The notes beneath the pieces are model-generated. The model did no database searches. It was not told the DNA's origin and saw nothing but the letters and a program-made list of their open reading frames with translations. Below, one piece after another: positions 1 to 64,000 of a stretch of DNA of 64,000 nucleotides (the stretch's first letter is position 1; every line of letters begins with the position of its first letter). The position numbers and the translations under genes are program-made. Source of the stretch: Bacillus sp. 491mf (lineage in GTDB: Bacteria; Bacillota; Bacilli; Bacillales; Bacillaceae_G); the NCBI RefSeq assembly GCF_900112415.1, contig NZ_FOLV01000008.1, positions 93,788 through 157,787 of the forward strand, given 5' to 3'.

Positions 1-548
1 GATGTATTCGAATCATGATCCACTCCGATCAATAATATATATCCATCTAAATCATATATTTCCCCTAAAGGTGACTGTTCTCCAAAACTAGGAGCAAGGA
101 TATGTCCGTCAATAATTTGCTTTGCGTGTTTCCCCCACGCTGCAAAGCTATGTAACGGATGATTACTTCTTTTTGTATTCGGATATGTTCGAAAACATTC
201 CACTACTTCCCCCATACTTCGCGTTGGCGTTGTTTCCGGATGAAACGGTGGTACATTGTCACGAATAATTTCCCACCAACTTTCTGGGACAGGTGGCATT
301 TGCCAATTTTTTGGATCAGATAGATCACTCGTCTGAGTTGGCATAATAATTGTTCCTTCTTCTGTAACTATTTCCATTAAAGCCTCTACTACCGCCAAAG
401 CCCCTCCACTTACCCAACCAATCGAACTAAGTGATGAATGTACAATAACGTTCATTCCTTCTGTAATACCTAGTTTTCGTAAATCGCTTACAATTGTATG
501 AATTGTATTTGGCATTTTTGTTTTAGCAATTATATCGTTTATATTCAT
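1..548 (-). CDS. AAC(3)-family aminoglycoside N-acetyltransferase, 3' end outside window
   Basis: Translating the minus strand from the ATG at 548 gives an open frame to the window edge (about 182 codons), so the C-terminus is missing. The family transfers acetyl from acetyl-CoA to the 3-amino group of aminoglycosides in the cytoplasm. Visible family features are a start near MNINDII, the [13 protein letters not shown] segment (residues ~38-50), a GTIIMPTQT strand, and [10 protein letters not shown] (~135-145) near the CoA-binding core. It is the first of a run of minus-strand small-molecule-modifying genes. The family assignment is strong. Whether it confers aminoglycoside resistance cannot be told, because chromosomal Bacillus AAC(3) homologues (YokD-like) may have other substrates. 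Confidence 0.85.
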
Positions 549-685
549 AACAAATCCCCTATAACCTTTAATAGATTTTCTTTTATCTTCCATTTATATA
601 TTATCATATTTTTCTTAATTTTTAATTTAAAAAGGACTACCTTCTATTATAAACAGAAAAAAGATGACCTTATAAGATCATCTTC

Positions 686-934
686 TCATGCTGTTATTTT
701 CTCCCCTTTTTTCTCCATAACGGCCGCAAAACTATGTAAAATCATCCCTACGACAACAAGACTCATTCCAATCCAAGATAAATTTGATGGAAATGGTACT
801 GACAATAACATTAATTCACCAAATAGTGCGAATAATACTTCACCAAATTGCGTTGCTTCAACTGTTGCTAATTTTTGCGGATCATCTTTTACATGAATAG
901 ACTCATTAAGCAAACTTGAAAGAACCCGCTATAT
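686..934 (-). pseudogene. 3' remnant of an EmrE/DMT-type multidrug efflux transporter
   Basis: Only about the last 80 codons survive. They encode a segment (SLLNESIHVKDDPQKLATVE, then a Phe/Leu-rich helix and a C-terminal helix ending FAAVMEKKGEKITA) that reads like the last two transmembrane helices of a roughly 300-aa drug/metabolite transporter. Upstream the frame runs into a TAG near 935-940, exactly where the 942-1112 repeat begins, and no ribosome binding site precedes the first Met. The simplest reading is that a mobile element or deletion removed the 5' part. The transporter family is inferred from the helix pattern and the conserved EATQFGEVLFALFGE stretch. Confidence 0.55.
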
Positions 935-941
935 ACAAGTT

Positions 942-1112
942 AAAAAACGACATAAAACCTCCTTTCTTTTCAGGGAGACGATGGCATTTGACCATGTATA
1001 GAAATAGTTAGGGCCTGTTTCCGCTAAAACAAAAGGAGAAAGTGGGTGTAGGTCATGTTACATTTTGCATTGCTGCGGCTTATATGTCGGAAAATTAAAA
1101 TGGATATATACT
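942..1112. repeat. About 170-bp degenerate repeat, copy 1 (also at 54463-54640)
   Basis: This stretch and 54463-54640 share, in the same orientation and order, a motif like ACATAAAACC...CTTTCTTTT near the start, then GGNCATGNATAGAA, ACAAAAGGAGAAAG, and CGACTTATATGTCG-AAAATTAAAATGGAT near the end. Plus-strand reading gives similar short C-termini in both copies, ending IAAAYMSEN* here and IAATYMSKN* there, so it may be a decayed coding end. At the other site it abuts a Tn3-family transposase relic. It sits at the truncation point of the transporter remnant. Confidence 0.55.
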
Positions 1113-1140
1113 TAAGTCAACGAAACGTATTTTTTAGTTC

Positions 1141-1641
1141 TTATAAAAATAAAACCATAAATTCTTCATCTCGATACATTTCATCAATTTTCAATGCCCT
1201 TTTTTCTACTCCATATGATTCAAACCCAATTGATTGATATAATTTTTTTGCTGCAATATTATCTGAAACAACTGATAAGCCAATTTGTTCTACATTTAAC
1301 TTCTTTGCTTCTTTTACACTTTCATGTATTAGATTACGTGCATACCCTTTCCCTCTACTTTGAGAACTTACATACATTCCAACAATATGCCCTTTATGAC
1401 GTAGTGCTGCTCGTAATTCTGTTAATAGTGTTACAATCCCTACTAACTTATTATTCTCATCAAAAGCACCAAATGTATAGCTATGTTCCCCTTGTAAATT
1501 TTTTATTACTTCCTGAATGGGTTCTTCCTTTTTGATTGCTTCTTCATATGTAGTAACATAAGCTTCTGGATTTTTTTGCAATGCTTCTAAGCGTAAATCC
1601 CAATAATTTTCTGCATCCACTCCAGTTAATTTTCTAATCAT
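1141..1641 (-). CDS. GNAT family N-acetyltransferase
   Basis: A 166-aa single-domain acetyltransferase. The acetyl-CoA pyrophosphate-binding loop is SQSRGKGYARNLI (~residues 92-104), preceded by the IVGMYV beta strand and followed by the C-terminal AAKKLYQSIGFESYG motif typical of GNATs. N-terminal MIRKLTGVDAENYWDLRLEAL is the usual first strand and helix. The start ATG at 1641 is preceded by GAAAGGATGTGGCCTC on the coding strand, a plausible ribosome binding site. The substrate cannot be predicted. It follows, on the same strand, the NAD-dependent epimerase at 1720 with a 78-bp gap. Confidence 0.85.
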   Translation of the reverse strand: MIRKLTGVDAENYWDLRLEALQKNPEAYVTTYEEAIKKEEPIQEVIKNLQGEHSYTFGAFDENNKLVGIVTLLTELRAALRHKGHIVGMYVSSQSRGKGYARNLIHESVKEAKKLNVEQIGLSVVSDNIAAKKLYQSIGFESYGVEKRALKIDEMYRDEEFMVLFL

Positions 1642-1719
1642 GAGGCCACATCCTTTCTTACATATATGTTTGTATGATAAACAAACATATAGTTTACATA
1701 ACTATATTATATATAACTT

Positions 1720-2688
1720 TTAACTCTGTAATGAAAAAATACGAATTACCTCATCAATTTTATTCATAGTAGCATCATTTAATTGAACATTTTCAGTTCG
1801 ATATAAGCAATATGCCTTCTGTAGACCAGTATGCAAATTTATTTGTGGCACGTATAAATGATATGCATTTAATTTTTCTATATTCATTGTGTAAGGAACA
1901 TTACGAAACGGAAAATAGTTTCGTGTTGAAATGCCAGGATTTAATACGGTTTCATCTACTTCTACCGTATGCGCTTCTATTCCTACTATTTGGCTTGCTA
2001 TATCGATAAGTGTCTTCCATTTTATATCTTCTGGATACGACAAATTATAAGCTTGTCCGTTAGATTGTTCTGAACCTATTACACTTTCCATAACCAAAGC
2101 GACATCATCTATGTGCACAAATTGCACTGGCCCCACATGTTTTGGAATAGGAATAGGAAGTTTTTTGGTTAAGCGATCGAATATATATGCTTCTCTATAT
2201 AAATTATTGCCTTCACCATAAATATATGAAGGTCTAAAAATCGTAATTGGAAAACCTTCCTGTTTATATAAGGCGAATAAATAATCCTCTGCTCCCTTTT
2301 TATCGAGCCCATATTGTCCCCAATTATAATTTTCTGCTCGCTCAAATTCTTCAAATAGAGTTTGATTAGTAGGAGCATAAACTGCTCCTGAACTACACAA
2401 TACATATCGCTTTAAATTACTTCTATCTACATAATCAAGCAATGTTTTTACATGATTCTTATGATAAGCTGTAATATCAAAAATATAGTCATACTGTTTA
2501 TCTGAAATGTTTTTCTTTATGTCTAAAGGAACATTTCGATCTCCTATAAAATGTGTACGTACTCCTTGATATGTGACTTCCCGTGTTCCTCTCGTGAAAA
2601 TATCTACTTCATATCCTTTAGAAATAAAAAACTTTGCTAACGCTTCACTAACAAACTGCGTACCACCCATTACTAATATTTGAACCAT
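1720..2688 (-). CDS. NAD(P)-dependent epimerase/dehydratase (extended SDR)
   Basis: A 322-aa extended short-chain dehydrogenase. The N-terminus MVQILVMGGTQFVSEALAKF is a Rossmann nucleotide-binding strand with the variant GGTxFxS loop seen in CSP41/atypical-5 SDRs. YGLDKKGAEDYL carries the catalytic Tyr-xxx-Lys (~residues 127-131), and FRPSYIYGEGN is the usual substrate-binding strand. Such enzymes interconvert nucleotide sugars or act on RNA-like ligands, but the substrate here is unknown. The neighbours are unrelated acetyltransferases, so no pathway can be inferred. Length and motifs are complete and no frameshift is seen. Confidence 0.8.
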   Translation of the reverse strand: MVQILVMGGTQFVSEALAKFFISKGYEVDIFTRGTREVTYQGVRTHFIGDRNVPLDIKKNISDKQYDYIFDITAYHKNHVKTLLDYVDRSNLKRYVLCSSGAVYAPTNQTLFEEFERAENYNWGQYGLDKKGAEDYLFALYKQEGFPITIFRPSYIYGEGNNLYREAYIFDRLTKKLPIPIPKHVGPVQFVHIDDVALVMESVIGSEQSNGQAYNLSYPEDIKWKTLIDIASQIVGIEAHTVEVDETVLNPGISTRNYFPFRNVPYTMNIEKLNAYHLYVPQINLHTGLQKAYCLYRTENVQLNDATMNKIDEVIRIFSLQS

Positions 2689-2732
2689 CTATGTATCCCC
2701 CATTTTCTAAAGAATCTATTTACACTATAAGT

Positions 2733-3215
2733 TTAAAACTCTAACCCATAGTTCTCCATAATAACCTCTAAGTTTAACTTTCTCATCATGAACTTCTCTG
2801 GCTCTGTAATTTTTTCAAATCCATATTGCTCATATAACGCATGTGCATCTTTCGTAACCAACATAAATCGTGTGCCATGAATCTTTGGATGCTTTACAAT
2901 CGTCTCTATTAATCTCTTACTTACTCCCCTTCCTCTATAAGCTGGTAAAATAAAGACATCTGCTAACCAAGAGAAGCGAACAAAATCGGTAACAACTCTT
3001 GCAAACCCTATTTGTTGATCCGTTTCACTTTCATATACACCATAACAAAGCGATGAATTCTTAATTGCTTCGACAACTAATTCTTTAGGCATCCCTTTCG
3101 CCCAATAGGAGTCATTACAAAGAAACTCATGAATCGTATCGATTTGTAACAAATCTTTATTTGTTGAAATATAATAATTGTTATTTTCCTCTACGTATAA
3201 GGCAGCTTCCTTCAT
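2733..3215 (-). CDS. GNAT family N-acetyltransferase
   Basis: A 160-aa acetyltransferase preceded by a strong ribosome binding site (AAGGAGGAACTTGAA-ATG on the coding strand). The DVFILPAYRGRGVSKRLIE segment (~residues 84-102) holds the CoA-binding R/QxxGxG/A loop, and ALYEQYGFEKITEPEKFM is the C-terminal motif. It resembles the small YjgM/ArgA-like GNATs common in the B. cereus group. It lies 18 bp downstream of the VOC protein gene and is probably cotranscribed with it. The substrate is unknown. Confidence 0.85.
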   Translation of the reverse strand: MKEAALYVEENNNYYISTNKDLLQIDTIHEFLCNDSYWAKGMPKELVVEAIKNSSLCYGVYESETDQQIGFARVVTDFVRFSWLADVFILPAYRGRGVSKRLIETIVKHPKIHGTRFMLVTKDAHALYEQYGFEKITEPEKFMMRKLNLEVIMENYGLEF

Positions 3216-3233
3216 TTCAAGTTCCTCCTTATT

Positions 3234-3998
3234 TCACAAAGATAAAGGTAAATGTAATTGCTTCGGGATATTGTTTAGAAATCCCGGTGTATATTTCAAC
3301 GTAATAGAATAAGAGTGCTGCTTAAAATGTAATGTATTTTCTTTTTTGTTTACGTTTTGAATAAACTCAAGATCTGGAGTTCCAAAGGTAACATTCATTT
3401 TGGGCATTAACGCCTTCATATCAATTGGAATCCACGGCCTTCCTTCTTTCACAACAACCGCATGTACAGTTCCTCCAATTACAAAATTAAATGTATCTTG
3501 GTCATGTATCGTCCTCATTTGCAATGTATTTTTTAGCCATTCTCGAAACAGAGGAACAGATGGAACTGGAAATCCAACTTCTCTTACATATATAACTTGC
3601 AAAGGACCACTTCTTTGTAAAACCTCTTCTTTTACATACTCATGTGAAATAATCTCAAGAATATTTCCATCACCGTCTTTGAAATATACAGCTTTACTTA
3701 CATTAGAATGATGAGTAACCTTTTCTCCTTCTCTATCCTTTAAAATATGGACACCAGATTGTGTGAGCCACAATGCAATTTCATCAAACAGAGAGTACGG
3801 TACTTGAAATGCAAAATGAGTTGGCACAATTGGTTCTAATATTTCTTTGAAGCTAATGGTTGTAAAAGGAGTAATTTGAAATTGAATGTATGTTTCCGTT
3901 TGTTTTGCAATAGGAAATTGTAGTGTATCGGCATATACTTGTTTTGTACCCTCAATGGATAATGTTTGTAATTCTATATCTGAAAAATGTGTAATCAT
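3234..3998 (-). CDS. VOC/glyoxalase-like protein, two modules
   Basis: A 254-aa protein with vicinal-oxygen-chelate character. The N-terminal half has the beta-alpha-beta-beta-beta pattern (IEGTKQVYADTLQFPIAK, then PTHFAFQVPY with a metal-type His, then YFKDGDGNILEIISHE, where the final Glu is a typical VOC metal ligand). The second half begins VREVGFPVPSV and appears to be a diverged copy. Family members include dioxygenases, glyoxalases and antibiotic-binding proteins, but no substrate can be assigned. It is followed at 18 bp by a GNAT gene on the same strand. Confident of the fold class, not of the function. Confidence 0.65.
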   Translation of the reverse strand: MITHFSDIELQTLSIEGTKQVYADTLQFPIAKQTETYIQFQITPFTTISFKEILEPIVPTHFAFQVPYSLFDEIALWLTQSGVHILKDREGEKVTHHSNVSKAVYFKDGDGNILEIISHEYVKEEVLQRSGPLQVIYVREVGFPVPSVPLFREWLKNTLQMRTIHDQDTFNFVIGGTVHAVVVKEGRPWIPIDMKALMPKMNVTFGTPDLEFIQNVNKKENTLHFKQHSYSITLKYTPGFLNNIPKQLHLPLSL

Positions 3999-4124
3999 AT
4001 AGCATCCCTCACAATATTTATTTACTACTAGTGTATAAGATATACATATTAAAAGAATCCACTTAAAGAGGGATAATCTACGTGCTACTTTTGTAGTATT
4101 TGCTTTCCAACTTCTTTATCAAAT

Positions 4125-4580
4125 CTATATATTTTCAATAGGCTGCTCTCCTTTTCTATGTAAAATAAAACGACCACCTCGCTCTATAATATGCTCCCAA
4201 TTACGCATAACTTGCTCTACCGTTATACATTGGTATGGATTAAACATCGTTTGGCCATCTTTATTAAATACGAGATTATCCGTTAATGAATAGCAAGCAT
4301 GAACAATTAATCCAGCTTGCTCCCAAACGAGCACATCACCTTCCTGAATGATCTTTGTATCTATTTCTTCAAATTTTTTACTACGTAAAATTTGAAGGAA
4401 TGTGTTTGGCTGCATCCATTCGTTTATGTATTCTGTAGCCTTCTTTTTATCTGTTTCAATCGCAGCCAAAGTAGCAACTAAGCAATTAGGTCCATTTTTA
4501 TCAATTAATTGATTTATATAAGGCGAAATATTATTCTTCATGAAATCATCAATTAATACAGACTGTTCCTGCACAAACAT
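4125..4580 (-). CDS. Conserved protein, possibly NlpC/papain-like
   Basis: A 151-aa soluble protein with no signal peptide. I do not recognise a named family. Two short features suggest a papain-like cysteine-hydrolase or transglutaminase-like fold: GPNCLVATLAAIE (~residues 30-42), with a Cys at the start of a helix, and VWEQAGLIVHACYSLTDNLVFNK (~87-108), with a His on a strand. This is an inference from pattern only. The start overlaps the 3' end of the preceding GNAT gene by 28 bp, indicating translational coupling within a minus-strand operon. Confidence 0.55.
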   Translation of the reverse strand: MFVQEQSVLIDDFMKNNISPYINQLIDKNGPNCLVATLAAIETDKKKATEYINEWMQPNTFLQILRSKKFEEIDTKIIQEGDVLVWEQAGLIVHACYSLTDNLVFNKDGQTMFNPYQCITVEQVMRNWEHIIERGGRFILHRKGEQPIENI

Positions 4581-5122
4581 TTCTGCAACATTTCAAAAAA
4601 CTCTTCTCTTAACATGCTAAAACGATAACGATCAATAAATTCCCCGTGTCTCAGTCGATCTTTTCTCATTAATCCTTCACATACAAATCCAGCCCGTTCA
4701 TAACTCTTCATCGCTTTCGTATTATCTGCATCTACTCGTAGCCAAATTTTTTCTAAATTGAACTGTTCAAAGCCAATTTGTAGCATTTCATATAAAGCAG
4801 CCATCCCGTAACCTTTTCCCCAGTATCGTTTATCTCCAATCGCAATTCCGAGCTCTGCATTTTTATTTGTTCTATCAAAATTTTTCAAATCTACCCAGCC
4901 AATATGCACACCATCTTCAGAACAAATCGCTCTTTGTTCATAACCATTTGTACGATTAACACACATTTCAATCCATTTTCTTGTCTCTTCACGTGTGAAA
5001 GGTGGATATTGATCTGGAACAACCAAATGCTTCGTTACTTCTTTATCTAAAGACCATTGATAGCGTTCTTCTATATCATTTAGTGATAATTCTCTTAATT
5101 GAACATTCGGTAAATTAAACAT
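4553..5122 (-). CDS. RimJ/RimL-type GNAT N-acetyltransferase
   Basis: About 189 aa from the ATG at 5122. I chose this start because GAGGAATGATTAC precedes it and it avoids overlap with the upstream gene, which ends at 5127. A longer in-frame start exists at 5155. The protein begins MFNLPNVQLRELSLNDIEERYQW, typical of RimJ/L and SpeG-like enzymes, with YWGKGYGMAALYEML as CoA loop and KAMKSYERAGFVCEGLMRKDRL as the C-terminal signature. It likely acetylates a protein N-terminus, a polyamine or a drug. Context (AAC(3), nucleotidyltransferase, serine hydrolase nearby) hints at detoxification but does not prove it. Confidence 0.85.
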   Translation of the reverse strand: MFNLPNVQLRELSLNDIEERYQWSLDKEVTKHLVVPDQYPPFTREETRKWIEMCVNRTNGYEQRAICSEDGVHIGWVDLKNFDRTNKNAELGIAIGDKRYWGKGYGMAALYEMLQIGFEQFNLEKIWLRVDADNTKAMKSYERAGFVCEGLMRKDRLRHGEFIDRYRFSMLREEFFEMLQKCLCRNSLY

Positions 5123-5126
5123 GTAA

Positions 5127-5792
5127 TCATTCCTCATTTTTATATGTTTGTACAATTAGTTCTCCTATATTTTGCAGCACTTGTTCTAGTTGATACCACT
5201 CTGTATTTTCATCGCTTGCTTGAACAAATCCAATACAAAATAACACTCGATCTTCTAAATATAAATAACCAGCATCATTACAAACTGTTTCAAGCCCACC
5301 AGTCATATGTAACCATTCATGTTGATTTGAGAATCGGAAACCGTCTGGGTCTTCTAGTTCTTTTAAAGATTCGAAGATAAACATATTCTCTGTTTCATGC
5401 TTATATAAGAATTTCATGAATTGAAAAACACTAGCTGGTGTACCGTAATTTTTAGTTATACTCGTATTATCCTTATTAACGAGTATATCGAGTTTCATAT
5501 GCTGTAATTCAATATTCATCTCTCTTATATTAATTTTTTCTAAAATAGAATCATATGCTTCTCTCGAATGTTTACGAATAGCCTCTTTAATTGTTATTGG
5601 TGCTATATGCTCGTTTTTCTGAAAAGCAATACTACCTACAATCCATTTTGCCAAACTTGCTAAAGGGAACTTTTTATTTTCATTTATACATAGCGTTTCC
5701 CTTGTTTTTGTGTCATACAAATACAGACCTATTTCAACAGAAGAAGGAATGAGTTGTTGGATATCCTTTATCAAAAGTTTATTAAGTCCCAT
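5127..5792 (-). CDS. Serine hydrolase, class A beta-lactamase-like
   Basis: About 221 aa from the ATG at 5792, which overlaps the stop of the upstream nucleotidyltransferase (TAATG) and is preceded by GAAGGTGG. A longer in-frame start lies at 5816. FPLASLAKWIVGSIAFQ (~residues 43-59) carries a Ser-x-x-Lys catalytic pair. HMTGGLETVCNDAGYLYL (~165-182) occupies the place of the KTG motif but reads MTGG. There is no signal peptide, and the protein is shorter than secreted beta-lactamases (~260-290 aa), so it is probably a cytoplasmic relative of unknown substrate. A beta-lactam-hydrolysing role is not supported. Confidence 0.65.
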   Translation of the reverse strand: MGLNKLLIKDIQQLIPSSVEIGLYLYDTKTRETLCINENKKFPLASLAKWIVGSIAFQKNEHIAPITIKEAIRKHSREAYDSILEKINIREMNIELQHMKLDILVNKDNTSITKNYGTPASVFQFMKFLYKHETENMFIFESLKELEDPDGFRFSNQHEWLHMTGGLETVCNDAGYLYLEDRVLFCIGFVQASDENTEWYQLEQVLQNIGELIVQTYKNEE

Positions 5793-6502
5793 TACTTTTC
5801 CACCTTCCCAATACAAAACCCCTCAAAAAGTCGACCTCCGTACTTATCTAAAATACCATTCACAAATACAATAACCTTCTCCTTCTCTCCTGTTTTATAA
5901 AACTGTTCAAATACAGATACAAACTCTGCAGCAAATCGTTCATCATATCTCTTTAACGTTTTCATGAACCACTTTGAATGTCCTGTCCAACAATTATTCA
6001 TGCGCAATATAAATTCATGAACAAGATCCGCAAGATGATTTGCGATAAACAATTCATCTTCTCGTTTTGTTGCACCAATATAGTCATCTAATACATCCGT
6101 AATAAAATAAAGTTTCTGTTGTATCATTTCTTTTGTCCACGGTTCTGGTCCTTTTTCCAATAGTTGCTGCGCTTCTTTCTTAATAGCTGGTATGATGCCT
6201 TTTATATCTTTTAGCACAATTCCTTCTGTAACGAGCTGCGGTAAAGAAGGACGGCCACGTTTGCAATCACTCGCAAAAAAGTCTTTATAAGATGTAAAAT
6301 TATGTACAAACACTTCAACAGGCCATCCATTTGCTATGAATGATTCACGGTACGCTGAAGAAAGCGTACTATCAAAAATGATAATGTCTAGATCAGAAGT
6401 TTTTGTTCCCTCTCCTCTTGCAATACTTCCACCTAAAAGGGCCGCGTCACAATTTGGAAATTGAGATGCAAGAACTTTTTTAGCTGCCACAACTGGTTCC
6501 AT
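5792..6502 (-). CDS. Nucleotidyltransferase-domain protein
   Basis: A 236-aa protein whose N-terminal half is a Pol-beta-like nucleotidyltransferase: ALLGGSIARGEGTKTSDLDIIIF (~residues 19-41) contains the GGSxxRG and DxD metal-binding motifs. The C-terminal half is helical, as in kanamycin-type ANT enzymes. It probably transfers a nucleotide to a small molecule, and an aminoglycoside substrate is possible but not shown. Translation is coupled to the serine hydrolase gene downstream by a 1-bp overlap (TAATG). The start is the ATG at 6502 behind GGGGAGATACAT. Confidence 0.75.
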   Translation of the reverse strand: MEPVVAAKKVLASQFPNCDAALLGGSIARGEGTKTSDLDIIIFDSTLSSAYRESFIANGWPVEVFVHNFTSYKDFFASDCKRGRPSLPQLVTEGIVLKDIKGIIPAIKKEAQQLLEKGPEPWTKEMIQQKLYFITDVLDDYIGATKREDELFIANHLADLVHEFILRMNNCWTGHSKWFMKTLKRYDERFAAEFVSVFEQFYKTGEKEKVIVFVNGILDKYGGRLFEGFCIGKVEK

Positions 6503-6902
6503 ATGTATCTCCCCTATTAGTTTATTATTTATATATTCTTTACTATCTATTATTACTTATGATATATTCGACATTACTTTTGGATTTTCCTATTTTTAAA
6601 TAAAAATACGGTATGTGAAATTTTAAAACTAATCCTTATTTATTCTTATATAACATTTTAATTTTTCACTATATAAATGTGAGCGTAAACAAGCAGAAAG
6701 TACACCAGATACGCAGGAAATTTGTGAACAGCTACAATTAGTGTAGATTCAAAAAGGAAAAATGAAGAAATTAGTTTTGATTAATAGGAAGGCTATCATC
6801 ATTTCATGTGATGATAGCTTTTTGCATTTAGTAATGAGCTTCTCTATTTTTTTTGAAAGACTACACTACGCCCTCCACTTCGTATCGGCTGTGGCATAAT
6901 AA
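6503..6902. other. Non-coding stretch with possible gene scrap
   Basis: No intact gene is seen. Around 6683-6748 a plus-strand frame reads KQAESTPDTQEICEQLQLV and then stops, without a start codon or ribosome binding site. It could be the last residues of a lost gene, because a terminator-like hairpin follows at 6789-6823. The rest is AT-rich and featureless. Confidence 0.3.
6789..6823 (+). terminator. Rho-independent terminator-like hairpin
   Basis: GCTATCATCA and TGATGATAGC form a 10-bp perfect stem around a 7-nt loop and are followed by TTTTT on the plus strand. No plus-strand gene is intact upstream, so it is probably an orphan of a deleted gene. Confidence 0.6.
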
Positions 6903-7182
6903 ATAAAGTGAAACTTTAATCAGTGGGGGATTTCTTCATCCCCCACTGATTATCAGCCCTCACCAATCGGGCTTTTACGGGCAGTTTATCTCCCGCCTAA
7001 CTTCTTAAGAAAAGCGGAAGCGGCTCGTTCAGAATCGTAGAACGTTGGAGCACAGAGCAGAGAGGCGCTTTTGGCCTCGTCCGAGGGGGCCGAAACGACC
7101 GGAGATTCTAGCCGCTAGAGCTGGACTATGCTCTCGCCGAATTTTGAGGTGGAAGTATTACTGCCCGTTAATGCGGGATAAA
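6903..7182 (-). repeat. bcr1-type repeat, split by a second repeat
   Basis: It matches the element at 57976-58132 in inverted orientation. Both are bounded by TTTAT on the element strand, start CCCGCATTAACGGGCAGTA, and end with a CAGTGGGGG/CCCCCACTG hairpin followed by ATTAAAGTTTCAC. The copy here is 280 bp instead of 157 because 122 bp (7007-7128) interrupt it between the conserved TTCGGCGA and AAGTTAGG parts. Size, TTTAT flanks and palindromes fit the B. cereus-group bcr1 element. That name is from memory of the family, not a search. Confidence 0.75.
7007..7128. repeat. 122-bp GC-rich repeat nested inside the bcr1 element
   Basis: The segment starts AAGAAAAGCGGAAGCGGCTC and ends GCCGCTAGAGCTGGACTA. 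It is clearly more GC-rich than its surroundings and contains complementary stretches (AGCGGCTC with complementary GCCGCTAGAGCT, and GGCCTCGTCCGAGGGGGCC), so it should fold strongly. Removing it restores the continuous bcr1 sequence seen at 57976-58132. Similar AGCTCTAGCGGCTAG...CGCTTTTCTT blocks recur across Bacillaceae genomes in my recollection. Confidence 0.65.
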
Positions 7183-7300
7183 TCACAGCATTAGCTAATA
7201 AAATTCCTAATAAACTAAAGCTTCTTAAAGAGTCTATTATTTTAATTCTTTCTTTTTCCACATGAATGAACATACATAGACCAATTTAAATTGTTGTTAA

Positions 7301-8842
7301 CTAAAATAATCCTCTTTTTCCTTTCTGTTTGATTAGGTAAGAGATACCTTCTATATGGTCGCCGATAATTTGTTTTGTTGCTGAAGAAAGTTCTCCTTTT
7401 TTAGCGAAATGTTTTTCTGGTCGTATACGATTCATTTTATCTACCTCAACAGAATGGACATTTTGAATGTTTAAACCCGATAGAATTGTTTTTACTTGCG
7501 CAATGACGGGGGAAACAAGTACATCAAATCCAATTTCATCAATACATTTTCGGCTAAAAGCATGAGGGATTGCAACTGATGAACCAACCCCTAAATCTTT
7601 TCGGTCACATGCCAGGTTAACAGCATATTTACAGGCTGTCACAATATAGACTGGAGCACGTTTCATAAGATATTCTAAATTATTTAATGCTAGGTCTGTA
7701 CCATTTTGAATCGCGTGGACAAATGGTAGTAGATCTTGCGAAGGAATAATAATATCACCATCAATAAAAAGTAAAATATCACCTTTTGCGAAATATGCCC
7801 CTATAGCCCGTCCTGTATCATTTCCAAGTTTTTCATCATAAACAATGACAGTTGCTCCGCTCTTTTTTACAATTTCTTCTGTATGATCCGTCGTTCCATT
7901 AACTACTACGATGATTTCTAAGGGTTCTAGTTTTCGTACCTCCTGAATTACGGCTTCAATTGTTCTATCTTCATTATGGGCAGGAATGATAACTGATAAT
8001 TGTTTTCCTGCATAAATATTAGAGTGCTTTCCCCAACCAGTAATGATTTTCGGCATAGGTTCTAGTTTGTTTGATTTTAAATTCTCAATAATATTTCTTC
8101 TTCTATTTTCATCAGAATAATTTAGCCTTGAGGCGTTAGTCTCATGTATCCAATCTGCAATTGTTTCAATATGATTCCCGATAATTCTTTTTTCACTAAT
8201 GGAAAGAGTTGTAGGGGTATTTTTATGTTGTTTGGGGTGAACTCGATTAATAGTTACTACATCAATTGACATATGACGAGAGATGCGGAATTGATGTTGA
8301 ATAATCTTTAATTGTGCATAAATCGGATTTTTTAAACTATCAGAATGAATTTTTTTGATGACTTCCTTTGTCATAGCATGAGGCACAGCAACAAGTGAAT
8401 CTGAATTTAAATTCGGACAATGTAAGAAGTGATTCATAACTTGTTTCCAAATTGTGATTGAGTGAGGAGGGTACACTTTTTTAAAAATATAATCTAAGTT
8501 ATTTAATACAACATCCGCAGTTCCTTCTACTAAAGGTTCAAGAAATTGATTTAATGTGGAAGAAGAAATAGTAAAATCGGCATCGATGAATAGTAAGATG
8601 TCGCCTTTTGCTTCTTTCGCTCCTATAGCTCGGCCAACATTGTGCCCTAATCGTTCTTTATATATAAGGACTTTACAATTATGATTTTTAGCAATCTCTA
8701 TAGAACGATCTGTACATCCGTTAGCAACAGCAATAATTTCCATAGGATTCAATTGTTGACATGATTCTAAAACACTAGATAATGTTTTTTCCTCATTGTA
8801 AACAGGAATAATAATCGAAACAGTTTTTTTGTTCATATTCAT
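7301..8842 (-). CDS. Tandem two-domain family 2 glycosyltransferase
   Basis: A 513-aa protein made of two homologous GT2 (GT-A fold) halves. Half one is residues ~6-250 (VSIIIPVYNEEKTLSSVLE; catalytic-metal motif DAD at 87-89 in ILLFIDADF). Half two is ~281-510 (LSVIIPAHNEDRTIEAVI; DGD at 361-363 in ILLFIDGDI). Both also share LGHNVGRAIGA/LGNDTGRAIGA and a later AVPHAMTK/AIPHAFSR segment, so the gene arose by internal duplication and both metal sites look intact. No membrane segments are evident. It likely builds a surface glycan from nucleotide sugars. A nucleotide-sugar dehydrogenase lies nearby on the other strand. Confidence 0.85.
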   Translation of the reverse strand: MNMNKKTVSIIIPVYNEEKTLSSVLESCQQLNPMEIIAVANGCTDRSIEIAKNHNCKVLIYKERLGHNVGRAIGAKEAKGDILLFIDADFTISSSTLNQFLEPLVEGTADVVLNNLDYIFKKVYPPHSITIWKQVMNHFLHCPNLNSDSLVAVPHAMTKEVIKKIHSDSLKNPIYAQLKIIQHQFRISRHMSIDVVTINRVHPKQHKNTPTTLSISEKRIIGNHIETIADWIHETNASRLNYSDENRRRNIIENLKSNKLEPMPKIITGWGKHSNIYAGKQLSVIIPAHNEDRTIEAVIQEVRKLEPLEIIVVVNGTTDHTEEIVKKSGATVIVYDEKLGNDTGRAIGAYFAKGDILLFIDGDIIIPSQDLLPFVHAIQNGTDLALNNLEYLMKRAPVYIVTACKYAVNLACDRKDLGVGSSVAIPHAFSRKCIDEIGFDVLVSPVIAQVKTILSGLNIQNVHSVEVDKMNRIRPEKHFAKKGELSSATKQIIGDHIEGISYLIKQKGKRGLF

Positions 8843-9053
8843 GCTCCTTATTAAATTTTAATATTATCCTTCGATATACACAGTTTATGTAATATCAAGA
8901 TAGATGGTTAGGATTATTTAAATAGGAATAGATATTTAGGCTAAATAATAGTTTTTGAATGAATTAAAGAATCTTTTTAATTTAATATCCGCATATACCG
9001 TTCCCCTCTTTTAGCTAATGCATATTGTATTAATTAGAAAGGGGGGAATAGAT

Positions 9054-9296
9054 ATGGCGTGTACTACTAACAATCTTTGTTTTGATATATGTCTTAAGAT
9101 TGTAATTACTCCAGAAAATGGTGTAGTAACAAATGTGAATTGTGGTAATGTATGTGGGACAAGCCCTACCATTGAAATAACGCCTAATGGAGCAATTGTA
9201 ATTACGTTACCATTAGTCGCATGTTTCTCTATCACATTGAATGATGATCTAAGTGTTTCTACCCTATTAACAAGCCTTTCTTTTCATACTTCTTAA
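9054..9296 (+). CDS. Small Cys-containing beta-rich protein of unknown function
   Basis: 80 aa from the ATG at 9054, chosen because AAAGGGGGGAATAGAT immediately precedes it. An upstream in-frame ATG at 9018 lacks a site. The protein starts MACTTNNLCFDICLKIVITP, contains NVNCGNVCGTSP in the middle and ends in Thr/Ser/Leu-rich strands. The six cysteines and short alternating hydrophobic stretches look like an extracellular or spore-surface structural protein that could crosslink through disulfides. No signal peptide is present, which is common for mother-cell-made spore proteins. I do not recognise a family. It lies between the glycosyltransferase and the sugar dehydrogenase. Confidence 0.6.
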   Translation: MACTTNNLCFDICLKIVITPENGVVTNVNCGNVCGTSPTIEITPNGAIVITLPLVACFSITLNDDLSVSTLLTSLSFHTS

Positions 9297-9344
9297 ATAG
9301 GGCATCTTTATTGAACATGAATTAGATGTATATGTAAGGAAATC

Positions 9345-9498
9345 AGAGGCTGATTCAAAAGACTAATACAAACAATAAATTCATATCTATGTAAGCGAAT
9401 TTCACAAATAGTTGCAGCGAATAGACAAAGGTTTGTATAGGGAGAGATTCGGATAAAATCAAAGTATATTCCCAGTTTATTATTTTTGAACAGCCTCT
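9345..9498. repeat. MITE-like element with terminal inverted repeats
   Basis: AGAGGCTGATTCAAAA at the left end and TTTTTGAACAGCCTCT at the right end are inverted copies (15 of 16 positions, one gap), bounding 154 bp with no coding capacity. A subterminal pair TACAAAC/GTTTGTA lies inside. The structure fits a non-autonomous IS derivative. No target duplication is obvious. Confidence 0.5.
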
Positions 9499-9576
9499 AT
9501 TAATTTGACACTTGTATAATCTATGAAGAATACAAAAAAATAAAATATTATTTGAGAAAGGAAGACGGGAATAAAA

Positions 9577-10821
9577 ATGAATGATCGAAATATCATCACA
9601 ATTATTGGGTTAGGTTATGTAGGGCTTCCTTTAGCAATCCATTTTGCAAAACGAGGATATATGATAACCGGACTTGATAAAGATAAAAAAAAAATTGAAA
9701 TGCTCAAAAAAGGGGAGAGTTATATTTCAGATGTTTCTTCAATAGAATTGCAACAATTATTAGAAAATAAAAAACTAATTGTACGTACTCCTAGTGAAGG
9801 GATAAAAAATTTTCAAAATAGTAATTATGTGATTGTAACCGTTCCAACTCCTCTTGATTCAAAAAATGAACCTGATTTAAGTGCGCTTTTATCTGTATCA
9901 CACTATATTAAGCAAAATCTTCAAAAAGGACAAACCTTCATTTTTGAAAGTTCCACCTATCCAGGTACATTAGAAGAAGCGATAATTCCAATCATTGCTG
10001 AAACAGGTAATAAGGTTGGAAAAGACTTCTACATTGGATACTCTCCTGAACGAATTGATCCATCCAATCAACAATACACAATACAATCTATTCCAAAAGT
10101 CATTAGTGGTCAAACGGAGATGTGTAAGCAAAAAGTACAACAATTATATAGCTCCGTCTTTAATACAATTGTCCCTGTTAGTTCACCAAAGGTTGCTGAG
10201 ATGTGTAAGCTTTTTGAAAATATTCAGCGTTTAGTTAATATTTCTTTAGTAAATGAATTAAATATATTATGCAAAAAAACAAACATTGATTTTCATGAAG
10301 TGTTAGAAGCAGCAGCAACGAAACCATTTGGGTATACCCCATATTGGCCGGGGCCAGGAATCGGTGGACATTGTATCCCTGTCGATCCAATTTATTTTCA
10401 ATGGAAAATGAAACAATATGGTTTAAAAAGTCAATTAATTGAAGCAGCTCATTTAATTAATGAAGAGATGCCAATAGAAGTTGTAAAGCAAGTAAAAGGA
10501 GCAACCAAACCTTCAGGAAATATTTTAGTTGTTGGAATTGCTTATAAGAAGGATGTAAATGATTCGAGGGAATCTCCTGCTCTTAAAATTATGCAGCTTT
10601 TAGTGGAAGAAGGGTTTAGCATCCAATATCACGACCCGTATATTTCTAATGTGAAAATCGGGAACAGAATTTATCATTCGATTCCTTTGGAAGAGATAAC
10701 AGTAAAACAAGCGGATTCTGTATTAATTTTAACCGATCATTCCACTATTGATTGGGAAATTCTAAAATCAACAAATCATATTATAGATACACGTGGAATT
10801 ATGAAGAAAGCAAGTGTATAA
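9577..10821 (+). CDS. Nucleotide-sugar dehydrogenase (UDP-glucose/GlcNAc/ManNAc DH family)
   Basis: A 414-aa enzyme that oxidises the C6 hydroxyl of a UDP-sugar to a carboxylate with two NAD+. Visible features are the Rossmann motif [12 protein letters not shown] (residues 9-20), the YSPERIDP substrate loop (~155-162), [16 protein letters not shown] (~207-223) and the catalytic Cys266 in [11 protein letters not shown]. The C-terminal NAD/UDP domain begins near 310 ([21 protein letters not shown]). The AEMCKLFEN and [13 protein letters not shown] signatures resemble the N-acetylhexosamine (WecC/TviB) branch more than TuaD-type UDP-glucose dehydrogenases, but substrate choice needs a tree. An AAAGGAAGACGGGAATAAAA ribosome binding region precedes the ATG. 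Confidence 0.88.
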
Positions 10822-11007
10822 GCAAATACTGTTTGAGAGGATTGAATCTACGAAACTACGTAGCATATGAACAAAATGATGGTAATGTCATTAGAGGAAA
10901 ATATGTGGAAAAACCCGGGGAATATTATTTATATGAATCAATTTCATAATTCATTCTTTTTTCTGGTTAGAGTGGCAGGATTTTAGAAGTATATTTTTTT
11001 GAAAATG
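10822..11007. other. Short intergenic stretch with possible truncated reading frame
   Basis: A 36-codon plus-strand frame (10876-10986) begins MMVMSLEENMWKNPGN but has no convincing ribosome binding site and runs into the end of the adjacent insertion element. It could be the 5' scrap of a gene interrupted by that element, the 3' part being near 12421-12630. This is weak. Confidence 0.2.
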
Positions 11008-12364
11008 CTAAGCGACTTGCTTCATTTCTTTCATTTTCTGATTGATGCGATCTACCGCTAACTTCGAGGTATTATAAACAAGCGTCACAGGGTCGAAATG
11101 TACTTTTGCTCGTTTTCCAGATCGATATCGGACATTTTTTAACTGAAAGAATTCTTTTAAGTATGCGTTCACTCGTTCGACAGCACTTCTTTGATTGTAA
11201 AGCTTTTTCCATGCTTCTGATCCACGACCTGGAGCGCTATATTTCCGAATATCTGTCTCCATTTTGATTTTAAAGAATTTTTGGCAAAGAGAATCTGTCG
11301 CTAATGAGCAAGTTTTACACTCATCTGGTTGTGTATATTTCAAGTTTTGATATTTCTCATCAAAACTGTCATAGTGATACGAATGTTTACGTACACAAGT
11401 AGGAGCGAAATATTCATCAAAACCAAGAAACTCTTCTTCATTGCGCTTATTATAGGCAATGATCATTTTCGCTTTCATACGATGAAGTTGTGTATAAATC
11501 GCTTTGTAATCATAACCCGCATCTAACACGCCATACCGAATTGTCAACGAAGAAAGCCGTTCTTGTATACCTTTTAGTAAAGGAATCGCGACTTTTCCTC
11601 ATGTAAACTTGCGGAAGACATGAGAGATTGCAGAATATATTGGCTCTTAGAACCAACCGCCAAGTGGGCTTTGAAGCCAAACCAAAGGTGCTTTTCCTTT
11701 CACTCTTTTTCTTGATGCCCCAATTTGGATGCATAGGAATTTCTGTTCGTAAGGCTTCTAGACAGATATCTAGTTGATCTTCTATTGTTTTTTCGTAGAT
11801 GTTTTTTTAATTTTTTCGTTCTTGTTTTTCTTGTTGAACGGCTTCTTGTTCAGCCTTCCGTTTACGACCACGTTTTTTTGGTTCTGGTTTTGGTTTCTTT
11901 TCTTGTGAAGTCGCCTGATCTCGAGATTCAAAATGTGTCGCATCAATAGAAACAACATCATCTGTAATAAACTCTTCTTGAATCGCTTGAAGAAGTATAG
12001 TTTCTTGAACGATTTCTAGTACATTGGATTCACTTAATTTCTGAGTGAACCGTGAAAAAGAAGCTTCGGAAGGGATGCGATCAGAAAATAAAAAACCGCA
12101 CTCCAGATGAAACATAAAATCATGGCGTAACCGTTTCACAAGATCTTTAATTGTTGGAATTCGTTCCACAATACGAGCAACGAGGGCATAGATCATCGCT
12201 GTGTAATTTAATTCTGTTGGCGCACCATAGATTGATCGTTTCGAAACAGCGGCTAGGACAGGTTCAATTGTCAATGTCGAAAAAATTGCTTCGAATCGTC
12301 TCGTTGGTTCTAAATCATATAAATCTTTGATGTCAAATAGGCTTTCTTGTCGTATAATAGGCAC
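11008..12364 (-). pseudogene. Frameshifted DDE transposase (IS1182/IS5-like, DUF772 type)
   Basis: Read from the GTG at 12364, the first frame gives an N-terminal domain (MPIIRQESLFDIKDLYD; SFSRFTQKL) and the first catalytic Asp in VVSIDATHFESRD, then breaks in an A-rich run near 11810. The sequence continues in other frames through NIYEKTIEDQLDICLEAL (~11770), MHPNWGIKK, then a TGA and another shift near 11595, and finally SLTIRYGVLDAGYDYK (second Asp) and SAVERVNAYLKEFFQLKNVR (Glu) to the stop at 11008. At least three frame disruptions make it non-functional. Inverted terminal repeats could not be placed with confidence. Confidence 0.8.
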
Positions 12365-12420
12365 AGGGAGTCAACCTCTTTTCTTGTTTTGGTTTGTGTC
12401 GTAACTACCATTATACAAGA

Positions 12421-12630
12421 ATTTGGGGAGGTACTCCTTTTTTATGTTCTCAAAACCCTTGGTACATCAGGACCGAGAATTATGAAATTGATTCATTTAT
12501 TAAACTTAAACTTCTTAATAATGTTGGTTGGGAAACATTATTGTGTCCCAGTGTTACACCAACCACTTCACTTATTTTTGGTGACCATCTTGAGGGATTT
12601 TCGCATTTATTTCAAGTTCAAAAAGAATAA
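12421..12630 (+). pseudogene. 3' scrap of an unidentified gene next to the insertion element
   Basis: A plus-strand frame reads WGGTPFLCSQNPWYIRTEN then DSFIKLKLLNNVGWETLLCP and LIFGDHLEGFSHLFQVQKE before its stop. The composition is protein-like, but there is no start or ribosome binding site, and it begins at the edge of the transposase region. I do not recognise it. It may be the tail of a gene cut by the insertion. Confidence 0.3.
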
Positions 12631-12659
12631 ATCAGACAAATTTGGAAAGGTGGATATTG

Positions 12660-13475
12660 TTGCTAAGTCAATATAAAAAAATAAAAATTTCATATGATGA
12701 ATTAGATAAAATCTCACTGAATAGAATAGAGCCCTTTATATTGCATATCGAATGGAATAATGTGTGTTATGAATTTTTAATTCGTATTAAACAAAAGTCA
12801 CCAAATGTCATTATATTAGGATCGGGGGCAAGTGAAAATCAGCATCCACCTATCTTTCAGAGGTACACATGGATGGAAGAATTCGATGATTCTTTAATTT
12901 TTTATAATGATCCTACTCTTTATTTAGGTAATATTAATTTAGGCTGGGGACAAGGAACTATTGAGCGATTCTACTTGAAAGAAATAGCCATCATTTTAGA
13001 GAAATTAATACAAAAGCTGAATGTAGCAAATGAAAATATACTGTTTTACGGAAGCTCCGGAGGGGGCTTCATGTCTTTAATATTAGCAGGGTATATAAGA
13101 GAGTCCTGTGCATTAGTAAATAATCCTCAAACCATCTTAACAAACTGGTATATAGATCCCCTCAAACAGGTATTTAATATTTCTTATCCCAATCTGTCTT
13201 TGGAGGAGATTAACCACTTATTTGCCGAAAGAATAAATGTTATAGCATTTTATAACCAAATAAAATATGTACCACGCATTTATTATTTACAAAATATAGC
13301 CGCAGAATTTGATATGAAGAATCATCTAGAGCCCTTTGTTGAGGGGTTACAACAAATAGATAAAAATTGCCATGTAAACCCAGTAAAGATAGATTTGTAT
13401 TTTGATAAACATTCGGGTCATATTCCATTAGAGAAAAATAAAATTCTCCGTTATATAAATTTAATAAAACAATAA
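12660..13475 (+). CDS. Alpha/beta-hydrolase-like protein, possibly glycan-associated
   Basis: About 271 aa. Starts at TTG 12657/12660 follow GGAAAGGTGG; a longer TTG start lies at 12642 without a site. NILFYGSSGGGFMSLILAGY (~residues 128-147) has the nucleophile-elbow form G-x-S-x-G-G, and DKHSGHIPLEKNK near the C-terminus supplies a likely catalytic His, so an alpha/beta-hydrolase fold is probable. There is no signal peptide or membrane helix. Similar proteins occur in capsule or accessory-secretion clusters (XcbB/CpsF- or Asp2-like), which would fit the nearby glycosyltransferase and sugar dehydrogenase, but that is inference. Confidence 0.5.
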   Translation: MLSQYKKIKISYDELDKISLNRIEPFILHIEWNNVCYEFLIRIKQKSPNVIILGSGASENQHPPIFQRYTWMEEFDDSLIFYNDPTLYLGNINLGWGQGTIERFYLKEIAIILEKLIQKLNVANENILFYGSSGGGFMSLILAGYIRESCALVNNPQTILTNWYIDPLKQVFNISYPNLSLEEINHLFAERINVIAFYNQIKYVPRIYYLQNIAAEFDMKNHLEPFVEGLQQIDKNCHVNPVKIDLYFDKHSGHIPLEKNKILRYINLIKQ

Positions 13476-13601
13476 TAGTAACTACAATTTGTATAATATT
13501 TTATTTGTTATTTTGAAAAGAAGTATAATCTAAACTCATTTAAAGAAGGAAATTTAGACAAGCAGGAGAATGAAAACCTCTCTTTCTTTTTCAAGAATAA
13601 T

Positions 13602-13785
13602 AAAAAATACTATCTCCAAATTGGGAAGGTACTGAAAAAGTGATTGCTTTGAAAAAATAACACGCATTTTATCAATATGCTGAAAATAGAAAGGGATCCA
13701 TCACCTGTATATGGTAGGTGATGGATCCCTTTTTCTTATGAAGTGGACTTTTTCAGTGGTCTCCAAATTGGAGGTAGTATTTTTT
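13602..13785. repeat. MITE-like element with ~40-bp inverted ends and a central perfect hairpin
   Basis: The left end (13602-13641) and the right end (13747-13785) are inverted copies: AAAAAATACTA-CTCCAA-TTGG...ACTGAAAAAGT occurs in both, with a few mismatches and one indel. Between them AAGGGATCCATCACCT (13691-13706) and AGGTGATGGATCCCTT (13716-13731) form a perfect 16-bp stem with a 9-nt loop followed by T's. There is no coding capacity. It is probably a non-autonomous relative of an IS with CACTGAAAAAGT-type ends. Confidence 0.6.
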
Positions 13786-13829
13786 AAAACATTTTTATAG
13801 AAGTGTGGAATTACGTAATTTTTTATATC

Positions 13830-14190
13830 AACTTTGTTTCTTATTTGTTTACTTCCCTTCTCTCCCTTCCGTGAATCAGGTAAAGCTTTTAAGGCTTCAT
13901 CAAACTTCCGTCTGGCATGCCCCACATCCCACAAGAGTGACATCCGGTACTTGATGATAACCACTTATATCCATCTACTTGTAAATACCCTTGAAAACCA
14001 GTTAAAAAACGCTTCGGATGTTCCCCTGCTCTTGCGGGCTGATAGTCATAGAGAACAGTAGGGATATCCTCTCATCCCGTACGGTATAACCACAGATAAG
14101 ACTTGGAAGGTTGTTTCATCCGCATGAAGGATGGTTCGAGTAAGTAGATATTCATGCATCCTTTCATTACATTGTACATAGACCATAAAC
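13830..14190 (-). pseudogene. IS66-family transposase (TnpC) relic
   Basis: Reading the minus strand across several frames gives ERMHEYLLTRTILHADETT, FQVLSVVIPYG, then LYDYQPARAGEHPKRFLTGF, YLQVDGYK and GHARRKFDEALKALPDSRKG. These are the ordered landmarks of IS66 transposases: the first catalytic Asp in HADET, the second Asp in QVDGY, and the C-W-AHARRKF block. The sequence has several frameshifts and both ends are missing (a full TnpC is ~500 aa). It sits directly beside the MITE-like element at 13602-13785. Confidence 0.8.
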
Positions 14191-14311
14191 CGAACATGAA
14201 TATAATTACATGTATCTCGATCAAATCCCTTGTTGAGAAATAAATTAATCCCTTACCAATAAAAGGGAAATAATTATACAATGAACTTGTACGTATTCTA
14301 TTATAGGAGTG

Positions 14312-14837
14312 ATAAATTCGAAACGTGTTATGGGTGATTAACTGGCACAATGTTGTTTGGTGTATCAAATACGGCGGCTTATGCAGATTCTTCTTCACAG
14401 CCATATAAAGTTGTAACACCGGGTGAATTGAATGAAAATCCTACAACAATTGGATTTGATAACAAAGCCGAATTTGAAACATACTTAAAGACACATCCAA
14501 TTTTCTGAATGTTACAAAATCCCTACAATCTTCATCACAGATTTATTCTACTTTTTATTATGACATAGATTTAAAGGGAGCGCATCTTACTGTGAACTCA
14601 AGTAGAAACCCTGTTATTTTAGCTAACTTTGGTGGTTCAAATAACGATGCAGTTTCATCTATCCTTACACATCCATTTGGAGACTATACAACAATTTATG
14701 AACATAGTAATGCAAAAGGACGTGCGCTTGCTATTGTAAACAATGGGAAATATATTAATTTAACAACAGTTAGTATGGGAGATGGCGCAAAAACATGGAA
14801 TGATCAAGCTTCCTCTGCTATTGTGAAGGCAAATTAA
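14312..14837 (+). pseudogene. Broken secreted protein, beta/gamma-crystallin or I36-inhibitor-like
   Basis: The reading frame is disrupted twice. Near 14325-14345 the signal-peptide start (KRVMG) is out of frame with LTGTMLFGVSNTAAYAD. Near 14490-14505, EAEFETYLK-type sequence shifts before NFLNVTKSLQSSSQIYST. The remainder (HLTVNSSRNPVILANFGGS, then FGDYTTIYEHSNAKGRALAI and LTTVSMGDGAKTWNDQASSA) is in frame to the stop at 14837. The signal peptide with AYA|D cleavage indicates an exported protein. The TIYEHSNAKGRAL and NDQASSAIV pattern recalls peptidase-inhibitor I36/crystallin-like modules. A terminator hairpin follows at 14860. Confidence 0.6.
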
Positions 14838-14859
14838 TACTAAGCTAATAGAAACAACG

Positions 14860-14887
14860 AAGAGCCGACTCTTAAGAGTTGGCTCTT
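14860..14887. terminator. Terminator hairpin
   Basis: AAGAGCCGACTCT and AGAGTTGGCTCTT pair with one G-T mismatch around a 2-nt loop, with TATT following. It sits 22 bp after the broken secreted-protein gene on the plus strand. Confidence 0.6.
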
Positions 14888-15058
14888 ATTACTGCCGTAG
14901 CTTTGAAACAAAGTCGTAACGTTTTATCTCATTGACCAATACATTCATACAGGTTTACTTTTGATAAAACCTAAACTTAAATCTGCTGAAAAAGAATCCA
15001 TTTTAATTGGAAGATATTCAAACTATAGTGCTTCGTAAAAAATAATAAAAAGTACGCT

Positions 15059-16057
15059 TTATATTTTTTTCATTGTGGTAAAACAAAATATAGTCCCATC
15101 TTTATCTGACTGTAAAGTATATTTGATATTGAGCAGTCTAGATATATCCTCAATTATTTTTAATCCAAGTCCCGTACTTTGACCATTCATATCAAAACCA
15201 ATTCCATTATCCCTAATAGAAACAACACTATTTTCAATCGTTACCACAAGTTTTTTAGCTTTTGAGTGTTGTAATGTATTCTGAAAAATGTTATCAAATA
15301 ATCTTTGAAGCCACAAATCGTTGCTAGTCCATATCAAATCTTTCTGTATTGGATTATATACTAATTCGATATCATGCATACTATACAGATAACTCCATTT
15401 TTTAACCATCGTTTCTAATATATTATGTATATTCACATCATCATTTACAATATAAGAATTCTCTAATGCATCTGTAGATTGTAATTTCAATTCATTTGTT
15501 AATTCAGCTATATACTGTATTTGTTGATATAATGATTCTAGTACTTGTTTTTGGCCATTATATTGATCTTCTAAATAAAACAATTGTAATCTCATAGCTG
15601 TTAAAGGTGTATTAATATCATGCCTTAATTTATTTAAAAGTTCCTTTTTCATTTCCTCTTGCTGTTTCAGTTCTAATTCCCGATATGTAGTTCTTTCAAT
15701 TAATAAATTTACTGATTTAATTAATTCTCCTATTTCATCTTCACTTTCCACATCTAATGTATTTGGAACCTTTTTATCGCTAGCTAAATGTCGAATTGTC
15801 TTATTTAATATATTTATTTTATTTAATAGCGAGTTAATTGTTTTCGAAAATAAAAAGGCTAACAATAATAGTGATACAAAAAAGATAACTAGCATTGTAG
15901 GATATGCAAATGATTCATGGAAAGGAATGTACTTATTCTTCGCCTTAAAGACACTATCATAAATTACTGACATAAGCACACTAATCAGTAGCAATAACAT
16001 TGGCACGCTAATTATAGCGGAAAATAATAATAACTGGTATTTCTTCTTTAATTTCAT
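15059..16057 (-). CDS. Sensor histidine kinase
   Basis: A 332-aa membrane kinase. TM1 is ~residues 8-33 and TM2 ~50-70, separated by only about 17 extracellular residues, so it is an intramembrane-type sensor. A HAMP-like linker follows (to ~120). The phosphoacceptor is His146 in LRHDINTPLTA. The ATPase domain has the N box FQNTLQHSKAK, the G1 box DNGIGFD and G2 STGLGLKI. It overlaps the response regulator gene by 4 bp. The tiny sensory loop and the adjoining membrane-anchored hydrolase are reminiscent of envelope-stress or peptide-antibiotic sensing systems, but no BceAB-type transporter is present. Confidence 0.9.
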   Translation of the reverse strand: MKLKKKYQLLLFSAIISVPMLLLLISVLMSVIYDSVFKAKNKYIPFHESFAYPTMLVIFFVSLLLLAFLFSKTINSLLNKINILNKTIRHLASDKKVPNTLDVESEDEIGELIKSVNLLIERTTYRELELKQQEEMKKELLNKLRHDINTPLTAMRLQLFYLEDQYNGQKQVLESLYQQIQYIAELTNELKLQSTDALENSYIVNDDVNIHNILETMVKKWSYLYSMHDIELVYNPIQKDLIWTSNDLWLQRLFDNIFQNTLQHSKAKKLVVTIENSVVSIRDNGIGFDMNGQSTGLGLKIIEDISRLLNIKYTLQSDKDGTIFCFTTMKKI

Positions 16058-16725
16058 TTTTTCATATAGGTATTTAGTCGATACCCTTCTCCATATATAT
16101 TTTGAATAATTTCACCGGTTTGATCATGAATCTTCGTTCTAATTTTTTTAATGTGTACATTCACAATATTGGGATTTCTGTCTTCCAGTTGCCATAAATA
16201 ATCAAAGAAATGTTCTTTCGTTAAAATTCTATCCCTATTTTCATATAAATAGAAAAATATTTTACGCTCAATCATAGTAAAAGCGATTTCATTATGTAAG
16301 TTAGTATTAAAAACCTTTTTATGTTCTGTATCTATAAATAAATGTTTAATTTGCGTAAACGTACCATATTGATTATCTAGCATTTTCTGCATTCTTAGTA
16401 ACAGCTCTCTAGGATCAAAAGGCTTTACCATATAATCCTCCCCAATTGTCAAACCTTGGAGTTTGCTATCCATATCACTTCGAGCAGATAGAAAGATAAC
16501 TGGAATATTTAACCCGAGACTTTTTATTTTCTTTGTAATTTGATAGCCATCTTCACCTGGCAACATAATATCCATTATGACTAAATCTATCTCATGGATG
16601 ATTTCAGTAATATCTTTTCCTTCTTTCTTCCAACATACATTGTACCCTTCGCGTTGCAAAATTTTTTGCAATAAATCACCAATCACCAAGTCATCTTCAA
16701 CAATTAAAATGTTATATCCTTTCAT
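16054..16725 (-). CDS. OmpR-family response regulator
   Basis: About 223 aa. The receiver domain has the acidic pair in LIVEDDLVIGD, the phosphorylated Asp at ~52-53 in VIMDIMLPGEDG, a Ser in FLSARSD (switch position) and Lys in MVKPFDPRE. The C-terminal winged helix (~130-223) contains FFDYLWQLEDRNPNIVNVHIKKIRTKI in two short blocks typical of OmpR/PhoB effectors. The ATG at 16725 is chosen over the adjacent GTG at 16728, with GAAGGG upstream. The gene lies 13 bp after the hydrolase gene and overlaps the kinase start, so the three probably form one operon. Confidence 0.9.
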   Translation of the reverse strand: MKGYNILIVEDDLVIGDLLQKILQREGYNVCWKKEGKDITEIIHEIDLVIMDIMLPGEDGYQITKKIKSLGLNIPVIFLSARSDMDSKLQGLTIGEDYMVKPFDPRELLLRMQKMLDNQYGTFTQIKHLFIDTEHKKVFNTNLHNEIAFTMIERKIFFYLYENRDRILTKEHFFDYLWQLEDRNPNIVNVHIKKIRTKIHDQTGEIIQNIYGEGYRLNTYMKK

Positions 16726-16738
16726 CACGTAAAACCCT

Positions 16739-17722
16739 TCATTTTTTATCTTTCTTATTCATAAACTCCATTGTAAGATTGTAGATTTCATCTGGTTCGT
16801 ATAAATAAATACTATGTGTACCATTAATTGTTATAACTTCTGAATTTGAGAGTTGTTTAGCAAAATGCTTATAATCTTTATTCTTCTGTTTTGTGATTTT
16901 CGAGTTTTTATATTGCTCAGCAACCGCATCTATAAACAAGATCGGTGTTTCTTTTGGGAACGGTAGATGAATTGATTTCTTTCCATTTTCATATACCTGT
17001 AAAAGCTCTTGCTCCATATCATCATTAAAGAATTGTTTAAATGCTAGTGCTTTATATACCTCTTTTTCCTGTTCAGTTAAAAAAGACTGTCGAATGACTT
17101 CAGGATTATAAGCTAAAGATGGTACCAATCTATGCAATCCGATTTTTGCAAAAATATTTATTCCTTTTACTTTTAGTGTATCAACTAGACTTCGTTTATA
17201 TGTTGCATACTGCTGCGGCAGGCCAATATCTAAAGCTATGATTCCCTTTATCTCATTCGGATATTTTTGTGCCCAGTAGATAGCCTCTAGGCCTGATAAA
17301 GAGTGTGGCATTAATATATATGGTGGCTTATTTCCACTTTGAATAAGTGCTTTCCTAGTCTGTTCTAATATTACATCAATATCTCTGTTATCTTCAAAAG
17401 CATCGCTGTAACCATAACCCGCTCTTTCTACGACAGCTATTTTGTTCTCTTTTGAAAATTTGCTATACAAACTTTTCAATTCATAAACCGGAGCAGCTAT
17501 CCCAGCACCAGACATAAATACATATGTATCCTCACCGCTTCCCTCATTATATACGTTCATTTTTTTGTTATTAAAATGAACTAACGTTCCCTTACTTTTA
17601 ATTAACGCTGCTTCCTTGCTTAATTGGTAGTTATGGTATATACATACTGATACTGAAACAAGTAAAACAACCGCAATGAACGCAACAAATATATTTTTTA
17701 ATACTTTAAACAATTTTCTCAT
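16739..17722 (-). CDS. Membrane-anchored alpha/beta hydrolase
   Basis: 327 aa. An N-terminal hydrophobic segment (~residues 10-28, VFIAVVLLVSVSVCIY-like) should anchor it with the catalytic domain outside the membrane. The fold is shown by FMSGAGIAAP (oxyanion region), VVERAGYGYSDAF, the nucleophile elbow MPHSLSGLEA (Ser in HSLSG), and the late His in INGTHSIYLYEPDE. Substrate unknown. It is the first gene of an operon with a two-component system, suggesting that the system either controls it or responds to its product. Confidence 0.8.
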   Translation of the reverse strand: MRKLFKVLKNIFVAFIAVVLLVSVSVCIYHNYQLSKEAALIKSKGTLVHFNNKKMNVYNEGSGEDTYVFMSGAGIAAPVYELKSLYSKFSKENKIAVVERAGYGYSDAFEDNRDIDVILEQTRKALIQSGNKPPYILMPHSLSGLEAIYWAQKYPNEIKGIIALDIGLPQQYATYKRSLVDTLKVKGINIFAKIGLHRLVPSLAYNPEVIRQSFLTEQEKEVYKALAFKQFFNDDMEQELLQVYENGKKSIHLPFPKETPILFIDAVAEQYKNSKITKQKNKDYKHFAKQLSNSEVITINGTHSIYLYEPDEIYNLTMEFMNKKDKK

Positions 17723-17837
17723 AGAATTCTCCTTTCAAGCTATATTGAAAGGATACGAGATAAAAATAAATTTCTAATAAATTTTTATACCATTACTACT
17801 CCTTCACCGAGACAAAAAGGAGACCTTTTTTCTATCT

Positions 17838-18119
17838 TTAACAGCAGCTTTCTCCTCCATGGAAGACTAATCCCACTTCTTCGCCTTCCCCTTCAAAATC
17901 AAGAGTAAGCTTATCTACTACATCTAAAACCTTTTTATCTATTGCAACCTCTAGTCCATTAACTGTTTGTACAATGTCGTCTTCTTCTACCATAGCTAAT
18001 GACATTCCCCAACTTGGTCCACAACATCCAGCACCTTCAAATGAAAAACGTAATGTAGACACACCATGTGCTTTCATAACCTCTTCAATATATGCTTTTG
18101 CTCCATCTGTAATAATCAT
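17838..18119 (-). CDS. HesB/IscA-like CC-motif protein in ars operon
   Basis: 93 aa with a HesB/iron-sulfur biosynthesis-like fold: MIITDGAKAYIEEVMKAHG, then FSFEGAGCCGPSWGMSLAMVE, and a C-terminal GGESCC. The paired cysteines after GAG and at the end differ from classical IscA (C-x63-C-x-C) and match what I recall as the CC/Se-motif group, where one Cys may be selenocysteine in relatives. It lies 19 bp after arsA, so it is the last gene of the ars operon. A role in thiol or metalloid handling is inferred from that context. Confidence 0.7.
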   Translation of the reverse strand: MIITDGAKAYIEEVMKAHGVSTLRFSFEGAGCCGPSWGMSLAMVEEDDIVQTVNGLEVAIDKKVLDVVDKLTLDFEGEGEEVGLVFHGGESCC

Positions 18120-18138
18120 GATATTATCTCCTCTACTT

Positions 18139-19905
18139 TTAAACGGTTAAATGTTTTAATTTGTTATATCCAACAAGATCTTGTGCTTTCCAAGGAATCA
18201 CTACATATTGTCCATTCGATCTTTTTTCTACTTCACGCATCCATTCTATTTCTGACATCGCTCTGCCATATAAAATAGGGTCTTTCGTATGCGTTGCATA
18301 TAAACTTTGATTAACGACCCACCAGGTTGGTGTGATATTTGCTCGTTTTAAATCCTCTTGCAAACGACTTGCTTCAAACACTGGTGTAGCTTCTGCTAAT
18401 GTTACAATCACAACACCTGTTTCTTTTGGATTGCGAAGACGTGGTAATAATTGTTTTACGGAAACTGGAACTTCGCCAGCTGAACGCTCAATTTCTTTAT
18501 GATACGAATGTGCTGCATCAAGCAATAATAATGTATGTCCCGTTGGTGCTGTATCAATGACTACAATTTCATTACTTGCCTTTTCTACAATATCGGCAAA
18601 CGCACGAAAGATCGCAATTTCTTCTGTACAAGGAGACCGTAAATCCTCTTCCAAATATGCTAATCCTTCCTCATCTAACAACTCACTTGATTGATTTAGA
18701 ATTTCTTCTCGGTAATTTTCCACTTCAATTTTTGGATCAATACGGCTTACCGATAGGTTTCCATGTAAAGATTCATGGTGCATGACATAATTCAAGTGTG
18801 CTGCTGGATCAGTAGTAGTTAAATGTACCTTGTGTCCTTTTTCAACTAGACCAACCGCAATAGCAGATGCGACAGTCGTTTTTCCCACGCCACCTTTCCC
18901 CATCGTGAAAATAACACGTTGACCAGTTTTGTGTATATCCTCAATCAACTCTTTTAAAGGCGCTGTTTTCATATCTTCGGATTCTAATAACACTATATCG
19001 GTTATAGCATTATTCATAAATAGCTTGCGAAGATTTTCAATACCAGTAAGATTAAACGAAGCTAAAGGAACATCATAAGTTGGAACCCGCTTTAACTCAT
19101 TTGGCATTTGTTCTAATGCCTTCGTTTGTCTCTCATAAAAAGCTTGAGATACTTCATCCCCTTTCACATGATTTTGCATCATCCCATTGATAAGTAGTAC
19201 TTGATTCTGTACCCCAATTTCCCCAAGTTCTTTTGAAGCCCTTGCAGCTTCTTGTAATGGAGATATGTCCGGACGTGTTACTAACACTAATGTTGTTTGT
19301 TCTCCACTAGACAGTTTGGCAACTGTTTCTTCATACAGTTTTTTCTTCTCACTTAATCCAGCAAGTGGCCCAAGACAAGAAGCACCATGTGTACTTTCTT
19401 CTAAGAATCCACTCCATGCTGTTGGAAGTTGAAGAAGGCGCAACGTATGTCCTGTTGGTGCTGTATCAAAAATAATATGATCGTACTGTTTTGTTAGTTC
19501 TTTATTTGTTAATAAAGATGAAAACTCATCGAATGCTGCAATTTCAACCGTACATGCCCCTGAAAGCTGTTCTTCCATTTGATTAATAACCGCTTCTGGA
19601 AGTTTTTCACGATAAGGTCCTACAACCCGTTCTTTATACTGGATTGCTGCTGTTTCAGGGTCTAAATTAGCTACGAATAAATTATTTACACTTTGACTTT
19701 CTACTGGTTGATTCGTTAGTTCCATACCAAACACATCTTGTAAATTCGATGCTGGGTCTGTACTTACAAGCAATACACGCTTTCCTTTATCAGCTAATGT
19801 GATTGCGGTTGCACATGCAGTTGATGTTTTTCCCACACCACCTTTTCCCGTAAAGAATAGAAATGGTGTAAATTCCATTGTCTGTGGATTATATAAACGA
19901 GTCAT
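18139..19905 (-). CDS. arsA: Arsenical pump-driving ATPase ArsA
   Basis: 588 aa, the usual length for a two-domain ArsA. Domain A1 has the P-loop TGKGGVGKTST (~residues 19-29) and signal-transduction DTAPTGHTLRLLQLP. Domain A2 has MGKGGVGKTTVA (~335) and a second DTAPTGHTLLLLD. Conserved metalloid-site cysteines are visible in GACTVEIAA (A1) and SPCTEEIAI (A2). It uses ATP to drive arsenite/antimonite efflux with a membrane partner at the inner face. No ArsB is present in the window, so Acr3 (divergent at 21360) is the likely channel. Cotranscribed after arsD. Confidence 0.95.
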   Translation of the reverse strand: MTRLYNPQTMEFTPFLFFTGKGGVGKTSTACATAITLADKGKRVLLVSTDPASNLQDVFGMELTNQPVESQSVNNLFVANLDPETAAIQYKERVVGPYREKLPEAVINQMEEQLSGACTVEIAAFDEFSSLLTNKELTKQYDHIIFDTAPTGHTLRLLQLPTAWSGFLEESTHGASCLGPLAGLSEKKKLYEETVAKLSSGEQTTLVLVTRPDISPLQEAARASKELGEIGVQNQVLLINGMMQNHVKGDEVSQAFYERQTKALEQMPNELKRVPTYDVPLASFNLTGIENLRKLFMNNAITDIVLLESEDMKTAPLKELIEDIHKTGQRVIFTMGKGGVGKTTVASAIAVGLVEKGHKVHLTTTDPAAHLNYVMHHESLHGNLSVSRIDPKIEVENYREEILNQSSELLDEEGLAYLEEDLRSPCTEEIAIFRAFADIVEKASNEIVVIDTAPTGHTLLLLDAAHSYHKEIERSAGEVPVSVKQLLPRLRNPKETGVVIVTLAEATPVFEASRLQEDLKRANITPTWWVVNQSLYATHTKDPILYGRAMSEIEWMREVEKRSNGQYVVIPWKAQDLVGYNKLKHLTV

Positions 19906-19924
19906 GTCTATTCCTTCTTTCTCT

Positions 19925-20284
19925 TTACTTTTTCACGTTTAATCCTAAACGTACACGAGGCTTTTGACTTAACTCTTCTTCTGTTAATCCTGTTAATGCA
20001 ACAAATTCATCATTTGATAAGTATTCTTTTTCTTTTACCACTTCACCATCAACAAGAGTAACAGGAAGCACTTCAGGACCTTTTTCCATTAACAATTTAC
20101 TAATGATTTCATTTGATGCAAACGCATCTGGTTCACTTGCTAAATTATAGCGTGTGATATCAAATCCTTTATTTTTTAAATTGTTAACAGCCACAGAAAC
20201 TCGAATTAATTCTGGGTCTACACTTGGTCCACAAACACCTGTTGAACAACACATTGCCGGATCATAAATTTCAATTTTTTTCAT
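19925..20284 (-). CDS. arsD: Arsenite metallochaperone ArsD
   Basis: 119 aa. The N-terminus MKKIEIYDPAMCCSTGVCGP holds the Cys12-Cys13-Cys18 triad that binds As(III) and passes it to ArsA. The later vicinal Cys pairs of the long E. coli plasmid form are absent, as in many Firmicute ArsD proteins. It sits 20 bp upstream of arsA, the usual order, and 57 bp after arsC, with a short stem-loop in that gap. Confidence 0.93.
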   Translation of the reverse strand: MKKIEIYDPAMCCSTGVCGPSVDPELIRVSVAVNNLKNKGFDITRYNLASEPDAFASNEIISKLLMEKGPEVLPVTLVDGEVVKEKEYLSNDEFVALTGLTEEELSQKPRVRLGLNVKK

Positions 20285-20309
20285 TTTCTTTTCCCCCTAT
20301 ATACAAGAA

Positions 20310-20329
20310 GCCGAGAACTTCTTCTCGGC
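20310..20329. promoter_or_regulatory. Intercistronic stem-loop between arsC and arsD
   Basis: GCCGAGAA and TTCTCGGC form a perfect 8-bp stem with a 4-nt loop. On the ars-operon (minus) strand it is followed by TTCTTGTATA, not a T run, so mRNA processing or stabilisation is likelier than termination. Confidence 0.5.
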
Positions 20330-20340
20330 TATGTTTTTGA

Positions 20341-20742
20341 TTACTCACCTGTTTCCGCAAATTTCTTAATGTGTGCACCAATCTCATCACGCACACGTTG
20401 AAACACTGACCAATCTTGCCCTGCTGGATCATCAAATCCCCAATGTTCATGTTTCACATGTGGAGGAATTGTCGGGCATATGTCTCTCGCATGTCCACAT
20501 AATGTCACAACAAAGTCTGCTTTATTTAAAATGTCAAGGTCGATGATATCTGATGTTTGACCTATAATATCAATATTTACTTCATTCATTGCTTTAATTG
20601 CATTTGGATTCACGCCATGTGCTTCAATCCCTGCAGAGTAAACATTCCATGTATCACCCAAATACTTTTCCCCAAACCCTTCAGCTATCTGGCTACGACA
20701 AGAGTTACCTGTACACAAGAAATAGATTGTTTTCTTTGTCAT
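20341..20742 (-). CDS. arsC: Thioredoxin-coupled arsenate reductase ArsC
   Basis: 133 aa of the low-molecular-weight phosphatase-like ArsC family. [15 protein letters not shown] is the P-loop with Cys10, Cys15 and the anion-binding Arg, and [11 protein letters not shown] gives Cys82 and Cys89, the other two redox cysteines of the S. aureus pI258/B. subtilis type. It reduces arsenate to arsenite in the cytosol using thioredoxin. It lies 25 bp after arsR. Confidence 0.95.
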
Positions 20743-20767
20743 GTCTGTTCATCTCCTATTATATCTT

Positions 20768-21097
20768 TTAGTTACAGCAGTTATCATCACAAGTAATTGC
20801 ACCTTCAGGTAGGTCTACATGACGAATCACATCTTGAACCAATTCATAGTATTCACTTTCTGTATTCATGGAGTAATAAATCCATTGTCCACGTCTTTCT
20901 TCTGTTACAAGCCCTGCATCCTTTAGCTTGCGTACATGCTGACTAATAGAAGGTTGACTCATTTTAAATATATCTACAAAGTTACAAACACAATATTCTT
21001 GTTCATATACCATTCGCATCATCGCTAATCGCGTTTTATCTCCTAGCAATTTCAGGATACTTGATACCTTTTCCATTTCTAATATTGTTTTTTGCAT
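20768..21097 (-). CDS. arsR: ArsR-type arsenic-responsive repressor
   Basis: 109 aa winged-helix repressor. LGDKTRLAMMRMVYEQEYCVCNFVD gives the helix with the As(III)-sensing pair Cys36/Cys38 (ELCVCDL-type motif), followed by MSQPSISQHVRKLKDAGLV, the recognition helix. The C-terminus ends with a Cys cluster (CDDNCCN). It heads the arsR-C-D-A-HesB operon. Palindromes at 21127-21146 and 21304-21323 in the intergenic region shared with acr3 are its probable operators. Confidence 0.93.
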   Translation of the reverse strand: MQKTILEMEKVSSILKLLGDKTRLAMMRMVYEQEYCVCNFVDIFKMSQPSISQHVRKLKDAGLVTEERRGQWIYYSMNTESEYYELVQDVIRHVDLPEGAITCDDNCCN

Positions 21098-21126
21098 ATC
21101 TCAACCTCCTATTCTTAATAATAAGT

Positions 21127-21146
21127 ATATAAGCATTCACTTATAT
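21127..21146. promoter_or_regulatory. Probable ArsR operator, arsR side
   Basis: ATATAAGCATTCACTTATAT is an inverted repeat (ATATAAG/CTTATAT) 30 bp upstream of the arsR start. It shares half-sites with 21304-21323. ArsR/SmtB operators are typically 12-2-12-like AT-rich palindromes. Confidence 0.6.
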
Positions 21147-21303
21147 GTTCAACTAAAAAATACTCATAAAACAAAAAAATATAAACAGAATCCTCTTTTC
21201 TCCTGCAGATTGTACATCCGTTTTCCAATAAGAAATTACACTTATTTTTTTCAAAAAATCCTCTTTCATTCAAAACACTTGAAAAATATATAACCAAACG
21301 CTA

Positions 21304-21323
21304 ATATAAGTGTATACTTATAT
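21304..21323. promoter_or_regulatory. Probable ArsR operator, acr3 side
   Basis: ATATAAGTGTATACTTATAT is an inverted repeat (ATATAAGT/ACTTATAT) 36 bp upstream of the acr3 start, with the same half-site as 21127-21146. Both divergent promoters are therefore likely under one repressor. Confidence 0.6.
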
Positions 21324-21359
21324 AAATGAACGATAATATATATCAAGGAGGAGAAGAAA

Positions 21360-22418
21360 GTGGAGAAAATCAGTAAAAACTTATCTTTTCTAGACCGCTA
21401 TTTAACGTTGTGGATATTCCTAGCTATGGCATTAGGTGTATTCATTGGCTATGTATCACCTAATTTTGTTGATCATCTAAACTCTTTACAAGTAGGAACA
21501 ACGTCTATTCCCATTGCCATAGGACTCATTATTATGATGTATCCACCACTAGCAAAAGTTCGCTACGAGGAAATGTGGCGCGTATTTAAAGGCTGGAAAG
21601 TGCTATTATTATCTTTATTTCAAAACTGGGTCATTGGACCAATTTTAATGTTCGTATTAGCAATCGTTTTTCTACAAGATTATCCAGAATATATGGTGGG
21701 TTTAATCATGATTGGTTTAGCTCGTTGTATTGCCATGGTTGTCGTATGGAATGATCTCGCACAAGGTGACCGTGAATACACTGCAGGTCTTGTTGCCTTT
21801 AATTCTATTTTTCAAATCTTACTGTACTCTGTATACACATATGTATTCGTCACAGTATTACCGAAATGGCTAGGTATGGAGAGCTTTGTTGTAGATATTT
21901 CAATGGGGGAAATCGCAAAAAGCGTGGGTATTTATCTCGGAATTCCTTTTGTTGCAGGTATGTTAACACGACTTACTTTTGTAAAAACAAAAGGACGTGA
22001 ATGGTATGAGTCAACAATCGTTCCTCGTATTAGTCCATTAACGTTAATTGCATTACTTTTTACAATCATTGTGATGTTCTCTATTAAAGGCGAAATGATT
22101 GTTCAGCTACCAATGGATGTTGTACGAATTGCAATTCCATTACTTATTTACTTTATCTTAATGTTCTTTGTTTCGTTCTTCTTATCTAAGAAAATGGGAA
22201 CAAGTTACCCTGTTGCAACTTCTTTATCATTCACAGCAGCAAGTAATAACTTTGAATTAGCTATCGCTGTTGCAGTTGGGGTATTTGGTATTCATTCAGG
22301 AGCAGCTTTTGCAGCAGTGATCGGTCCATTAGTAGAAGTGCCTGTTTTAATTGCACTTGTTAATGTTGCATTGAAACTACAAAAGAAATTTTCAAATACT
22401 ACTGTAATCAAAGAGTAA
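21360..22418 (+). CDS. Arsenite efflux permease, ACR3 family
   Basis: 352 aa with about ten transmembrane helices. The GTG start at 21360 is preceded by AAGGAGGAGAAGAAA. ACR3 landmarks are [16 protein letters not shown] at the N-terminus, [13 protein letters not shown] (helix 4 Cys used for As(III)), and [18 protein letters not shown] in helix 9 containing the conserved Glu. It exports As(III) with the proton motive force. Here it is transcribed away from arsRCDA, and ArsA may energise it. In many databases it is also called arsB. Confidence 0.93.
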
Positions 22419-22840
22419 CAACAGGCTATTTACTTCAGTATCATTTAAATCATAATAACTCCAAGTACCCTGTGTTTCTTTAATTATCAAACGTCTTGTG
22501 AAATGAATAATATAACAAGTATGATAACAGCTACACAAAAAGAAAAATTTTATATTATCACCGTTAGATAACCTTGTTACTAATATAATGTGCTATATCC
22601 ACCTCACTCCTTCAGCACGCATAATTTATCTGAAAATCTCTATTAAATTTGGAAATATCCTCTTTCATCGATTCACCTCAACTCCGCCCCCCCAAATATG
22701 ATTCCCCCTTACACCGAGAGTGAAAAGGTTAGAATTTTCTTATTTAATAACGAAAGGATAAACCTTATGTATCATAGGGGCTCGTCCCCTCTAAAAAGGT
22801 TGGATGTCAATTTTTTTAACTTACATTTATATAAATTGAT
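22419..22840. other. Intergenic region without a recognisable gene
   Basis: AT-rich, no gene supported on either strand. A small stem AGGGGCTCGTCCCCT lies at about 22777-22791. No convincing terminator for acr3 was found. Confidence 0.4.
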
Positions 22841-23785
22841 TTATAAACATTTTTCAGGATCGATTTCAATAAACTCCCATTGTCCTTTCGTATCCTTTTT
22901 ATATTGCGCGGCCAAAATATCTGTGTCATTTGTTAGTTGAAAAAATACAAAGCGATATTTGTTCCCATCAGTTCCAATCACATCAATTTGTTTCGTATAG
23001 TCTTCTTGTTTTGTTGGAAGTCGTTCCTTTACAAGTTCACACCAATTTCCGAACATGATATCAACAACCGCCTCTGCATTATGTTGCCAAAGATGATAAG
23101 CAGCACATAAAAAGTCCTCACCATATAGGTCAATATCGGCAATTTTGTATGATTTACCTTCCTTTTCAATATAAATATAACCGTAATAATAAGCGAAATA
23201 AGTAATCCCTTTAGCTGAACCTTCAATTGTTTCAATTTCAAAGAAATAACGGCTTGCCTTTGGATATTTTTTATCTCGATGTAACGGTGCTAGTTTTATT
23301 AAATTGATATGTCCAATTCCTTCGAATGAACGAAAATAACTCTTATAGGAAACTCTTTTTTGATATTGACTTGTGAAAAAGTTATAAGCGATTGGATACG
23401 GAATTTTTGATAGTCCAACACTCCCGCAACCTCCCTTTTTATATTTCGTAAGATTTTCAGCTTCTCGTAAAACACTGAAATAATTTATAATTGTATTTTC
23501 CGGTGAATTCATAAGCGACGGTGGAAGAACGATTTGATAGTATTGTTTATCAATGAAGGAATCAAAAAATTGATAGTTAAATCGTTTATTCAGAACGGGA
23601 AAGCATGACGGCCGAAAGTACTTTTCTAAATTCTCTTCTCTATCATCACTTTGCCCGTTTCCTACTTTATATTTTTGTTTTTGAAACATGGCCCCCATAA
23701 TAATTTCACATGTATTTAAGTTCTTCCTTTGTATAAATCGTTGAAAAAAAGCGAATTTCTTATCCTTTAAATGAAAGCCCTTCAT
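22841..23785 (-). CDS. Conserved protein of unknown function
   Basis: About 314 aa from the ATG at 23785, favoured because GGATGGAGTGGAATT precedes it; a longer in-frame start is at 23809. The protein is soluble, without signal peptide or membrane helices, and rich in Tyr, Phe and Lys (for example THFAYYYGYIYIEKEGKSY-like and RYFFEIETIEGSAKG strands). I recognise no family. The C-terminal part (DVIGTDGNKYRFVFFQLTND, DTKGQWEFIEIDPEKCL) looks beta-rich. It stands alone on the minus strand between acr3 and a polysaccharide deacetylase. Confidence 0.6.
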   Translation of the reverse strand: MKGFHLKDKKFAFFQRFIQRKNLNTCEIIMGAMFQKQKYKVGNGQSDDREENLEKYFRPSCFPVLNKRFNYQFFDSFIDKQYYQIVLPPSLMNSPENTIINYFSVLREAENLTKYKKGGCGSVGLSKIPYPIAYNFFTSQYQKRVSYKSYFRSFEGIGHINLIKLAPLHRDKKYPKASRYFFEIETIEGSAKGITYFAYYYGYIYIEKEGKSYKIADIDLYGEDFLCAAYHLWQHNAEAVVDIMFGNWCELVKERLPTKQEDYTKQIDVIGTDGNKYRFVFFQLTNDTDILAAQYKKDTKGQWEFIEIDPEKCL

Positions 23786-23987
23786 AATTCCACTCCATCC
23801 TAAAAGCATATGTCTTTAAAATGTATGATTTCATTACACCTTTCATAAACGAAATCCCAAAAATCTTACATTGAGTTCAAAAAACATTGTTTACTTGTAA
23901 ATATATTTTTTCAGTACTATACATAAAATTCCTAATATAATAGAATGAAAGAGAATGGAATTATTAGATACAGAAAGAAGGACATTT

Positions 23988-24815
23988 ATGCGTAACAAAT
24001 CATCACTCGTAACTTTATTTAAAAGATCTCTTATTATGTGTGTAGGAATTTCATGCATATGCGGAGCATCTATCGGGTCAAATCACATTGTAAAAGCTAG
24101 TACAGAGGATTCTTCACAAACTGTTCAACTAGTAAGTGAAATACAAACTGCATTAGCTCCAAAAGAGACCCCTCAACAATACAATGGTCAAGTTAGAAAA
24201 GTAGCATATCTTACTTTTGACGATGGACCTGGAAAATACACAGCTCAACTATTGGATACACTAAAGCAAAATGGTGCAAAAGCTACTTTTTTCCTTATTG
24301 GCTCAAACGTTAAAGAATATCCAAATTTAGTAAAACGCGAATTAGCAGAAGGTCACTATGTCGGCATGCATAGTATGTCACATGATTACACGAAGCTGTA
24401 CAAGCAAGGCGGTTATGTGAACGAAATGAAAGAAGATCAAAAATTAATTTCTAATATTATTGGACAATCTCCAAAATTAACTCGTCCACCGTATGGTTCC
24501 ATGCCAGGACTCAATGAAGCATTGCGAAATCAAGTCGCTGAAAATGATTTGCGCGTATGGGACTGGACGATCGATTCTTTAGATTGGAAATATAATAAAA
24601 TGCCAGTGGATGCTGCTTCTGCTAAAATTGTAGAAAATGTAATTGCAGGTGCAAAAACAAACAGAGAGGTAATCCTGCTACATGATATTCACCCACAATC
24701 TGTTTCTGCCGTATCTGCTATTATTAAAGGGCTAAAAGATAAGGGCTATGAGTTTGAAAGTTATAATGAAAACGAACATTTCGACTTAAACTTCTGGCAT
24801 GATAAACGAATTTAA
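23988..24815 (+). CDS. Secreted polysaccharide deacetylase (CE4)
   Basis: 275 aa from the ATG at 23988, preceded by GAAAGAAGGACATTT. The first ~37 residues (positively charged start, hydrophobic core with CGAS, then KAST) form a signal peptide. The NodB-homology domain has motif 1 LTFDDGP (metal Asp), motif 2 GMHSMSHDY with both His ligands, motif 3 RPPYGSMPG, motif 4 DWTIDSLDWKYN and motif 5 ILLHDIH. It probably deacetylates peptidoglycan N-acetyl sugars, as in the several PgdA-like enzymes of the B. cereus group. A terminator follows. Confidence 0.88.
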   Translation: MRNKSSLVTLFKRSLIMCVGISCICGASIGSNHIVKASTEDSSQTVQLVSEIQTALAPKETPQQYNGQVRKVAYLTFDDGPGKYTAQLLDTLKQNGAKATFFLIGSNVKEYPNLVKRELAEGHYVGMHSMSHDYTKLYKQGGYVNEMKEDQKLISNIIGQSPKLTRPPYGSMPGLNEALRNQVAENDLRVWDWTIDSLDWKYNKMPVDAASAKIVENVIAGAKTNREVILLHDIHPQSVSAVSAIIKGLKDKGYEFESYNENEHFDLNFWHDKRI

Positions 24816-24822
24816 CATGAAT

Positions 24823-24861
24823 AAAAGGACTAATTTCTATCTGATAGGAATCAGTCCTTTT
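24823..24861 (+). terminator. Terminator of the deacetylase gene
   Basis: AAAAGGACTAATT and AATCAGTCCTTTT form a near-perfect stem around a 13-nt loop, the second arm ending in a T run. Its place between convergent genes suggests it can act both ways. Confidence 0.7.
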
Positions 24862-24889
24862 CTAATTACAGGGTTTTTCTAACGCATTT

Positions 24890-25807
24890 TTAATCTGCGA
24901 TATCTATATTAATATGGAAATGTTGTAACTTATCAGGATTTAAAATAATATAAATAGATTTAATTTTAACCCCTTCAAATTCAAAACTCATTATAGCTTG
25001 TATTCCTGTACGATTTCTAATTACAATTCCAGGACAACCATTTACTTCTGTTTGCAACATAAAGTATTCTTCTTGATTCGTAAGAAATTTTGTTGCTAAC
25101 GTAGTAAGAAGTTGTTTTACACGCACTGCACCATAAATAGGTTTAGCTGCAGCGGTTACTTTGCCGCCGCCATCTGCATAATAAGTGATATCTTCCCAAA
25201 GAATTTCCATCAACTGATTTGTATTTCCCTTTTGAATAGCATTTATAAAACATGCGATGACTTGTTCATGATCTTCTTTTACACTTTCGACCGCAATTTT
25301 CTTTTCAAGTTCTGGAAGCGCCTTTTTTATTCTGCTTAAGATTTTACGGCAATTCGCTTCTTTTTTTTGCACAATTTCAGCAATCGTTTCATAGTCATAT
25401 TCCAAAATTTCACGGAGTATAAAAACAGCTCTTTCTATAGGATTCAATTGCTCAAATAATACAAGCAAAGCATATGACATATCATTTTTCATCATTATTT
25501 CCTGTAATGGATCTGTTTCTATTACTGCAATTGGTTCTGGTAGCCATGTTCCAACATAAAGTTCTCTTTTTTTCTTTGAAGATTTCAATAAGTCTAAGCA
25601 ACGATTCGTAACCAATTTACACAGAAATGCTTTTATGTTTAAGCTGTGCTTCATTTCATATTCATTCAACTTTATAAACACATCTTGAATAATATCTTCT
25701 GCATCCGCAATACTGCCCGTCATTTTATAAGCAAGTGAGAAAAGGAGCGGTTTATAATTGGTATATAATTGACTAAGTTCAGCGTTTTCCATATAAATAG
25801 TCCTCAC
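24890..25807 (-). CDS. ECF41-type RNA polymerase sigma factor with SnoaL-like tail
   Basis: 305 aa. Region 2 includes LLFSLAYKMTGSIADAEDIIQDVFIK (~residues 17-42), and region 4 is LNPIERAVFILREILEYDYETIAEIV (~115-142). The extra C-terminal half (~175-300) looks like a SnoaL/NTF2 domain with YADGGGKV and ends ILNPDKLQHF, close to the NPDKL signature of ECF41. In that family the tail regulates activity and no anti-sigma is needed. It lies 12 bp after the NAD(P)/FAD oxidoreductase gene, the usual ECF41 partner type. Confidence 0.82.
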   Translation of the reverse strand: MRTIYMENAELSQLYTNYKPLLFSLAYKMTGSIADAEDIIQDVFIKLNEYEMKHSLNIKAFLCKLVTNRCLDLLKSSKKKRELYVGTWLPEPIAVIETDPLQEIMMKNDMSYALLVLFEQLNPIERAVFILREILEYDYETIAEIVQKKEANCRKILSRIKKALPELEKKIAVESVKEDHEQVIACFINAIQKGNTNQLMEILWEDITYYADGGGKVTAAAKPIYGAVRVKQLLTTLATKFLTNQEEYFMLQTEVNGCPGIVIRNRTGIQAIMSFEFEGVKIKSIYIILNPDKLQHFHINIDIAD

Positions 25808-25819
25808 TTTCTATTTCAG

Positions 25820-27001
25820 TTAGACAAGCAAACTAGCTTGATCCCATGTTCTTTCTCGAATACGAGCACCCATTTTCCCTGATAAAATAAAGTCCAGTCC
25901 CCATTTTTGAATCCAAACGAAGCCATTATGAGGTCCAAGACTTATACAATATAATTTTATCGGGTACGCTTTGTGAGTGACAGAGTTACATATTCCATGT
26001 ATCTCATTCTTTAAAATTTTACTCAACCTCGTCGCCTGCGGAATCGCTTCTTTACACGTCATTCCATCTACTTGATTCGTTTTTTTGTCAACAATCCTTG
26101 CACAATCTCCAATTGCATATATATGTGAATGTCCTTCTATACTATACGTATTAGTGACTAATATTTGGTTCTCATTTGATAACGGAAGCTGAAATGATTG
26201 AATGATAGGATTCACTTTCACACCTAGTGTCCAAACACACTCACCCGCTGCATATGTTGTTCCGTTTGTACACAGTAATTGACCATTTTCAAATTTCATT
26301 ACTTTCGTTTTACAGATGCATTTTATTCCGATCTTTTTAAGTTCATCTGTTAATCGTTCACTTACTTTTACTGGAACACCTCGTAATAAATGTTCTTTGG
26401 AATCAAACAAAATGACTTCTACCTCAGCTGGATTAAGGTCTGCCTTTTGAACTTCTTCTTTAAACCAAACACATATTTCTGCAGAAGTCTCAATACCAGT
26501 AATCCCTCCGCCAACAATAGCAGCGCGCAATAGTTCTCGTCTAACCTCTTTGTTTTCTTCCATTTTTGCTAATTGAATTAACGAAAGCAATTTTTGTCTT
26601 ACTGTTGCAGCAGTCTGCACACTACTTAATGTTGTACCACCTAACGTACTGGGGATTTCTTGAATGACACTCCCTAAAGCAAATACAAGGTAATCATATT
26701 GCACGGTTCTTATTCTTTCATCTTCTAATTTTACCTCTATTTCTTTTTCAGAATGATTACACGCTATCACTTCCCCTTTTATACATTCCATTCCATCTGT
26801 ACAATACCTTTTTAATGGAACTTTTAAATCTGCATCTTCAACAACTGACTTAAACAATAAGACCTTCCGAAAATGAAACGAGTTTTTATCAATTAACGTG
26901 ATTTTCACTTCTTTTCCAAGTGAAGAACGTAATTCTTTTTTTAACCCGTTTAATAAATTAATACCAGCAAATCCTCCGCCTAAAATAATAATATGTTTCA
27001 T
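25820..27001 (-). CDS. NADH dehydrogenase-like FAD oxidoreductase
   Basis: About 393 aa from the ATG at 27001, chosen for AAAGGGGGAATTAAG upstream. The open frame extends further but without a site. KHIIILGGGFAGINLLNGL is the FAD Rossmann motif, AAIVGGGITGIETSAE the NAD(P) Rossmann motif, and HIYAIGDCARI the FAD-binding GD motif. The architecture is type II NADH dehydrogenase/pyridine nucleotide-disulfide oxidoreductase. It precedes the ECF41 sigma gene in one operon and is its likely regulon member. The electron acceptor is unknown. Confidence 0.82.
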   Translation of the reverse strand: MKHIIILGGGFAGINLLNGLKKELRSSLGKEVKITLIDKNSFHFRKVLLFKSVVEDADLKVPLKRYCTDGMECIKGEVIACNHSEKEIEVKLEDERIRTVQYDYLVFALGSVIQEIPSTLGGTTLSSVQTAATVRQKLLSLIQLAKMEENKEVRRELLRAAIVGGGITGIETSAEICVWFKEEVQKADLNPAEVEVILFDSKEHLLRGVPVKVSERLTDELKKIGIKCICKTKVMKFENGQLLCTNGTTYAAGECVWTLGVKVNPIIQSFQLPLSNENQILVTNTYSIEGHSHIYAIGDCARIVDKKTNQVDGMTCKEAIPQATRLSKILKNEIHGICNSVTHKAYPIKLYCISLGPHNGFVWIQKWGLDFILSGKMGARIRERTWDQASLLV

Positions 27002-27068
27002 CTTAATTCCCCCTTTCCCCTTAAAACGATTTAAGATCTTCATTTGTGACATATTGAAAGGGAAAATC

Positions 27069-27115
27069 AAAAAACTACCTGCTCCTTCAGTGAATATAGA
27101 AACAGGTAGTTTTTT
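27069..27115. terminator. Bidirectional terminator
   Basis: AAAAAACTACCTG and CAGGTAGTTTTTT form a perfect 13-bp stem with a ~21-nt loop, just after the YbaK-like gene on the minus strand. Confidence 0.75.
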
Positions 27116-27135
27116 ATACATTTCATTTTAATTAT

Positions 27136-27621
27136 TTATTTTACACAAACTACTTGACCCTTTGTCATTTGTACTAGTTCCTCAGGTGTCAGACGAAATA
27201 TTGCTTTCGGATGCCCCGCAGCAACCCAAATCACATCATACTGCAAGAGATCTTCATCAATAAGTGTAATAATTGGCTCTGCATGTCCTAATGGCGGAAC
27301 ACCTCCGATTACAAATCCAGTATGTTCCCGTACAAAATCCGCATCAGCTTTTTTAAATTTTTCATGTAACTGGTTTGCGAGTTTCTTTTCATTAATCCGA
27401 TTTATTCCACTAGCAACAATTAACAGTGGTCTATCGGAAGTTTCAAGTCTAAAAATAATCGATTTACCAATTTGCGCTACTTTACAGCCAATTGCCTCTG
27501 CTGCCTCTTGAGCAGTTCGTGCATTCTCTGGTAATTCGATTACTTGATTCGTATATCCTAGTTCTAATAATTTATTTTGTACTCGCTGCGCGCTCTCTTT
27601 TAAAGCTTTCATTGATTTCAT
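27136..27621 (-). CDS. YbaK/EbsC-type aminoacyl-tRNA deacylase
   Basis: 161 aa. The YbaK/ProX editing-domain landmarks are ARTAQEAAEAIGCKVAQIGKSI (with the catalytic Lys in IGKSI, ~residues 50-54), LLIVASGINRINEKKL and FVIGGVPPLGH. Family members hydrolyse mischarged Cys- or Ala-tRNA(Pro) in trans. It has no operon partner; a terminator lies directly downstream. The start ATG at 27621 is supported by AGAGGGGAATGAAATC, and the next ATG, three codons on, is an alternative. Confidence 0.85.
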   Translation of the reverse strand: MKSMKALKESAQRVQNKLLELGYTNQVIELPENARTAQEAAEAIGCKVAQIGKSIIFRLETSDRPLLIVASGINRINEKKLANQLHEKFKKADADFVREHTGFVIGGVPPLGHAEPIITLIDEDLLQYDVIWVAAGHPKAIFRLTPEELVQMTKGQVVCVK

Positions 27622-27716
27622 TCCCCTCTATTTTCTAAAATATTTACTATCTATTCTTCCTAGAGCGCAAGGACTCCTCTTATTCGGCATCAACAAACAC
27701 CTTTTTATGAAACAAA

Positions 27717-27745
27717 AAAACATCCCCTATATAAAGGGGATGTTA
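27717..27745 (-). terminator. Terminator of the ABC-F gene
   Basis: ACATCCCCT and AGGGGATGT form a 9-bp stem with a ~6-nt loop, followed on the minus strand by TTTTTTTG. Confidence 0.8.
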
Positions 27746-27748
27746 AAT

Positions 27749-29377
<1,629 letters not shown>

Positions 29378-30014
29378 TTAGTTCCTCCTATTAATACCGC
29401 TGTTTTTTAACGAATTTTATCTAAAACACTCTTAACCTATATCTTACGACTCACGTATTTTAGGATATAGCCATTATATAGTAGCAAACATACATAGAGC
29501 AAGGAAAGTTTGTTAATTATATCCTAACATTTCATTTCTTCTCTATTTGTCACCATAACAAACTTAATAATCTATAGATTATGTAAAGACTTTGATTTGT
29601 GTTGCAATCTCCCCAAATGATACCTATCCTTATATGAAGTTCATGTTCCTCAGACCGGAGATTTACCGCTGACTTCCTTCAGATTTCGCGTCACCACGGA
29701 CACCATTGTTTAAGCTAATCGCTATAACTCCCCTCACGATTGACACATGCCGAGCTCAGATATCGGTTTTTCGACGTACGATGAATTATAGTATTTAGTA
29801 ACAATCGCATAAAATGAGGTGCATTTAGCTGAATTGATCTATTCTTTAACGAACTTTTCAACAGAACCCCTCAGCTACTACCAAGTCTTCAAGAACATTT
29901 AATTCTTCCATAGACAATCTAAAATTCCGATACTCTATAAAAAAATCCCGGATCTTTATACTATTATGGAGTCATTTATGAAATATAAAATGGCTCTATT
30001 AGCTTTGTAAGTAT
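29378..30014. other. Intergenic region, possible mobile-element scar
   Basis: No gene is supported. The stretch from about 29650 to 29790 (CCGGAGATTTACCGCTGACT, then CTTCCTTCAGATTTCGCG) has a composition unlike the AT-rich flanks and resembles sequences I remember beside decayed group II introns or IS elements. I cannot confirm this. Confidence 0.3.
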
Positions 30015-30857
30015 TTAACTGTTTACAATTTCTCCACCATTCACGTGCAGAATTTGTCCTGATATGTAAGATGCATCATCAGATGCCAAGAATACATAAG
30101 CGGGTGCTACTTCAAACGGTTGGCCAGCTCGCTTCATAGGTACATGGTCTCCAAATGTGGCAAGCCATTCTGGGGGTAAGGAAGATGGAATTAATGGAGT
30201 CCAAATTGGTCCTGGGGCAACACCATTAACTCGAATCCCTTGCGAAGCCAGTGACAATGACAAAGAACGTGTAAATGAAACAACGGCTCCTTTAGATGCT
30301 GCGTAGTCAATTGCATCTTGATCTCCATCATAGGCACTAAGAGATGTTGTATTTATTATGGAGCTCCCTGAATTCATGTACGGTAAAGCAGCTTTCGTTA
30401 AAATAAACTGTGAAAAAACATTTGTGTGAAAGGTGCTTGCCTGTTGATTTGAATCTACATCAAGTAGACTATTCCTTATGTATAGTACACCAGCATTATT
30501 AACCAAAATATCAATACGACCAAATTGCTGAATCGTTCGCATTACAACTTGTTGGCAATGCTGCTCATACCCAATATCACCTGGAATGCTAATACAACTA
30601 CGACCATACTTTTTGACATAGAACTCTGTTTCTTTTGCATCGCTGTGTTCATTTAGGTATGAAATTACAATGTCCGCACCCTCTTTCGCGAAGGCTACAG
30701 CGACAGCTCTTCCAATTCCGCTATCCCCACCAGTTATAAGCGCTACCTTATTTATAAGCTTACCGGCTGGTTTGTAATTTGGGTTATCAAATATAGGTCT
30801 GGGGATCATTAATGATTCAATGCCAGGTTTACTTTGTTGTTGAGGCGGAAAACCCAT
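30015..30857 (-). CDS. Short-chain dehydrogenase (YhdF/YdaD-like)
   Basis: About 280 aa from the ATG at 30857, preceded by GAGAGGGGTGTATGTC; an in-frame ATG at 30878 lacks a site. After a ~35-residue leader typical of general-stress SDRs (GFPPQQQSKPG), the Rossmann motif is ALITGGDSGIGRAVAV, then the NNAG-type VNNAGVLYIRN, catalytic Ser in INTTSLSAYDG, and Tyr-x3-Lys in YAASKGAV. The C-terminal YISGQILHVNGGE is standard. NADPH-dependent alcohol/aldehyde oxidoreductase of unknown substrate. Confidence 0.88.
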   Translation of the reverse strand: MGFPPQQQSKPGIESLMIPRPIFDNPNYKPAGKLINKVALITGGDSGIGRAVAVAFAKEGADIVISYLNEHSDAKETEFYVKKYGRSCISIPGDIGYEQHCQQVVMRTIQQFGRIDILVNNAGVLYIRNSLLDVDSNQQASTFHTNVFSQFILTKAALPYMNSGSSIINTTSLSAYDGDQDAIDYAASKGAVVSFTRSLSLSLASQGIRVNGVAPGPIWTPLIPSSLPPEWLATFGDHVPMKRAGQPFEVAPAYVFLASDDASYISGQILHVNGGEIVNS

Positions 30858-30963
30858 GACATACACCCCTCTCGGCATTTTTCTATAATTTATTTTGATA
30901 TTCAGGGAAATATATCCTTTTTAAAAAATTAAATAGAGGAAGTGAGGGCGTAAATTAGGATTT

Positions 30964-32178
30964 TTAACATTGTAAATCCGTATTTTTTGCTTGAAATAAA
31001 ACAAAAGACAATCCTGCCGAGATACAGATAAGTACAGCGCCAAATATATACACCATTCTAATACCTAAATATTCAGCTATAACTCCGACTATAAAAATAG
31101 AAATACTCGAAACCGTTGACAATAGAACGTCGCGAGAAGCATATACTTTCGGAAGTAATGGCACATCTATGTTTGTTTGAAATGCAGTTTGCTGTGCTAC
31201 ATCCCGTATTTGATATGCTGGTCCCATCGCAATGCAGAGTATCAGTGATAAGACAGGTATACTACTCAGCCCATATAATAAAGTAAGAACGCTGAATAAA
31301 AAAGAGCCAGCTGCCATACTGATTATAAGATTTTTTTGAATCTTTTTCGCTAGGTATATCGTTATAAGTCCTCCTGCAATTGTACCGATATAATAACTAG
31401 CATTTATATAGCCCCACCATTGTTCTCCTTTGTGGAGTATTTCTTTTACATAAACCAATGTAATCGCCCCAACCCAAATTTGACCTGCAATTCCTTCGAT
31501 TACATCCATTAATGTAACTAATCGTAAGGTTGAGTTACTCCAAATATGAATCCAACCTTCCTTCATAAGTGTCCATTTAGATGCCCCTTCATTTTCTCTT
31601 ATCTCATTGTACAGAGAGCGAATGGCTATGTATAAACAAACGATAGAAATCCATAACAAGATAGTCGTTATTAGTAAAGTAGGAGTATATCCTATTTTTA
31701 CGACAAAAAATCCTGTCAGCGTATAGCCACCAATTTGTACCGCTTGATTGGAAATCGAAAACAAGCTATTAACTTTTACAAGTTCTTCTTTTAAAACGAT
31801 TTGGGGAACGATAGAGTTCAACAAGGGATTCCCCCATCCTTCAACAAAAGAAAGTATCATTATGTAAGTGAATAAAATATAAGTATGAGAAGTTAAGAAT
31901 GTAAACCCTAATAATAATAAAGTAATCAAGATACCCTTCGTTATTTGCAAATTTACAAGTGCTTTTGACGTAGAAATATTTTGTAGAATGAGCGGTGCTG
32001 ACAAACCAGCTAGTAATCTTGTAAGAGCCTTCAAAAAGGGAAATAAAGAAGCAAATAATACGGATTCCGTTTTCTGATAAATAAAAGTTGTAATGACCAT
32101 AATATATACGACATCAGCTAATGAGATGGTTGTTTGAGCGATCCAGAACGAATAAAATCTATAATTTTTCATATTCAC
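30964..32178 (-). CDS. Major facilitator superfamily transporter
   Basis: 404 aa with about 12 hydrophobic helices, beginning MNMKNYRFYSFWIAQTTISLAD and including the cytoplasmic-loop style RLLAGLSAPLIL region after TM2. The layout fits the 12-TM MFS group of putative drug/macrolide exporters (MefA-like). No substrate can be assigned. It is single on the minus strand, with a GGAGGTGAATATG ribosome binding region. Confidence 0.82.
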   Translation of the reverse strand: MNMKNYRFYSFWIAQTTISLADVVYIMVITTFIYQKTESVLFASLFPFLKALTRLLAGLSAPLILQNISTSKALVNLQITKGILITLLLLGFTFLTSHTYILFTYIMILSFVEGWGNPLLNSIVPQIVLKEELVKVNSLFSISNQAVQIGGYTLTGFFVVKIGYTPTLLITTILLWISIVCLYIAIRSLYNEIRENEGASKWTLMKEGWIHIWSNSTLRLVTLMDVIEGIAGQIWVGAITLVYVKEILHKGEQWWGYINASYYIGTIAGGLITIYLAKKIQKNLIISMAAGSFLFSVLTLLYGLSSIPVLSLILCIAMGPAYQIRDVAQQTAFQTNIDVPLLPKVYASRDVLLSTVSSISIFIVGVIAEYLGIRMVYIFGAVLICISAGLSFVLFQAKNTDLQC

Positions 32179-32357
32179 CTCCAGATAAGAAATATATTTT
32201 AATTGAAATTATTATAAAATAAATATTATTAAAAATAAATAGACTTTTGATGTTTGATACAAATATTCAAAAGTCTAAGCTATTTGATTTATACATAACA
32301 CTTTTCAGAAATGAATGATAAACAATTGAATGGCTATTCTAGATTTGATATCACTTC

Positions 32358-32465
32358 TTAAAGACCTAAATTGTAAAACTCCTTAATAAATATAGGTATA
32401 TACATATTAGCCATAACTAAAGTAAGCGTTAAAGTGTTCCCACCTACCAATTGAATCAGTTCCAT
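32358..32465 (-). CDS. Possible 35-aa hydrophobic peptide
   Basis: The minus-strand ATG at 32465 is preceded by TAAGGAGATTATGAC, an excellent ribosome binding site. The peptide begins MELIQLVGGNTLTLTLVMAN and ends IKEFYNLGL, a single hydrophobic segment with a short charged tail. The Shine-Dalgarno sequence is one arm of an AATCTCCTT/AAGGAGATT inverted repeat (32471-32503) whose other arm is that of the adjacent IS66 relic, so it could also be chance within an IS end. Confidence 0.35.
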   Translation of the reverse strand: MELIQLVGGNTLTLTLVMANMYIPIFIKEFYNLGL

Positions 32466-32506
32466 GTCATAATCTCCTTACGTACAAGACGGAAAGGAGA
32501 TTTTTT

Positions 32507-32590
32507 ATAGCTAAAATAGATCAATCAATAGCGTGGAAGAATCGAGTGGACGCTTATCGTTCCAGTGGTTTAAGCATCCGAAGCTCGTAA
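32507..32590 (+). pseudogene. IS66 accessory TnpA/OrfA relic
   Basis: After AAAGGAGATTTTTT the frame reads IAKIDQSIAWKNRVDAYRSS then GLSIRSS and a stop. The start is ATA where ATG is expected. The W-x-R-V-x-A-Y-x-x-S-G-x-S-I pattern is that of IS66 TnpA. Only the N-terminal ~27 codons remain. Confidence 0.6.
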
Positions 32591-32784
32591 GAAAAAGAAA
32601 GATGTGTATTTATGTCTTAATGCATTCACTTTTGCTGTTGGTTATGATTGGTAAGAACATTCTCCATTAATAATTCGTAGGAAAGAGATAAACATTAGAA
32701 AAACTGTCAATAAATATTCATGTAAACCCTCTAAAAAAGTCTTACAATCAAAGCAGAGAGACTTTGGAACGGGAGGCACTAGTC

Positions 32785-33117
32785 ATGAATCGAATTGAAC
32801 GTGAAGAAAAAACAATTAGCATTATGATTGATATGTATTGTAAAAACGAACATGAACAAGATACTATATGTGAAGAATGTCATAAGTTAAAAGAATATGC
32901 TTATTTTCGTTTATCAAAATGTCCATTTCAAGAGAAGAAGCCAGCATGTCAAAATTGCAAAATTCATTGTTATAAACCAGATATGAAAGATTTCGTTAAG
33001 GATGTTATGAAAAAGAGCGGACCGAAAATGATTTTAAAACATCCATATTTCGCGGTCATGCATGTTGTTGACACAATGAAGAAGGCTCCTGACTTACCGA
33101 AAAGAAAAAAAAGCTAA
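32785..33117 (+). CDS. Nitrous-oxide-stimulated-promoter family protein
   Basis: 110 aa from the ATG at 32785, behind GGGAGGCACTAGTC; a TTG 7 codons upstream is less likely. The protein starts MNRIEREEKTISIMIDMYC and carries six cysteines in C-x7-C...C-x2-C...C-x6-C-type spacing (CEECHKL, KCPFQEKKPACQNCKIHCY) followed by YFAVMHVVDTMK. This matches the small metal- or iron-sulfur-binding family whose name derives from a denitrifier promoter. The function is unknown. It is monocistronic. Confidence 0.75.
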   Translation: MNRIEREEKTISIMIDMYCKNEHEQDTICEECHKLKEYAYFRLSKCPFQEKKPACQNCKIHCYKPDMKDFVKDVMKKSGPKMILKHPYFAVMHVVDTMKKAPDLPKRKKS

Positions 33118-33146
33118 AAGAAAAAACGGGTTGTCTAACTGGTATG

Positions 33147-33221
33147 ATCCCCTTTAGGTAGACAGTAAAAAAAGAGTCAATCTGGTATGATGGACTCAGT
33201 ACTGTTTTACCTAAAGGGGAT
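33147..33221. repeat. Inverted repeat around the IS3-type orfA promoter
   Basis: ATCCCCTTTAGGTA-GACAGTA (33147-33167) and TACTGTTTTACCTAAAGGGGAT (33200-33221) are inverted copies, ending 5 bp before the ATG of the truncated orfA. TCTGGTATGAT is also nearly repeated just outside each arm. The left arm probably is the IS end. Confidence 0.5.
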
Positions 33222-33226
33222 TTTTT

Positions 33227-33367
33227 ATGGCGAAAAAAGGACAAACATTTCAAACATATACAGAAGAATTAAAACAAGAAACAATTCGTCTTCGGTTAGA
33301 GGAAGGAAGAGCATTACGAGAAATTCGTGAATTACTTGAAGTAAAAAGTGATAAGAAATTAATTTAA
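33227..33367 (+). pseudogene. Truncated IS3-family OrfA
   Basis: A 46-codon frame starts MAKKGQTFQTYTEELKQETI and continues RLRLEEGRALREIREL before ending KKLI*. The helix-turn-helix spacing matches IS3/IS150-type OrfA N-termini (normally ~90-170 aa, followed by OrfB). OrfB is absent. AAAGGGGATTTTTT supplies the ribosome binding site. Confidence 0.7.
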
Positions 33368-33414
33368 CTTTGGCTTTGTTAAAGAACAATGTTGATAGTA
33401 TACTATATTCTGCA

Positions 33415-33864
33415 TTAATAACATAAGTTTTCATTAAAATACTTCAGGCACTCTTTAATATCCTCATGCGCATCCATATTTTGATTAATAAATATTACAA
33501 ATCGTTCTATTTTCTCCTTTATAATGCACTCGATAGCCTGTGGTACATATTTTTGATTTTCCATTTGATAGGCGATACTACATAATACACACACTATATT
33601 CGTTAATAATGCCCACATATACGATTCTTCCTCTGTTATACCCTTCAAGTAACCAAATTCAACTATATCGTATCCATCCTGTGAATCCACAGTTTCGTAT
33701 ATATCATCAGCAGTAATTTCATTATTTGTTATCCATTCTTTACATATACCAATTACCCGTTGTCCTTCTTTGTACAACTCTTTATTCTTTACAATATCCT
33801 CATAGGCATGTAAGAGACTTTCTGCATTAGTTAATAACGTATCATATTGCTCCACTAATTTCAT
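33415..33864 (-). CDS. Imm6-like immunity protein
   Basis: 149 aa, helical and acidic. GICKEWITNNEITADDIYETVDSQD (~residues 39-63) followed by a run to LLTNIVCVLCSIAYQMENQKYVPQAIE (~85-112) recalls the Imm6 family of polymorphic-toxin immunity proteins. The recall is from memory and unverified. No toxin, WXG100 or T7SS gene is next to it, so it would be an orphan immunity gene. Its neighbours are an IS3 fragment and a truncated GNAT. Confidence 0.5.
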   Translation of the reverse strand: MKLVEQYDTLLTNAESLLHAYEDIVKNKELYKEGQRVIGICKEWITNNEITADDIYETVDSQDGYDIVEFGYLKGITEEESYMWALLTNIVCVLCSIAYQMENQKYVPQAIECIIKEKIERFVIFINQNMDAHEDIKECLKYFNENLCY

Positions 33865-34059
33865 ATTGTTATTCCACCTCTCTCTATTTATGATGTGTTT
33901 AATAATATTTCAGGTAGGTTTTGAATATCAACATTCACCCTTAACAGAGCCTTTATTTTAAAAATTCAACCAAGCATAACCCCGTTCTAAATTTAGGATG
34001 GACTTAAAATATAGTTATTTAACTTTTACTCTGTTCTTGAACTTATACACCTTTTTACT

Positions 34060-34422
34060 TTAAGAAGGAAAATATTCCATAGGTTCTGTACAATGGATGT
34101 ACCCATTTTTCTTATAATAATTAATGCTATCATCACTTGGCCACACAATGATAAATTCGTAGCTATTTTCTTTCGTCCACTCATTTATTGTTGTAAGGAG
34201 CTTACTTTCAATACCTTTATTTCTATATTCTTTAATAGTAAATACGTTTGTCATATAAGCAAATGGATGTGTTATTCTACCAGGGCGGGGTACTTTTTGT
34301 ATTAATGTTATATATATGTGTGATACAATTTTTCCATTTTCCTCCGCAACCCAAATATACCATTGATCACTATTAAGGGCATTCTCTAAAAAAGATTGAC
34401 ATTCCTTTTCAAAATCATTGAA
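34060..34422 (-). pseudogene. N-terminally truncated GNAT acetyltransferase
   Basis: The minus-strand frame can be followed from NDFEKECQSFLENALNSDQW through IWVAEENGKIVSHIYITL, VFTIKEYRNKGIESKLL (CoA loop) and INYYKKNGYIHCTEPMEYF to the stop, about 120 codons. Immediately upstream is an in-frame TAA, and no start lies before the first conserved strand, so about 40-50 N-terminal residues are missing. Translation from the internal ATG at 34254 would lack half the fold. Confidence 0.65.
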
Positions 34423-34484
34423 TGATTACCCCTCGTTTATTTTAAATGTAACACTCTTACGAATAGAGCCATTTTAATGAACAT

Positions 34485-34517
34485 AAAAAGCGCTACTTTC
34501 AAATAGCGCTTTTTTTA
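34485..34517. terminator. Terminator-like hairpin
   Basis: AAAAAGCGCTA and TAGCGCTTTTTTT pair perfectly with an 8-nt loop, downstream of the Eis-like gene on the minus strand. Both strands end in T runs. Confidence 0.75.
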
Positions 34518-34537
34518 TGTTCTTTCCCAATAAATAA

Positions 34538-35710
34538 TTAAAAGAAATCATAAATAAATGGTTGCTGGGAAGGAATCAATTTTTCAAATTGTTTTATGTC
34601 TTTTTCCGTTCCTGAAATGTTACCAATTTGATATAATTCCCATGGGCTTTTATAACCGAACAGTGCTGTAGACAGAGCATTGATGTTTACATGTATTCCC
34701 TTCCCCTTAAACACTGAAGCATCCTCTTCATTTACGATTACTGCTTCTTTCTCTCGTAAAACTACCGTTTGATTATTCCAATGTGCAAATGAATCAGAAA
34801 TATGTAAAATAACCTCTTCTTCGTTATTCTCCCAAGCAAATGGATATTGCTTAATAAAACGTTCAACATCAACGATTCTAACCATAAAGTACGGTTTTAT
34901 TTCCGCTTTAATGCGCGGCTCTTGTAGTGAAAATAACAATGGTTCTTTTTCATGAACAATCATCTCAAGTTCTTGAATCATTGAATCATGTTGGCAAATG
35001 AAATTCCATAAACCAGTTCTAGCTTCGCTGTTTAATGGCACAAATTCTTCTACTTTCATCTTAGAGCTTTCTACTTTATACAAAATATACCCCATCGGCT
35101 CATTTGCTTCATTATAATAAACGGCTGCATTTAGATCACCATAGACAAAATTTAACCAAATATCCCGAGTTCGAACTAACATACCAGAATATTTCTTTGC
35201 AAATTGCTCATATACGATTTCAATCTCTTTCAAATGAGAGTCCTTCTTACATCGTTTCATGCTTCCTGATACGTGTTCTTTCATAATTAAATCTGCTTTT
35301 GTTAATGAACATACAAGGCGATTCGCAAACAGCTCCCATCCATACTTCCTGTAAAAAGAAACAGAAAATGGATGTAGCATGGAAACGCTATAACCGTCTT
35401 GTTTCATCGTTTCTAAAACATATGTTAATAATTTTTTCACATAACCGTTTCGTCTAAATTCTGGGTATGTAGCCACGCCTGCAATCCCGCCCATTTTGAA
35501 CTTTTCTTCACCTAAAAATATTTCAAACGGGATTAGGTGTAATTTTGCGGCAAGTTCTTTTTCTTCTAATATCCCAAAAATTTGGTGATATTTTTTCATA
35601 AGCTGAAGACGATTTTCAATTTGATCTTCTGCTACTTTATATTGAAAGGCATATTCAGATAGTCGAATTGCTTCCCGGTATTGTTCTTCTACTAATTGAA
35701 TTACTTCCAT
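34538..35710 (-). CDS. Eis-like GNAT acetyltransferase with C-terminal sterol-carrier domain
   Basis: 390 aa, the size of Eis (enhanced intracellular survival) family enzymes. The N-terminal GNAT has GIAGVATYPEFRRNGYVKKLLTYVL (CoA loop, ~residues 73-97) and SVSFYRKYGWELFANR. A second GNAT-like module spans ~150-280. The C-terminal ~100 residues (FLKQYPFAW-like, HISDSFAHWNN, then INALSTALFGYKSPWELYQIG) form an SCP2-type domain. The C-terminal residue, usually part of the active site, is a Phe. Relatives multi-acetylate aminoglycosides or protein lysines. Confidence 0.82.
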   Translation of the reverse strand: MEVIQLVEEQYREAIRLSEYAFQYKVAEDQIENRLQLMKKYHQIFGILEEKELAAKLHLIPFEIFLGEEKFKMGGIAGVATYPEFRRNGYVKKLLTYVLETMKQDGYSVSMLHPFSVSFYRKYGWELFANRLVCSLTKADLIMKEHVSGSMKRCKKDSHLKEIEIVYEQFAKKYSGMLVRTRDIWLNFVYGDLNAAVYYNEANEPMGYILYKVESSKMKVEEFVPLNSEARTGLWNFICQHDSMIQELEMIVHEKEPLLFSLQEPRIKAEIKPYFMVRIVDVERFIKQYPFAWENNEEEVILHISDSFAHWNNQTVVLREKEAVIVNEEDASVFKGKGIHVNINALSTALFGYKSPWELYQIGNISGTEKDIKQFEKLIPSQQPFIYDFF

Positions 35711-35791
35711 GCTCCCATTCCCCCTCTAGCGCCTTTCGTAACTGCACATTAAAATATAACACAATAATCAAAAAATACAAAATTCACACAA

Positions 35792-35827
35792 AAAAACCCG
35801 ATAGATTTTATGCAATCTATCGGGTTT
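35792..35827 (-). terminator. Terminator of the aro operon, overlapping the aroA stop
   Basis: AAACCCGATAGATT and AATCTATCGGGTTT form a 14-bp perfect stem with a 6-nt loop. On the minus strand it is followed by TTTTTTT. The last codons and the stop of the EPSP synthase gene lie within the stem. Confidence 0.85.
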
Positions 35828-37109
35828 CTAACCTCAATTTCTCAATCTCTTCAAAAAACCTTGGATATGATACGCCAACTGCTTCCGCATCTTGAATCAA
35901 TGTCTCTCCCTCAGCAATACAACCAGCTATTGCAAGCATCATTCCAATTCGATGATCTCCATGACTATTTACAGTATTCCCCTTCAGTAGTGTTTTCCCA
36001 TAAATAATCATCCCATCATCCGTCGCTTCTATACGTGCCCCTAGTTTTGTTAGTTCTTCTACAACTGTATCAATTCGATTCGTTTCCTTTACCTTTAGCT
36101 CATGGGCATCTTTAATAATCGTTATCCCATCTGCTTGCGTTGCTGCAAGAGCGATAATTGGAATTTCATCAATTAATCTCGGAATCATATCGCCGCCAAT
36201 CTCAATTCCTTTTAACCTTGATGTTTCAATTGTAAGATTAGCAGCTGGTTCCGCAGCATCTCTATCATATTGTTCAATTGTTAATTTTGCACCCATTTTT
36301 ATAAGAACATCGATAATTCCCGTTCTTGTTGGATTGATTCCAACGTTTTGTAATGTAAGTTTACTATTTGGAGTAATCGCTCCGCCTACTAAGAAAAACG
36401 CAGCCGATGAAATATCTCCCGGTACATGAATGTTCGTTCCTGTTAGCTGTTGTCCGCCTTCTATTGAAACTTTTGTTCCATCTCTCTTCACTTGGACGCC
36501 AAACGCTTGAAGCATTCGTTCTGTATGATCCCTTGATATATGAGGTTCTGTAACACTTGTTACACCTTTTGCTCTTAGACCTGCTAATAAAATAGCAGAT
36601 TTCACCTGTGCACTTGCAACAGGCGAAAGATAATCGATTGCTTGAAGATTACCTCCTCGTATCGTTAAAGGTGTATATGTACCGTCTGCTCGTCCATCAA
36701 TTGTTGCACCCATTAGACTAAGCGGTTTAGTAACACGTTTCATCGGTCGTTTTCCGATAGAATGGTCACCTTGTAAGCATAAGTGAAGGTTTATATTCGC
36801 TAATATGCCAAGTAATAAACGAATCGTCGTACCAGAATTCCCAACATCCAGTACATTCTCCGCTTCTTGTAAACCTTCCATTCCTTTTCCAATCACTTCT
36901 ACTTCATCTCCATTTTGCGTGATCGATACCCCCATCTCACGAAAACAAGAGATCGTGCTTAAACAGTCTGCTCCTGGCAAAAAGCCCTTAATCGTTGTTT
37001 TTCCATGAGCGATTGCGCCAAATATGACAGAACGATGTGAAATTGATTTATCGCCTGGAATAACAATCGTTCCTCGCAACCCTTCTCTAGCTGGCTGGAC
37101 AATTTTCAT
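35817..37109 (-). CDS. aroA: 3-phosphoshikimate 1-carboxyvinyltransferase (EPSP synthase)
   Basis: 430 aa. It joins PEP to shikimate-3-phosphate in the sixth step of the shikimate pathway. [19 protein letters not shown] (~residues 18-36) has the catalytic Lys/Ser, [14 protein letters not shown] (~89-102) is the PEP-binding loop, [11 protein letters not shown] and [12 protein letters not shown] follow, and [10 protein letters not shown] carries the catalytic Asp. The [12 protein letters not shown] form and [10 protein letters not shown] region resemble class II (glyphosate-tolerant, B. subtilis aroE) enzymes. Last gene of the Tyr-T-box operon. Confidence 0.95.
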
Positions 37110-37126
37110 ATATATAACACCTTCCT

Positions 37127-38236
37127 TTATATATTTTCAAATGTTTGATACTGTTCATCCTGTAAAGACTCCGTTGCTTTCATCCGATCTTCTTCTGTTT
37201 GAAAACTAATACGCAACACCCCAAGTAATCCTTCACGTGCTTCTAGTATTTGCAGGTTTGTAATACTAATCTCGTGCCTTGCAAGTATGCTTGTAATATG
37301 TGCTAATGCACCAACTTTATCTAAAACATCTACGTATAAATCATGATAAGCGGGAATCGCCCCACTTTTGCGAACAGGCATAGAATCACGATATTCTTTC
37401 GCCTTTGCGAAGTAATTGTGTAATACTTCGCCATCCCCTTCTGCCACTGTATGCTGCAATTGCTTCATGTCTGTAATCCATTCCTCTAATAGTTGCAATA
37501 AGTGAGAACGGTTTTGTCTTACAATATCGCTCCACATTTTGGGGCTACTAGAAGCAATACGGGTAATGTCTTTAAAACCACCAGCTGCTAACATATGAAT
37601 TAACGGATTTTCTCCGGCATGCTTCTCCACTTGCTTCACTAACCCTGCCGCAATTAAATGGGGAAAATGACTAACAACACCTGTTACATAATCATGTTCC
37701 TCTGTATTTAACACAAGAAAATGCGAACGCGTTCCTTTTAACCAATCTTTTAATTGTTCAACCTTCTCTGTCTGGACATTACGCATCGGTGTTAAAATGT
37801 AATATGCATTTTCAAATAAATGCGCTTTTGCACTTTCTACTCCCGTTTTATGAGATCCCGCCATCGGATGTCCGCCAATAAACGTAACACCGCCTGGCAG
37901 CAATATTTCCGCTTCTTTCATAATTGTTCCTTTTGTACTTCCAACATCCGTCACGATGACATCTTCACGTAATTGATACGAAGCAAGTTGTTTTATTAGC
38001 TTAGTTGTTTCTTCAACAGGAGATGCAAAAATGATCAAATGTGCTTCTTCACATATTGTCTGCAAGTTCACTCCTGCCTCATCAATTACATTCAATCGTT
38101 TCGCACGTTCCACTTGCTCACTTTGAATGTCATAACCAGTAATCATTACATTGTGTTCTCGCTTTATTGCTAAAGCAAGTGAACCACCAATTAACCCTGT
38201 CCCAATTAATACGACTTTTTTACACATGCGCCTCAT
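37127..38236 (-). CDS. tyrA: Prephenate dehydrogenase
   Basis: 369 aa. It converts prephenate to 4-hydroxyphenylpyruvate, the committed step to tyrosine. [20 protein letters not shown] is the NAD Rossmann motif (~residues 8-27), [14 protein letters not shown] carries the catalytic His, and [17 protein letters not shown] is the dimer helix. A C-terminal ACT domain (~293-365, [19 protein letters not shown]) is the expected tyrosine-binding feedback module. It overlaps hisC by 17 bp. Confidence 0.95.
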
Positions 38237-39314
38237 CTCGAGACCTACTATTATTAAAGTGTTGTGTTAACACTGTAATCACCCCTTCATTTTGTTCACT
38301 TGTACCAATTGTGATGCGAACGCCATTTAAAAATGGACGAACGATATATCCAGCGTGCGCACACAATTCGTATATTTCCTGTGCATTGTCTAACGGCATA
38401 AAGATAAAGTTCGTTTCAGATGAATAAAATGGAACCTCATTTTCTTTACAAAAGCGTTCATATCGCTGCAAGCCTTCTCGGTTTGCATGAATTGTTCTTT
38501 GTAAAAATGATTCATCATTCCACGCAAGTATTGCAGCTTTTTGCGCAAGTGATGACACGTTAAACGGAAGACGAACAACATTTAATTTCTCAATAATTGA
38601 TTCATTTCCAATTGCATAACCAACTCGAAATGCCGCTAATCCGTATGCCTTTGAAAATGTTCTTAAGATCAAAAGGTTCTCATGCTCTTTCAATAATGGG
38701 ATAGTATTTGGAAAGTCACTTGCTGTGACATATTCATAATACGCTTCATCAATTACAACTACTGTTTCGTTTTGAACTTGCTTCATAAATTCACTTAATT
38801 TTCGGTCATTCACATATGTGCCTGTTGGATTATTCGGATTACAAATCCAAACTATTTTTGTTTTTTCATTCATGACTGCCGCAATTTCATCTAAATTATA
38901 GACCCCGTTTTGAAGCGGAACTTCCTTCACCTCACACCCTTCAATTACTGCGTGATGACGGTATTGCGGAAATGTTTCCCCGGCGGTCACAATATTATCA
39001 GCTTGGCAAAGCATTGTGCGACTAATAATTTGAATGACTTCATCAAGACCGCTTCCACATAAAACTTCCTCTGTTTTAACATGCAATTTCTCAGCAATCA
39101 TTTCACGAAGTTCTACCGATCCCCCGTCCGGGTATAAAGCATGTTCATTCCACTCTTTTCGTAATCCTTCCATTACACGAGGTGAACAGCCAAACGGATT
39201 TTCATTTGAAGCTAATTTGACAAATGACTGGACACCATAATCTGCTTGCATTTGTTTTGCTGATTTACCTGGTGTATATGGATGCAACTCCTGTAATTGC
39301 TCTTTTGCTTTCAT
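38220..39314 (-). CDS. hisC: Histidinol-phosphate/aromatic aminotransferase
   Basis: 364 aa, fold type I PLP enzyme. SNENPFGCSPRV near the start, NPNNPTGTYVND (~residues 161-172), the Asp-Ala/Glu-x-Tyr in VIDEAYYEYV, and the PLP Lys in LRTFSKAYGLAAFRVGYAIG. Placed between chorismate synthase and tyrA, it should transaminate 4-hydroxyphenylpyruvate (and phenylpyruvate) to Tyr/Phe, and in Bacillus the same type serves histidine synthesis. It is not next to his genes, so the aromatic role is likely its main one here. Confidence 0.9.
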   Translation of the reverse strand: MKAKEQLQELHPYTPGKSAKQMQADYGVQSFVKLASNENPFGCSPRVMEGLRKEWNEHALYPDGGSVELREMIAEKLHVKTEEVLCGSGLDEVIQIISRTMLCQADNIVTAGETFPQYRHHAVIEGCEVKEVPLQNGVYNLDEIAAVMNEKTKIVWICNPNNPTGTYVNDRKLSEFMKQVQNETVVVIDEAYYEYVTASDFPNTIPLLKEHENLLILRTFSKAYGLAAFRVGYAIGNESIIEKLNVVRLPFNVSSLAQKAAILAWNDESFLQRTIHANREGLQRYERFCKENEVPFYSSETNFIFMPLDNAQEIYELCAHAGYIVRPFLNGVRITIGTSEQNEGVITVLTQHFNNSRSRDEAHV

Positions 39315-39328
39315 AAAAACCCTCCTTT

Positions 39329-40501
39329 TTAAAATTCATTCGCGTACTTTTTATGCTGAGCAACATTTTGCTTAATAAGCTCCATACGATCTTGCCCAAA
39401 TTGTTCTACTAACGCAGTTGCGAGTTCCCAAGCGACAACAGATTCTGCCACTACACTTGCCGCTGGTACTGCACAGCTATCAGAACGTTCAATACTTGCT
39501 TGAAACACTTCCTTCGTATCAATATCTACACTTGCAAGTGGTTTATATAATGTAGGGATTGGTTTCATAACACCTCTAATAACAATCGGCATTCCTGTTG
39601 TCATTCCGCCTTCTAATCCACCAGCGTTATTCGTTTTTCGTGTGTAACCCGTTTCTTCATCCCACAAAATTTCATCATGTACAGCACTTCCTGGTTGCCT
39701 AGCTGCTTCAAAACCAATGCCGATTTCAGCGCCTTTAAATGCATTAACACTCATGACAGCTGCTGCTAACTTTGCATCTAATTTTCGGTCATAATGAACG
39801 TAACTGCCAACACCAATTGGCATTCCTTCCGCAACCACTTCAACGATGCCACCAATAGAATCTCCGCTACTTTTCGCTGCATCAATTGCTTCCATCATTG
39901 CTTGCTCGGCTTCTTGATCTAAGCAGCGAACAGGCGAACATTCTGAAATCAGCTGCATCTCTTCTAATGATTTATCAAGAACTTGCTTCGCTTTTACACC
40001 ACCAATTTCAAGGACATACCCTGCAACATTTACTCCTAACTCTGTTAAAATCTTTTTCGCAACAGCTCCTGCGGCTACTCTTACAGTTGTCTCCCTTGCA
40101 GAAGAACGTTCTAATACATTGCGTATATCACGATGACCATACTTAATTGCTCCGTTTAAATCAGCATGCCCTGGACGTGGTTTTGTAATTGTTCGTTTCA
40201 TTTCTTTACTTTCTTGCTCAGAAATCGGCTGTGCCCCCATGACTTTTGTCCAATGTTTGAAATCATCATTTTTCACAACCAATGTAATCGGTGAACCAAG
40301 GGTATAGCCATGTCGTACGCCGCTTACAATTTCCACAGTATCTGTTTCAATTTGCATACGCCTCCCGCGTCCATATCCCTTTTGGCGTCTTAATAGCTCT
40401 TTATTTATATCTTCTGCATGTAATGAAAGACCTGCAGGAACACCTTCTAAAATAACTGTCAACTGCGGACCATGTGATTCTCCAGCTGTTATATATCTCA
40501 T
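39329..40501 (-). CDS. aroC: Chorismate synthase
   Basis: 390 aa from the ATG at 40501, which follows GGGGAAATAG and starts the conserved [17 protein letters not shown]. The frame is open further upstream into the T-box terminator, which is not coding. Family signatures 1-3 are present: [16 protein letters not shown] and [19 protein letters not shown]. It makes chorismate from EPSP using reduced FMN. Called aroF in B. subtilis. It lies directly downstream of an internal Tyr T-box, so it has its own tyrosine-responsive control. Confidence 0.95.
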
Positions 40502-40530
40502 TTCTATTTCCCCTTTACAATTTTGTAAAA

Positions 40531-40795
40531 AAAAGCCCCTACTGATTCCGTTCAGTAGGGGCAGTGATAGTCGCGGTACCACCCTAATTTATAGACAAAT
40601 ATGTCTACCTCTCTTTATTGTTAACGATCATTTTGACCGTCTTTCTCTTCATAAAAACTTTCGTCTTTACTACGAAAAAGATGCTCCAGGGGTGTAATTC
40701 ACACATATCTTTGTACTGATTTCCACCAACCATCAGCTCTCTGAAACAAGAAGATACATGCTACTGCTTCCCTATCAACGCAATAGTTATTTCAT
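40531..40795 (-). promoter_or_regulatory. T-box leader 1 (internal, upstream of chorismate synthase), Tyr specifier
   Basis: On the minus strand: AGAGAGCTGATGGTTGGTGG with CAGTAC (stem I distal), then TGTGAATTACACCCCTGGAGC, where UAC is the probable specifier codon (Tyr), the T-box AGGGTGGTACCGCG, and a terminator of GCCCCTACTGA/TCAGTAGGGGC followed by T8. It begins right at the stop of the DAHPS gene, with no room for a separate promoter, so it acts on read-through transcripts. Confidence 0.9.
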
Positions 40796-41871
40796 TATGA
40801 TAGCTTATTTTTAAATCCTTTTAACTCTTCCATGAAGGCATGGAACTGCGGAATATCCATTTGCTGTGCGGAATCTGATAAAGCAACCGCTGGGTCTGGA
40901 TGTACTTCAGCCATAACAGCATCTGCACCGATTGCGAGTGCTGCTTTCGCAGTTGGTAAAAGTAAATCTTTTCGTCCTGTTGAATGCGTTACATCTACAA
41001 CAACCGGTAAATGTGTTTCTTTCTTTAAAATTGGCACTGCGGAAATATCAAGTGTATTACGCGTAGCTCTTTCATATGTGCGAATGCCGCGTTCACATAA
41101 AATGATTTGGTCATTTCCTTGTGCAATAATGTATTCTGCTGCATTCACAAATTCATCAATTGTCGCTGCTAAACCGCGTTTTAGTAATACTGGTTTATTC
41201 ACTTTCCCAACTGCTCTTAACAAATCAAAGTTTTGCATATTTCGAGCGCCTACTTGAATGACATCAACGTAATCAAGTGCCAATTCAACATCATTTGGAT
41301 TTAATATTTCACTAATAATCGCTAAATCAAATTCGTCTGCTACTTGGCGTAAAATTTTCAGCCCTTCTACTCCTAATCCTTGGAAATCATACGGAGATGT
41401 TCTCGGTTTGAACGCACCGCCGCGCATTAATTTGATTCCTTGTTTTTTCATCGCCTCAGCAACTTGGCGAACTTGCTCTAGACTTTCAACTGCGCATGGC
41501 CCCATAATAAACGTTTGTACGCCGCTTCCTAATAATTCACCTTTTACATCAACAACCGTATTTTCTTGTTTCTTTTTACGTGAAACTAATAATGCCTTAC
41601 GATTATCGTCTTCTTGCAGTTCTAAACTTGCTTTAAAAATTGTTTTGAAAATATGTTGTATTGTGGATGTTTCAAATGGTCCTTCATTGTTCTCTGCAAT
41701 CATATCAAGTACTTCACGCTCGCGAACAGGATCAAAGCGTTTCGTACCATGCAATTTCTTTTGCTGTCCGATTTCTTTCACAATCCTTGCACGCTCATTT
41801 AATAAGTCTAGAAGTTGTAAGTTAATCTCATCCACCTGTTTACGTAATTTCTCTAATTCATGATTTCCCAT
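40795..41871 (-). CDS. Bifunctional chorismate mutase / DAHP synthase
   Basis: 358 aa. Residues ~1-90 are an AroQ-type chorismate mutase ([29 protein letters not shown]-like helix with Arg/Lys, [11 protein letters not shown]). Residues ~110-355 are the type I-beta DAHP synthase barrel ([56 protein letters not shown]). It condenses PEP and erythrose-4-phosphate at the pathway entry, and the mutase domain mediates feedback control as in B. subtilis AroA. It sits behind two tandem Tyr T-boxes. Confidence 0.95.
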
Positions 41872-41987
41872 TAAAAATTCCTCCTTTTATCTTTTGGAAA
41901 TTATATTGAGGGATTGAAAATTCCCTATTTTCCGAATCTTATTCTTATAACAAAACAAGGTTGGTAACGATTTCTTATGATGAAATA

Positions 41988-42245
41988 TATAAAAAAATCC
42001 CTACTGATTCAAATCAGTAGGGACGATCATTATCGCGGTACCACCCTAGTTGTAGACACTTTTGTCTACCTCTCTTTATTGTTAACGATCATTTTGACCG
42101 TCTTTTCCTTCATAAAGACTTTTTGCCCTTACTACGAAAAAGATGCTCCAGGACTGTAATTCATGCTTGTTTATGTACTGGTTCGCACCAACCACCAGCT
42201 CTCTGTAACAGGGAAACAACCACTACTCTCTTTCCTATCATCGCG
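41988..42245 (-). promoter_or_regulatory. T-box leader 2 (proximal of tandem pair), Tyr specifier
   Basis: On the minus strand: AGAGAGCTGGTGGTTGGTGC with CAGTAC, GCATGAATTACAGTCCTGGAGC (UAC), a long linker with AGACGGTCAAAATGATCG, the T-box AGGGTGGTACCGCG, and terminator TCCCTACTGATT/AATCAGTAGGGA followed by T6. About 40 bp separate it from leader 3, with no promoter visible, so the two are on one transcript. Confidence 0.9.
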
Positions 42246-42285
42246 CTAATTATTTTATTTTCATTTAGGTCCGCATATATACAAA

Positions 42286-42540
42286 AAATCCCCTACTGAT
42301 CCAATCAGTAGGGACGATTATTATCGCGGTACCACCCTAATTGTAGACACTTTTGTCTACCTCTCTTCATTGTTAACGATCATTTTGACCGTCTTTCCCT
42401 TCATAAAGACTTCTGCCTTTACTACGAAAAAGATGCTCCAGGACTGTAATTCATGTTTACCTCTGTACTGATTTTCACCAACCATCAGCTCTCTATTACA
42501 GGGGGATAAACACTACTCTGTTCCCTTCAATGCGTTGTTT
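42286..42540 (-). promoter_or_regulatory. T-box leader 3 (distal of tandem pair), Tyr specifier
   Basis: Same arrangement as leader 2 with high identity: AGAGAGCTGATGGTTGGTG, ACATGAATTACAGTCCTGGAGC (UAC), T-box AGGGTGGTACCGCG, and terminator CCCTACTGAT/ATCAGTAGGG then T's. It follows the promoter at 42560-42589 directly. Confidence 0.9.
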
Positions 42541-42559
42541 TTTATTAATTATGAATTGT

Positions 42560-42589
42560 ATTATAAAGTGTCATTTCAAAATATGTCAA
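42560..42589 (-). promoter_or_regulatory. Sigma-A promoter of the aro operon
   Basis: On the minus strand TTGACA (42584-42589) and TATAAT (42560-42565) are separated by 18 bp. Both hexamers match consensus, so the operon should be strongly transcribed and controlled mainly at the T-boxes. It lies between the SIR2 gene's stop and leader 3. Confidence 0.85.
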
Positions 42590-42637
42590 CACTTTTTCAT
42601 TATTTTTTATATTTTTTTCTTTGCATCGTATGATTCA

Positions 42638-45600
42638 TCATAACAAATGTGAATCATTTGCATGTTGATTCATCATTCCAATGCGCATCATCTCATTTCG
42701 AATCCCCTCAAGTAACGTATTTTCAAGCTTCATCTCATCAAACAATTGCCGAAGATGAATCACTTCATTTTCAATATACTCTGCATCATTTATCTTTGTT
42801 AATAAAACAAAAAATAATGTTGCATACACTTTCGGACATTGCTGGATCAACTCGCTTTTTTCCAGAAGCTGTTTTAATAAATACTTCAATGCTTGTTTTT
42901 CTTCTTGCAATGAAGATATAGAAAAATACGATAAAACAGTTTCAATTCCTTTTTCAGCAATAACATCCATATATAACACAAAACGCAAAAAGATGATATA
43001 TTCTTTCTTAGATATTATACTCATCTTAGGACGTTCAACTAAAAAACCTGCAAGCCAATCTTCCCAAAATTTTTGTTGCTCTTTTAAGCTTAAAGTTTTT
43101 ACATAATACGATACATTTTCTATAAACTTTACTTTCTCCATCTCTTCTCCCTGTATAAAAAGAGCGTACAACCAATCTATTTGTTCATCCCAATATAAAA
43201 TACACTTTAGAAAAATGAGACTTAGCCATTTCCTAAAGACTTCTTGTGTTTGTGCATTCAACAAATGAAAATGCCGTACAGCAAAAGCAATATATTTCTT
43301 TGTTTGTATGAATAAAGGTAAATTAATTTGCGTATTTACAAATCCGGCCCATGCATACTTTGTTTCCTCTTTGTTTTTCTGCAAATCTAAGTAAGGAATT
43401 AAATGTTTTCTACACCAATGCTTCTCGATATGAAAGAGAAATGTTAAATCAGCTGTAAGCCTCGCAATCATAATATTGACATAGTATGATTTTTTCCGCA
43501 TCTGCTCTTCAAATACATACAAATACGCATGGATATTTCGATCATATAAATGTTCATATGCAAGAAGCTTTAATAAAGTTGCTGTTATTTTCCCTACCGG
43601 ATGTTGAACTGCCTCATTATAGTAATCTGTTTGCTCTTTATCTTTCCCTTGCCCTCCTTTCATAACATGAGGAAATAACGAAAATGCAAGTTGTTTTACT
43701 GCGCGAATTGTATCTTCTTGAAATTCTGCTAACTGATTGCTTTTTTCATATAGAAAACTACTTATGAGCCAATGATAAGTCGTATGCCTTACAAATTGAT
43801 GCAACATTGGTAAAATCTCTTGTATATTCTTATCTGTTAATTGTCGATTATTGCGCCACTCTCTAATTAATACAAACCATACTTCTTTACTCACTTCTTT
43901 ATATCCAACTAATTGATACGCAAGCGAAATACTCCATTGTACATTTGTTTTACAAGCCTTTGAAAGCATTTCTAAAAAATGATGCTTCTCTACCAATCCT
44001 TCCTGTGAATATTGAATAACTTGCCTTACCATTTCTACTTCTGTCATATGCAATAAACCATCTATTGTTAAATTGCATGTGATTGGTTGTAATGTCCGCT
44101 CCTCTTGTAAATCTGGAAACTGCCTTGATAAAAAATGAGGGAATTTCAGTTTCATGGATTCATATGTTTGCTTCGTAGATTCATGATTTGGTACGCACAA
44201 ATAAAGCCAGTCAATTAAGTTACAAGCCACATAGCACGTCTTTTCTTCAAACTGTTTCACTATGGCTGTCAGTACTTTTTGTTTCGTATGTTCAGCTGCA
44301 TGTTCATAATGATTCTTTAACAGTTGAAAGACTTCATGCTTACAAGTATCTTCGATAAGCAGTTGACACTGTAACAACCATTCTATTTTTTCATTTTGCG
44401 TTCGAAAAACAGTATGGTTCATACTGTGTACTGCAATTCGCTTTTGCAATGTATTCCCAAATTCCATCATAAAAGAAATATAAAAGTTTGCTTTATCCTC
44501 ATAATGGACACAAACATAGTCCATACAATCTCTAACTATATTAATTAAAAACGAAAATTCACGTGGTTGGCTATCTTGCTCATGTGGTTCAATTGCACTT
44601 CGTGAATCACTAACTGAATCATGGATCTCAAGGGCCTGTTGTTTTAGCGTTAATCTCTGTAGTTTTTCTAATCCAATCTGTAATATTGGAATCGAAAAAT
44701 AAGAAAGATGTGGCTTCAATTTCACTTCCCATATGTGCTGCAGCCTTAAAAAGCTTGTAGCTGATAGATGGTTTGTTTCCGCTAACTCTATCACATCTTG
44801 CATCTCATGTTCCCATTGCCGAAGTCGCTTCAATTTTAGTTTTCCATCTAATATACAAGTAAGTAAAAGAACCATAATTTCTTTATGTTCCGGATACGTA
44901 CATTTGTTAAGCAACGAAGGCAGACTTTCAATGAAAAATTCATTTCTTTTCGCCTTTTCTAACAATAATAAAAGCCACTGCGCAAACGAAACGATATCTA
45001 TGGGCTGTTCCGTATCTACTAAAAAGTTACATATCGTATTCCATAACAAAGTAGATATTTCTGTATTATTTTTATACATCAACTGAAATAATTCATTTTG
45101 GTGGCTTACTAAAAAATGATCAACAATCCACTGTGCAAGCAACTGATCTTTCTCAGAAGTCTCAGCTTCCTGTGAAAATAAATTCCGCAGTTGTCCTTCT
45201 TTTTCTAACCATTCCACCCATTCGTAGTCTCTTGCAAATTCTACAAAATAACGAAGTGTCTCAATTTTTTTTACAGATTGTTTAATATAAGACAGTTGTT
45301 CCTGCTCTAAAGATGGAGGAACAGTTACAATATCACGAATTCGTGTTCTTTTTGTAATATAATTATCTCCCATTAACTCTGCCCACCGCTGCACTGCTTT
45401 TGCTAATGATTGATGATTTTGCGCCTTATTTGGATAGACAATGGGCTTAATCCCTAAATGCTCCCAGTGATATGTATTATCTCCCCCCGCAACAAACGCA
45501 TACCGCCTCGTACTTGGTGGTAATCCAGTTGCTAAATATTTCATAACAGGGTCATTATGACTATATCCAATAAACAAAACTGTATAATTAGAAAATAAAT

Positions 45601-46150
45601 CAACCAAAAATCGTCTTGCCCATCCTTCTGTTAAGTAAGCCCTTCCAAAATCGCCATCTGTCAAAATTAAATTCTCTTCTTCTTGTTCCACATTACCATG
45701 AATATATGCCAATCCTTTAAACGTTCTTCCCGTTGGAAGTGCCGGAGCATAGTATATATTTACTTTACGTCTTGATCCCTCAAGTACCGTTGTAAAATGC
45801 TGATCGAAATTTGTAGTAACAATTCGAACATTCTCATCATTTGCAAATAATTGCAAAATAGAATAATGTAATGGATTTGGCATTGAATATGCTACATGGA
45901 CAAGATTCTTCGCAATCTGATGAACATCTTTCGTTTTTGCAATTTTCCCAAGATAATAATCGTGCGGTTCATTTTCCTCACGTTTGTCTACATATAGAGC
46001 GCTCGCAATATCATCCACTAAATCATCAAAATTTGGTAAGTTTGAATTGCCTTTCATAGATACTCCAGCTCCAACAAATAAAACCAGTTTCCCTTGTTCG
46101 AGTTTATCAAATAGTTCATCTGGAATTTCTACTTCTGAAGTAATCCACAC
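42638..46150 (-). CDS. SIR2-domain protein with long helical C-terminus, candidate anti-phage NADase
   Basis: 1170 aa from the GTG at 46150, preceded by AAGGGGGGATCAGG. Residues ~15-260 are a SIR2-like Rossmann domain: LFVGAGVSM (26-32), VTTNFD with Asn114, YIHGNV with His151, and FIGYSHNDPV (194-202). These correspond to the NAD-binding and catalytic Asn/His of defence SIR2 proteins (ThsA, DSR). The remaining ~900 residues are helical repeats without P-loop, HerA or transmembrane signatures, resembling DSR-type or DUF4020 architectures. It probably depletes NAD+ upon phage sensing. It is a single gene, divergent from a membrane-protein gene. Confidence 0.75.
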   Translation of the reverse strand: MWITSEVEIPDELFDKLEQGKLVLFVGAGVSMKGNSNLPNFDDLVDDIASALYVDKREENEPHDYYLGKIAKTKDVHQIAKNLVHVAYSMPNPLHYSILQLFANDENVRIVTTNFDQHFTTVLEGSRRKVNIYYAPALPTGRTFKGLAYIHGNVEQEEENLILTDGDFGRAYLTEGWARRFLVDLFSNYTVLFIGYSHNDPVMKYLATGLPPSTRRYAFVAGGDNTYHWEHLGIKPIVYPNKAQNHQSLAKAVQRWAELMGDNYITKRTRIRDIVTVPPSLEQEQLSYIKQSVKKIETLRYFVEFARDYEWVEWLEKEGQLRNLFSQEAETSEKDQLLAQWIVDHFLVSHQNELFQLMYKNNTEISTLLWNTICNFLVDTEQPIDIVSFAQWLLLLLEKAKRNEFFIESLPSLLNKCTYPEHKEIMVLLLTCILDGKLKLKRLRQWEHEMQDVIELAETNHLSATSFLRLQHIWEVKLKPHLSYFSIPILQIGLEKLQRLTLKQQALEIHDSVSDSRSAIEPHEQDSQPREFSFLINIVRDCMDYVCVHYEDKANFYISFMMEFGNTLQKRIAVHSMNHTVFRTQNEKIEWLLQCQLLIEDTCKHEVFQLLKNHYEHAAEHTKQKVLTAIVKQFEEKTCYVACNLIDWLYLCVPNHESTKQTYESMKLKFPHFLSRQFPDLQEERTLQPITCNLTIDGLLHMTEVEMVRQVIQYSQEGLVEKHHFLEMLSKACKTNVQWSISLAYQLVGYKEVSKEVWFVLIREWRNNRQLTDKNIQEILPMLHQFVRHTTYHWLISSFLYEKSNQLAEFQEDTIRAVKQLAFSLFPHVMKGGQGKDKEQTDYYNEAVQHPVGKITATLLKLLAYEHLYDRNIHAYLYVFEEQMRKKSYYVNIMIARLTADLTFLFHIEKHWCRKHLIPYLDLQKNKEETKYAWAGFVNTQINLPLFIQTKKYIAFAVRHFHLLNAQTQEVFRKWLSLIFLKCILYWDEQIDWLYALFIQGEEMEKVKFIENVSYYVKTLSLKEQQKFWEDWLAGFLVERPKMSIISKKEYIIFLRFVLYMDVIAEKGIETVLSYFSISSLQEEKQALKYLLKQLLEKSELIQQCPKVYATLFFVLLTKINDAEYIENEVIHLRQLFDEMKLENTLLEGIRNEMMRIGMMNQHANDSHLL

Positions 46151-46383
46151 CCTGATCCCCCCTTACCTAAAAATGTTAATTTTCTCTTTCTAAATATAAC
46201 ATTTTTTGTTTATTTTTCAAACATTCAGATAAGTGGAATCTGAATAAATATTAAATGCATTTGATTTATAATCAGGTAGTTATCTTCCGTCTTTTTAGAA
46301 AACACCTTGCATGTTATAATTTTAAATTCCCATGTATAAAGTTCCCTTTTTCATTCAAACTAAATAGAAAAAGAGAGGTTCAA

Positions 46384-46836
46384 ATGATGAATCATATTAC
46401 GGTTTTGCTAATCAAATTTATATCCTGTATGATTGCTTTTGCGATTGGTTTGGATTTATTCTTTGATGCAACAATTGTGGACATCTTTTCTTTTAGTTTA
46501 TTTGTTACAATCGCTTCATATATGCTAGGAGATCAAATTATTTTACCGCGAGAGGGAAATACCGCTGCACTCGTAGTTGATTTTCTTTTTACTTATATGA
46601 GTGTATGGATTTTTGGAAGCGTACTTTTAGGAAATTATATGCAAATTGCTTGGGGAAGTATTTTATCAGCAATTATCGTTACAGGAGCAGAAATTTTTGT
46701 TCACCGCTATTTAATGAATCGCATTGCTAATTATCAAACAGCAGAAAGAAAACCCCTTACTTTCAATAGATCATTAGCTTATGGAACAGAGTTTGCAGAA
46801 GAGCAAGATGTTACTGATGCGAAAAAACGGAAATGA
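46384..46836 (+). CDS. YndM-like DUF2512 membrane protein
   Basis: 150 aa from the ATG at 46384, preceded by AAAGAGAGGTTCAA; the frame is open further upstream without a site. Four hydrophobic helices (LIKFISCMIAFAIGLDLFF, IFSFSLFVTIASYMLG, VVDFLFTYMSVWIFGSVLL, WGSILSAIIVTGAEIFVH) and a cytoplasmic tail FAEEQDVTDAKKRK. The layout matches the YndM/DUF2512 family of Bacillus membrane proteins, of unknown function. It is followed by a strong terminator. Confidence 0.75.
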   Translation: MMNHITVLLIKFISCMIAFAIGLDLFFDATIVDIFSFSLFVTIASYMLGDQIILPREGNTAALVVDFLFTYMSVWIFGSVLLGNYMQIAWGSILSAIIVTGAEIFVHRYLMNRIANYQTAERKPLTFNRSLAYGTEFAEEQDVTDAKKRK

Positions 46837-46889
46837 TGTAACAACTTTAAATATTTGAGTGAAATCATACTACATTCGTAATCGAATAG

Positions 46890-46926
46890 AAAAATCCTGA
46901 GAATTACTCTTTCTCAGGATTTTTTG
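46890..46926 (+). terminator. Terminator of the YndM-like gene
   Basis: AAAATCCTGAGA and TCTCAGGATTTT form a 12-bp stem with a 9-nt loop, followed by TTTTT. Confidence 0.8.
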
Positions 46927-47006
46927 TCAAATTGAGTTCATTATTGTTTCAAACTACAATCCACTTCACATGTCTTTTATGAAGAACGTGTTATGGTGAG
47001 GTAGTA

Positions 47007-47723
47007 TTATCCGACTTTTCGTTTCAATATTTGAGATTTTCTCCAATACCCTCTATCTTTATGATACAAAATCAAAGCAATTACTAAAATTCCTGAAGCA
47101 ATCCAAATAGCTCTGTACCCTAAATGAGTGGTAGTAAATGTGCCTAACAGTGTACCAAGTATAAAAGAAAAAATAATAACAAGAAATTCTTTAAATCGTA
47201 TTTTCTCTTCCTGATTATGTTCTATAAATGCTAAATATGCTGCCTGCGTAACAGTTCGAAGATTCCCTGTTGTCATTGTTGAATTGTAAACCCACTTGTC
47301 AAGCTTATTAAAAGTAGAAATTTGTAAAGATGATACAAATGAAATGCATACGGTTACTACTATGTTAGGAATACTTTTTGGCAAGAACCCTACAATGATC
47401 AAAACAATACATTCTAAAATAAGAATAGAGCGTCTATAACTATGCAATGCATGTCTTATATGAGGAACCTTTACTACTTCTGATATTAAAACCCCTAACA
47501 TAAAAGCTAAAATAGGCGGGATATATAGCAAAGCATTATACCATTCTCCATTAGCTGCTCTTATAGCGAGTAATACTACATTCCCTGTTTGTGCATTAGC
47601 GAATACTCCGTCCCTACTGATGAAAGTATAAGCATCTAAAAAGCCTCCAACTACAGCTAACAAAATACCTAAATAAACAGAGTTTGAAGATAATGAGGGG
47701 ATTGTACCAAGTTTGTCTTTCAT
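47007..47723 (-). CDS. YoaK-type DUF1275 membrane protein
   Basis: 238 aa from the ATG at 47723, behind CAAGGAGATAATATT. Six predicted helices. GGFLDAYTFISRDGVFANAQTGNVVLL (~residues 24-50) is the conserved DUF1275 core, and STMTTGNLRTVTQA is a second conserved motif. The family is widespread and of unknown transport function. It is monocistronic. Confidence 0.82.
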   Translation of the reverse strand: MKDKLGTIPSLSSNSVYLGILLAVVGGFLDAYTFISRDGVFANAQTGNVVLLAIRAANGEWYNALLYIPPILAFMLGVLISEVVKVPHIRHALHSYRRSILILECIVLIIVGFLPKSIPNIVVTVCISFVSSLQISTFNKLDKWVYNSTMTTGNLRTVTQAAYLAFIEHNQEEKIRFKEFLVIIFSFILGTLLGTFTTTHLGYRAIWIASGILVIALILYHKDRGYWRKSQILKRKVG

Positions 47724-47753
47724 AATATTATCTCCTTGTACATTATATTGCAT

Positions 47754-48135
47754 ATATTATCCATTTATACAAATAAAAACATTATTTTGATACGATTCAC
47801 AAGATATTCGTAATTTCTATCTTGATGTCGCTTCCTTTTACTTTTTCCTAATATGATATAATAACATACCAAGTTTTTTAACTACAATCAATACAATTAT
47901 TGAACGGACTGTAGTTTAATTTCATTCACATTTATAGATTTCCCCTTTCTAATCGTGTATTTATTTAACGGAAAATTAGTCTATCTCAAATGCATCAAAA
48001 AGAAATTTCACCAAAATAACAAAAAAGGAGCGATAGCAAAAACTTATCTCTCCTGTTGTTAATCCAATTTCTATTAAAATATAATCAACCTAATTAGCAA
48101 AAATTCCAATTCCCTTTTTCAATACACTTCATTTA
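47754..48135. other. Intergenic region
   Basis: No gene seen. A hairpin-like GGAGCGATAG...CTATCGCTCC-type pairing is only partial near 48027-48055 (AGGAG...CTCCT), and may end transcription of the APH-like gene. Otherwise AT-rich. Confidence 0.35.
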
Positions 48136-49071
48136 TCACTTTTCACAAAACAACATATGTGGTTCGTACCATAACGGTCTTTTCATTTCAAAACCTTTAT
48201 GATCCTCCAGTATATTATGTAGCCTTCCTATCATTTCATCTAATTGGTGCGGCGCAAAACGTAATGACCAGACTACTGATGAAAAGATAACCATTCCCGC
48301 GTAAATAGAATAAAGCATCCAAAAATCTTCAGGAACATTATGTTTAAAATATCCTTGAATTTGCCCTATTGAAAATGGAATGCTCTCATTTCTTTGAAAT
48401 AAAGATACTTTTACAAAATCATGAATTGGGTCTCCCCAATCAAAATTATTGAAATCAATTACCCCAGCATACCTATTATTGTCTACAATAATATTTTGCA
48501 AATGAAAATCATCATGCTGAAATCGGTTCGGACGTCCTTTTAATACATACTTATTTTTTTCTATAAAATTAATAACCTTTTGATCATTTTCAATCTTTAT
48601 TCCACTTTCCTTATATGCATCAAGGTATCGATAATGCTTTTGCATTGCCTGTTCATACCAAGATTTGATATTAACAGGGGCCTCAAGCAAATGCATTTTA
48701 AATAGCTGTCCTCCTGCTTCAGTACCAATTTTGTATTGCTCTTGATCAGTAAGAACGGTTAATGCCTCCTTCACATCAACGCCCTCAATAAAAGAATAAA
48801 TTGTGTAGCAAAAATTCATTTCTTCTAAAATTCCGATTTCTATGGGCTTAGGGGATTTAACATGATATTCTTGCATTCTTTGTAATATTTGAAACTCCGT
48901 CTTTTTTCTCCCATACCCTTCTAAACTTCCTATTCTTAGTAAGAATTTTTTTTCATCAGAATAGACTACATATTTTTCATCTGGAGAATATCCTTTAGAT
49001 AACCTTTCAATTCTATTAGTACAATGTAAGAAATCAATTTTTTCTTGAAGAATTTGAGGAATATTCTCCAT
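48136..49071 (-). CDS. Aminoglycoside/choline-kinase-like phosphotransferase
   Basis: 311 aa with the APH/protein-kinase-like fold. The N-lobe includes KFLLRIGSLEGYGRKKTEFQIL, with the Lys/Arg-Glu pair. The catalytic loop is RFQHDDFHLQNIIVD (HxDxxxxN, ~residues 199-213), and VIDFNNFDWGDPIHDF contains the metal-binding Asp. It phosphorylates a small hydroxyl compound with ATP. Whether an aminoglycoside, homoserine or another metabolite is the substrate cannot be seen. Monocistronic. Confidence 0.8.
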   Translation of the reverse strand: MENIPQILQEKIDFLHCTNRIERLSKGYSPDEKYVVYSDEKKFLLRIGSLEGYGRKKTEFQILQRMQEYHVKSPKPIEIGILEEMNFCYTIYSFIEGVDVKEALTVLTDQEQYKIGTEAGGQLFKMHLLEAPVNIKSWYEQAMQKHYRYLDAYKESGIKIENDQKVINFIEKNKYVLKGRPNRFQHDDFHLQNIIVDNNRYAGVIDFNNFDWGDPIHDFVKVSLFQRNESIPFSIGQIQGYFKHNVPEDFWMLYSIYAGMVIFSSVVWSLRFAPHQLDEMIGRLHNILEDHKGFEMKRPLWYEPHMLFCEK

Positions 49072-49146
49072 CGTTTACCTCCATTATGGATTTTTCAAAT
49101 GCCTTTTTAATTCTTTCATTACATTACAATAGTTATAGTAATTATC

Positions 49147-49236
49147 GATTCTTTACATCAATCGGAAAAATCACGTCTATTCCTGCCTTACTTAATTCTT
49201 CCTGAATATAATAACAATGTTCTGCGCCATATCTAC
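49147..49236 (-). pseudogene. C-terminal scrap of an unidentified protein
   Basis: Directly after (and just overlapping) the DUF2332 stop, in another frame, the minus strand reads SRYGAEHCYYIQEELSKAG then IDVIFPIDVKNR and a stop. The sequence is protein-like but has no start or ribosome binding site. It may be the tail of a gene lost when the DUF2332 gene arrived. Confidence 0.3.
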
Positions 49237-50258
49237 TTCAAATTCCACTCAAACCATCTACCATGTCCATCCGTCTCTCCAATTGTTTGATGGTATTCAA
49301 CACCATCAAGATAATAATCAAGGTGTAGCTTTCGATCCCACATATTGTTGTAAAGATGGAAAACGTCTCGTTTCCTTCCGATCATTTTTATTTTGTCTAG
49401 CAGTTCATACTTAGAGTCTTCTGGTATTTGATTTGCAACGTGTGTATGAAAAATACAAATTGCAGTATCCTCCGGAAGGTTTTCTGCAACTTCTGAAAGC
49501 AATGCCACTCCATCGCCTTCTATAAGCTTTACTGGATTTTCAATTAAACATGTAGCTGCCTTTTCAAAAAGTGCCAACCTTTCTTCATGTTCAGGCCAAA
49601 TAAGCGCTTTTAACCACAAATAATCTTCAAAATTATTTAAATCGCTAATATGCAAGTCTAAACCTACTTTTGAAGCTACTGGAGGACTAGTTAATAGGAA
49701 TTGTGGTACACTATTTCCTTTTATTTCAGACGTTATATGAACATGTGAGTTTTTATCTCCATAACCCTCGTTTGTTCCATATGAGTAACTATACTTGTCC
49801 CACAACAATTGAAGACCAGCACTTGTTCCAATTTCTATTAGTGATAATGGTTTCTTGACAACGCTATAAATATAACAAAATATTGGATATAGATATGCGC
49901 AGCGCCTTACTTCATTAGTCTGTACTAACTTACTCTTTAGAAGAGAAATAATTTCGTCTTTATACACTTGGCAAAAATCTTTAAAATGAACAAAAGAATC
50001 TTCTACTTCCCTTGGATTCTTCGTAATACTCGGATAATACTCTTTTAAAACATGATCTTCCCCTTTTAACAAAAGATAATGAACAGCACCTAAAAGTAAA
50101 TTAGGAACTGGTTGACCCTCTCGAAAATTCATGCATAGCTCTAATAATTCATCATCTTCAGAAATTTCGGTGGATAAATACTCATATAATTCACTTGAGC
50201 CATTGCATTCCAGTTTGGCGAAATTTTTAAATCGTTCAGATAATTGGGTAGTATTCAA
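49233..50258 (-). CDS. DUF2332 family protein
   Basis: 341 aa. LSERFKNFAKLECNGSSELYEYL at the start, GQPVPNLLLGAVHYLLL (~residues 50-66), LIEIGTSAGLQLLWDKYSY (~137-155) and ICIFHTHVANQIPED are recognisable DUF2332 landmarks. The EIGTSAG loop looks like an S-adenosylmethionine-type Rossmann motif, so a methyltransferase-like fold is plausible. Function unknown. AAGGAGGATTATTTTGAATACTACC supports the start. Confidence 0.75.
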   Translation of the reverse strand: MNTTQLSERFKNFAKLECNGSSELYEYLSTEISEDDELLELCMNFREGQPVPNLLLGAVHYLLLKGEDHVLKEYYPSITKNPREVEDSFVHFKDFCQVYKDEIISLLKSKLVQTNEVRRCAYLYPIFCYIYSVVKKPLSLIEIGTSAGLQLLWDKYSYSYGTNEGYGDKNSHVHITSEIKGNSVPQFLLTSPPVASKVGLDLHISDLNNFEDYLWLKALIWPEHEERLALFEKAATCLIENPVKLIEGDGVALLSEVAENLPEDTAICIFHTHVANQIPEDSKYELLDKIKMIGRKRDVFHLYNNMWDRKLHLDYYLDGVEYHQTIGETDGHGRWFEWNLK

Positions 50259-50360
50259 AATAATCCTCCTTCATTAGTGGGAATTTTTCTAATTTTAAAA
50301 ACAATTCAATTATAACTGAAATCGACGTTATGGTAAATTATTCTTGTTATAGAAATATAT

Positions 50361-50430
50361 GAAATTCAAAAGAAATTCAAAAGAAATTCAAAAGAAATTC
50401 AAAAGAAATTCAAAAGAAATTCAAAAGAAA
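50361..50430. repeat. 11-bp tandem repeat array
   Basis: The unit GAAATTCAAAA occurs six times in perfect tandem, with a partial seventh. The 11-bp period places an A-tract on nearly every helical turn, so the segment should be curved. It sits between the DUF2332 promoter region and the dsdA 3' end. Confidence 0.9.
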
Positions 50431-50502
50431 CTTATAAAAAACAAAAAGTACACCACTTTAGATAAGCGATGTACTCTTACATATATATTAGAAAAAGATT
50501 GT

Positions 50503-51834
50503 TTATCCTTTTTGATAATATTCTTCCATAATGTGAGGTGGAACCATTCCCCCACCTGTTGCCCACATAATATGAGTTGCTTGTTTCATTTTCTCTTGCA
50601 GGTGATTTTCTTGCATATATTGCTGCCCTTTAAAGAGTTGAACTGGTCCGTATACACTTGCCAATGCTGACGGCTCTAATTTTATTCCTTCTGTATCAGC
50701 CAAAGCCTTTAGTAGTCTATATAACTCTTGGTCACTAACTGTGTAACAGCCGCTTAATAACGGTTCCATCACTTTCCCTACAAATCCTGATGCTCTTCCT
50801 ACCGCAAGACCGTCAGCTTCCGTCACATTATCAATGCCAAAGTCTTGGACAGAAATTTTATCATGAAGACCTGTCAGCAAACCAATTAACATACAAGGAG
50901 AATGAGTTGGTTCCGCAAAGAAGCAATGTACATGATCACCAAACAATAATTTTAAACCGAATGCTACTCCGCCAGGGCCGCCGCCGACACCACATGGTAA
51001 ATAAACAAATAACGGATGATCTGCATCAACAATAACGTTTTGATCTTGCAATTGCTTTTGTAAACGAGAAGCAGCTACAGCATATCCAAGGAATAGATTT
51101 TTTGAATTCTCATCATCAACGAAATAACACATAGGATCCGCTTCTGCTTGCCTTCTTCCTTCCTCTACTGCCTTACTATAGTCCGCTGCATATTCGATAA
51201 CTGTAACATTTTTACTGCGTAGTAAATCTTTTTTCCACTGTTTTGCATCAGCAGACATATGAACCGTCACATTAAATCCGAGTTTAGCACTCATAATACC
51301 GATACTAAGTCCTAAATTTCCCGTTGAACCTACCGCGATTGAATATTGCGAAAAGAACGCGCGGAATGCATCACTATCTAAAATGGAATAATCATCTTGT
51401 TTATGTAATAAATGCTGCTCCAAAGCTAAGTCTTCTGCATGTTTTAGAACTTCATAAATCCCGCCTCTTGCTTTAATAGATCCTGATATCGGCAAATGGC
51501 TATCACATTTTAGTAATACATTACCTGCGATATGCTGATTATATTCTTGTTCTAAATGTTGTTTCATAGAAGGAGTTGCGACTAAAGGTGATTCAATGAT
51601 TCCACCTGTATCTTTTGTTTCAGGAAAAGCTTTCGCAATATACGGCGCAAAACGTTTTAATCTTTCCTCCGCATCTTTTACATCGTCTTTCGTAAGAGAA
51701 GCTTTTTTCATTCCTGTTTCAAACTCTTCTTTATTCGGATTCACCCAAAATACTTCCTCTGTCAAAACCAGTTTATTTAATAAAGGGTGCTTTTCTTTTA
51801 ACGTTTGTATAGTTGTACTGTCATACTTCTTCAT
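50503..51834 (-). CDS. dsdA: D-serine dehydratase
   Basis: 443 aa, the DsdA length. PLP Lys lies in [17 protein letters not shown] (~residues 113-129), [13 protein letters not shown] is the phosphate/substrate loop, [17 protein letters not shown] the PLP-phosphate glycine loop, and [15 protein letters not shown] follows. It deaminates D-serine to pyruvate and ammonia, protecting cell-wall synthesis. A divergent XRE-cupin gene 159 bp away is a likely regulator; the usual LysR-type DsdC is absent. Confidence 0.93.
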
Positions 51835-51993
51835 TCGTATATTCTCCCTTCTTAATTCCTACCATGTTATCATTTTAAAATTTAACTTTATTTATTATAA
51901 TTAAAATAAATTTAACACAAAAACGAAATGAATTAAATATATATTAATAAATTTTAATTAGATTTAATTTCAATTAGTAAAAGGAGCATAAAA

Positions 51994-52548
51994 ATGAATG
52001 ATATAAATGTAGGACAAAAAATAGCAGAATACCGAAAAGCACAAGGCTTAAGTAGTCGGGAACTAGCGACACTCGCCAATGTCACTCCTTCTATGTTAAG
52101 CCAAATTGAAAAGGGATCAGCAAACCCATCTCTGCAGACTCTTAAATTAATATCTAACGCTTTAAATATTCCTATGTTTAATTTCTTTTTGGAAGAAACG
52201 AATGCTCAAAGCTTAGTTGTAAGAGCTGACCAGCGAAAAAAAATTACCTTTCCCGAAAGTGAAAGCTTATCATATGAGTTACTATCTCCCGATTTAAGCG
52301 GAGCCCTCGAACTTGCTCTGATGACTTTATTGCCGCAATCCTCTTCTTCTGAAGAACCAATCGAGCATAAAGGTGAAGAAATCGCATTTGTTTTAGAGGG
52401 AACTGTGACACTACAATTAAATCAAGAGACAGTAACTTTATACAAAGGAGATAGTGTAAAAATCCCATCTTATATGAAACATAAATGGGAAAATCCCTAT
52501 AAAAAGAAAGCGGTAGTCATTTTTGCAATTACTCCTCCTACTTTTTAA
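51994..52548 (+). CDS. XRE-cupin transcriptional regulator
   Basis: 184 aa. HTH at ~8-62 (IAEYRKAQGLSSRELATLAN, VTPSMLSQIEKGSANPSLQTL) and a cupin at ~110-180 (EEIAFVLEGTVTLQLNQE, LYKGDSVKIPSYMKHKWENP). Such proteins bind a small metabolite through the cupin and repress adjacent catabolic genes. Divergent orientation to dsdA over an AT-rich intergenic region suggests it regulates dsdA. A terminator follows at 52634. Confidence 0.88.
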   Translation: MNDINVGQKIAEYRKAQGLSSRELATLANVTPSMLSQIEKGSANPSLQTLKLISNALNIPMFNFFLEETNAQSLVVRADQRKKITFPESESLSYELLSPDLSGALELALMTLLPQSSSSEEPIEHKGEEIAFVLEGTVTLQLNQETVTLYKGDSVKIPSYMKHKWENPYKKKAVVIFAITPPTF

Positions 52549-52633
52549 GTATTTATCAAATGCATGAATAAGACTTATATGAGGTACCGTCAGGAAGGTG
52601 CGGGTTTACAACGCTAAGGAAGTTTCAACCCAT

Positions 52634-52673
52634 AAAAAAAGTCGATCTCTTAACCAAAAAATCGACTTTTTTT
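52634..52673. terminator. Bidirectional terminator
   Basis: AAAAAAAGTCGAT and ATCGACTTTTTTT pair perfectly over 13 bp with a ~14-nt loop, between the convergent XRE-cupin and MerR-type genes. Confidence 0.8.
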
Positions 52674-52737
52674 ATTTGTTCTTATTCCCTCTTTTTGGGG
52701 ATTTGAGCAAAATTACCCTATATTAATATTTTCTTAG

Positions 52738-53439
52738 TTATTTTAATCCTAACTTTGCACATAATTGATACAAAAAGTATAGTCCATGTAACTGTTCTTG
52801 ATTACGTTTATTTAAATGCTGTTGGCACTCCCGGACAATGCTTTTTGCCCCTTCAATATTGTATTCCTCCAAATTTCTAATAGATTTTTTTAATTGAACA
52901 ATTTCGTGTGAATACACAGCGTTTTGTGTAAGCTTCATTAACAAAATTTTAATAAACTGATATGAATTAAAGTAGCGATAATTATTTTTACCTCTCTTTG
53001 AATTAACATGTCTCTCTTTTTCCCAATATCGTATAGTAGAAGTAGAAATTTTTGTTTTATTTGCTACCTCTCCAATCGTCATTAGGTGATTTGCTATCGA
53101 TTGAGAATCAACGATATTGTTTAGGTCTTTTATTATTCTAGTTGCTAACTCTTTTTCTTGATAGGTGACTGCTTGTATCTCGTTGATTATCCAGAGTGCA
53201 GAATTCAAATTTTTTTGTTGCAGTTTTTTTAATACAGCTGTTGTTATCTCCATTCCAAACCCGGGTGACATGGCTACTATACATTCAAAATATGCTAAAT
53301 GTTCCTCCGTATAGATTCGATATCCTGTATCCAACCTTTCTGTGGGTGGGATAATCCCCCTTGTTTCGTAACTTCTTAAAGTGCTAGTACTTACATTTAA
53401 CCTTTTCGCAATATCAATAGGCCTTATATTACTCTTCAT
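52738..53439 (-). CDS. Regulator with two MerR-type helix-turn-helix domains
   Basis: 233 aa. HTH 1 is at ~5-60 (PIDIAKRLNVSTSTLRSYETRGIIPP, GYRIYTEEHL). HTH 2 is at ~119-175 (MTIGEVANKTKISTSTIRYWEKE, NYRYFNSYQFIKILLMKL). Both retain the STSTxRxYE/WE recognition helix and the wing residues. No metal- or drug-binding domain follows, only short helices. MerR proteins normally have one HTH per chain and dimerise, so one chain here may mimic a dimer. Convergent with the XRE-cupin gene, divergent from the unknown gene at 53588, its likely target. Confidence 0.8.
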   Translation of the reverse strand: MKSNIRPIDIAKRLNVSTSTLRSYETRGIIPPTERLDTGYRIYTEEHLAYFECIVAMSPGFGMEITTAVLKKLQQKNLNSALWIINEIQAVTYQEKELATRIIKDLNNIVDSQSIANHLMTIGEVANKTKISTSTIRYWEKERHVNSKRGKNNYRYFNSYQFIKILLMKLTQNAVYSHEIVQLKKSIRNLEEYNIEGAKSIVRECQQHLNKRNQEQLHGLYFLYQLCAKLGLK

Positions 53440-53587
53440 TCTTCTTCATCCCTATCAACATTAAATTTATTATAAAGTTTATCATTTAATCCCCTTTAAA
53501 ATAAGTATATACAATTGAAAACTTTATAATTGGCTTTAATGTTATAAGATTAAGGAGTAAGTAATAAAAAATGATGGAGGGATCTAA

Positions 53588-54082
53588 GTGTCAAAATTAA
53601 ACATTCAACCCGAAATGTCAATTGAAGAGTTAGGACAAAAAGTATCTGGTTATCTAAAGGACCATTGGGAAGAAGTTCTTGCAAATACCATTGAGGAACT
53701 CCAAAAATTATTTCCGGAGTATGAAGATGCCACGTATGGTATGTACTTAGATAACCTACTTCCCCCAGCATGGAAAGAGCTTGAGAAAGCAGGTTTTCAG
53801 TCTGCTGAAAAAACAAAAGAAGATGACTTTATTATTGCTGGCTGCTTAAATTTTAGAAATTCTATTGAAAAAGCAAAATGGGGAACGCCTGATCATGAAA
53901 AACGTATCTTTTGGATTGTCATTGAAAACCAAAATAAACAATTAATTGGTACTTTTCTTTTTGAATTATCTCATTCTCATGTAAATTTCAACCTCCCTTC
54001 AGCTCCAAAACTAATGACTTTTACAAGTACTGAAAGAAATGAAATTACCAAAAAAATTCTAAGCCTAAACGAAAATTCTTGA
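53588..54082 (+). CDS. Protein of unknown function, divergent from the double-MerR gene
   Basis: 164 aa from a GTG start, preceded by ATGGAGGGATCTAA. It is soluble and acidic in its first half (EMSIEELGQKVSGYLKDHWEE, IEELQKLFPEYEDATYGMYL), with a strand-like second half (RIFWIVIENQNKQLIGTFLF, HVNFNLPSAPKLMTF). No family recognised, no signal peptide. Its 5' region is shared with the double-MerR regulator gene. Confidence 0.6.
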   Translation: MSKLNIQPEMSIEELGQKVSGYLKDHWEEVLANTIEELQKLFPEYEDATYGMYLDNLLPPAWKELEKAGFQSAEKTKEDDFIIAGCLNFRNSIEKAKWGTPDHEKRIFWIVIENQNKQLIGTFLFELSHSHVNFNLPSAPKLMTFTSTERNEITKKILSLNENS

Positions 54083-54159
54083 TTAATGTAACAAGAGACT
54101 GTCTAAAAAGGGCTTGATCCATCCAACAAGTAACAATATATGGAACTACCTACTATTTA
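54083..54159. other. Short spacer before Tn3 relic
   Basis: No gene or clear signal seen. Confidence 0.3.
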
Positions 54160-54470
54160 AGTTCCCACATAATCTGTGAAAATGCACATACTTCAAAATG
54201 ACGACGATTCATTTCTTCAGGTATTCCTTTTTTCTTCTTTGCTGGACTAACCCAACGCCACCAAGCATCTGGTATCCAGGATAAATCTAAGCGAGGGATC
54301 AGCTTTCTTTTCAGTACGAGCAACTGGAATCACTTCTTTTCGAGTAAATTGATGTGAGAATAAGAATGGAATCACTTCTTCCATAGACTTATCTTGGTTT
54401 GTAGAACGCAAAGATATTGAATTTAAAATCTTAAATAATGTTGCTCTATGACTGGCAAAAAAACGTCATA
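54160..54470 (-). pseudogene. Tn3-family transposase fragment
   Basis: The minus strand gives two frame-shifted but adjacent pieces: ASHRATLFKILNSISLRSTN with QDKSMEEVIPFLFSHQFTR, then (after a shift near 54290) IPDAWWRWVSPAKKKKGIPE and EMNRRHFEVCAFSQIMWEL. The order and the RRHFEVC-FSQIMWEL block match the middle of Tn3/Tn4430-like TnpA (~980 aa). Only ~100 codons remain. Confidence 0.65.
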
Positions 54471-54640
54471 AAAACCCCTCTTTCTTTTTAGGGGGTGAGA
54501 GCATCTGGCCATGCATAGAAGTGGTCAGGTCCTATTTCTGCCACATGCAGGGTTTAAGACAAAAGGAGAAAGCTAGTAGCGTTCATGCCGTATTCTTCAT
54601 AGCAGCGACTTATATGTCGAAAAATTAAAATGGATTTATA
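54463..54640. repeat. About 170-bp degenerate repeat, copy 2
   Basis: Counterpart of 942-1112 in the same orientation (see there). It lies immediately beyond the Tn3 transposase fragment, so the repeat may derive from the same transposon family. The plus strand ends IAATYMSKN*. Confidence 0.55.
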
Positions 54641-54694
54641 AAGTAAATAAGCCAGTATTTCTAGGAATTTCCCCTAAAAATGCTGGCTTGACTA

Positions 54695-55219
54695 TCATAC
54701 AATCAGTTTTATTTCTTTTACATCTACTATATCCGCAAACCAACCTAATACTTTGTTATGATGGTGAATGATATCCTCAGCACGTAATTGTTCTGAATCA
54801 AACGTACTATGCGCCCCTTGAATCAACGTTACCTTATACCCTTCACTAAACGCGCGGCGAACAGTTGTATCTACGCAATATTCTGTTTGCAATCCACAAA
54901 TAAAAAGATGTTCGATTCCTTTTTCTCGCAAAACTTCACGAAGATTCGTTTTATAAAAAGAATCCGGTGTTTCTTTTTCCACTATCATCTCATTTGGCAT
55001 TGGAGCAATTTTAGAATGAATGTGCCAACCTGCTGTACCTTTTTCTAACGGATGCCCCTTAGAACCATTATGCTGGACATAAATAACAGGAATATCATGC
55101 GCACGACATCTTTGAATGACTTCCTGTAAATTTCGCAATAATTCCGAGCCATTATGTACAGGTATACCTACTGTATACATACCTTCTTGCACGTCAATTA
55201 CTATAAGCGCTTGTTTCAT
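54695..55219 (-). CDS. Isochorismatase-like cysteine hydrolase
   Basis: 174 aa from the ATG at 55219, behind AAAGGGAGTAATTGCA; the frame continues 7 codons further. MKQALIVIDVQEGMYTVG holds the catalytic Asp, EKETPDSFYKTNLREVL the Lys region, and GLQTEYCVDTTVRRAF the catalytic Cys with the cis-peptide. The family includes nicotinamidases and isochorismatases. Substrate unknown. It overlaps the 3' end of a paralogous gene (55194-55763) by 26 bp, so the two are translationally coupled. Confidence 0.85.
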   Translation of the reverse strand: MKQALIVIDVQEGMYTVGIPVHNGSELLRNLQEVIQRCRAHDIPVIYVQHNGSKGHPLEKGTAGWHIHSKIAPMPNEMIVEKETPDSFYKTNLREVLREKGIEHLFICGLQTEYCVDTTVRRAFSEGYKVTLIQGAHSTFDSEQLRAEDIIHHHNKVLGWFADIVDVKEIKLIV

Positions 55220-55763
55220 TGCAATTACTCCCTTTCCCAATATAGGAATCTACATATTCACTATAATATAAAACCTCAATGACATTGGACCAATTTAATA
55301 CCGAACCAACAAAATCATTAATATTTAATCCTGGCATCTCATAAGTTTCTCCATCATTTACTGTACCAGTTGCATCTTCTATAACAGTAACTTTATATCC
55401 CTTTTCAAAAGCAGCAATAGACGTAAATAAGCAACAATATTCTGTATTAAATCCTACTACAACCACATGATTAACATTATTCTGACGTAATATATCATCT
55501 AAACTTGTATGTAAAAAAGCACTCGGCGTGGCTTTTTCAACTAAATAATCTATATATTTTACAAACTGATTTTCTATTTCACTGTCTTCCGATTGACTGT
55601 ATATGCAACTCTCTGGATTTTCATCCTTGTGCTTCATAAAAATAACGGGATTACCTTGATCTTTAAAACGATTTATCATCTTTTTAATTAAATCTTTTTC
55701 AGAACTAAAATTCTTTTTTGCTAAAATTCCTTTTTGCATATCTAGAACTAGCAATGCTTTCAT
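55194..55763 (-). CDS. Isochorismatase-like cysteine hydrolase (paralogue)
   Basis: 189 aa. MKALLVLDMQKGILAKKNF has the Asp, TPSAFLHTSLDDIL the Lys-equivalent region, and GFNTEYCCLFTSIAAFEKGY the Cys (a CC pair). The C-terminal ~30 residues are longer and less conserved than in its neighbour. The pair arose by duplication. Preceded by a GNAT gene 17 bp away. Confidence 0.85.
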   Translation of the reverse strand: MKALLVLDMQKGILAKKNFSSEKDLIKKMINRFKDQGNPVIFMKHKDENPESCIYSQSEDSEIENQFVKYIDYLVEKATPSAFLHTSLDDILRQNNVNHVVVVGFNTEYCCLFTSIAAFEKGYKVTVIEDATGTVNDGETYEMPGLNINDFVGSVLNWSNVIEVLYYSEYVDSYIGKGSNCNETSAYSN

Positions 55764-55780
55764 ACCATTTCCCCTTTAAC

Positions 55781-56311
55781 TCACGATTTGTATTCCATCA
55801 TCCAACAATCTTCCCATACCCCTTCATGCAATTCATGTTCTTTTAACACTTTTACTTTTTGAAACCCACACTTCTCATAACAACGAATTGCTCGTTCATT
55901 ACTTACTCTTGGATCCATCGCGATTGCGAATGCTCCTAATTCATTCTTAATATATGTAATTACAGCCAGTACAAGTTCTGTACCAATTCCTCGGTTCCAG
56001 TACGCTGTTTCTCCGATAAATTGATCCATTCCCCACACATTTTCTCTCTCATCATATCCATATAACGCTTTCCATTCTGGATCTAAAGGATAGATTTGTA
56101 TATAACCGATAGATTTGTTTTTGTATTCTACAATACACCGTTTCTCTCCCGAACTACTTATATAGCGCTCTCGAACTTGCTGTAGTGATTGTGGTTTATC
56201 TCGTCCTTCATAAAAGCGTAAAACTTCAGGGTTTGATAGCCAATTTGATAAAGTTTGAACATCATTTTCTGTTACGTATCGAATGGATACATCTTTCTTC
56301 TGAAATAACAT
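55781..56311 (-). CDS. AAC(6')-like GNAT acetyltransferase
   Basis: 176 aa. VSIRYVTENDVQTLSNWLSNPEVLRFYEGRD (two short blocks) and YWNRGIGTELVLAVITYI (CoA loop), then NERAIRCYEKCGFQKVKVL, and a late HEGVWEDCWMMEYK. The N-terminal MDQFIGETAYWNRGIG region is typical of AAC(6') enzymes. Aminoglycoside 6'-acetylation is plausible from similarity only. Possibly cotranscribed with the isochorismatase pair. Confidence 0.78.
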   Translation of the reverse strand: MLFQKKDVSIRYVTENDVQTLSNWLSNPEVLRFYEGRDKPQSLQQVRERYISSSGEKRCIVEYKNKSIGYIQIYPLDPEWKALYGYDERENVWGMDQFIGETAYWNRGIGTELVLAVITYIKNELGAFAIAMDPRVSNERAIRCYEKCGFQKVKVLKEHELHEGVWEDCWMMEYKS

Positions 56312-56389
56312 AATTCTCCTCCGTTCGCAATAGTTGCAATGTTCATTTTCATTAAATATTACAAAAACAAAGTTGACATAATGTTATTA

Positions 56390-57958
56390 TTACATTTCAT
56401 CCAAAGAAAGCATAGCTACTTTTTTGGCTTTCTCCCTTCTTTCCATATACATTTCGATCACTAAACTAAGCAACGCGAAAAGAAAAATAACCCCACCTAT
56501 TTGGAAAGTTTGACTAAAACTATTCATAACCGCATGTTTATATTTTACTTGAATTTGTTTATAAAATTTATTATTTTCACTCGCATCCTTCATTACACTT
56601 TGCTGTGAAGTTATTAATTTTAACTCTTGTATCATTTTTTCTTTTTGCAAACTTGTTTGATTACTTTCATAAATGATTTTTTCCGCTTCCTTATTTACTT
56701 TTTCTTTTTCAATAGATAGTTGGTGATTTAAAATAACCACTAAAACAGCTACACCAACAATACTACCTACTGTTCTAGAAATATTTGATACACTTGATGC
56801 AATACCCGATTTTTCAGCTGGCACACTTAATACTGCAGTTGTTGTAAAAGGAGCGAGTGTACAACCTGTACCAATACCTACAATCATAAGCCTCCATACA
56901 TGGTCCCAATCCGTATCGTTTAATGACATATGACCAAATGAATAAGAAGCAATTAAAAATGCAATCATTCCTATACAACCAATAGCAATACTTCCACGCT
57001 TAGCAGCAATTGGTGTCATAATTGCAGTCACCACCATTGAGACAATTGCTAATGTACTAATAATCGTTCCGGCCCGAAGTTCACTCATTCCTTCTACTTC
57101 TACTAGATAAAAAGCAAAAACAAATAAAAAGTTCATAATGCCCATCCCCACAAAAAACAAAGCGAGATTAGCAAATGAAAACTCCTTGTATCTGAATAAA
57201 TGTAAAGGTAACATCGGATTTTCACTTTTCTTTTCAATGATAATAAATAATACGAAGCTTATAAAAGAAATGATAAACAGAAAACTCATAGTGGCGTAGT
57301 TTACACTTGATTTATTCACTTGTATAAGAGCATATACAAGTGTAACCAAAGCGAATGATGAAGTAATCATACCTGGCCAATCTATTTTACGGCTAGATGT
57401 AAGATCATAAGATTCTTGAATTAAAAAGAAAACGAAGAGTAAAGAAAGGATACCAATTGGAACATTAATAAAAAACACCCAATTCCAGCTCAATTTATCT
57501 GTTAAAACACCGCCAAGGGAAGGACCAATCGCAGCAGCTAAGCCGCCAAAGGCCCCCATAATTCCACTAATCATACCTTGTTTTCCTTTTGGAACAAGTT
57601 CTAATCCAAGTGGCATCGCAACTGGAACAATAATAGCAGCAGACATTCCTTGGAGTACACGAAAAATAACTAACATATGAAAAGAAGAGGCAAATCCACA
57701 CATTAGTGAACTAATTGAAAATCCTAATAAACCAATAACAAACAACATCTTGCGACCAAATTGATCTGCAAGACGTGCCGCAATTAATAAACATGTAACA
57801 AACGCAACGTTATATCCATTTGCAATCCACGAAATATTGTCTATTGAAGTATGAAACGTTTTCGTCATTTCTGGAAGTGCAATACTCACAATATTTGAAT
57901 CTAAGATCGCCATAAAAAATCCAGAAACTAATGCAAATAGTGCAAATAATTTTCTCAT
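56390..57958 (-). CDS. DHA2-type MFS drug exporter (EmrB/QacA family)
   Basis: 522 aa with ~14 transmembrane helices. ALVSGFFMAILDSNIVSIALPEM is the DHA2 TM1 motif D1, LADQFGRKMLFVIGLLGF motif A, and MGAFGGLAAAIGPSLGGVL motif C of antiporters. A charged linker (~455-490, KEKVNKEAEKII and MIQELKLITSQQ) precedes the last helix. It is the second gene of a tetR-MFS operon, the bcr1 element lying between the two. GGGAGATATAAGGAT precedes the ATG. Substrate unknown. Confidence 0.9.
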   Translation of the reverse strand: MRKLFALFALVSGFFMAILDSNIVSIALPEMTKTFHTSIDNISWIANGYNVAFVTCLLIAARLADQFGRKMLFVIGLLGFSISSLMCGFASSFHMLVIFRVLQGMSAAIIVPVAMPLGLELVPKGKQGMISGIMGAFGGLAAAIGPSLGGVLTDKLSWNWVFFINVPIGILSLLFVFFLIQESYDLTSSRKIDWPGMITSSFALVTLVYALIQVNKSSVNYATMSFLFIISFISFVLFIIIEKKSENPMLPLHLFRYKEFSFANLALFFVGMGIMNFLFVFAFYLVEVEGMSELRAGTIISTLAIVSMVVTAIMTPIAAKRGSIAIGCIGMIAFLIASYSFGHMSLNDTDWDHVWRLMIVGIGTGCTLAPFTTTAVLSVPAEKSGIASSVSNISRTVGSIVGVAVLVVILNHQLSIEKEKVNKEAEKIIYESNQTSLQKEKMIQELKLITSQQSVMKDASENNKFYKQIQVKYKHAVMNSFSQTFQIGGVIFLFALLSLVIEMYMERREKAKKVAMLSLDEM

Positions 57959-57975
57959 ATCCTTATATCTCCCTA

Positions 57976-58132
57976 TTTATCCCGCATTAACGGGCAGTAA
58001 TACTCCCACCTCAAAATTCGGCGAAAGCAAAGAAGTTAGGTGGGAGATAAACTGCCCGTAAAAGCCCGATTGGTTCAACTAATAATCAGTGGGGGTTGAA
58101 GAAAACCCCCACTGATTAAAGTTTCACTTTAT
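57976..58132 (-). repeat. bcr1-type repeat (157 bp) between tetR and the MFS gene
   Basis: Bounded by TTTAT at 57976-57980 and 58128-58132. It contains CCCGCATTAACGGGCAGTA, TCCCACCTCAAAATTCGGCG, GTGGGAGATAAACTGCCCGT and a CAGTGGGGG/CCCCCACTG hairpin. GGGCAGT...ACTGCCC and CCCACC...GGTGGG pair internally, so the transcript is highly structured. The other copy is at 6903-7182. The ATTAAAGTTTCACTTTAT end supplies the last codons and stop of tetR. Confidence 0.8.
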
Positions 58133-58709
58133 TTTCCTTATAAGAAACCCCGTTAACAAAAAGATTTACACTTGTCTCTATGTATTCTTCTAATTTAATA
58201 TCCTCGTCAGTTAGGCTAACATTCATAATATATAAAAATAACTGACCATAAAACATGTTTGCTATTAATCGATAATTGCACGGTGCAATGTACCCTTTTT
58301 CACTAAGTTTTTGTAAATATGTTTCTAAGTGATCAACTAAATGTGAATTTAATTCATGAAGCAGTCGTTTCATCTCACTATTTTGTCTGGATTCAAGTAA
58401 AGCCGCCCAAATGTAATTTAACTTTGGAAGGTTAATCTGTATGTATGTTTCTGCAATTGTTGTAAGGTCTTTACTTAAATCACCAGTAAACTGTTCATCC
58501 AATCCTTCTAACAACGCAACTGGTGTTGTTCGTAAAATAATACTTTCTCGAAATAAATTTTCTTTATTTTTAAAGTTACGAAAAATGGTTAATTCGCTTA
58601 CCTCTGCCTTTTCAGCAACTTCACGAATTGTCGTTGCTGTGTATCCTTTTTCACCAAATAATAAAACAGCTGCTTCAATAATCTTTTCTCTTGCTGATGT
58701 TTTTCTCAT
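58116..58709 (-). CDS. TetR-family repressor
   Basis: 197 aa from the ATG at 58709, preceded by ATGGAGGGAAATAAA. An N-terminal HTH (SAREKIIEAAVLLFGEKGYT, TIREVAEKAEVSELTIFRNFKNKE, ~1-60) is followed by a helical ligand domain. The C-terminus ...NGVSYKENKVKL* is partly encoded by the bcr1 element (KVKL and the stop). It is the first gene of a tetR-MFS operon and presumably represses it, responding to the exported drug. A long inverted repeat lies at 58734-58789 in its promoter. Confidence 0.88.
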   Translation of the reverse strand: MRKTSAREKIIEAAVLLFGEKGYTATTIREVAEKAEVSELTIFRNFKNKENLFRESIILRTTPVALLEGLDEQFTGDLSKDLTTIAETYIQINLPKLNYIWAALLESRQNSEMKRLLHELNSHLVDHLETYLQKLSEKGYIAPCNYRLIANMFYGQLFLYIMNVSLTDEDIKLEEYIETSVNLFVNGVSYKENKVKL

Positions 58710-58733
58710 TTTATTTCCCTCCATTTAATATAT

Positions 58734-58789
58734 AAGTAAGTGATTACTAACATATTACCATAAAGTAAAATGTTAGTAACTAATTACTT
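58734..58789. promoter_or_regulatory. Probable TetR operator (long inverted repeat)
   Basis: AAGTAAGTGATTACTAACAT (58734-58753) and ATGTTAGTAACTAATTACTT (58770-58789) are inverted copies, identical at 17 of 20 positions, 25 bp before the tetR start. Each arm itself contains a partly palindromic TTAGTAAC-like core. Autoregulation is expected. Confidence 0.65.
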
Positions 58790-59075
58790 TCATTTTATGA
58801 AATATTCTTCCATTTAACAGAACGATATAATTTCATCAACTATTAACTTGTATTGCCTTAGAAGAAATAATGGCATTCATGTCCTAGATACGCTTTTAAA
58901 ATACTTTCACCTATTTTTAAATAGAAAACATTTTTCAAATACTATTTATTCTCTACTTGCTTTATAGCACTGTATATCTTTTTCTTCATATCTAAAAATT
59001 ATTTTTCTCAAGTAACTTCCAACTGCTAACGGTATAAATAAAAATATTTGTACATATGTTGAAGAGATGGAAATC
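58790..59075. other. Intergenic region before the lsr relic
   Basis: No gene seen in this AT-rich stretch. It probably contains the promoter for the lsrK operon, but no consensus pair was clear enough to name. Confidence 0.3.
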
Positions 59076-59225
59076 ATGATACAACTAAACTTTGAAGAAA
59101 ACCTGTTAACAAAAACTACGTGGTGTTATTACAAAGATTATCTTCCCCAACAATAAATAGCCTCCTTACTACATATATCTAGAAATAAGGTTGTCCGTTT
59201 ACTAGAAAAGGAGCGTGGGATATAA
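59076..59225 (+). pseudogene. HTH-only, nonsense-mutated relic of an LsrR/SorC-type regulator
   Basis: From the ATG at 59076 (GAAGAGATGGAAATC before it) the frame reads MIQLNFEENLLTKTTWCYYK then DYLPQQ, TAA at 59154, and continues in frame IASLLHISRNKVVRLLEKER with GI and a second TAA at 59223. Q-Q-[E]-I-A-x-L-L-x-I-S-R is the SorC/DeoR-like HTH of LsrR; a single G-to-T change (GAA to TAA) explains the stop. The entire ~250-aa sugar-binding domain is absent and the second stop overlaps the lsrK ATG (TAATG). Confidence 0.7.
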
Positions 59226-60787
59226 TGACTGCTCTATTAGCTTATGATGCCGGAACCGGTAGTATCCGAGCTGTCTTATTTGATTTACAAGGGAAGCAAC
59301 TTGCTGTAAGTCAACGAGAATGGGTTCATATGGAAGACTCACGATATCCAGGTTCAATGGATTTTGACGTAAAGGAAAACTGGAAGCTTATTCAAGGCTG
59401 TACAAAAGATGTACTACAAACAAGTCGTATTCCTTCTTCTACTATTCAAGGAATTAGTGCAACAAGTATGCGCGAAGGATTTGTTTTATATGACAAGGAT
59501 GGTACTGAAATTTGGGCATGTGCCAATGTTGATAACCGTGCGACAGCTGAAGTTACACAACTTAAACAAATACGATCTCACCTTGAACATGATATATATA
59601 CAATATCAGGGCAAACTTTCGCTCTAGGTGCATTACCAAGATTAAAATGGATTGCAAAACATCAACCTGACATTTATGAAAGAACACATTCTATTACAAT
59701 GTTAAATGATTGGATTTTATATAAGTTGTGCGGCGTATTACAAATGGATCCTTCCAATGGATGTACGACGGGGATTTTTAATTTACATACTAGAAATTGG
59801 GCTCCAGAACTAATAGAGAAATGCAACCTCTCATCAGTACTCTCACCGAAAATAAATGAAGCTGGAACTATTATTGGAAACGTAACAAAACAATGCGCAG
59901 CAGAAACTGGATTATTCGAGGGAACGCCTGTTGTTACTGGAGGCGGAGATGCGCAAATGGCTTCTCTTGGTTCTGGAGTTGTCCAAAGCGGGCAAACTTT
60001 CATTTGCGGCGGAAGTTTTTGGCAACAAGAAGTGAACATAAGCAATCCTGTGCTAGATCCAAATGCTCGCATTCGTGTAAATTGTCACGTTCTTCCTACT
60101 CTTTGGCAATACGAAACAATTGCCTTTTTTCCCGGTCTTGTGATGCGCTGGTTTCGAGACGCTTTCTGCCTGGAAGAAAAACAACGAGCAAAAGAACTAG
60201 GTATCGATGCTTACGAATTATTAGAGGAACAAGCAAAGGATGTCCCAGTTGGATCACGCGGTATCATTCCAATTTTTTCTAATGTCATGAACTATATTTC
60301 TTGGCGTCATGCATCTCCCTCTTTTATAAATTTAAGCTTAGATCCTGAAAAGTGCGGGAAGAAAGAAATATTTCGAGCTATTGAAGAAAATGCAGCTTTC
60401 GTGACATATGGAAATTTAAAGTTAATTGAAGAATTAACAGGACGGTTCCCGAAAGAGGTAGTTTTTGCTGGAGGGGCTTCAAAGGGAAAATTATGGTGTC
60501 AAATTGTCGCTGATGTATTAGGTGTTCCTGTAAAAGTACCTGTAGTCAAAGAAGCAGCCGCTTTAGGAACAGCAATTGTAGCGGGGATTGGTGCCGGTAT
60601 TTATCATTCAATGGAGTCTATTTCTGAACAATTTGTAAAATGGGAAACAACGTATTTACCGAACAATAAAAATCATGAACAATACCAAAAACTATATAAA
60701 AACTGGAAGGCTGTATATCAGCAGCAACTTCAATTAGCTGATCAAGGATTTACTTCTCATATGTGGATTGCACCTGGAGCTCTGTAA
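59225..60787 (+). CDS. lsrK: Autoinducer-2 kinase LsrK
   Basis: 520 aa FGGY-family kinase. LAYDAGTGSIRAVLFDLQGK (~residues 4-23) is the ATP-site phosphate-1 motif; the YPGSMDFDVKENW, ATSMREGFVLYDKDG, and IWACANVDNRA segments closely match E. coli LsrK (530 aa). VVTGGGDAQMASLGSGVV and FAGGASKGKLWCQIVADVLGVPV are the FGGY C-domain motifs. It phosphorylates imported AI-2 (DPD). Start ATG follows AAAAGGAGCGTGGGATATA, inherited from the regulator remnant. Confidence 0.92.
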   Translation: MTALLAYDAGTGSIRAVLFDLQGKQLAVSQREWVHMEDSRYPGSMDFDVKENWKLIQGCTKDVLQTSRIPSSTIQGISATSMREGFVLYDKDGTEIWACANVDNRATAEVTQLKQIRSHLEHDIYTISGQTFALGALPRLKWIAKHQPDIYERTHSITMLNDWILYKLCGVLQMDPSNGCTTGIFNLHTRNWAPELIEKCNLSSVLSPKINEAGTIIGNVTKQCAAETGLFEGTPVVTGGGDAQMASLGSGVVQSGQTFICGGSFWQQEVNISNPVLDPNARIRVNCHVLPTLWQYETIAFFPGLVMRWFRDAFCLEEKQRAKELGIDAYELLEEQAKDVPVGSRGIIPIFSNVMNYISWRHASPSFINLSLDPEKCGKKEIFRAIEENAAFVTYGNLKLIEELTGRFPKEVVFAGGASKGKLWCQIVADVLGVPVKVPVVKEAAALGTAIVAGIGAGIYHSMESISEQFVKWETTYLPNNKNHEQYQKLYKNWKAVYQQQLQLADQGFTSHMWIAPGAL

Positions 60788-60812
60788 ATTGTTATAAAAA
60801 GGAGTGAAAAGC

Positions 60813-61169
60813 ATGCTAAAAGTAAATGAAGAAGATTTCTCCTATCGCTTCGGTGATAATGGACCAAAATATTTAGTAAAGGGCCCTAATATTGATATAG
60901 GTGTTGTTGTCATTAAACCAGGGCAAGATTTTCAAAACCATTATCATACAACTTGTGAAGAAATTTTCTATGCATTAGAAGGTGAGATAGATTTCTATAT
61001 TAATCACGTAAAAGTTCCTATTAAACAAGGTGACGTCTTACAAGTTCGTCCTCATGAATCTCACTATCTCATCAATCGTTCTTCACAAAATTTTAAAGCG
61101 CTCTTTATTAAATCGCCTCATTTGCAAGAAAAAGATACTGTACAAACAGAAAATCCAAACTGTAATTAA
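60813..61169 (+). CDS. Single-domain cupin in lsr operon
   Basis: 118 aa from the ATG at 60813, behind AAAAAGGAGTGAAAAGC; a GTG at 60804 is in frame but lies in the ribosome binding site. VVIKPGQDFQNHYHTTCEEIFYALEGEID gives cupin motif 1 (HYHTTCEE, two His, Glu) and VLQVRPHESHYLINRSS motif 2 (His). Between lsrK and lsrF, where enterics have lsrG (a different, monooxygenase-like fold) elsewhere, so it may take over the isomerisation of phospho-AI-2. Inference only. Confidence 0.75.
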   Translation: MLKVNEEDFSYRFGDNGPKYLVKGPNIDIGVVVIKPGQDFQNHYHTTCEEIFYALEGEIDFYINHVKVPIKQGDVLQVRPHESHYLINRSSQNFKALFIKSPHLQEKDTVQTENPNCN

Positions 61170-61182
61170 GGAGTGATACCCT

Positions 61183-61968
61183 ATGACTTGGGGATTTCAA
61201 AATCGCTTACATACTATTTTACCTGATGGAAAAGCAGTTATGTTAGCAATTGATCACGGTTATTTTTTAGGACCCATTCATGGATTGGAACAGCCTCTTG
61301 AAACAGTAAAAAGTTTACTTCCTTACACGGACTCCCTCTTTTTAACTCGAGGTGTACTTAACTCTTGTATACCAGAAGATTGTAAAACGCCTATGGTTCT
61401 TCGTGTATCTGGCGGGGCTACTGTAGTTGGAAAAGATCTTGCGAATGAAACAATTGTTACTCCAATAAAAGAAGCTTTGCGTCATAACGTAGCTGGCGTT
61501 GGCGTATCTGTCTTTGTTGGATCTGATTATGAAACACAAACTGTAACAAACCTTGCGAATGTTGTATCTGAAGCACACGATTATGGTTTACCTGTACTCG
61601 GAATAACTGCAGTAGCAAAGGAACTTCAAAAACGGGAAGCACGTTTTTTAGCGTTAGCTTCACGTGTATGTGTTGAAGTGGGTGCTGATATCATTAAAAC
61701 GTATTACTGTGAAGGCTTTGAAAAAATCACAAGTACATGTCCGGCTCCAGTTGTGATTGCAGGGGGGCCAAAGTTAGACACAATTGAAGCAGTGCTTACA
61801 ATTACATACAATGCACTGCAAGAAGGTGCAGTCGGTGTTGATATGGGACGAAATATTTGGCAATCCGAACATCCGGCTGCGATGATTCAATCGATTCATG
61901 GCATCGTAAAAAATGGATTGAATGTAAAAGAAGCTCTAGAATTATATAATACGATTACAAATTCGTGA
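61183..61968 (+). CDS. lsrF: LsrF-type 3-hydroxy-2,4-pentadione-5-phosphate thiolase
   Basis: 261 aa class I aldolase-fold protein. TWGFQNRLHTILPDGKAVMLAIDHGYFLGP (N-term), LFLTRGVLNS, ADIIKTYYCEGFEKI with the catalytic Lys, VVIAGGPKLDT and VGVDMGRNIWQSEHP. All are LsrF signatures, although the ~25-residue N-terminal extension of E. coli LsrF is missing. It transfers the acetyl of the phospho-AI-2 derivative to CoA. Last gene of the cluster; a long hairpin follows. Confidence 0.9.
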   Translation: MTWGFQNRLHTILPDGKAVMLAIDHGYFLGPIHGLEQPLETVKSLLPYTDSLFLTRGVLNSCIPEDCKTPMVLRVSGGATVVGKDLANETIVTPIKEALRHNVAGVGVSVFVGSDYETQTVTNLANVVSEAHDYGLPVLGITAVAKELQKREARFLALASRVCVEVGADIIKTYYCEGFEKITSTCPAPVVIAGGPKLDTIEAVLTITYNALQEGAVGVDMGRNIWQSEHPAAMIQSIHGIVKNGLNVKEALELYNTITNS

Positions 61969-62016
61969 ATCATAATTATATAAAACTACATTTTTCACTT
62001 CCAGTAACACTGATTG

Positions 62017-62069
62017 TGTAAATATGAACACCCTCTAAACTTTGAGAATAGAGGGTGTTCACATTTACA
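62017..62069. terminator. Long hairpin after the lsr operon
   Basis: GTGTAAATATGAACACCCTCT and AGAGGGTGTTCACATTTACAC pair over ~21 bp with one mismatch around an ~11-nt loop. Too long for a plain terminator, but well placed between lsrF and the convergent small membrane-protein gene. Confidence 0.65.
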
Positions 62070-62120
62070 CTTACATTTCTTGTTCGCTTCTCAATTCACA
62101 TATTTGTTAAAGTGAAAAAA

Positions 62121-62315
62121 TTAATTTTTTTCTTTCTTCTCTAACAGCTCAATAACTCTATCTAATTTCTTCTCAATTTCACTTATAGAAGCTCTTTGTC
62201 TAGATTGATTGACGAGTCGTGATCGTATAAATGCGCCAAGCGAAATAAAAAATAGCAGTATTAAAGCGAAGAAAAGAGTAATTGAAACAATGTTTAAGAT
62301 TGAAAAAATAGCCAT
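62121..62315 (-). CDS. Small membrane protein (DUF4083-like)
   Basis: 64 aa. One hydrophobic helix (~residues 7-32, VSITLFFALILLFFISLGAF) then an Arg-rich stretch (IRSRLVNQSRQRAS) and a C-terminal coiled-coil-like tail ISEIEKKLDRVIELLEKKEKN. This matches the small DUF4083-type family common in the B. cereus group. Function unknown. Confidence 0.65.
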   Translation of the reverse strand: MAIFSILNIVSITLFFALILLFFISLGAFIRSRLVNQSRQRASISEIEKKLDRVIELLEKKEKN

Positions 62316-62401
62316 TCTTACATCTATCCTTCCTGTTTCTTCTTTATTCCTATGTTATCTTGATTGGCATTGTTGAAATTCTATTTAAAAAGATTCTTAA
62401 G

Positions 62402-62971
62402 TTAAGAGGTTATTCCCTTACAAAACTTTAATGTTGAATCTAACTTTTCTTTCTCTTTCAACAAGTTCATTAATTGGCAAACAGTTACTGCAAACTCTGC
62501 AAACGCAGTACCTTTTGCAGTTATGATTGTGTCTTCCACTTCAATATCTGTTCCTGTATATACCGATGTTTCAAATAGGGCTTTGTTATTCTCATATGTA
62601 TGCTGAAGACACGTAAATTTTCTACCGTTTAGTACCCCTGCTTTTGCTAGCAAAATGGCAGAAGCGCATATAGAAGCAATAGGAATATGTAAGTTATAGG
62701 CGTTCATTAATGTCTTACTAACCATTCCCTCATCTACTATTTCATGAACACCATCTCCTCCAGAAATAAGGATGAGATCAAATTCATTTACCTTAATTTC
62801 AGATAAAGAAGCTTCGACTTGAGTCCTTAATCCACCAATACTTTCTACTGGTTTACCATCTACGGAGACGGTAGTAATTTTGGCTTTACCTATTTTTCTA
62901 AGCAAAAATAATGCGTGGGCTATTTCAAAATCAGCGTATTGTGGATAAGCGAGAAACAATACTTTTTCCAT
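62402..62971 (-). CDS. DJ-1/PfpI family protein
   Basis: 189 aa. MEKVLFLAYPQYADFEIAHAL at the start has the conserved acidic residue of the family, LILISGGDGVHE and IPIASICASAILLAKAGVL contain the nucleophile elbow with Cys (~residue 101). ATAKGTAFAEFAV is the C-terminal helix. Members are glyoxalases, amidases or chaperone-like proteins; substrate unknown. Confidence 0.85.
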   Translation of the reverse strand: MEKVLFLAYPQYADFEIAHALFLLRKIGKAKITTVSVDGKPVESIGGLRTQVEASLSEIKVNEFDLILISGGDGVHEIVDEGMVSKTLMNAYNLHIPIASICASAILLAKAGVLNGRKFTCLQHTYENNKALFETSVYTGTDIEVEDTIITAKGTAFAEFAVTVCQLMNLLKEKEKLDSTLKFCKGITS

Positions 62972-63152
62972 ACAATAATCATTCCCCTTTACATTTGTTA
63001 TTCAATTACTTTTAAAACCTTAAACATTTCTATCCGGTACTTTTAGAATAAATCGAGAAGGTTTTCACTTCCAAATTGTTAGAATAATCAATATGGAATC
63101 TTGTATAATGAAAGCAGTAATAAAAATCTACAATAAACGGACGGTGTTATAT

Positions 63153-63650
63153 ATGAATGAGAATCTTTCCATACAAGAATACTCTTCTAATTATCAATCT
63201 CAAATTTTAGATTTAATCCTTTCCATCCAACAAGATGAATACAATATCCCTATTTCAAAAGAGAATCAACCTGATTTACTTAGCATAGAAAGCATTTACC
63301 AATTTGGTAACGGTAATTTTTGGGTCGCACTTTATCAAGGAGAAGTTGTAGGCACTATCGCTCTTTTAGATATTGGCAATCATCAATTAGCATTGAGAAA
63401 AATGTTTGTGAAAAAAGAGTATAGAGGCAAAATATTTCAAACAGCCGGTCTTTTATTACATAATGCGATTGCATGGGCAAAGACAAAAGAAGTGAAAGAA
63501 ATATACTTAGGAACAACGCTGCAATTTGTAGCGGCCCATAAGTTTTACGAGAAAAATCATTTTAAAAATATAGAAATTGATAGATTACCTACAAATTTCC
63601 CTATTATGCAAGTAGACAAAAAATTCTATAAATATACTGTTCATAATTAG
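63153..63650 (+). CDS. GNAT family N-acetyltransferase
   Basis: 165 aa from the ATG at 63153, chosen because an upstream in-frame start at 63108 lies in a TATAAT-like promoter element. NLSIQEYSSNYQSQILDLIL, VGTIALLDIGNHQLALRKMFV, KKEYRGKIFQTAGLLL (CoA loop, less Gly-rich than usual) and AHKFYEKNHFKNIEI. Substrate unknown. The IS605 element's right end follows 12 bp after its stop. Confidence 0.82.
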   Translation: MNENLSIQEYSSNYQSQILDLILSIQQDEYNIPISKENQPDLLSIESIYQFGNGNFWVALYQGEVVGTIALLDIGNHQLALRKMFVKKEYRGKIFQTAGLLLHNAIAWAKTKEVKEIYLGTTLQFVAAHKFYEKNHFKNIEIDRLPTNFPIMQVDKKFYKYTVHN

Positions 63651-63662
63651 TAGTATCAGATG

Positions 63663-63860
63663 GTGAATAACCCCTCCTTATCCACCTTACGGATTGATTG
63701 AAGAAGGGGCTTCCTGTTTCATAGACCGTTGCGTAGTGGGGTGTCCCACTGCGTCTTACACAGTCTCCACAGGCGTAGATTATACTGTTCGGACATAACC
63801 TTGCCCTACAGTTTATAGGTTTTAATTTGTAGCAAGCAATTCTTCTAATCCTTTTTGTAA
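63663..63860 (-). ncRNA. Presumptive omega-RNA and right end of an IS605-family element
   Basis: Downstream of and overlapping the tnpB 3' end on the minus strand are GCAAGGTTATGTCCGAACAG, GTGTAAGACGCAGTGGGACACCCCACTACGC and a final GAAGCCCCTTC...GGGGTTATTCACC hairpin, which looks like the IS right end. This layout matches TnpB guide-RNA scaffolds; the guide would be the DNA just beyond 63663 (reading toward lower coordinates). Inferred by analogy with ISDra2-type elements. Confidence 0.55.
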
Positions 63861-64000
63861 GATGTTCCGGCTCGCGTTATAGTCTCTATCCAATACCGTT
63901 CCACATTTTGTACAAATGTGAGTACGAATAGAGAGAGACTTCTTCACACGATTCCCACAAACAGAACAGTCTTGTGAAGTATACTTTGGTTCTACCTTAA
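63822..64000 (-). CDS. IS605-type TnpB, 3' part only
   Basis: The minus strand reads VEPKYTSQDCSVCGNRVKK then SLSIRTHICTKCGTVLDRDYN and ASRNILQKGLEELLATN before the stop. CxxC...CxxC is the TnpB zinc ribbon and RDYNAS carries the last RuvC-like catalytic Asp. The rest of the protein lies beyond the window, so intactness cannot be judged. Confidence 0.88.
   Translation of the reverse strand, partial: KVEPKYTSQDCSVCGNRVKKSLSIRTHICTKCGTVLDRDYNASRNILQKGLEELLATN

Follow-up and report, generated by a model that had tools for sequence, protein, structure and literature searches.

A chromosomal DSR1-like SIR2 protein of Bacillus sp. 491mf, a probable single-gene anti-phage NADase

Described SIR2 defence proteins and the gene considered here

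The described systems closest to the protein considered here are the SIR2 proteins DSR1 and DSR2. As set out in two sources (PMC10973363, PMC11087589), the SIR2 domain of DSR2 cleaves NAD+ only in the full-length protein together with a phage tail tube protein, which is bound through the C-terminal domain, and N133A/H171A (used as a control in PMC10973363) is inactive. The second of these states that this catalytic pair, N133/H171, is conserved in DSR1 as well (PMC11087589). The motifs GAGxS and TTNxD are given elsewhere as common to the SIR2 domains of Avs5, DSR1, DSR2, ThsA and Ago (PMC12931631). DSR1 itself is said in a review to inhibit phage replication without cell death (PMC10952713); as far as the texts covered by our literature search go, no paper identifying its trigger was found.

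The gene described here lies in a stretch of 64,000 nucleotides from contig NZ_FOLV01000008.1 of Bacillus sp. 491mf (the window, in what follows), and its features are collected in Table 1. Reading of the sequence gives an uninterrupted open reading frame of 1170 codons, running from 46150 to 42638 and beginning with GTG. An earlier note on this DNA had not given the strand of the frame, which is the minus strand. The GC content of the gene (33.8%) and that of its third codon positions (GC3, 27.3%) equal the values of the window and of eight other genes, so that nothing in the composition points to a recent transfer.

Table 1 Positions in the window of the features of the DSR1-like gene and its start region
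Feature	Position	Strand	Basis
DSR1-like SIR2 protein, complete ORF, 1170 aa	42638..46150	-	GTG start; stop at 42638-42640
N-terminal SIR2-type NADase region, residues ~1-270	45341..46150	-	Pfam, PADLOC, NCBIfam and solved-chain matches
GAG motif, residues 27-29	46064..46072	-	Sequence position
Asn114 (TTNFD motif), predicted catalytic	45809..45811	-	Alignment and position
His151, predicted catalytic	45698..45700	-	Alignment and position
GYSHND, residues 195-200	45551..45568	-	Sequence position
C-terminal region, residues 271-1170, homologue of DSR1 C-terminus; proposed sensor/regulator	42641..45340	-	Profile comparison
RSAIEPHEQD, residues 517-526, best-kept C-terminal motif	44573..44602	-	Alignment
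DUF4020 (PF13212), residues 979-1154	42689..43216	-	Pfam E=6.7e-36
AAGGGGGGA, ribosome-binding-site-like, 5 nt before GTG	46156..46164	-	Read from the sequence
Promoter-like TTGAAA-16-TATATT, TG ahead of second hexamer, 10/12	46193..46220	-	Weak

Promoter-like sites are not enriched in the region (21 found, with 21.4 expected by chance), which lends something to the idea of a decayed or silent defence gene retained by chance. Set against this are the 1170 open codons, the retention of the catalytic residues and of the C-terminal motif, and a good ribosome-binding site, and we regard decay as the least probable of the explanations considered here.

The SIR2 part and the C-terminal arm

The SIR2 core that the earlier note had described as complete is indeed so, all four of its elements being present, and Pfam places SIR2_2 (PF13289) at residues 109-224, a match far above chance (E=1.8e-20). 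Both the GAGxS and the TTNxD motif are there, and Asn114 and His151 fall among the invariant columns of an alignment of 13 proteins. Two PADLOC models for ThsA also match this part of the protein (2.5e-12), as do, by sequence, two solved chains (8zsf, 2.6e-5; 7uxt, 1.6e-4).

For the remaining 900 or so residues the same note had proposed helical repeats with no recognisable NTPase, HerA or membrane module. This was correct insofar as no NTPase or HerA model matched the protein in Pfam, PADLOC or NCBIfam, and Pfam showed no SLOG or other nucleotide-sensor domain; taken to mean that the region is unrecognisable, it was mistaken, the region matching both DUF4020 and, over nearly its full length, DSR1. 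The profile search that had been suggested as a check thus yielded both Pfam domains and three matches to PADLOC Dsr1 models, two with their best stretches in the SIR2 part (1.3e-57 and 2.5e-55) and one spanning residues 8-1138 (5.8e-20). PADLOC gave in addition one weak match to PDC-S61 at residues 680-785 (E=3.3e-4).

The homology with DSR1 was assessed by comparing a profile of full-length relatives (the 491mf protein, a Rhodococcus ruber plasmid protein, and proteins from the genomes G744 and G252) with one of canonical Dsr1, built from four plasmid proteins of E. coli, Nitrosococcus, Pantoea and Shewanella. At full length the two match with a probability of 100 and E=2.2e-70; with the SIR2 part removed, residues ~331-1136 still match canonical Dsr1 over 779 columns (probability 99.85, E=1.3e-30), and the C-terminus also matches that of a third group from Acuticoccus, Zymomonas and Cupriavidus (probability 98.3, E=1.5e-14). 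The control, consisting of the C-termini of two proteins that PADLOC types as Dsr2/ThsA (neither of them the DSR2 that has been studied), showed no homology (probability 0.07, E=0.71). Together with the PADLOC models, these comparisons bear out the proposal that this is a SIR2 protein of DSR kind.

Identity with the three closest relatives compared is 26-65% in SIR2 segments and 5-42% in C-terminal segments, which suggests a conserved enzyme joined to a fast-changing arm. DUF4020 is itself no mark of the DSR1-like family: in a scan of nine full-length proteins it scored above the cut-off in the 491mf and G252 proteins and below it in G744; the Rhodococcus, E. coli, Agrobacterium, Acuticoccus, Zymomonas and Rhizobium proteins had no listed match to it; it is also present in the protein of genome G1014. 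An open-access search found no literature on DUF4020 by name, and a sequence search found no DSR1-type C-terminus among solved chains.

Clade placement, distribution and genomic surroundings

In a tree of 21 full-length proteins the 491mf protein pairs with that of G744 (support 100/99), and these group with G252, a gene on a prophage-like viral contig (L063) and the Rhodococcus protein at 100/100, apart both from the canonical Dsr1 group and from the third, mostly alphaproteobacterial group. When the set is enlarged to 24 proteins the members from G1014 and G1059 join the same clade (99/99), and SIR2 is fused in all seven clade members so placed. In a tree of the SIR2 part only, with an outgroup, the five-protein clade is weakly supported (87/66); long branches and skewed composition should be borne in mind with these trees. 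On the curated NCBIfam model for Dsr1 (NF041818) the 491mf protein scores 262.4 bits where the cut-off demands 1400, and is consequently not filed as Dsr1 itself; the four clade members scanned reach 250-284 bits, the four canonical proteins 1674-2098.

If membership of a DSR1 superfamily is taken to mean a SIR2 domain at the N-terminus that has the catalytic Asn and His, a long C-terminus homologous with that of DSR1, and encoding by a single gene, then the 491mf protein possesses all of these (a partner being absent from the ten window proteins scanned), its helical C-terminus of some 900 residues and its full-length homology included. It differs from the E. coli plasmid protein in that the two are only ~20% identical and fall in separate clades, and in that DUF4020 scores in the one and not in the other. 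With DSR2 of B. subtilis (structures such as 8wyb) it shares the combination of SIR2 NADase and helical arm in one gene, and the catalytic Asn and His; however, the profile match to DSR2 is limited to residues 7-123, within the SIR2 part, and C-terminal homology is lacking, as judged on the two Dsr2/ThsA-type relatives rather than on the DSR2 studied. Thoeris ThsA, KomC and other SIR2 NADases have the SIR2 fold in common with it by sequence, and no common C-terminus or partner gene was seen. The arrangements that would define Thoeris ThsA (SIR2 followed by a nucleotide-sensing domain, SLOG-type or other, and ThsB close by) or SIR2-HerA (a separate HerA ATPase gene) were both absent, the ten window proteins scanned containing no ThsB/TIR or HerA match. 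DSR1-type defence would in this way extend to a third clade, found in Bacillota, on an actinomycetotal plasmid and on a lambdoid prophage-like contig, which would go unnamed by NCBI's curated Dsr1 model.

The earlier note had assumed a B. cereus-group setting and a typical insertion point between a conserved aro operon and a YndM-like gene, and neither is borne out by comparison. The flanking DUF2512 protein finds its best match in Ectobacillus panaciterrae (75%), in which AroF is 93% identical; a search with the flanks gave 19 loci, Ectobacillus, Priestia, Metabacillus and Fictibacillus among them, while for an ABC-F-like gene (27749-29377) DNA identity reaches 83% with other genomes of the family and 77% with E. 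panaciterrae. Since these genes are closest to different relatives, placement of the host is safe only to the level of the family, to which GTDB also assigns the B. cereus group. The order aro-SIR2-DUF2512 is not kept at five aro loci in four genomes of the genus, nor is the window's arrangement kept around the DUF1275 gene in three other genomes of the family. That the gene stands alone, as had been claimed, is correct: among the ten neighbouring or nearby window proteins scanned there is no adjoining partner and no match to a dedicated defence system, only matches of a generic kind (ABC-ATPase, HTH, MerR). The surroundings of the gene do not form a defence island.

The distribution is patchy. 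Presence of the gene, with low variability, in every B. cereus-group genome had been named as a pointer to a housekeeping role. No such ubiquity is seen: the clade profile found it in 0/19 genomes of the family containing E. panaciterrae, and as a positive control the same query recovered G744 and G252. In the order sample a full-length match occurs in 1/397 genomes (two more have the SIR2 part only), and in the class sample in 1/398 (three more with SIR2 only, one with the C-terminus only), DUF4020 being found in 1/398 genomes of the class. The third PADLOC Dsr1 model matches in 7/398 genomes of the phylum, comprising a full-length protein in G846, the clade members of G1014 and G1059, a SIR2-less protein in G765, and three with SIR2 only. 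Phage records gave no match to the 491mf protein, and single-protein queries of genomes and viral contigs brought up no relative, since such scans reach close ones only; searches based on alignments reached 4 viral loci and, with the wider alignment, 29.

Among these 29, the locus whose neighbours were examined is L063. It is a viral contig with genes for endolysin, Q-like, RusA, NinB, P-like, O-like, CII-like and repressor proteins, and its DSR1-like gene stands between the NinB-like and P-like genes, on the opposite strand to both. The Rhodococcus ruber relative is plasmid-borne. In G1014 (locus L125) the gene is the last of a series on one strand whose other members encode a DNA methylase, an SNF2-type helicase, PglZ and a product of 246 aa; in G1059 (L126) an ORF of 1060 aa, followed by one of 176 aa, adjoins the gene for an 1839-aa metallophosphoesterase protein with a NACHT-like match just under the cut-off (25.3, against 26.7). 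The G252 copy (L052) adjoins a gene that is serine recombinase-like, as named from its sequence, and the G744 copy lies behind an addB/addA-like pair, an ordinary chromosomal place. More distant relatives are found near a TIR gene, Shedu and restriction genes.

These observations also bear on whether the protein might be a housekeeping or regulatory sirtuin, deacylating proteins that its helical arm would bind. That it is a lone chromosomal gene of native composition with ordinary neighbours would suit such a role, and NCBIfam does give a weak match to NAD-dependent deacylase; the score, however, is 20.8 bits, far under the cut-off of 221, and absence from the 19 family genomes, rarity in the order, class and phylum samples, and relatives on a plasmid, in a prophage and beside defence genes all argue the other way, leaving this explanation very improbable.

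Proposed function, and the split and SIR2-less relatives

We consider it probable (roughly 0.77) that the 491mf protein is a chromosomal single-gene anti-phage NADase of the DSR1 superfamily, in a clade apart from curated Dsr1 and with a C-terminal sensor. The intact frame, domains and catalytic residues, the C-terminal homology with DSR1, the patchy distribution and the company of the relatives on a plasmid, on a prophage-like contig and beside defence genes carry this reading. Counting against it are the 262 bits on a 1400-bit model, the lack of a defence island, the native composition, the ordinary site in G744 and the 87/66 support in the SIR2-only tree. By analogy with the DSR2 that has been studied, NAD+ hydrolysis, oligomerisation and a trigger in the form of a phage protein may be expected. 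The SIR2 domain would be a latent NAD+ hydrolase with Asn114 and His151 as catalytic residues, kept inactive by the C-terminal scaffold, probably within an oligomer; the scaffold would bind a phage product made during infection (the earlier note, too, had supposed sensing of a phage component by the C-terminus), and such binding would free the active site, so that NAD+ was depleted and phage production stopped. As the C-terminus differs from that of DSR2, the DSR2 trigger cannot be carried over. Nor does the more specific label of abortive infection, used earlier, sit well with what the review says of DSR1.

It might be supposed instead that the protein makes or needs another signal, its C-terminus recruiting a partner encoded elsewhere (as in Thoeris and SIR2-HerA) on which the NADase would depend. 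Here the ThsA matches to the SIR2 part are relevant, and so is a plasmid of Vibrio coralliilyticus, pOCN014, where the SIR2 and scaffold parts are two genes rather than one, indicating that the parts can work in trans. The gene for a 942-aa protein overlaps the end of the SIR2 gene by 8 bases; the two products are annotated as SIR2 family protein and hypothetical protein, and cover 5-301 (E=1.6e-58) and 311-1213 (E=5.6e-113) respectively of the third PADLOC Dsr1 model, so that the pair is a split DSR1. Nevertheless, the want of a ThsB/TIR or HerA match among the scanned window proteins and of a nucleotide-sensor domain in the protein itself, and the fusion of SIR2 in 7/7 clade members in the tree, make dependence on a partner unlikely.

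As regards the C-terminal scaffold itself, the class search also brought up a 1135-aa protein, with no Pfam match of its own, that is matched in the C-terminal part only (527-721, E=5.6e-11). Its gene belongs to an operon for type I restriction (L107) with HsdM, specificity and restriction-subunit domains; kin of it occur on plasmids (10 records), the 942-aa Vibrio protein among them. A second such protein, in G765, is 48.6% identical to it, and on its 11.5-kb contig (L124) nothing matched the small set of restriction proteins compared, so the association with type I restriction holds in one of two Bacillota genomes. The C-terminus of the 491mf clade matches this SIR2-less family over 761 columns (probability 99.4, E=1.2e-21), that of canonical DSR1 more weakly (probability 89, E=2.1e-6) and the control not at all (probability 0.08, E=0.63). 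Two haloarchaeal plasmid proteins of ~1500 residues, annotated as ATP-binding, match Dsr1 with their C-terminal halves (E=8.8e-37 and 1.7e-18) and, near the N-terminus, PDC-M54A, a model for candidate defence proteins.

Counterparts of RSAIEPHEQD in SIR2-less relatives read RRAVEEHEQN (carried by the Vibrio pair), RPAVEDHLQN and RPAIEDHAQN, and G252 has a weak form of it; a regular expression for the motif found no such string in the Streptomyces protein, the two haloarchaeal proteins or G846. With a restriction operon, haloarchaeal ATP-binding proteins and a split pair all containing it, the scaffold looks like a portable module, and the homology across these contexts is plain. That it is an infection-sensing module wired to different outputs, the 491mf protein being one of several read-outs and the RSAIEPHEQD-like motif a shared functional site, is a tentative suggestion to which we give slightly less than even odds. 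The split and SIR2-less relatives offer direct tests of the long arm as a sensor.

Leaders of the aromatic operon

In the window, aroF is preceded by two tandem T-box leaders (42016-42250 and 42307-42539) and aroC by a third (40554-40787) and, because leaders stand in tandem on one operon, tight tRNA-dependent control of the aromatic operon is suggested.

Regulatory elements of the aromatic operon (window coordinates; T-box leaders are Rfam RF00230, the three scoring 144.6-159 bits)
Feature	Position	Strand	Remark
T-box leader	42016-42250	minus	
T-box leader	42307-42539	minus	
T-box leader	40554-40787	minus	
Sigma-70 promoter	42589-42560	minus	perfect match; ahead of first T-box leader

The DSR1-type C-terminus outside the fusion, and two further relatives

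The DSR1-type C-terminus (the helical scaffold proposed as sensor) also occurs without a fused SIR2 domain. On the Vibrio coralliilyticus plasmid pOCN014 its gene is overlapped by a SIR2 gene (L115 4509-8250), a pair that, judged by sequence, is a split DSR1. A SIR2-less gene for it lies within a type I restriction operon of genome G028 (L107 8275-11682); two haloarchaeal plasmids encode proteins of about 1500 residues, annotated as ATP-binding, in both of which the C-terminal half is Dsr1-like (L112 3592-8124 and L114 3685-8166).

Among relatives of the window protein, the clade member in genome G1059 (L126 8080-11789) may be disrupted: its ORF stops early, and a 176-aa ORF follows behind. 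In the lambdoid phage contig L063 the DSR1-like gene (4842-8486) lies antisense, flanked by NinB-like and P-like genes; the adjoining 298-aa protein had no match in a PHROGs search.

Other matches in the window

The ABC-F-type protein (27752-29377) matches the PADLOC model mad3 (1.9e-42) and the MerR protein (52741-53439) matches mad1 (8e-22), probably reflecting generic ABC and MerR homology. Just past the ABC-F-like gene (27749-29377), 29526-29700 (minus) scores 75 bits to Group II intron D1-D4-3.
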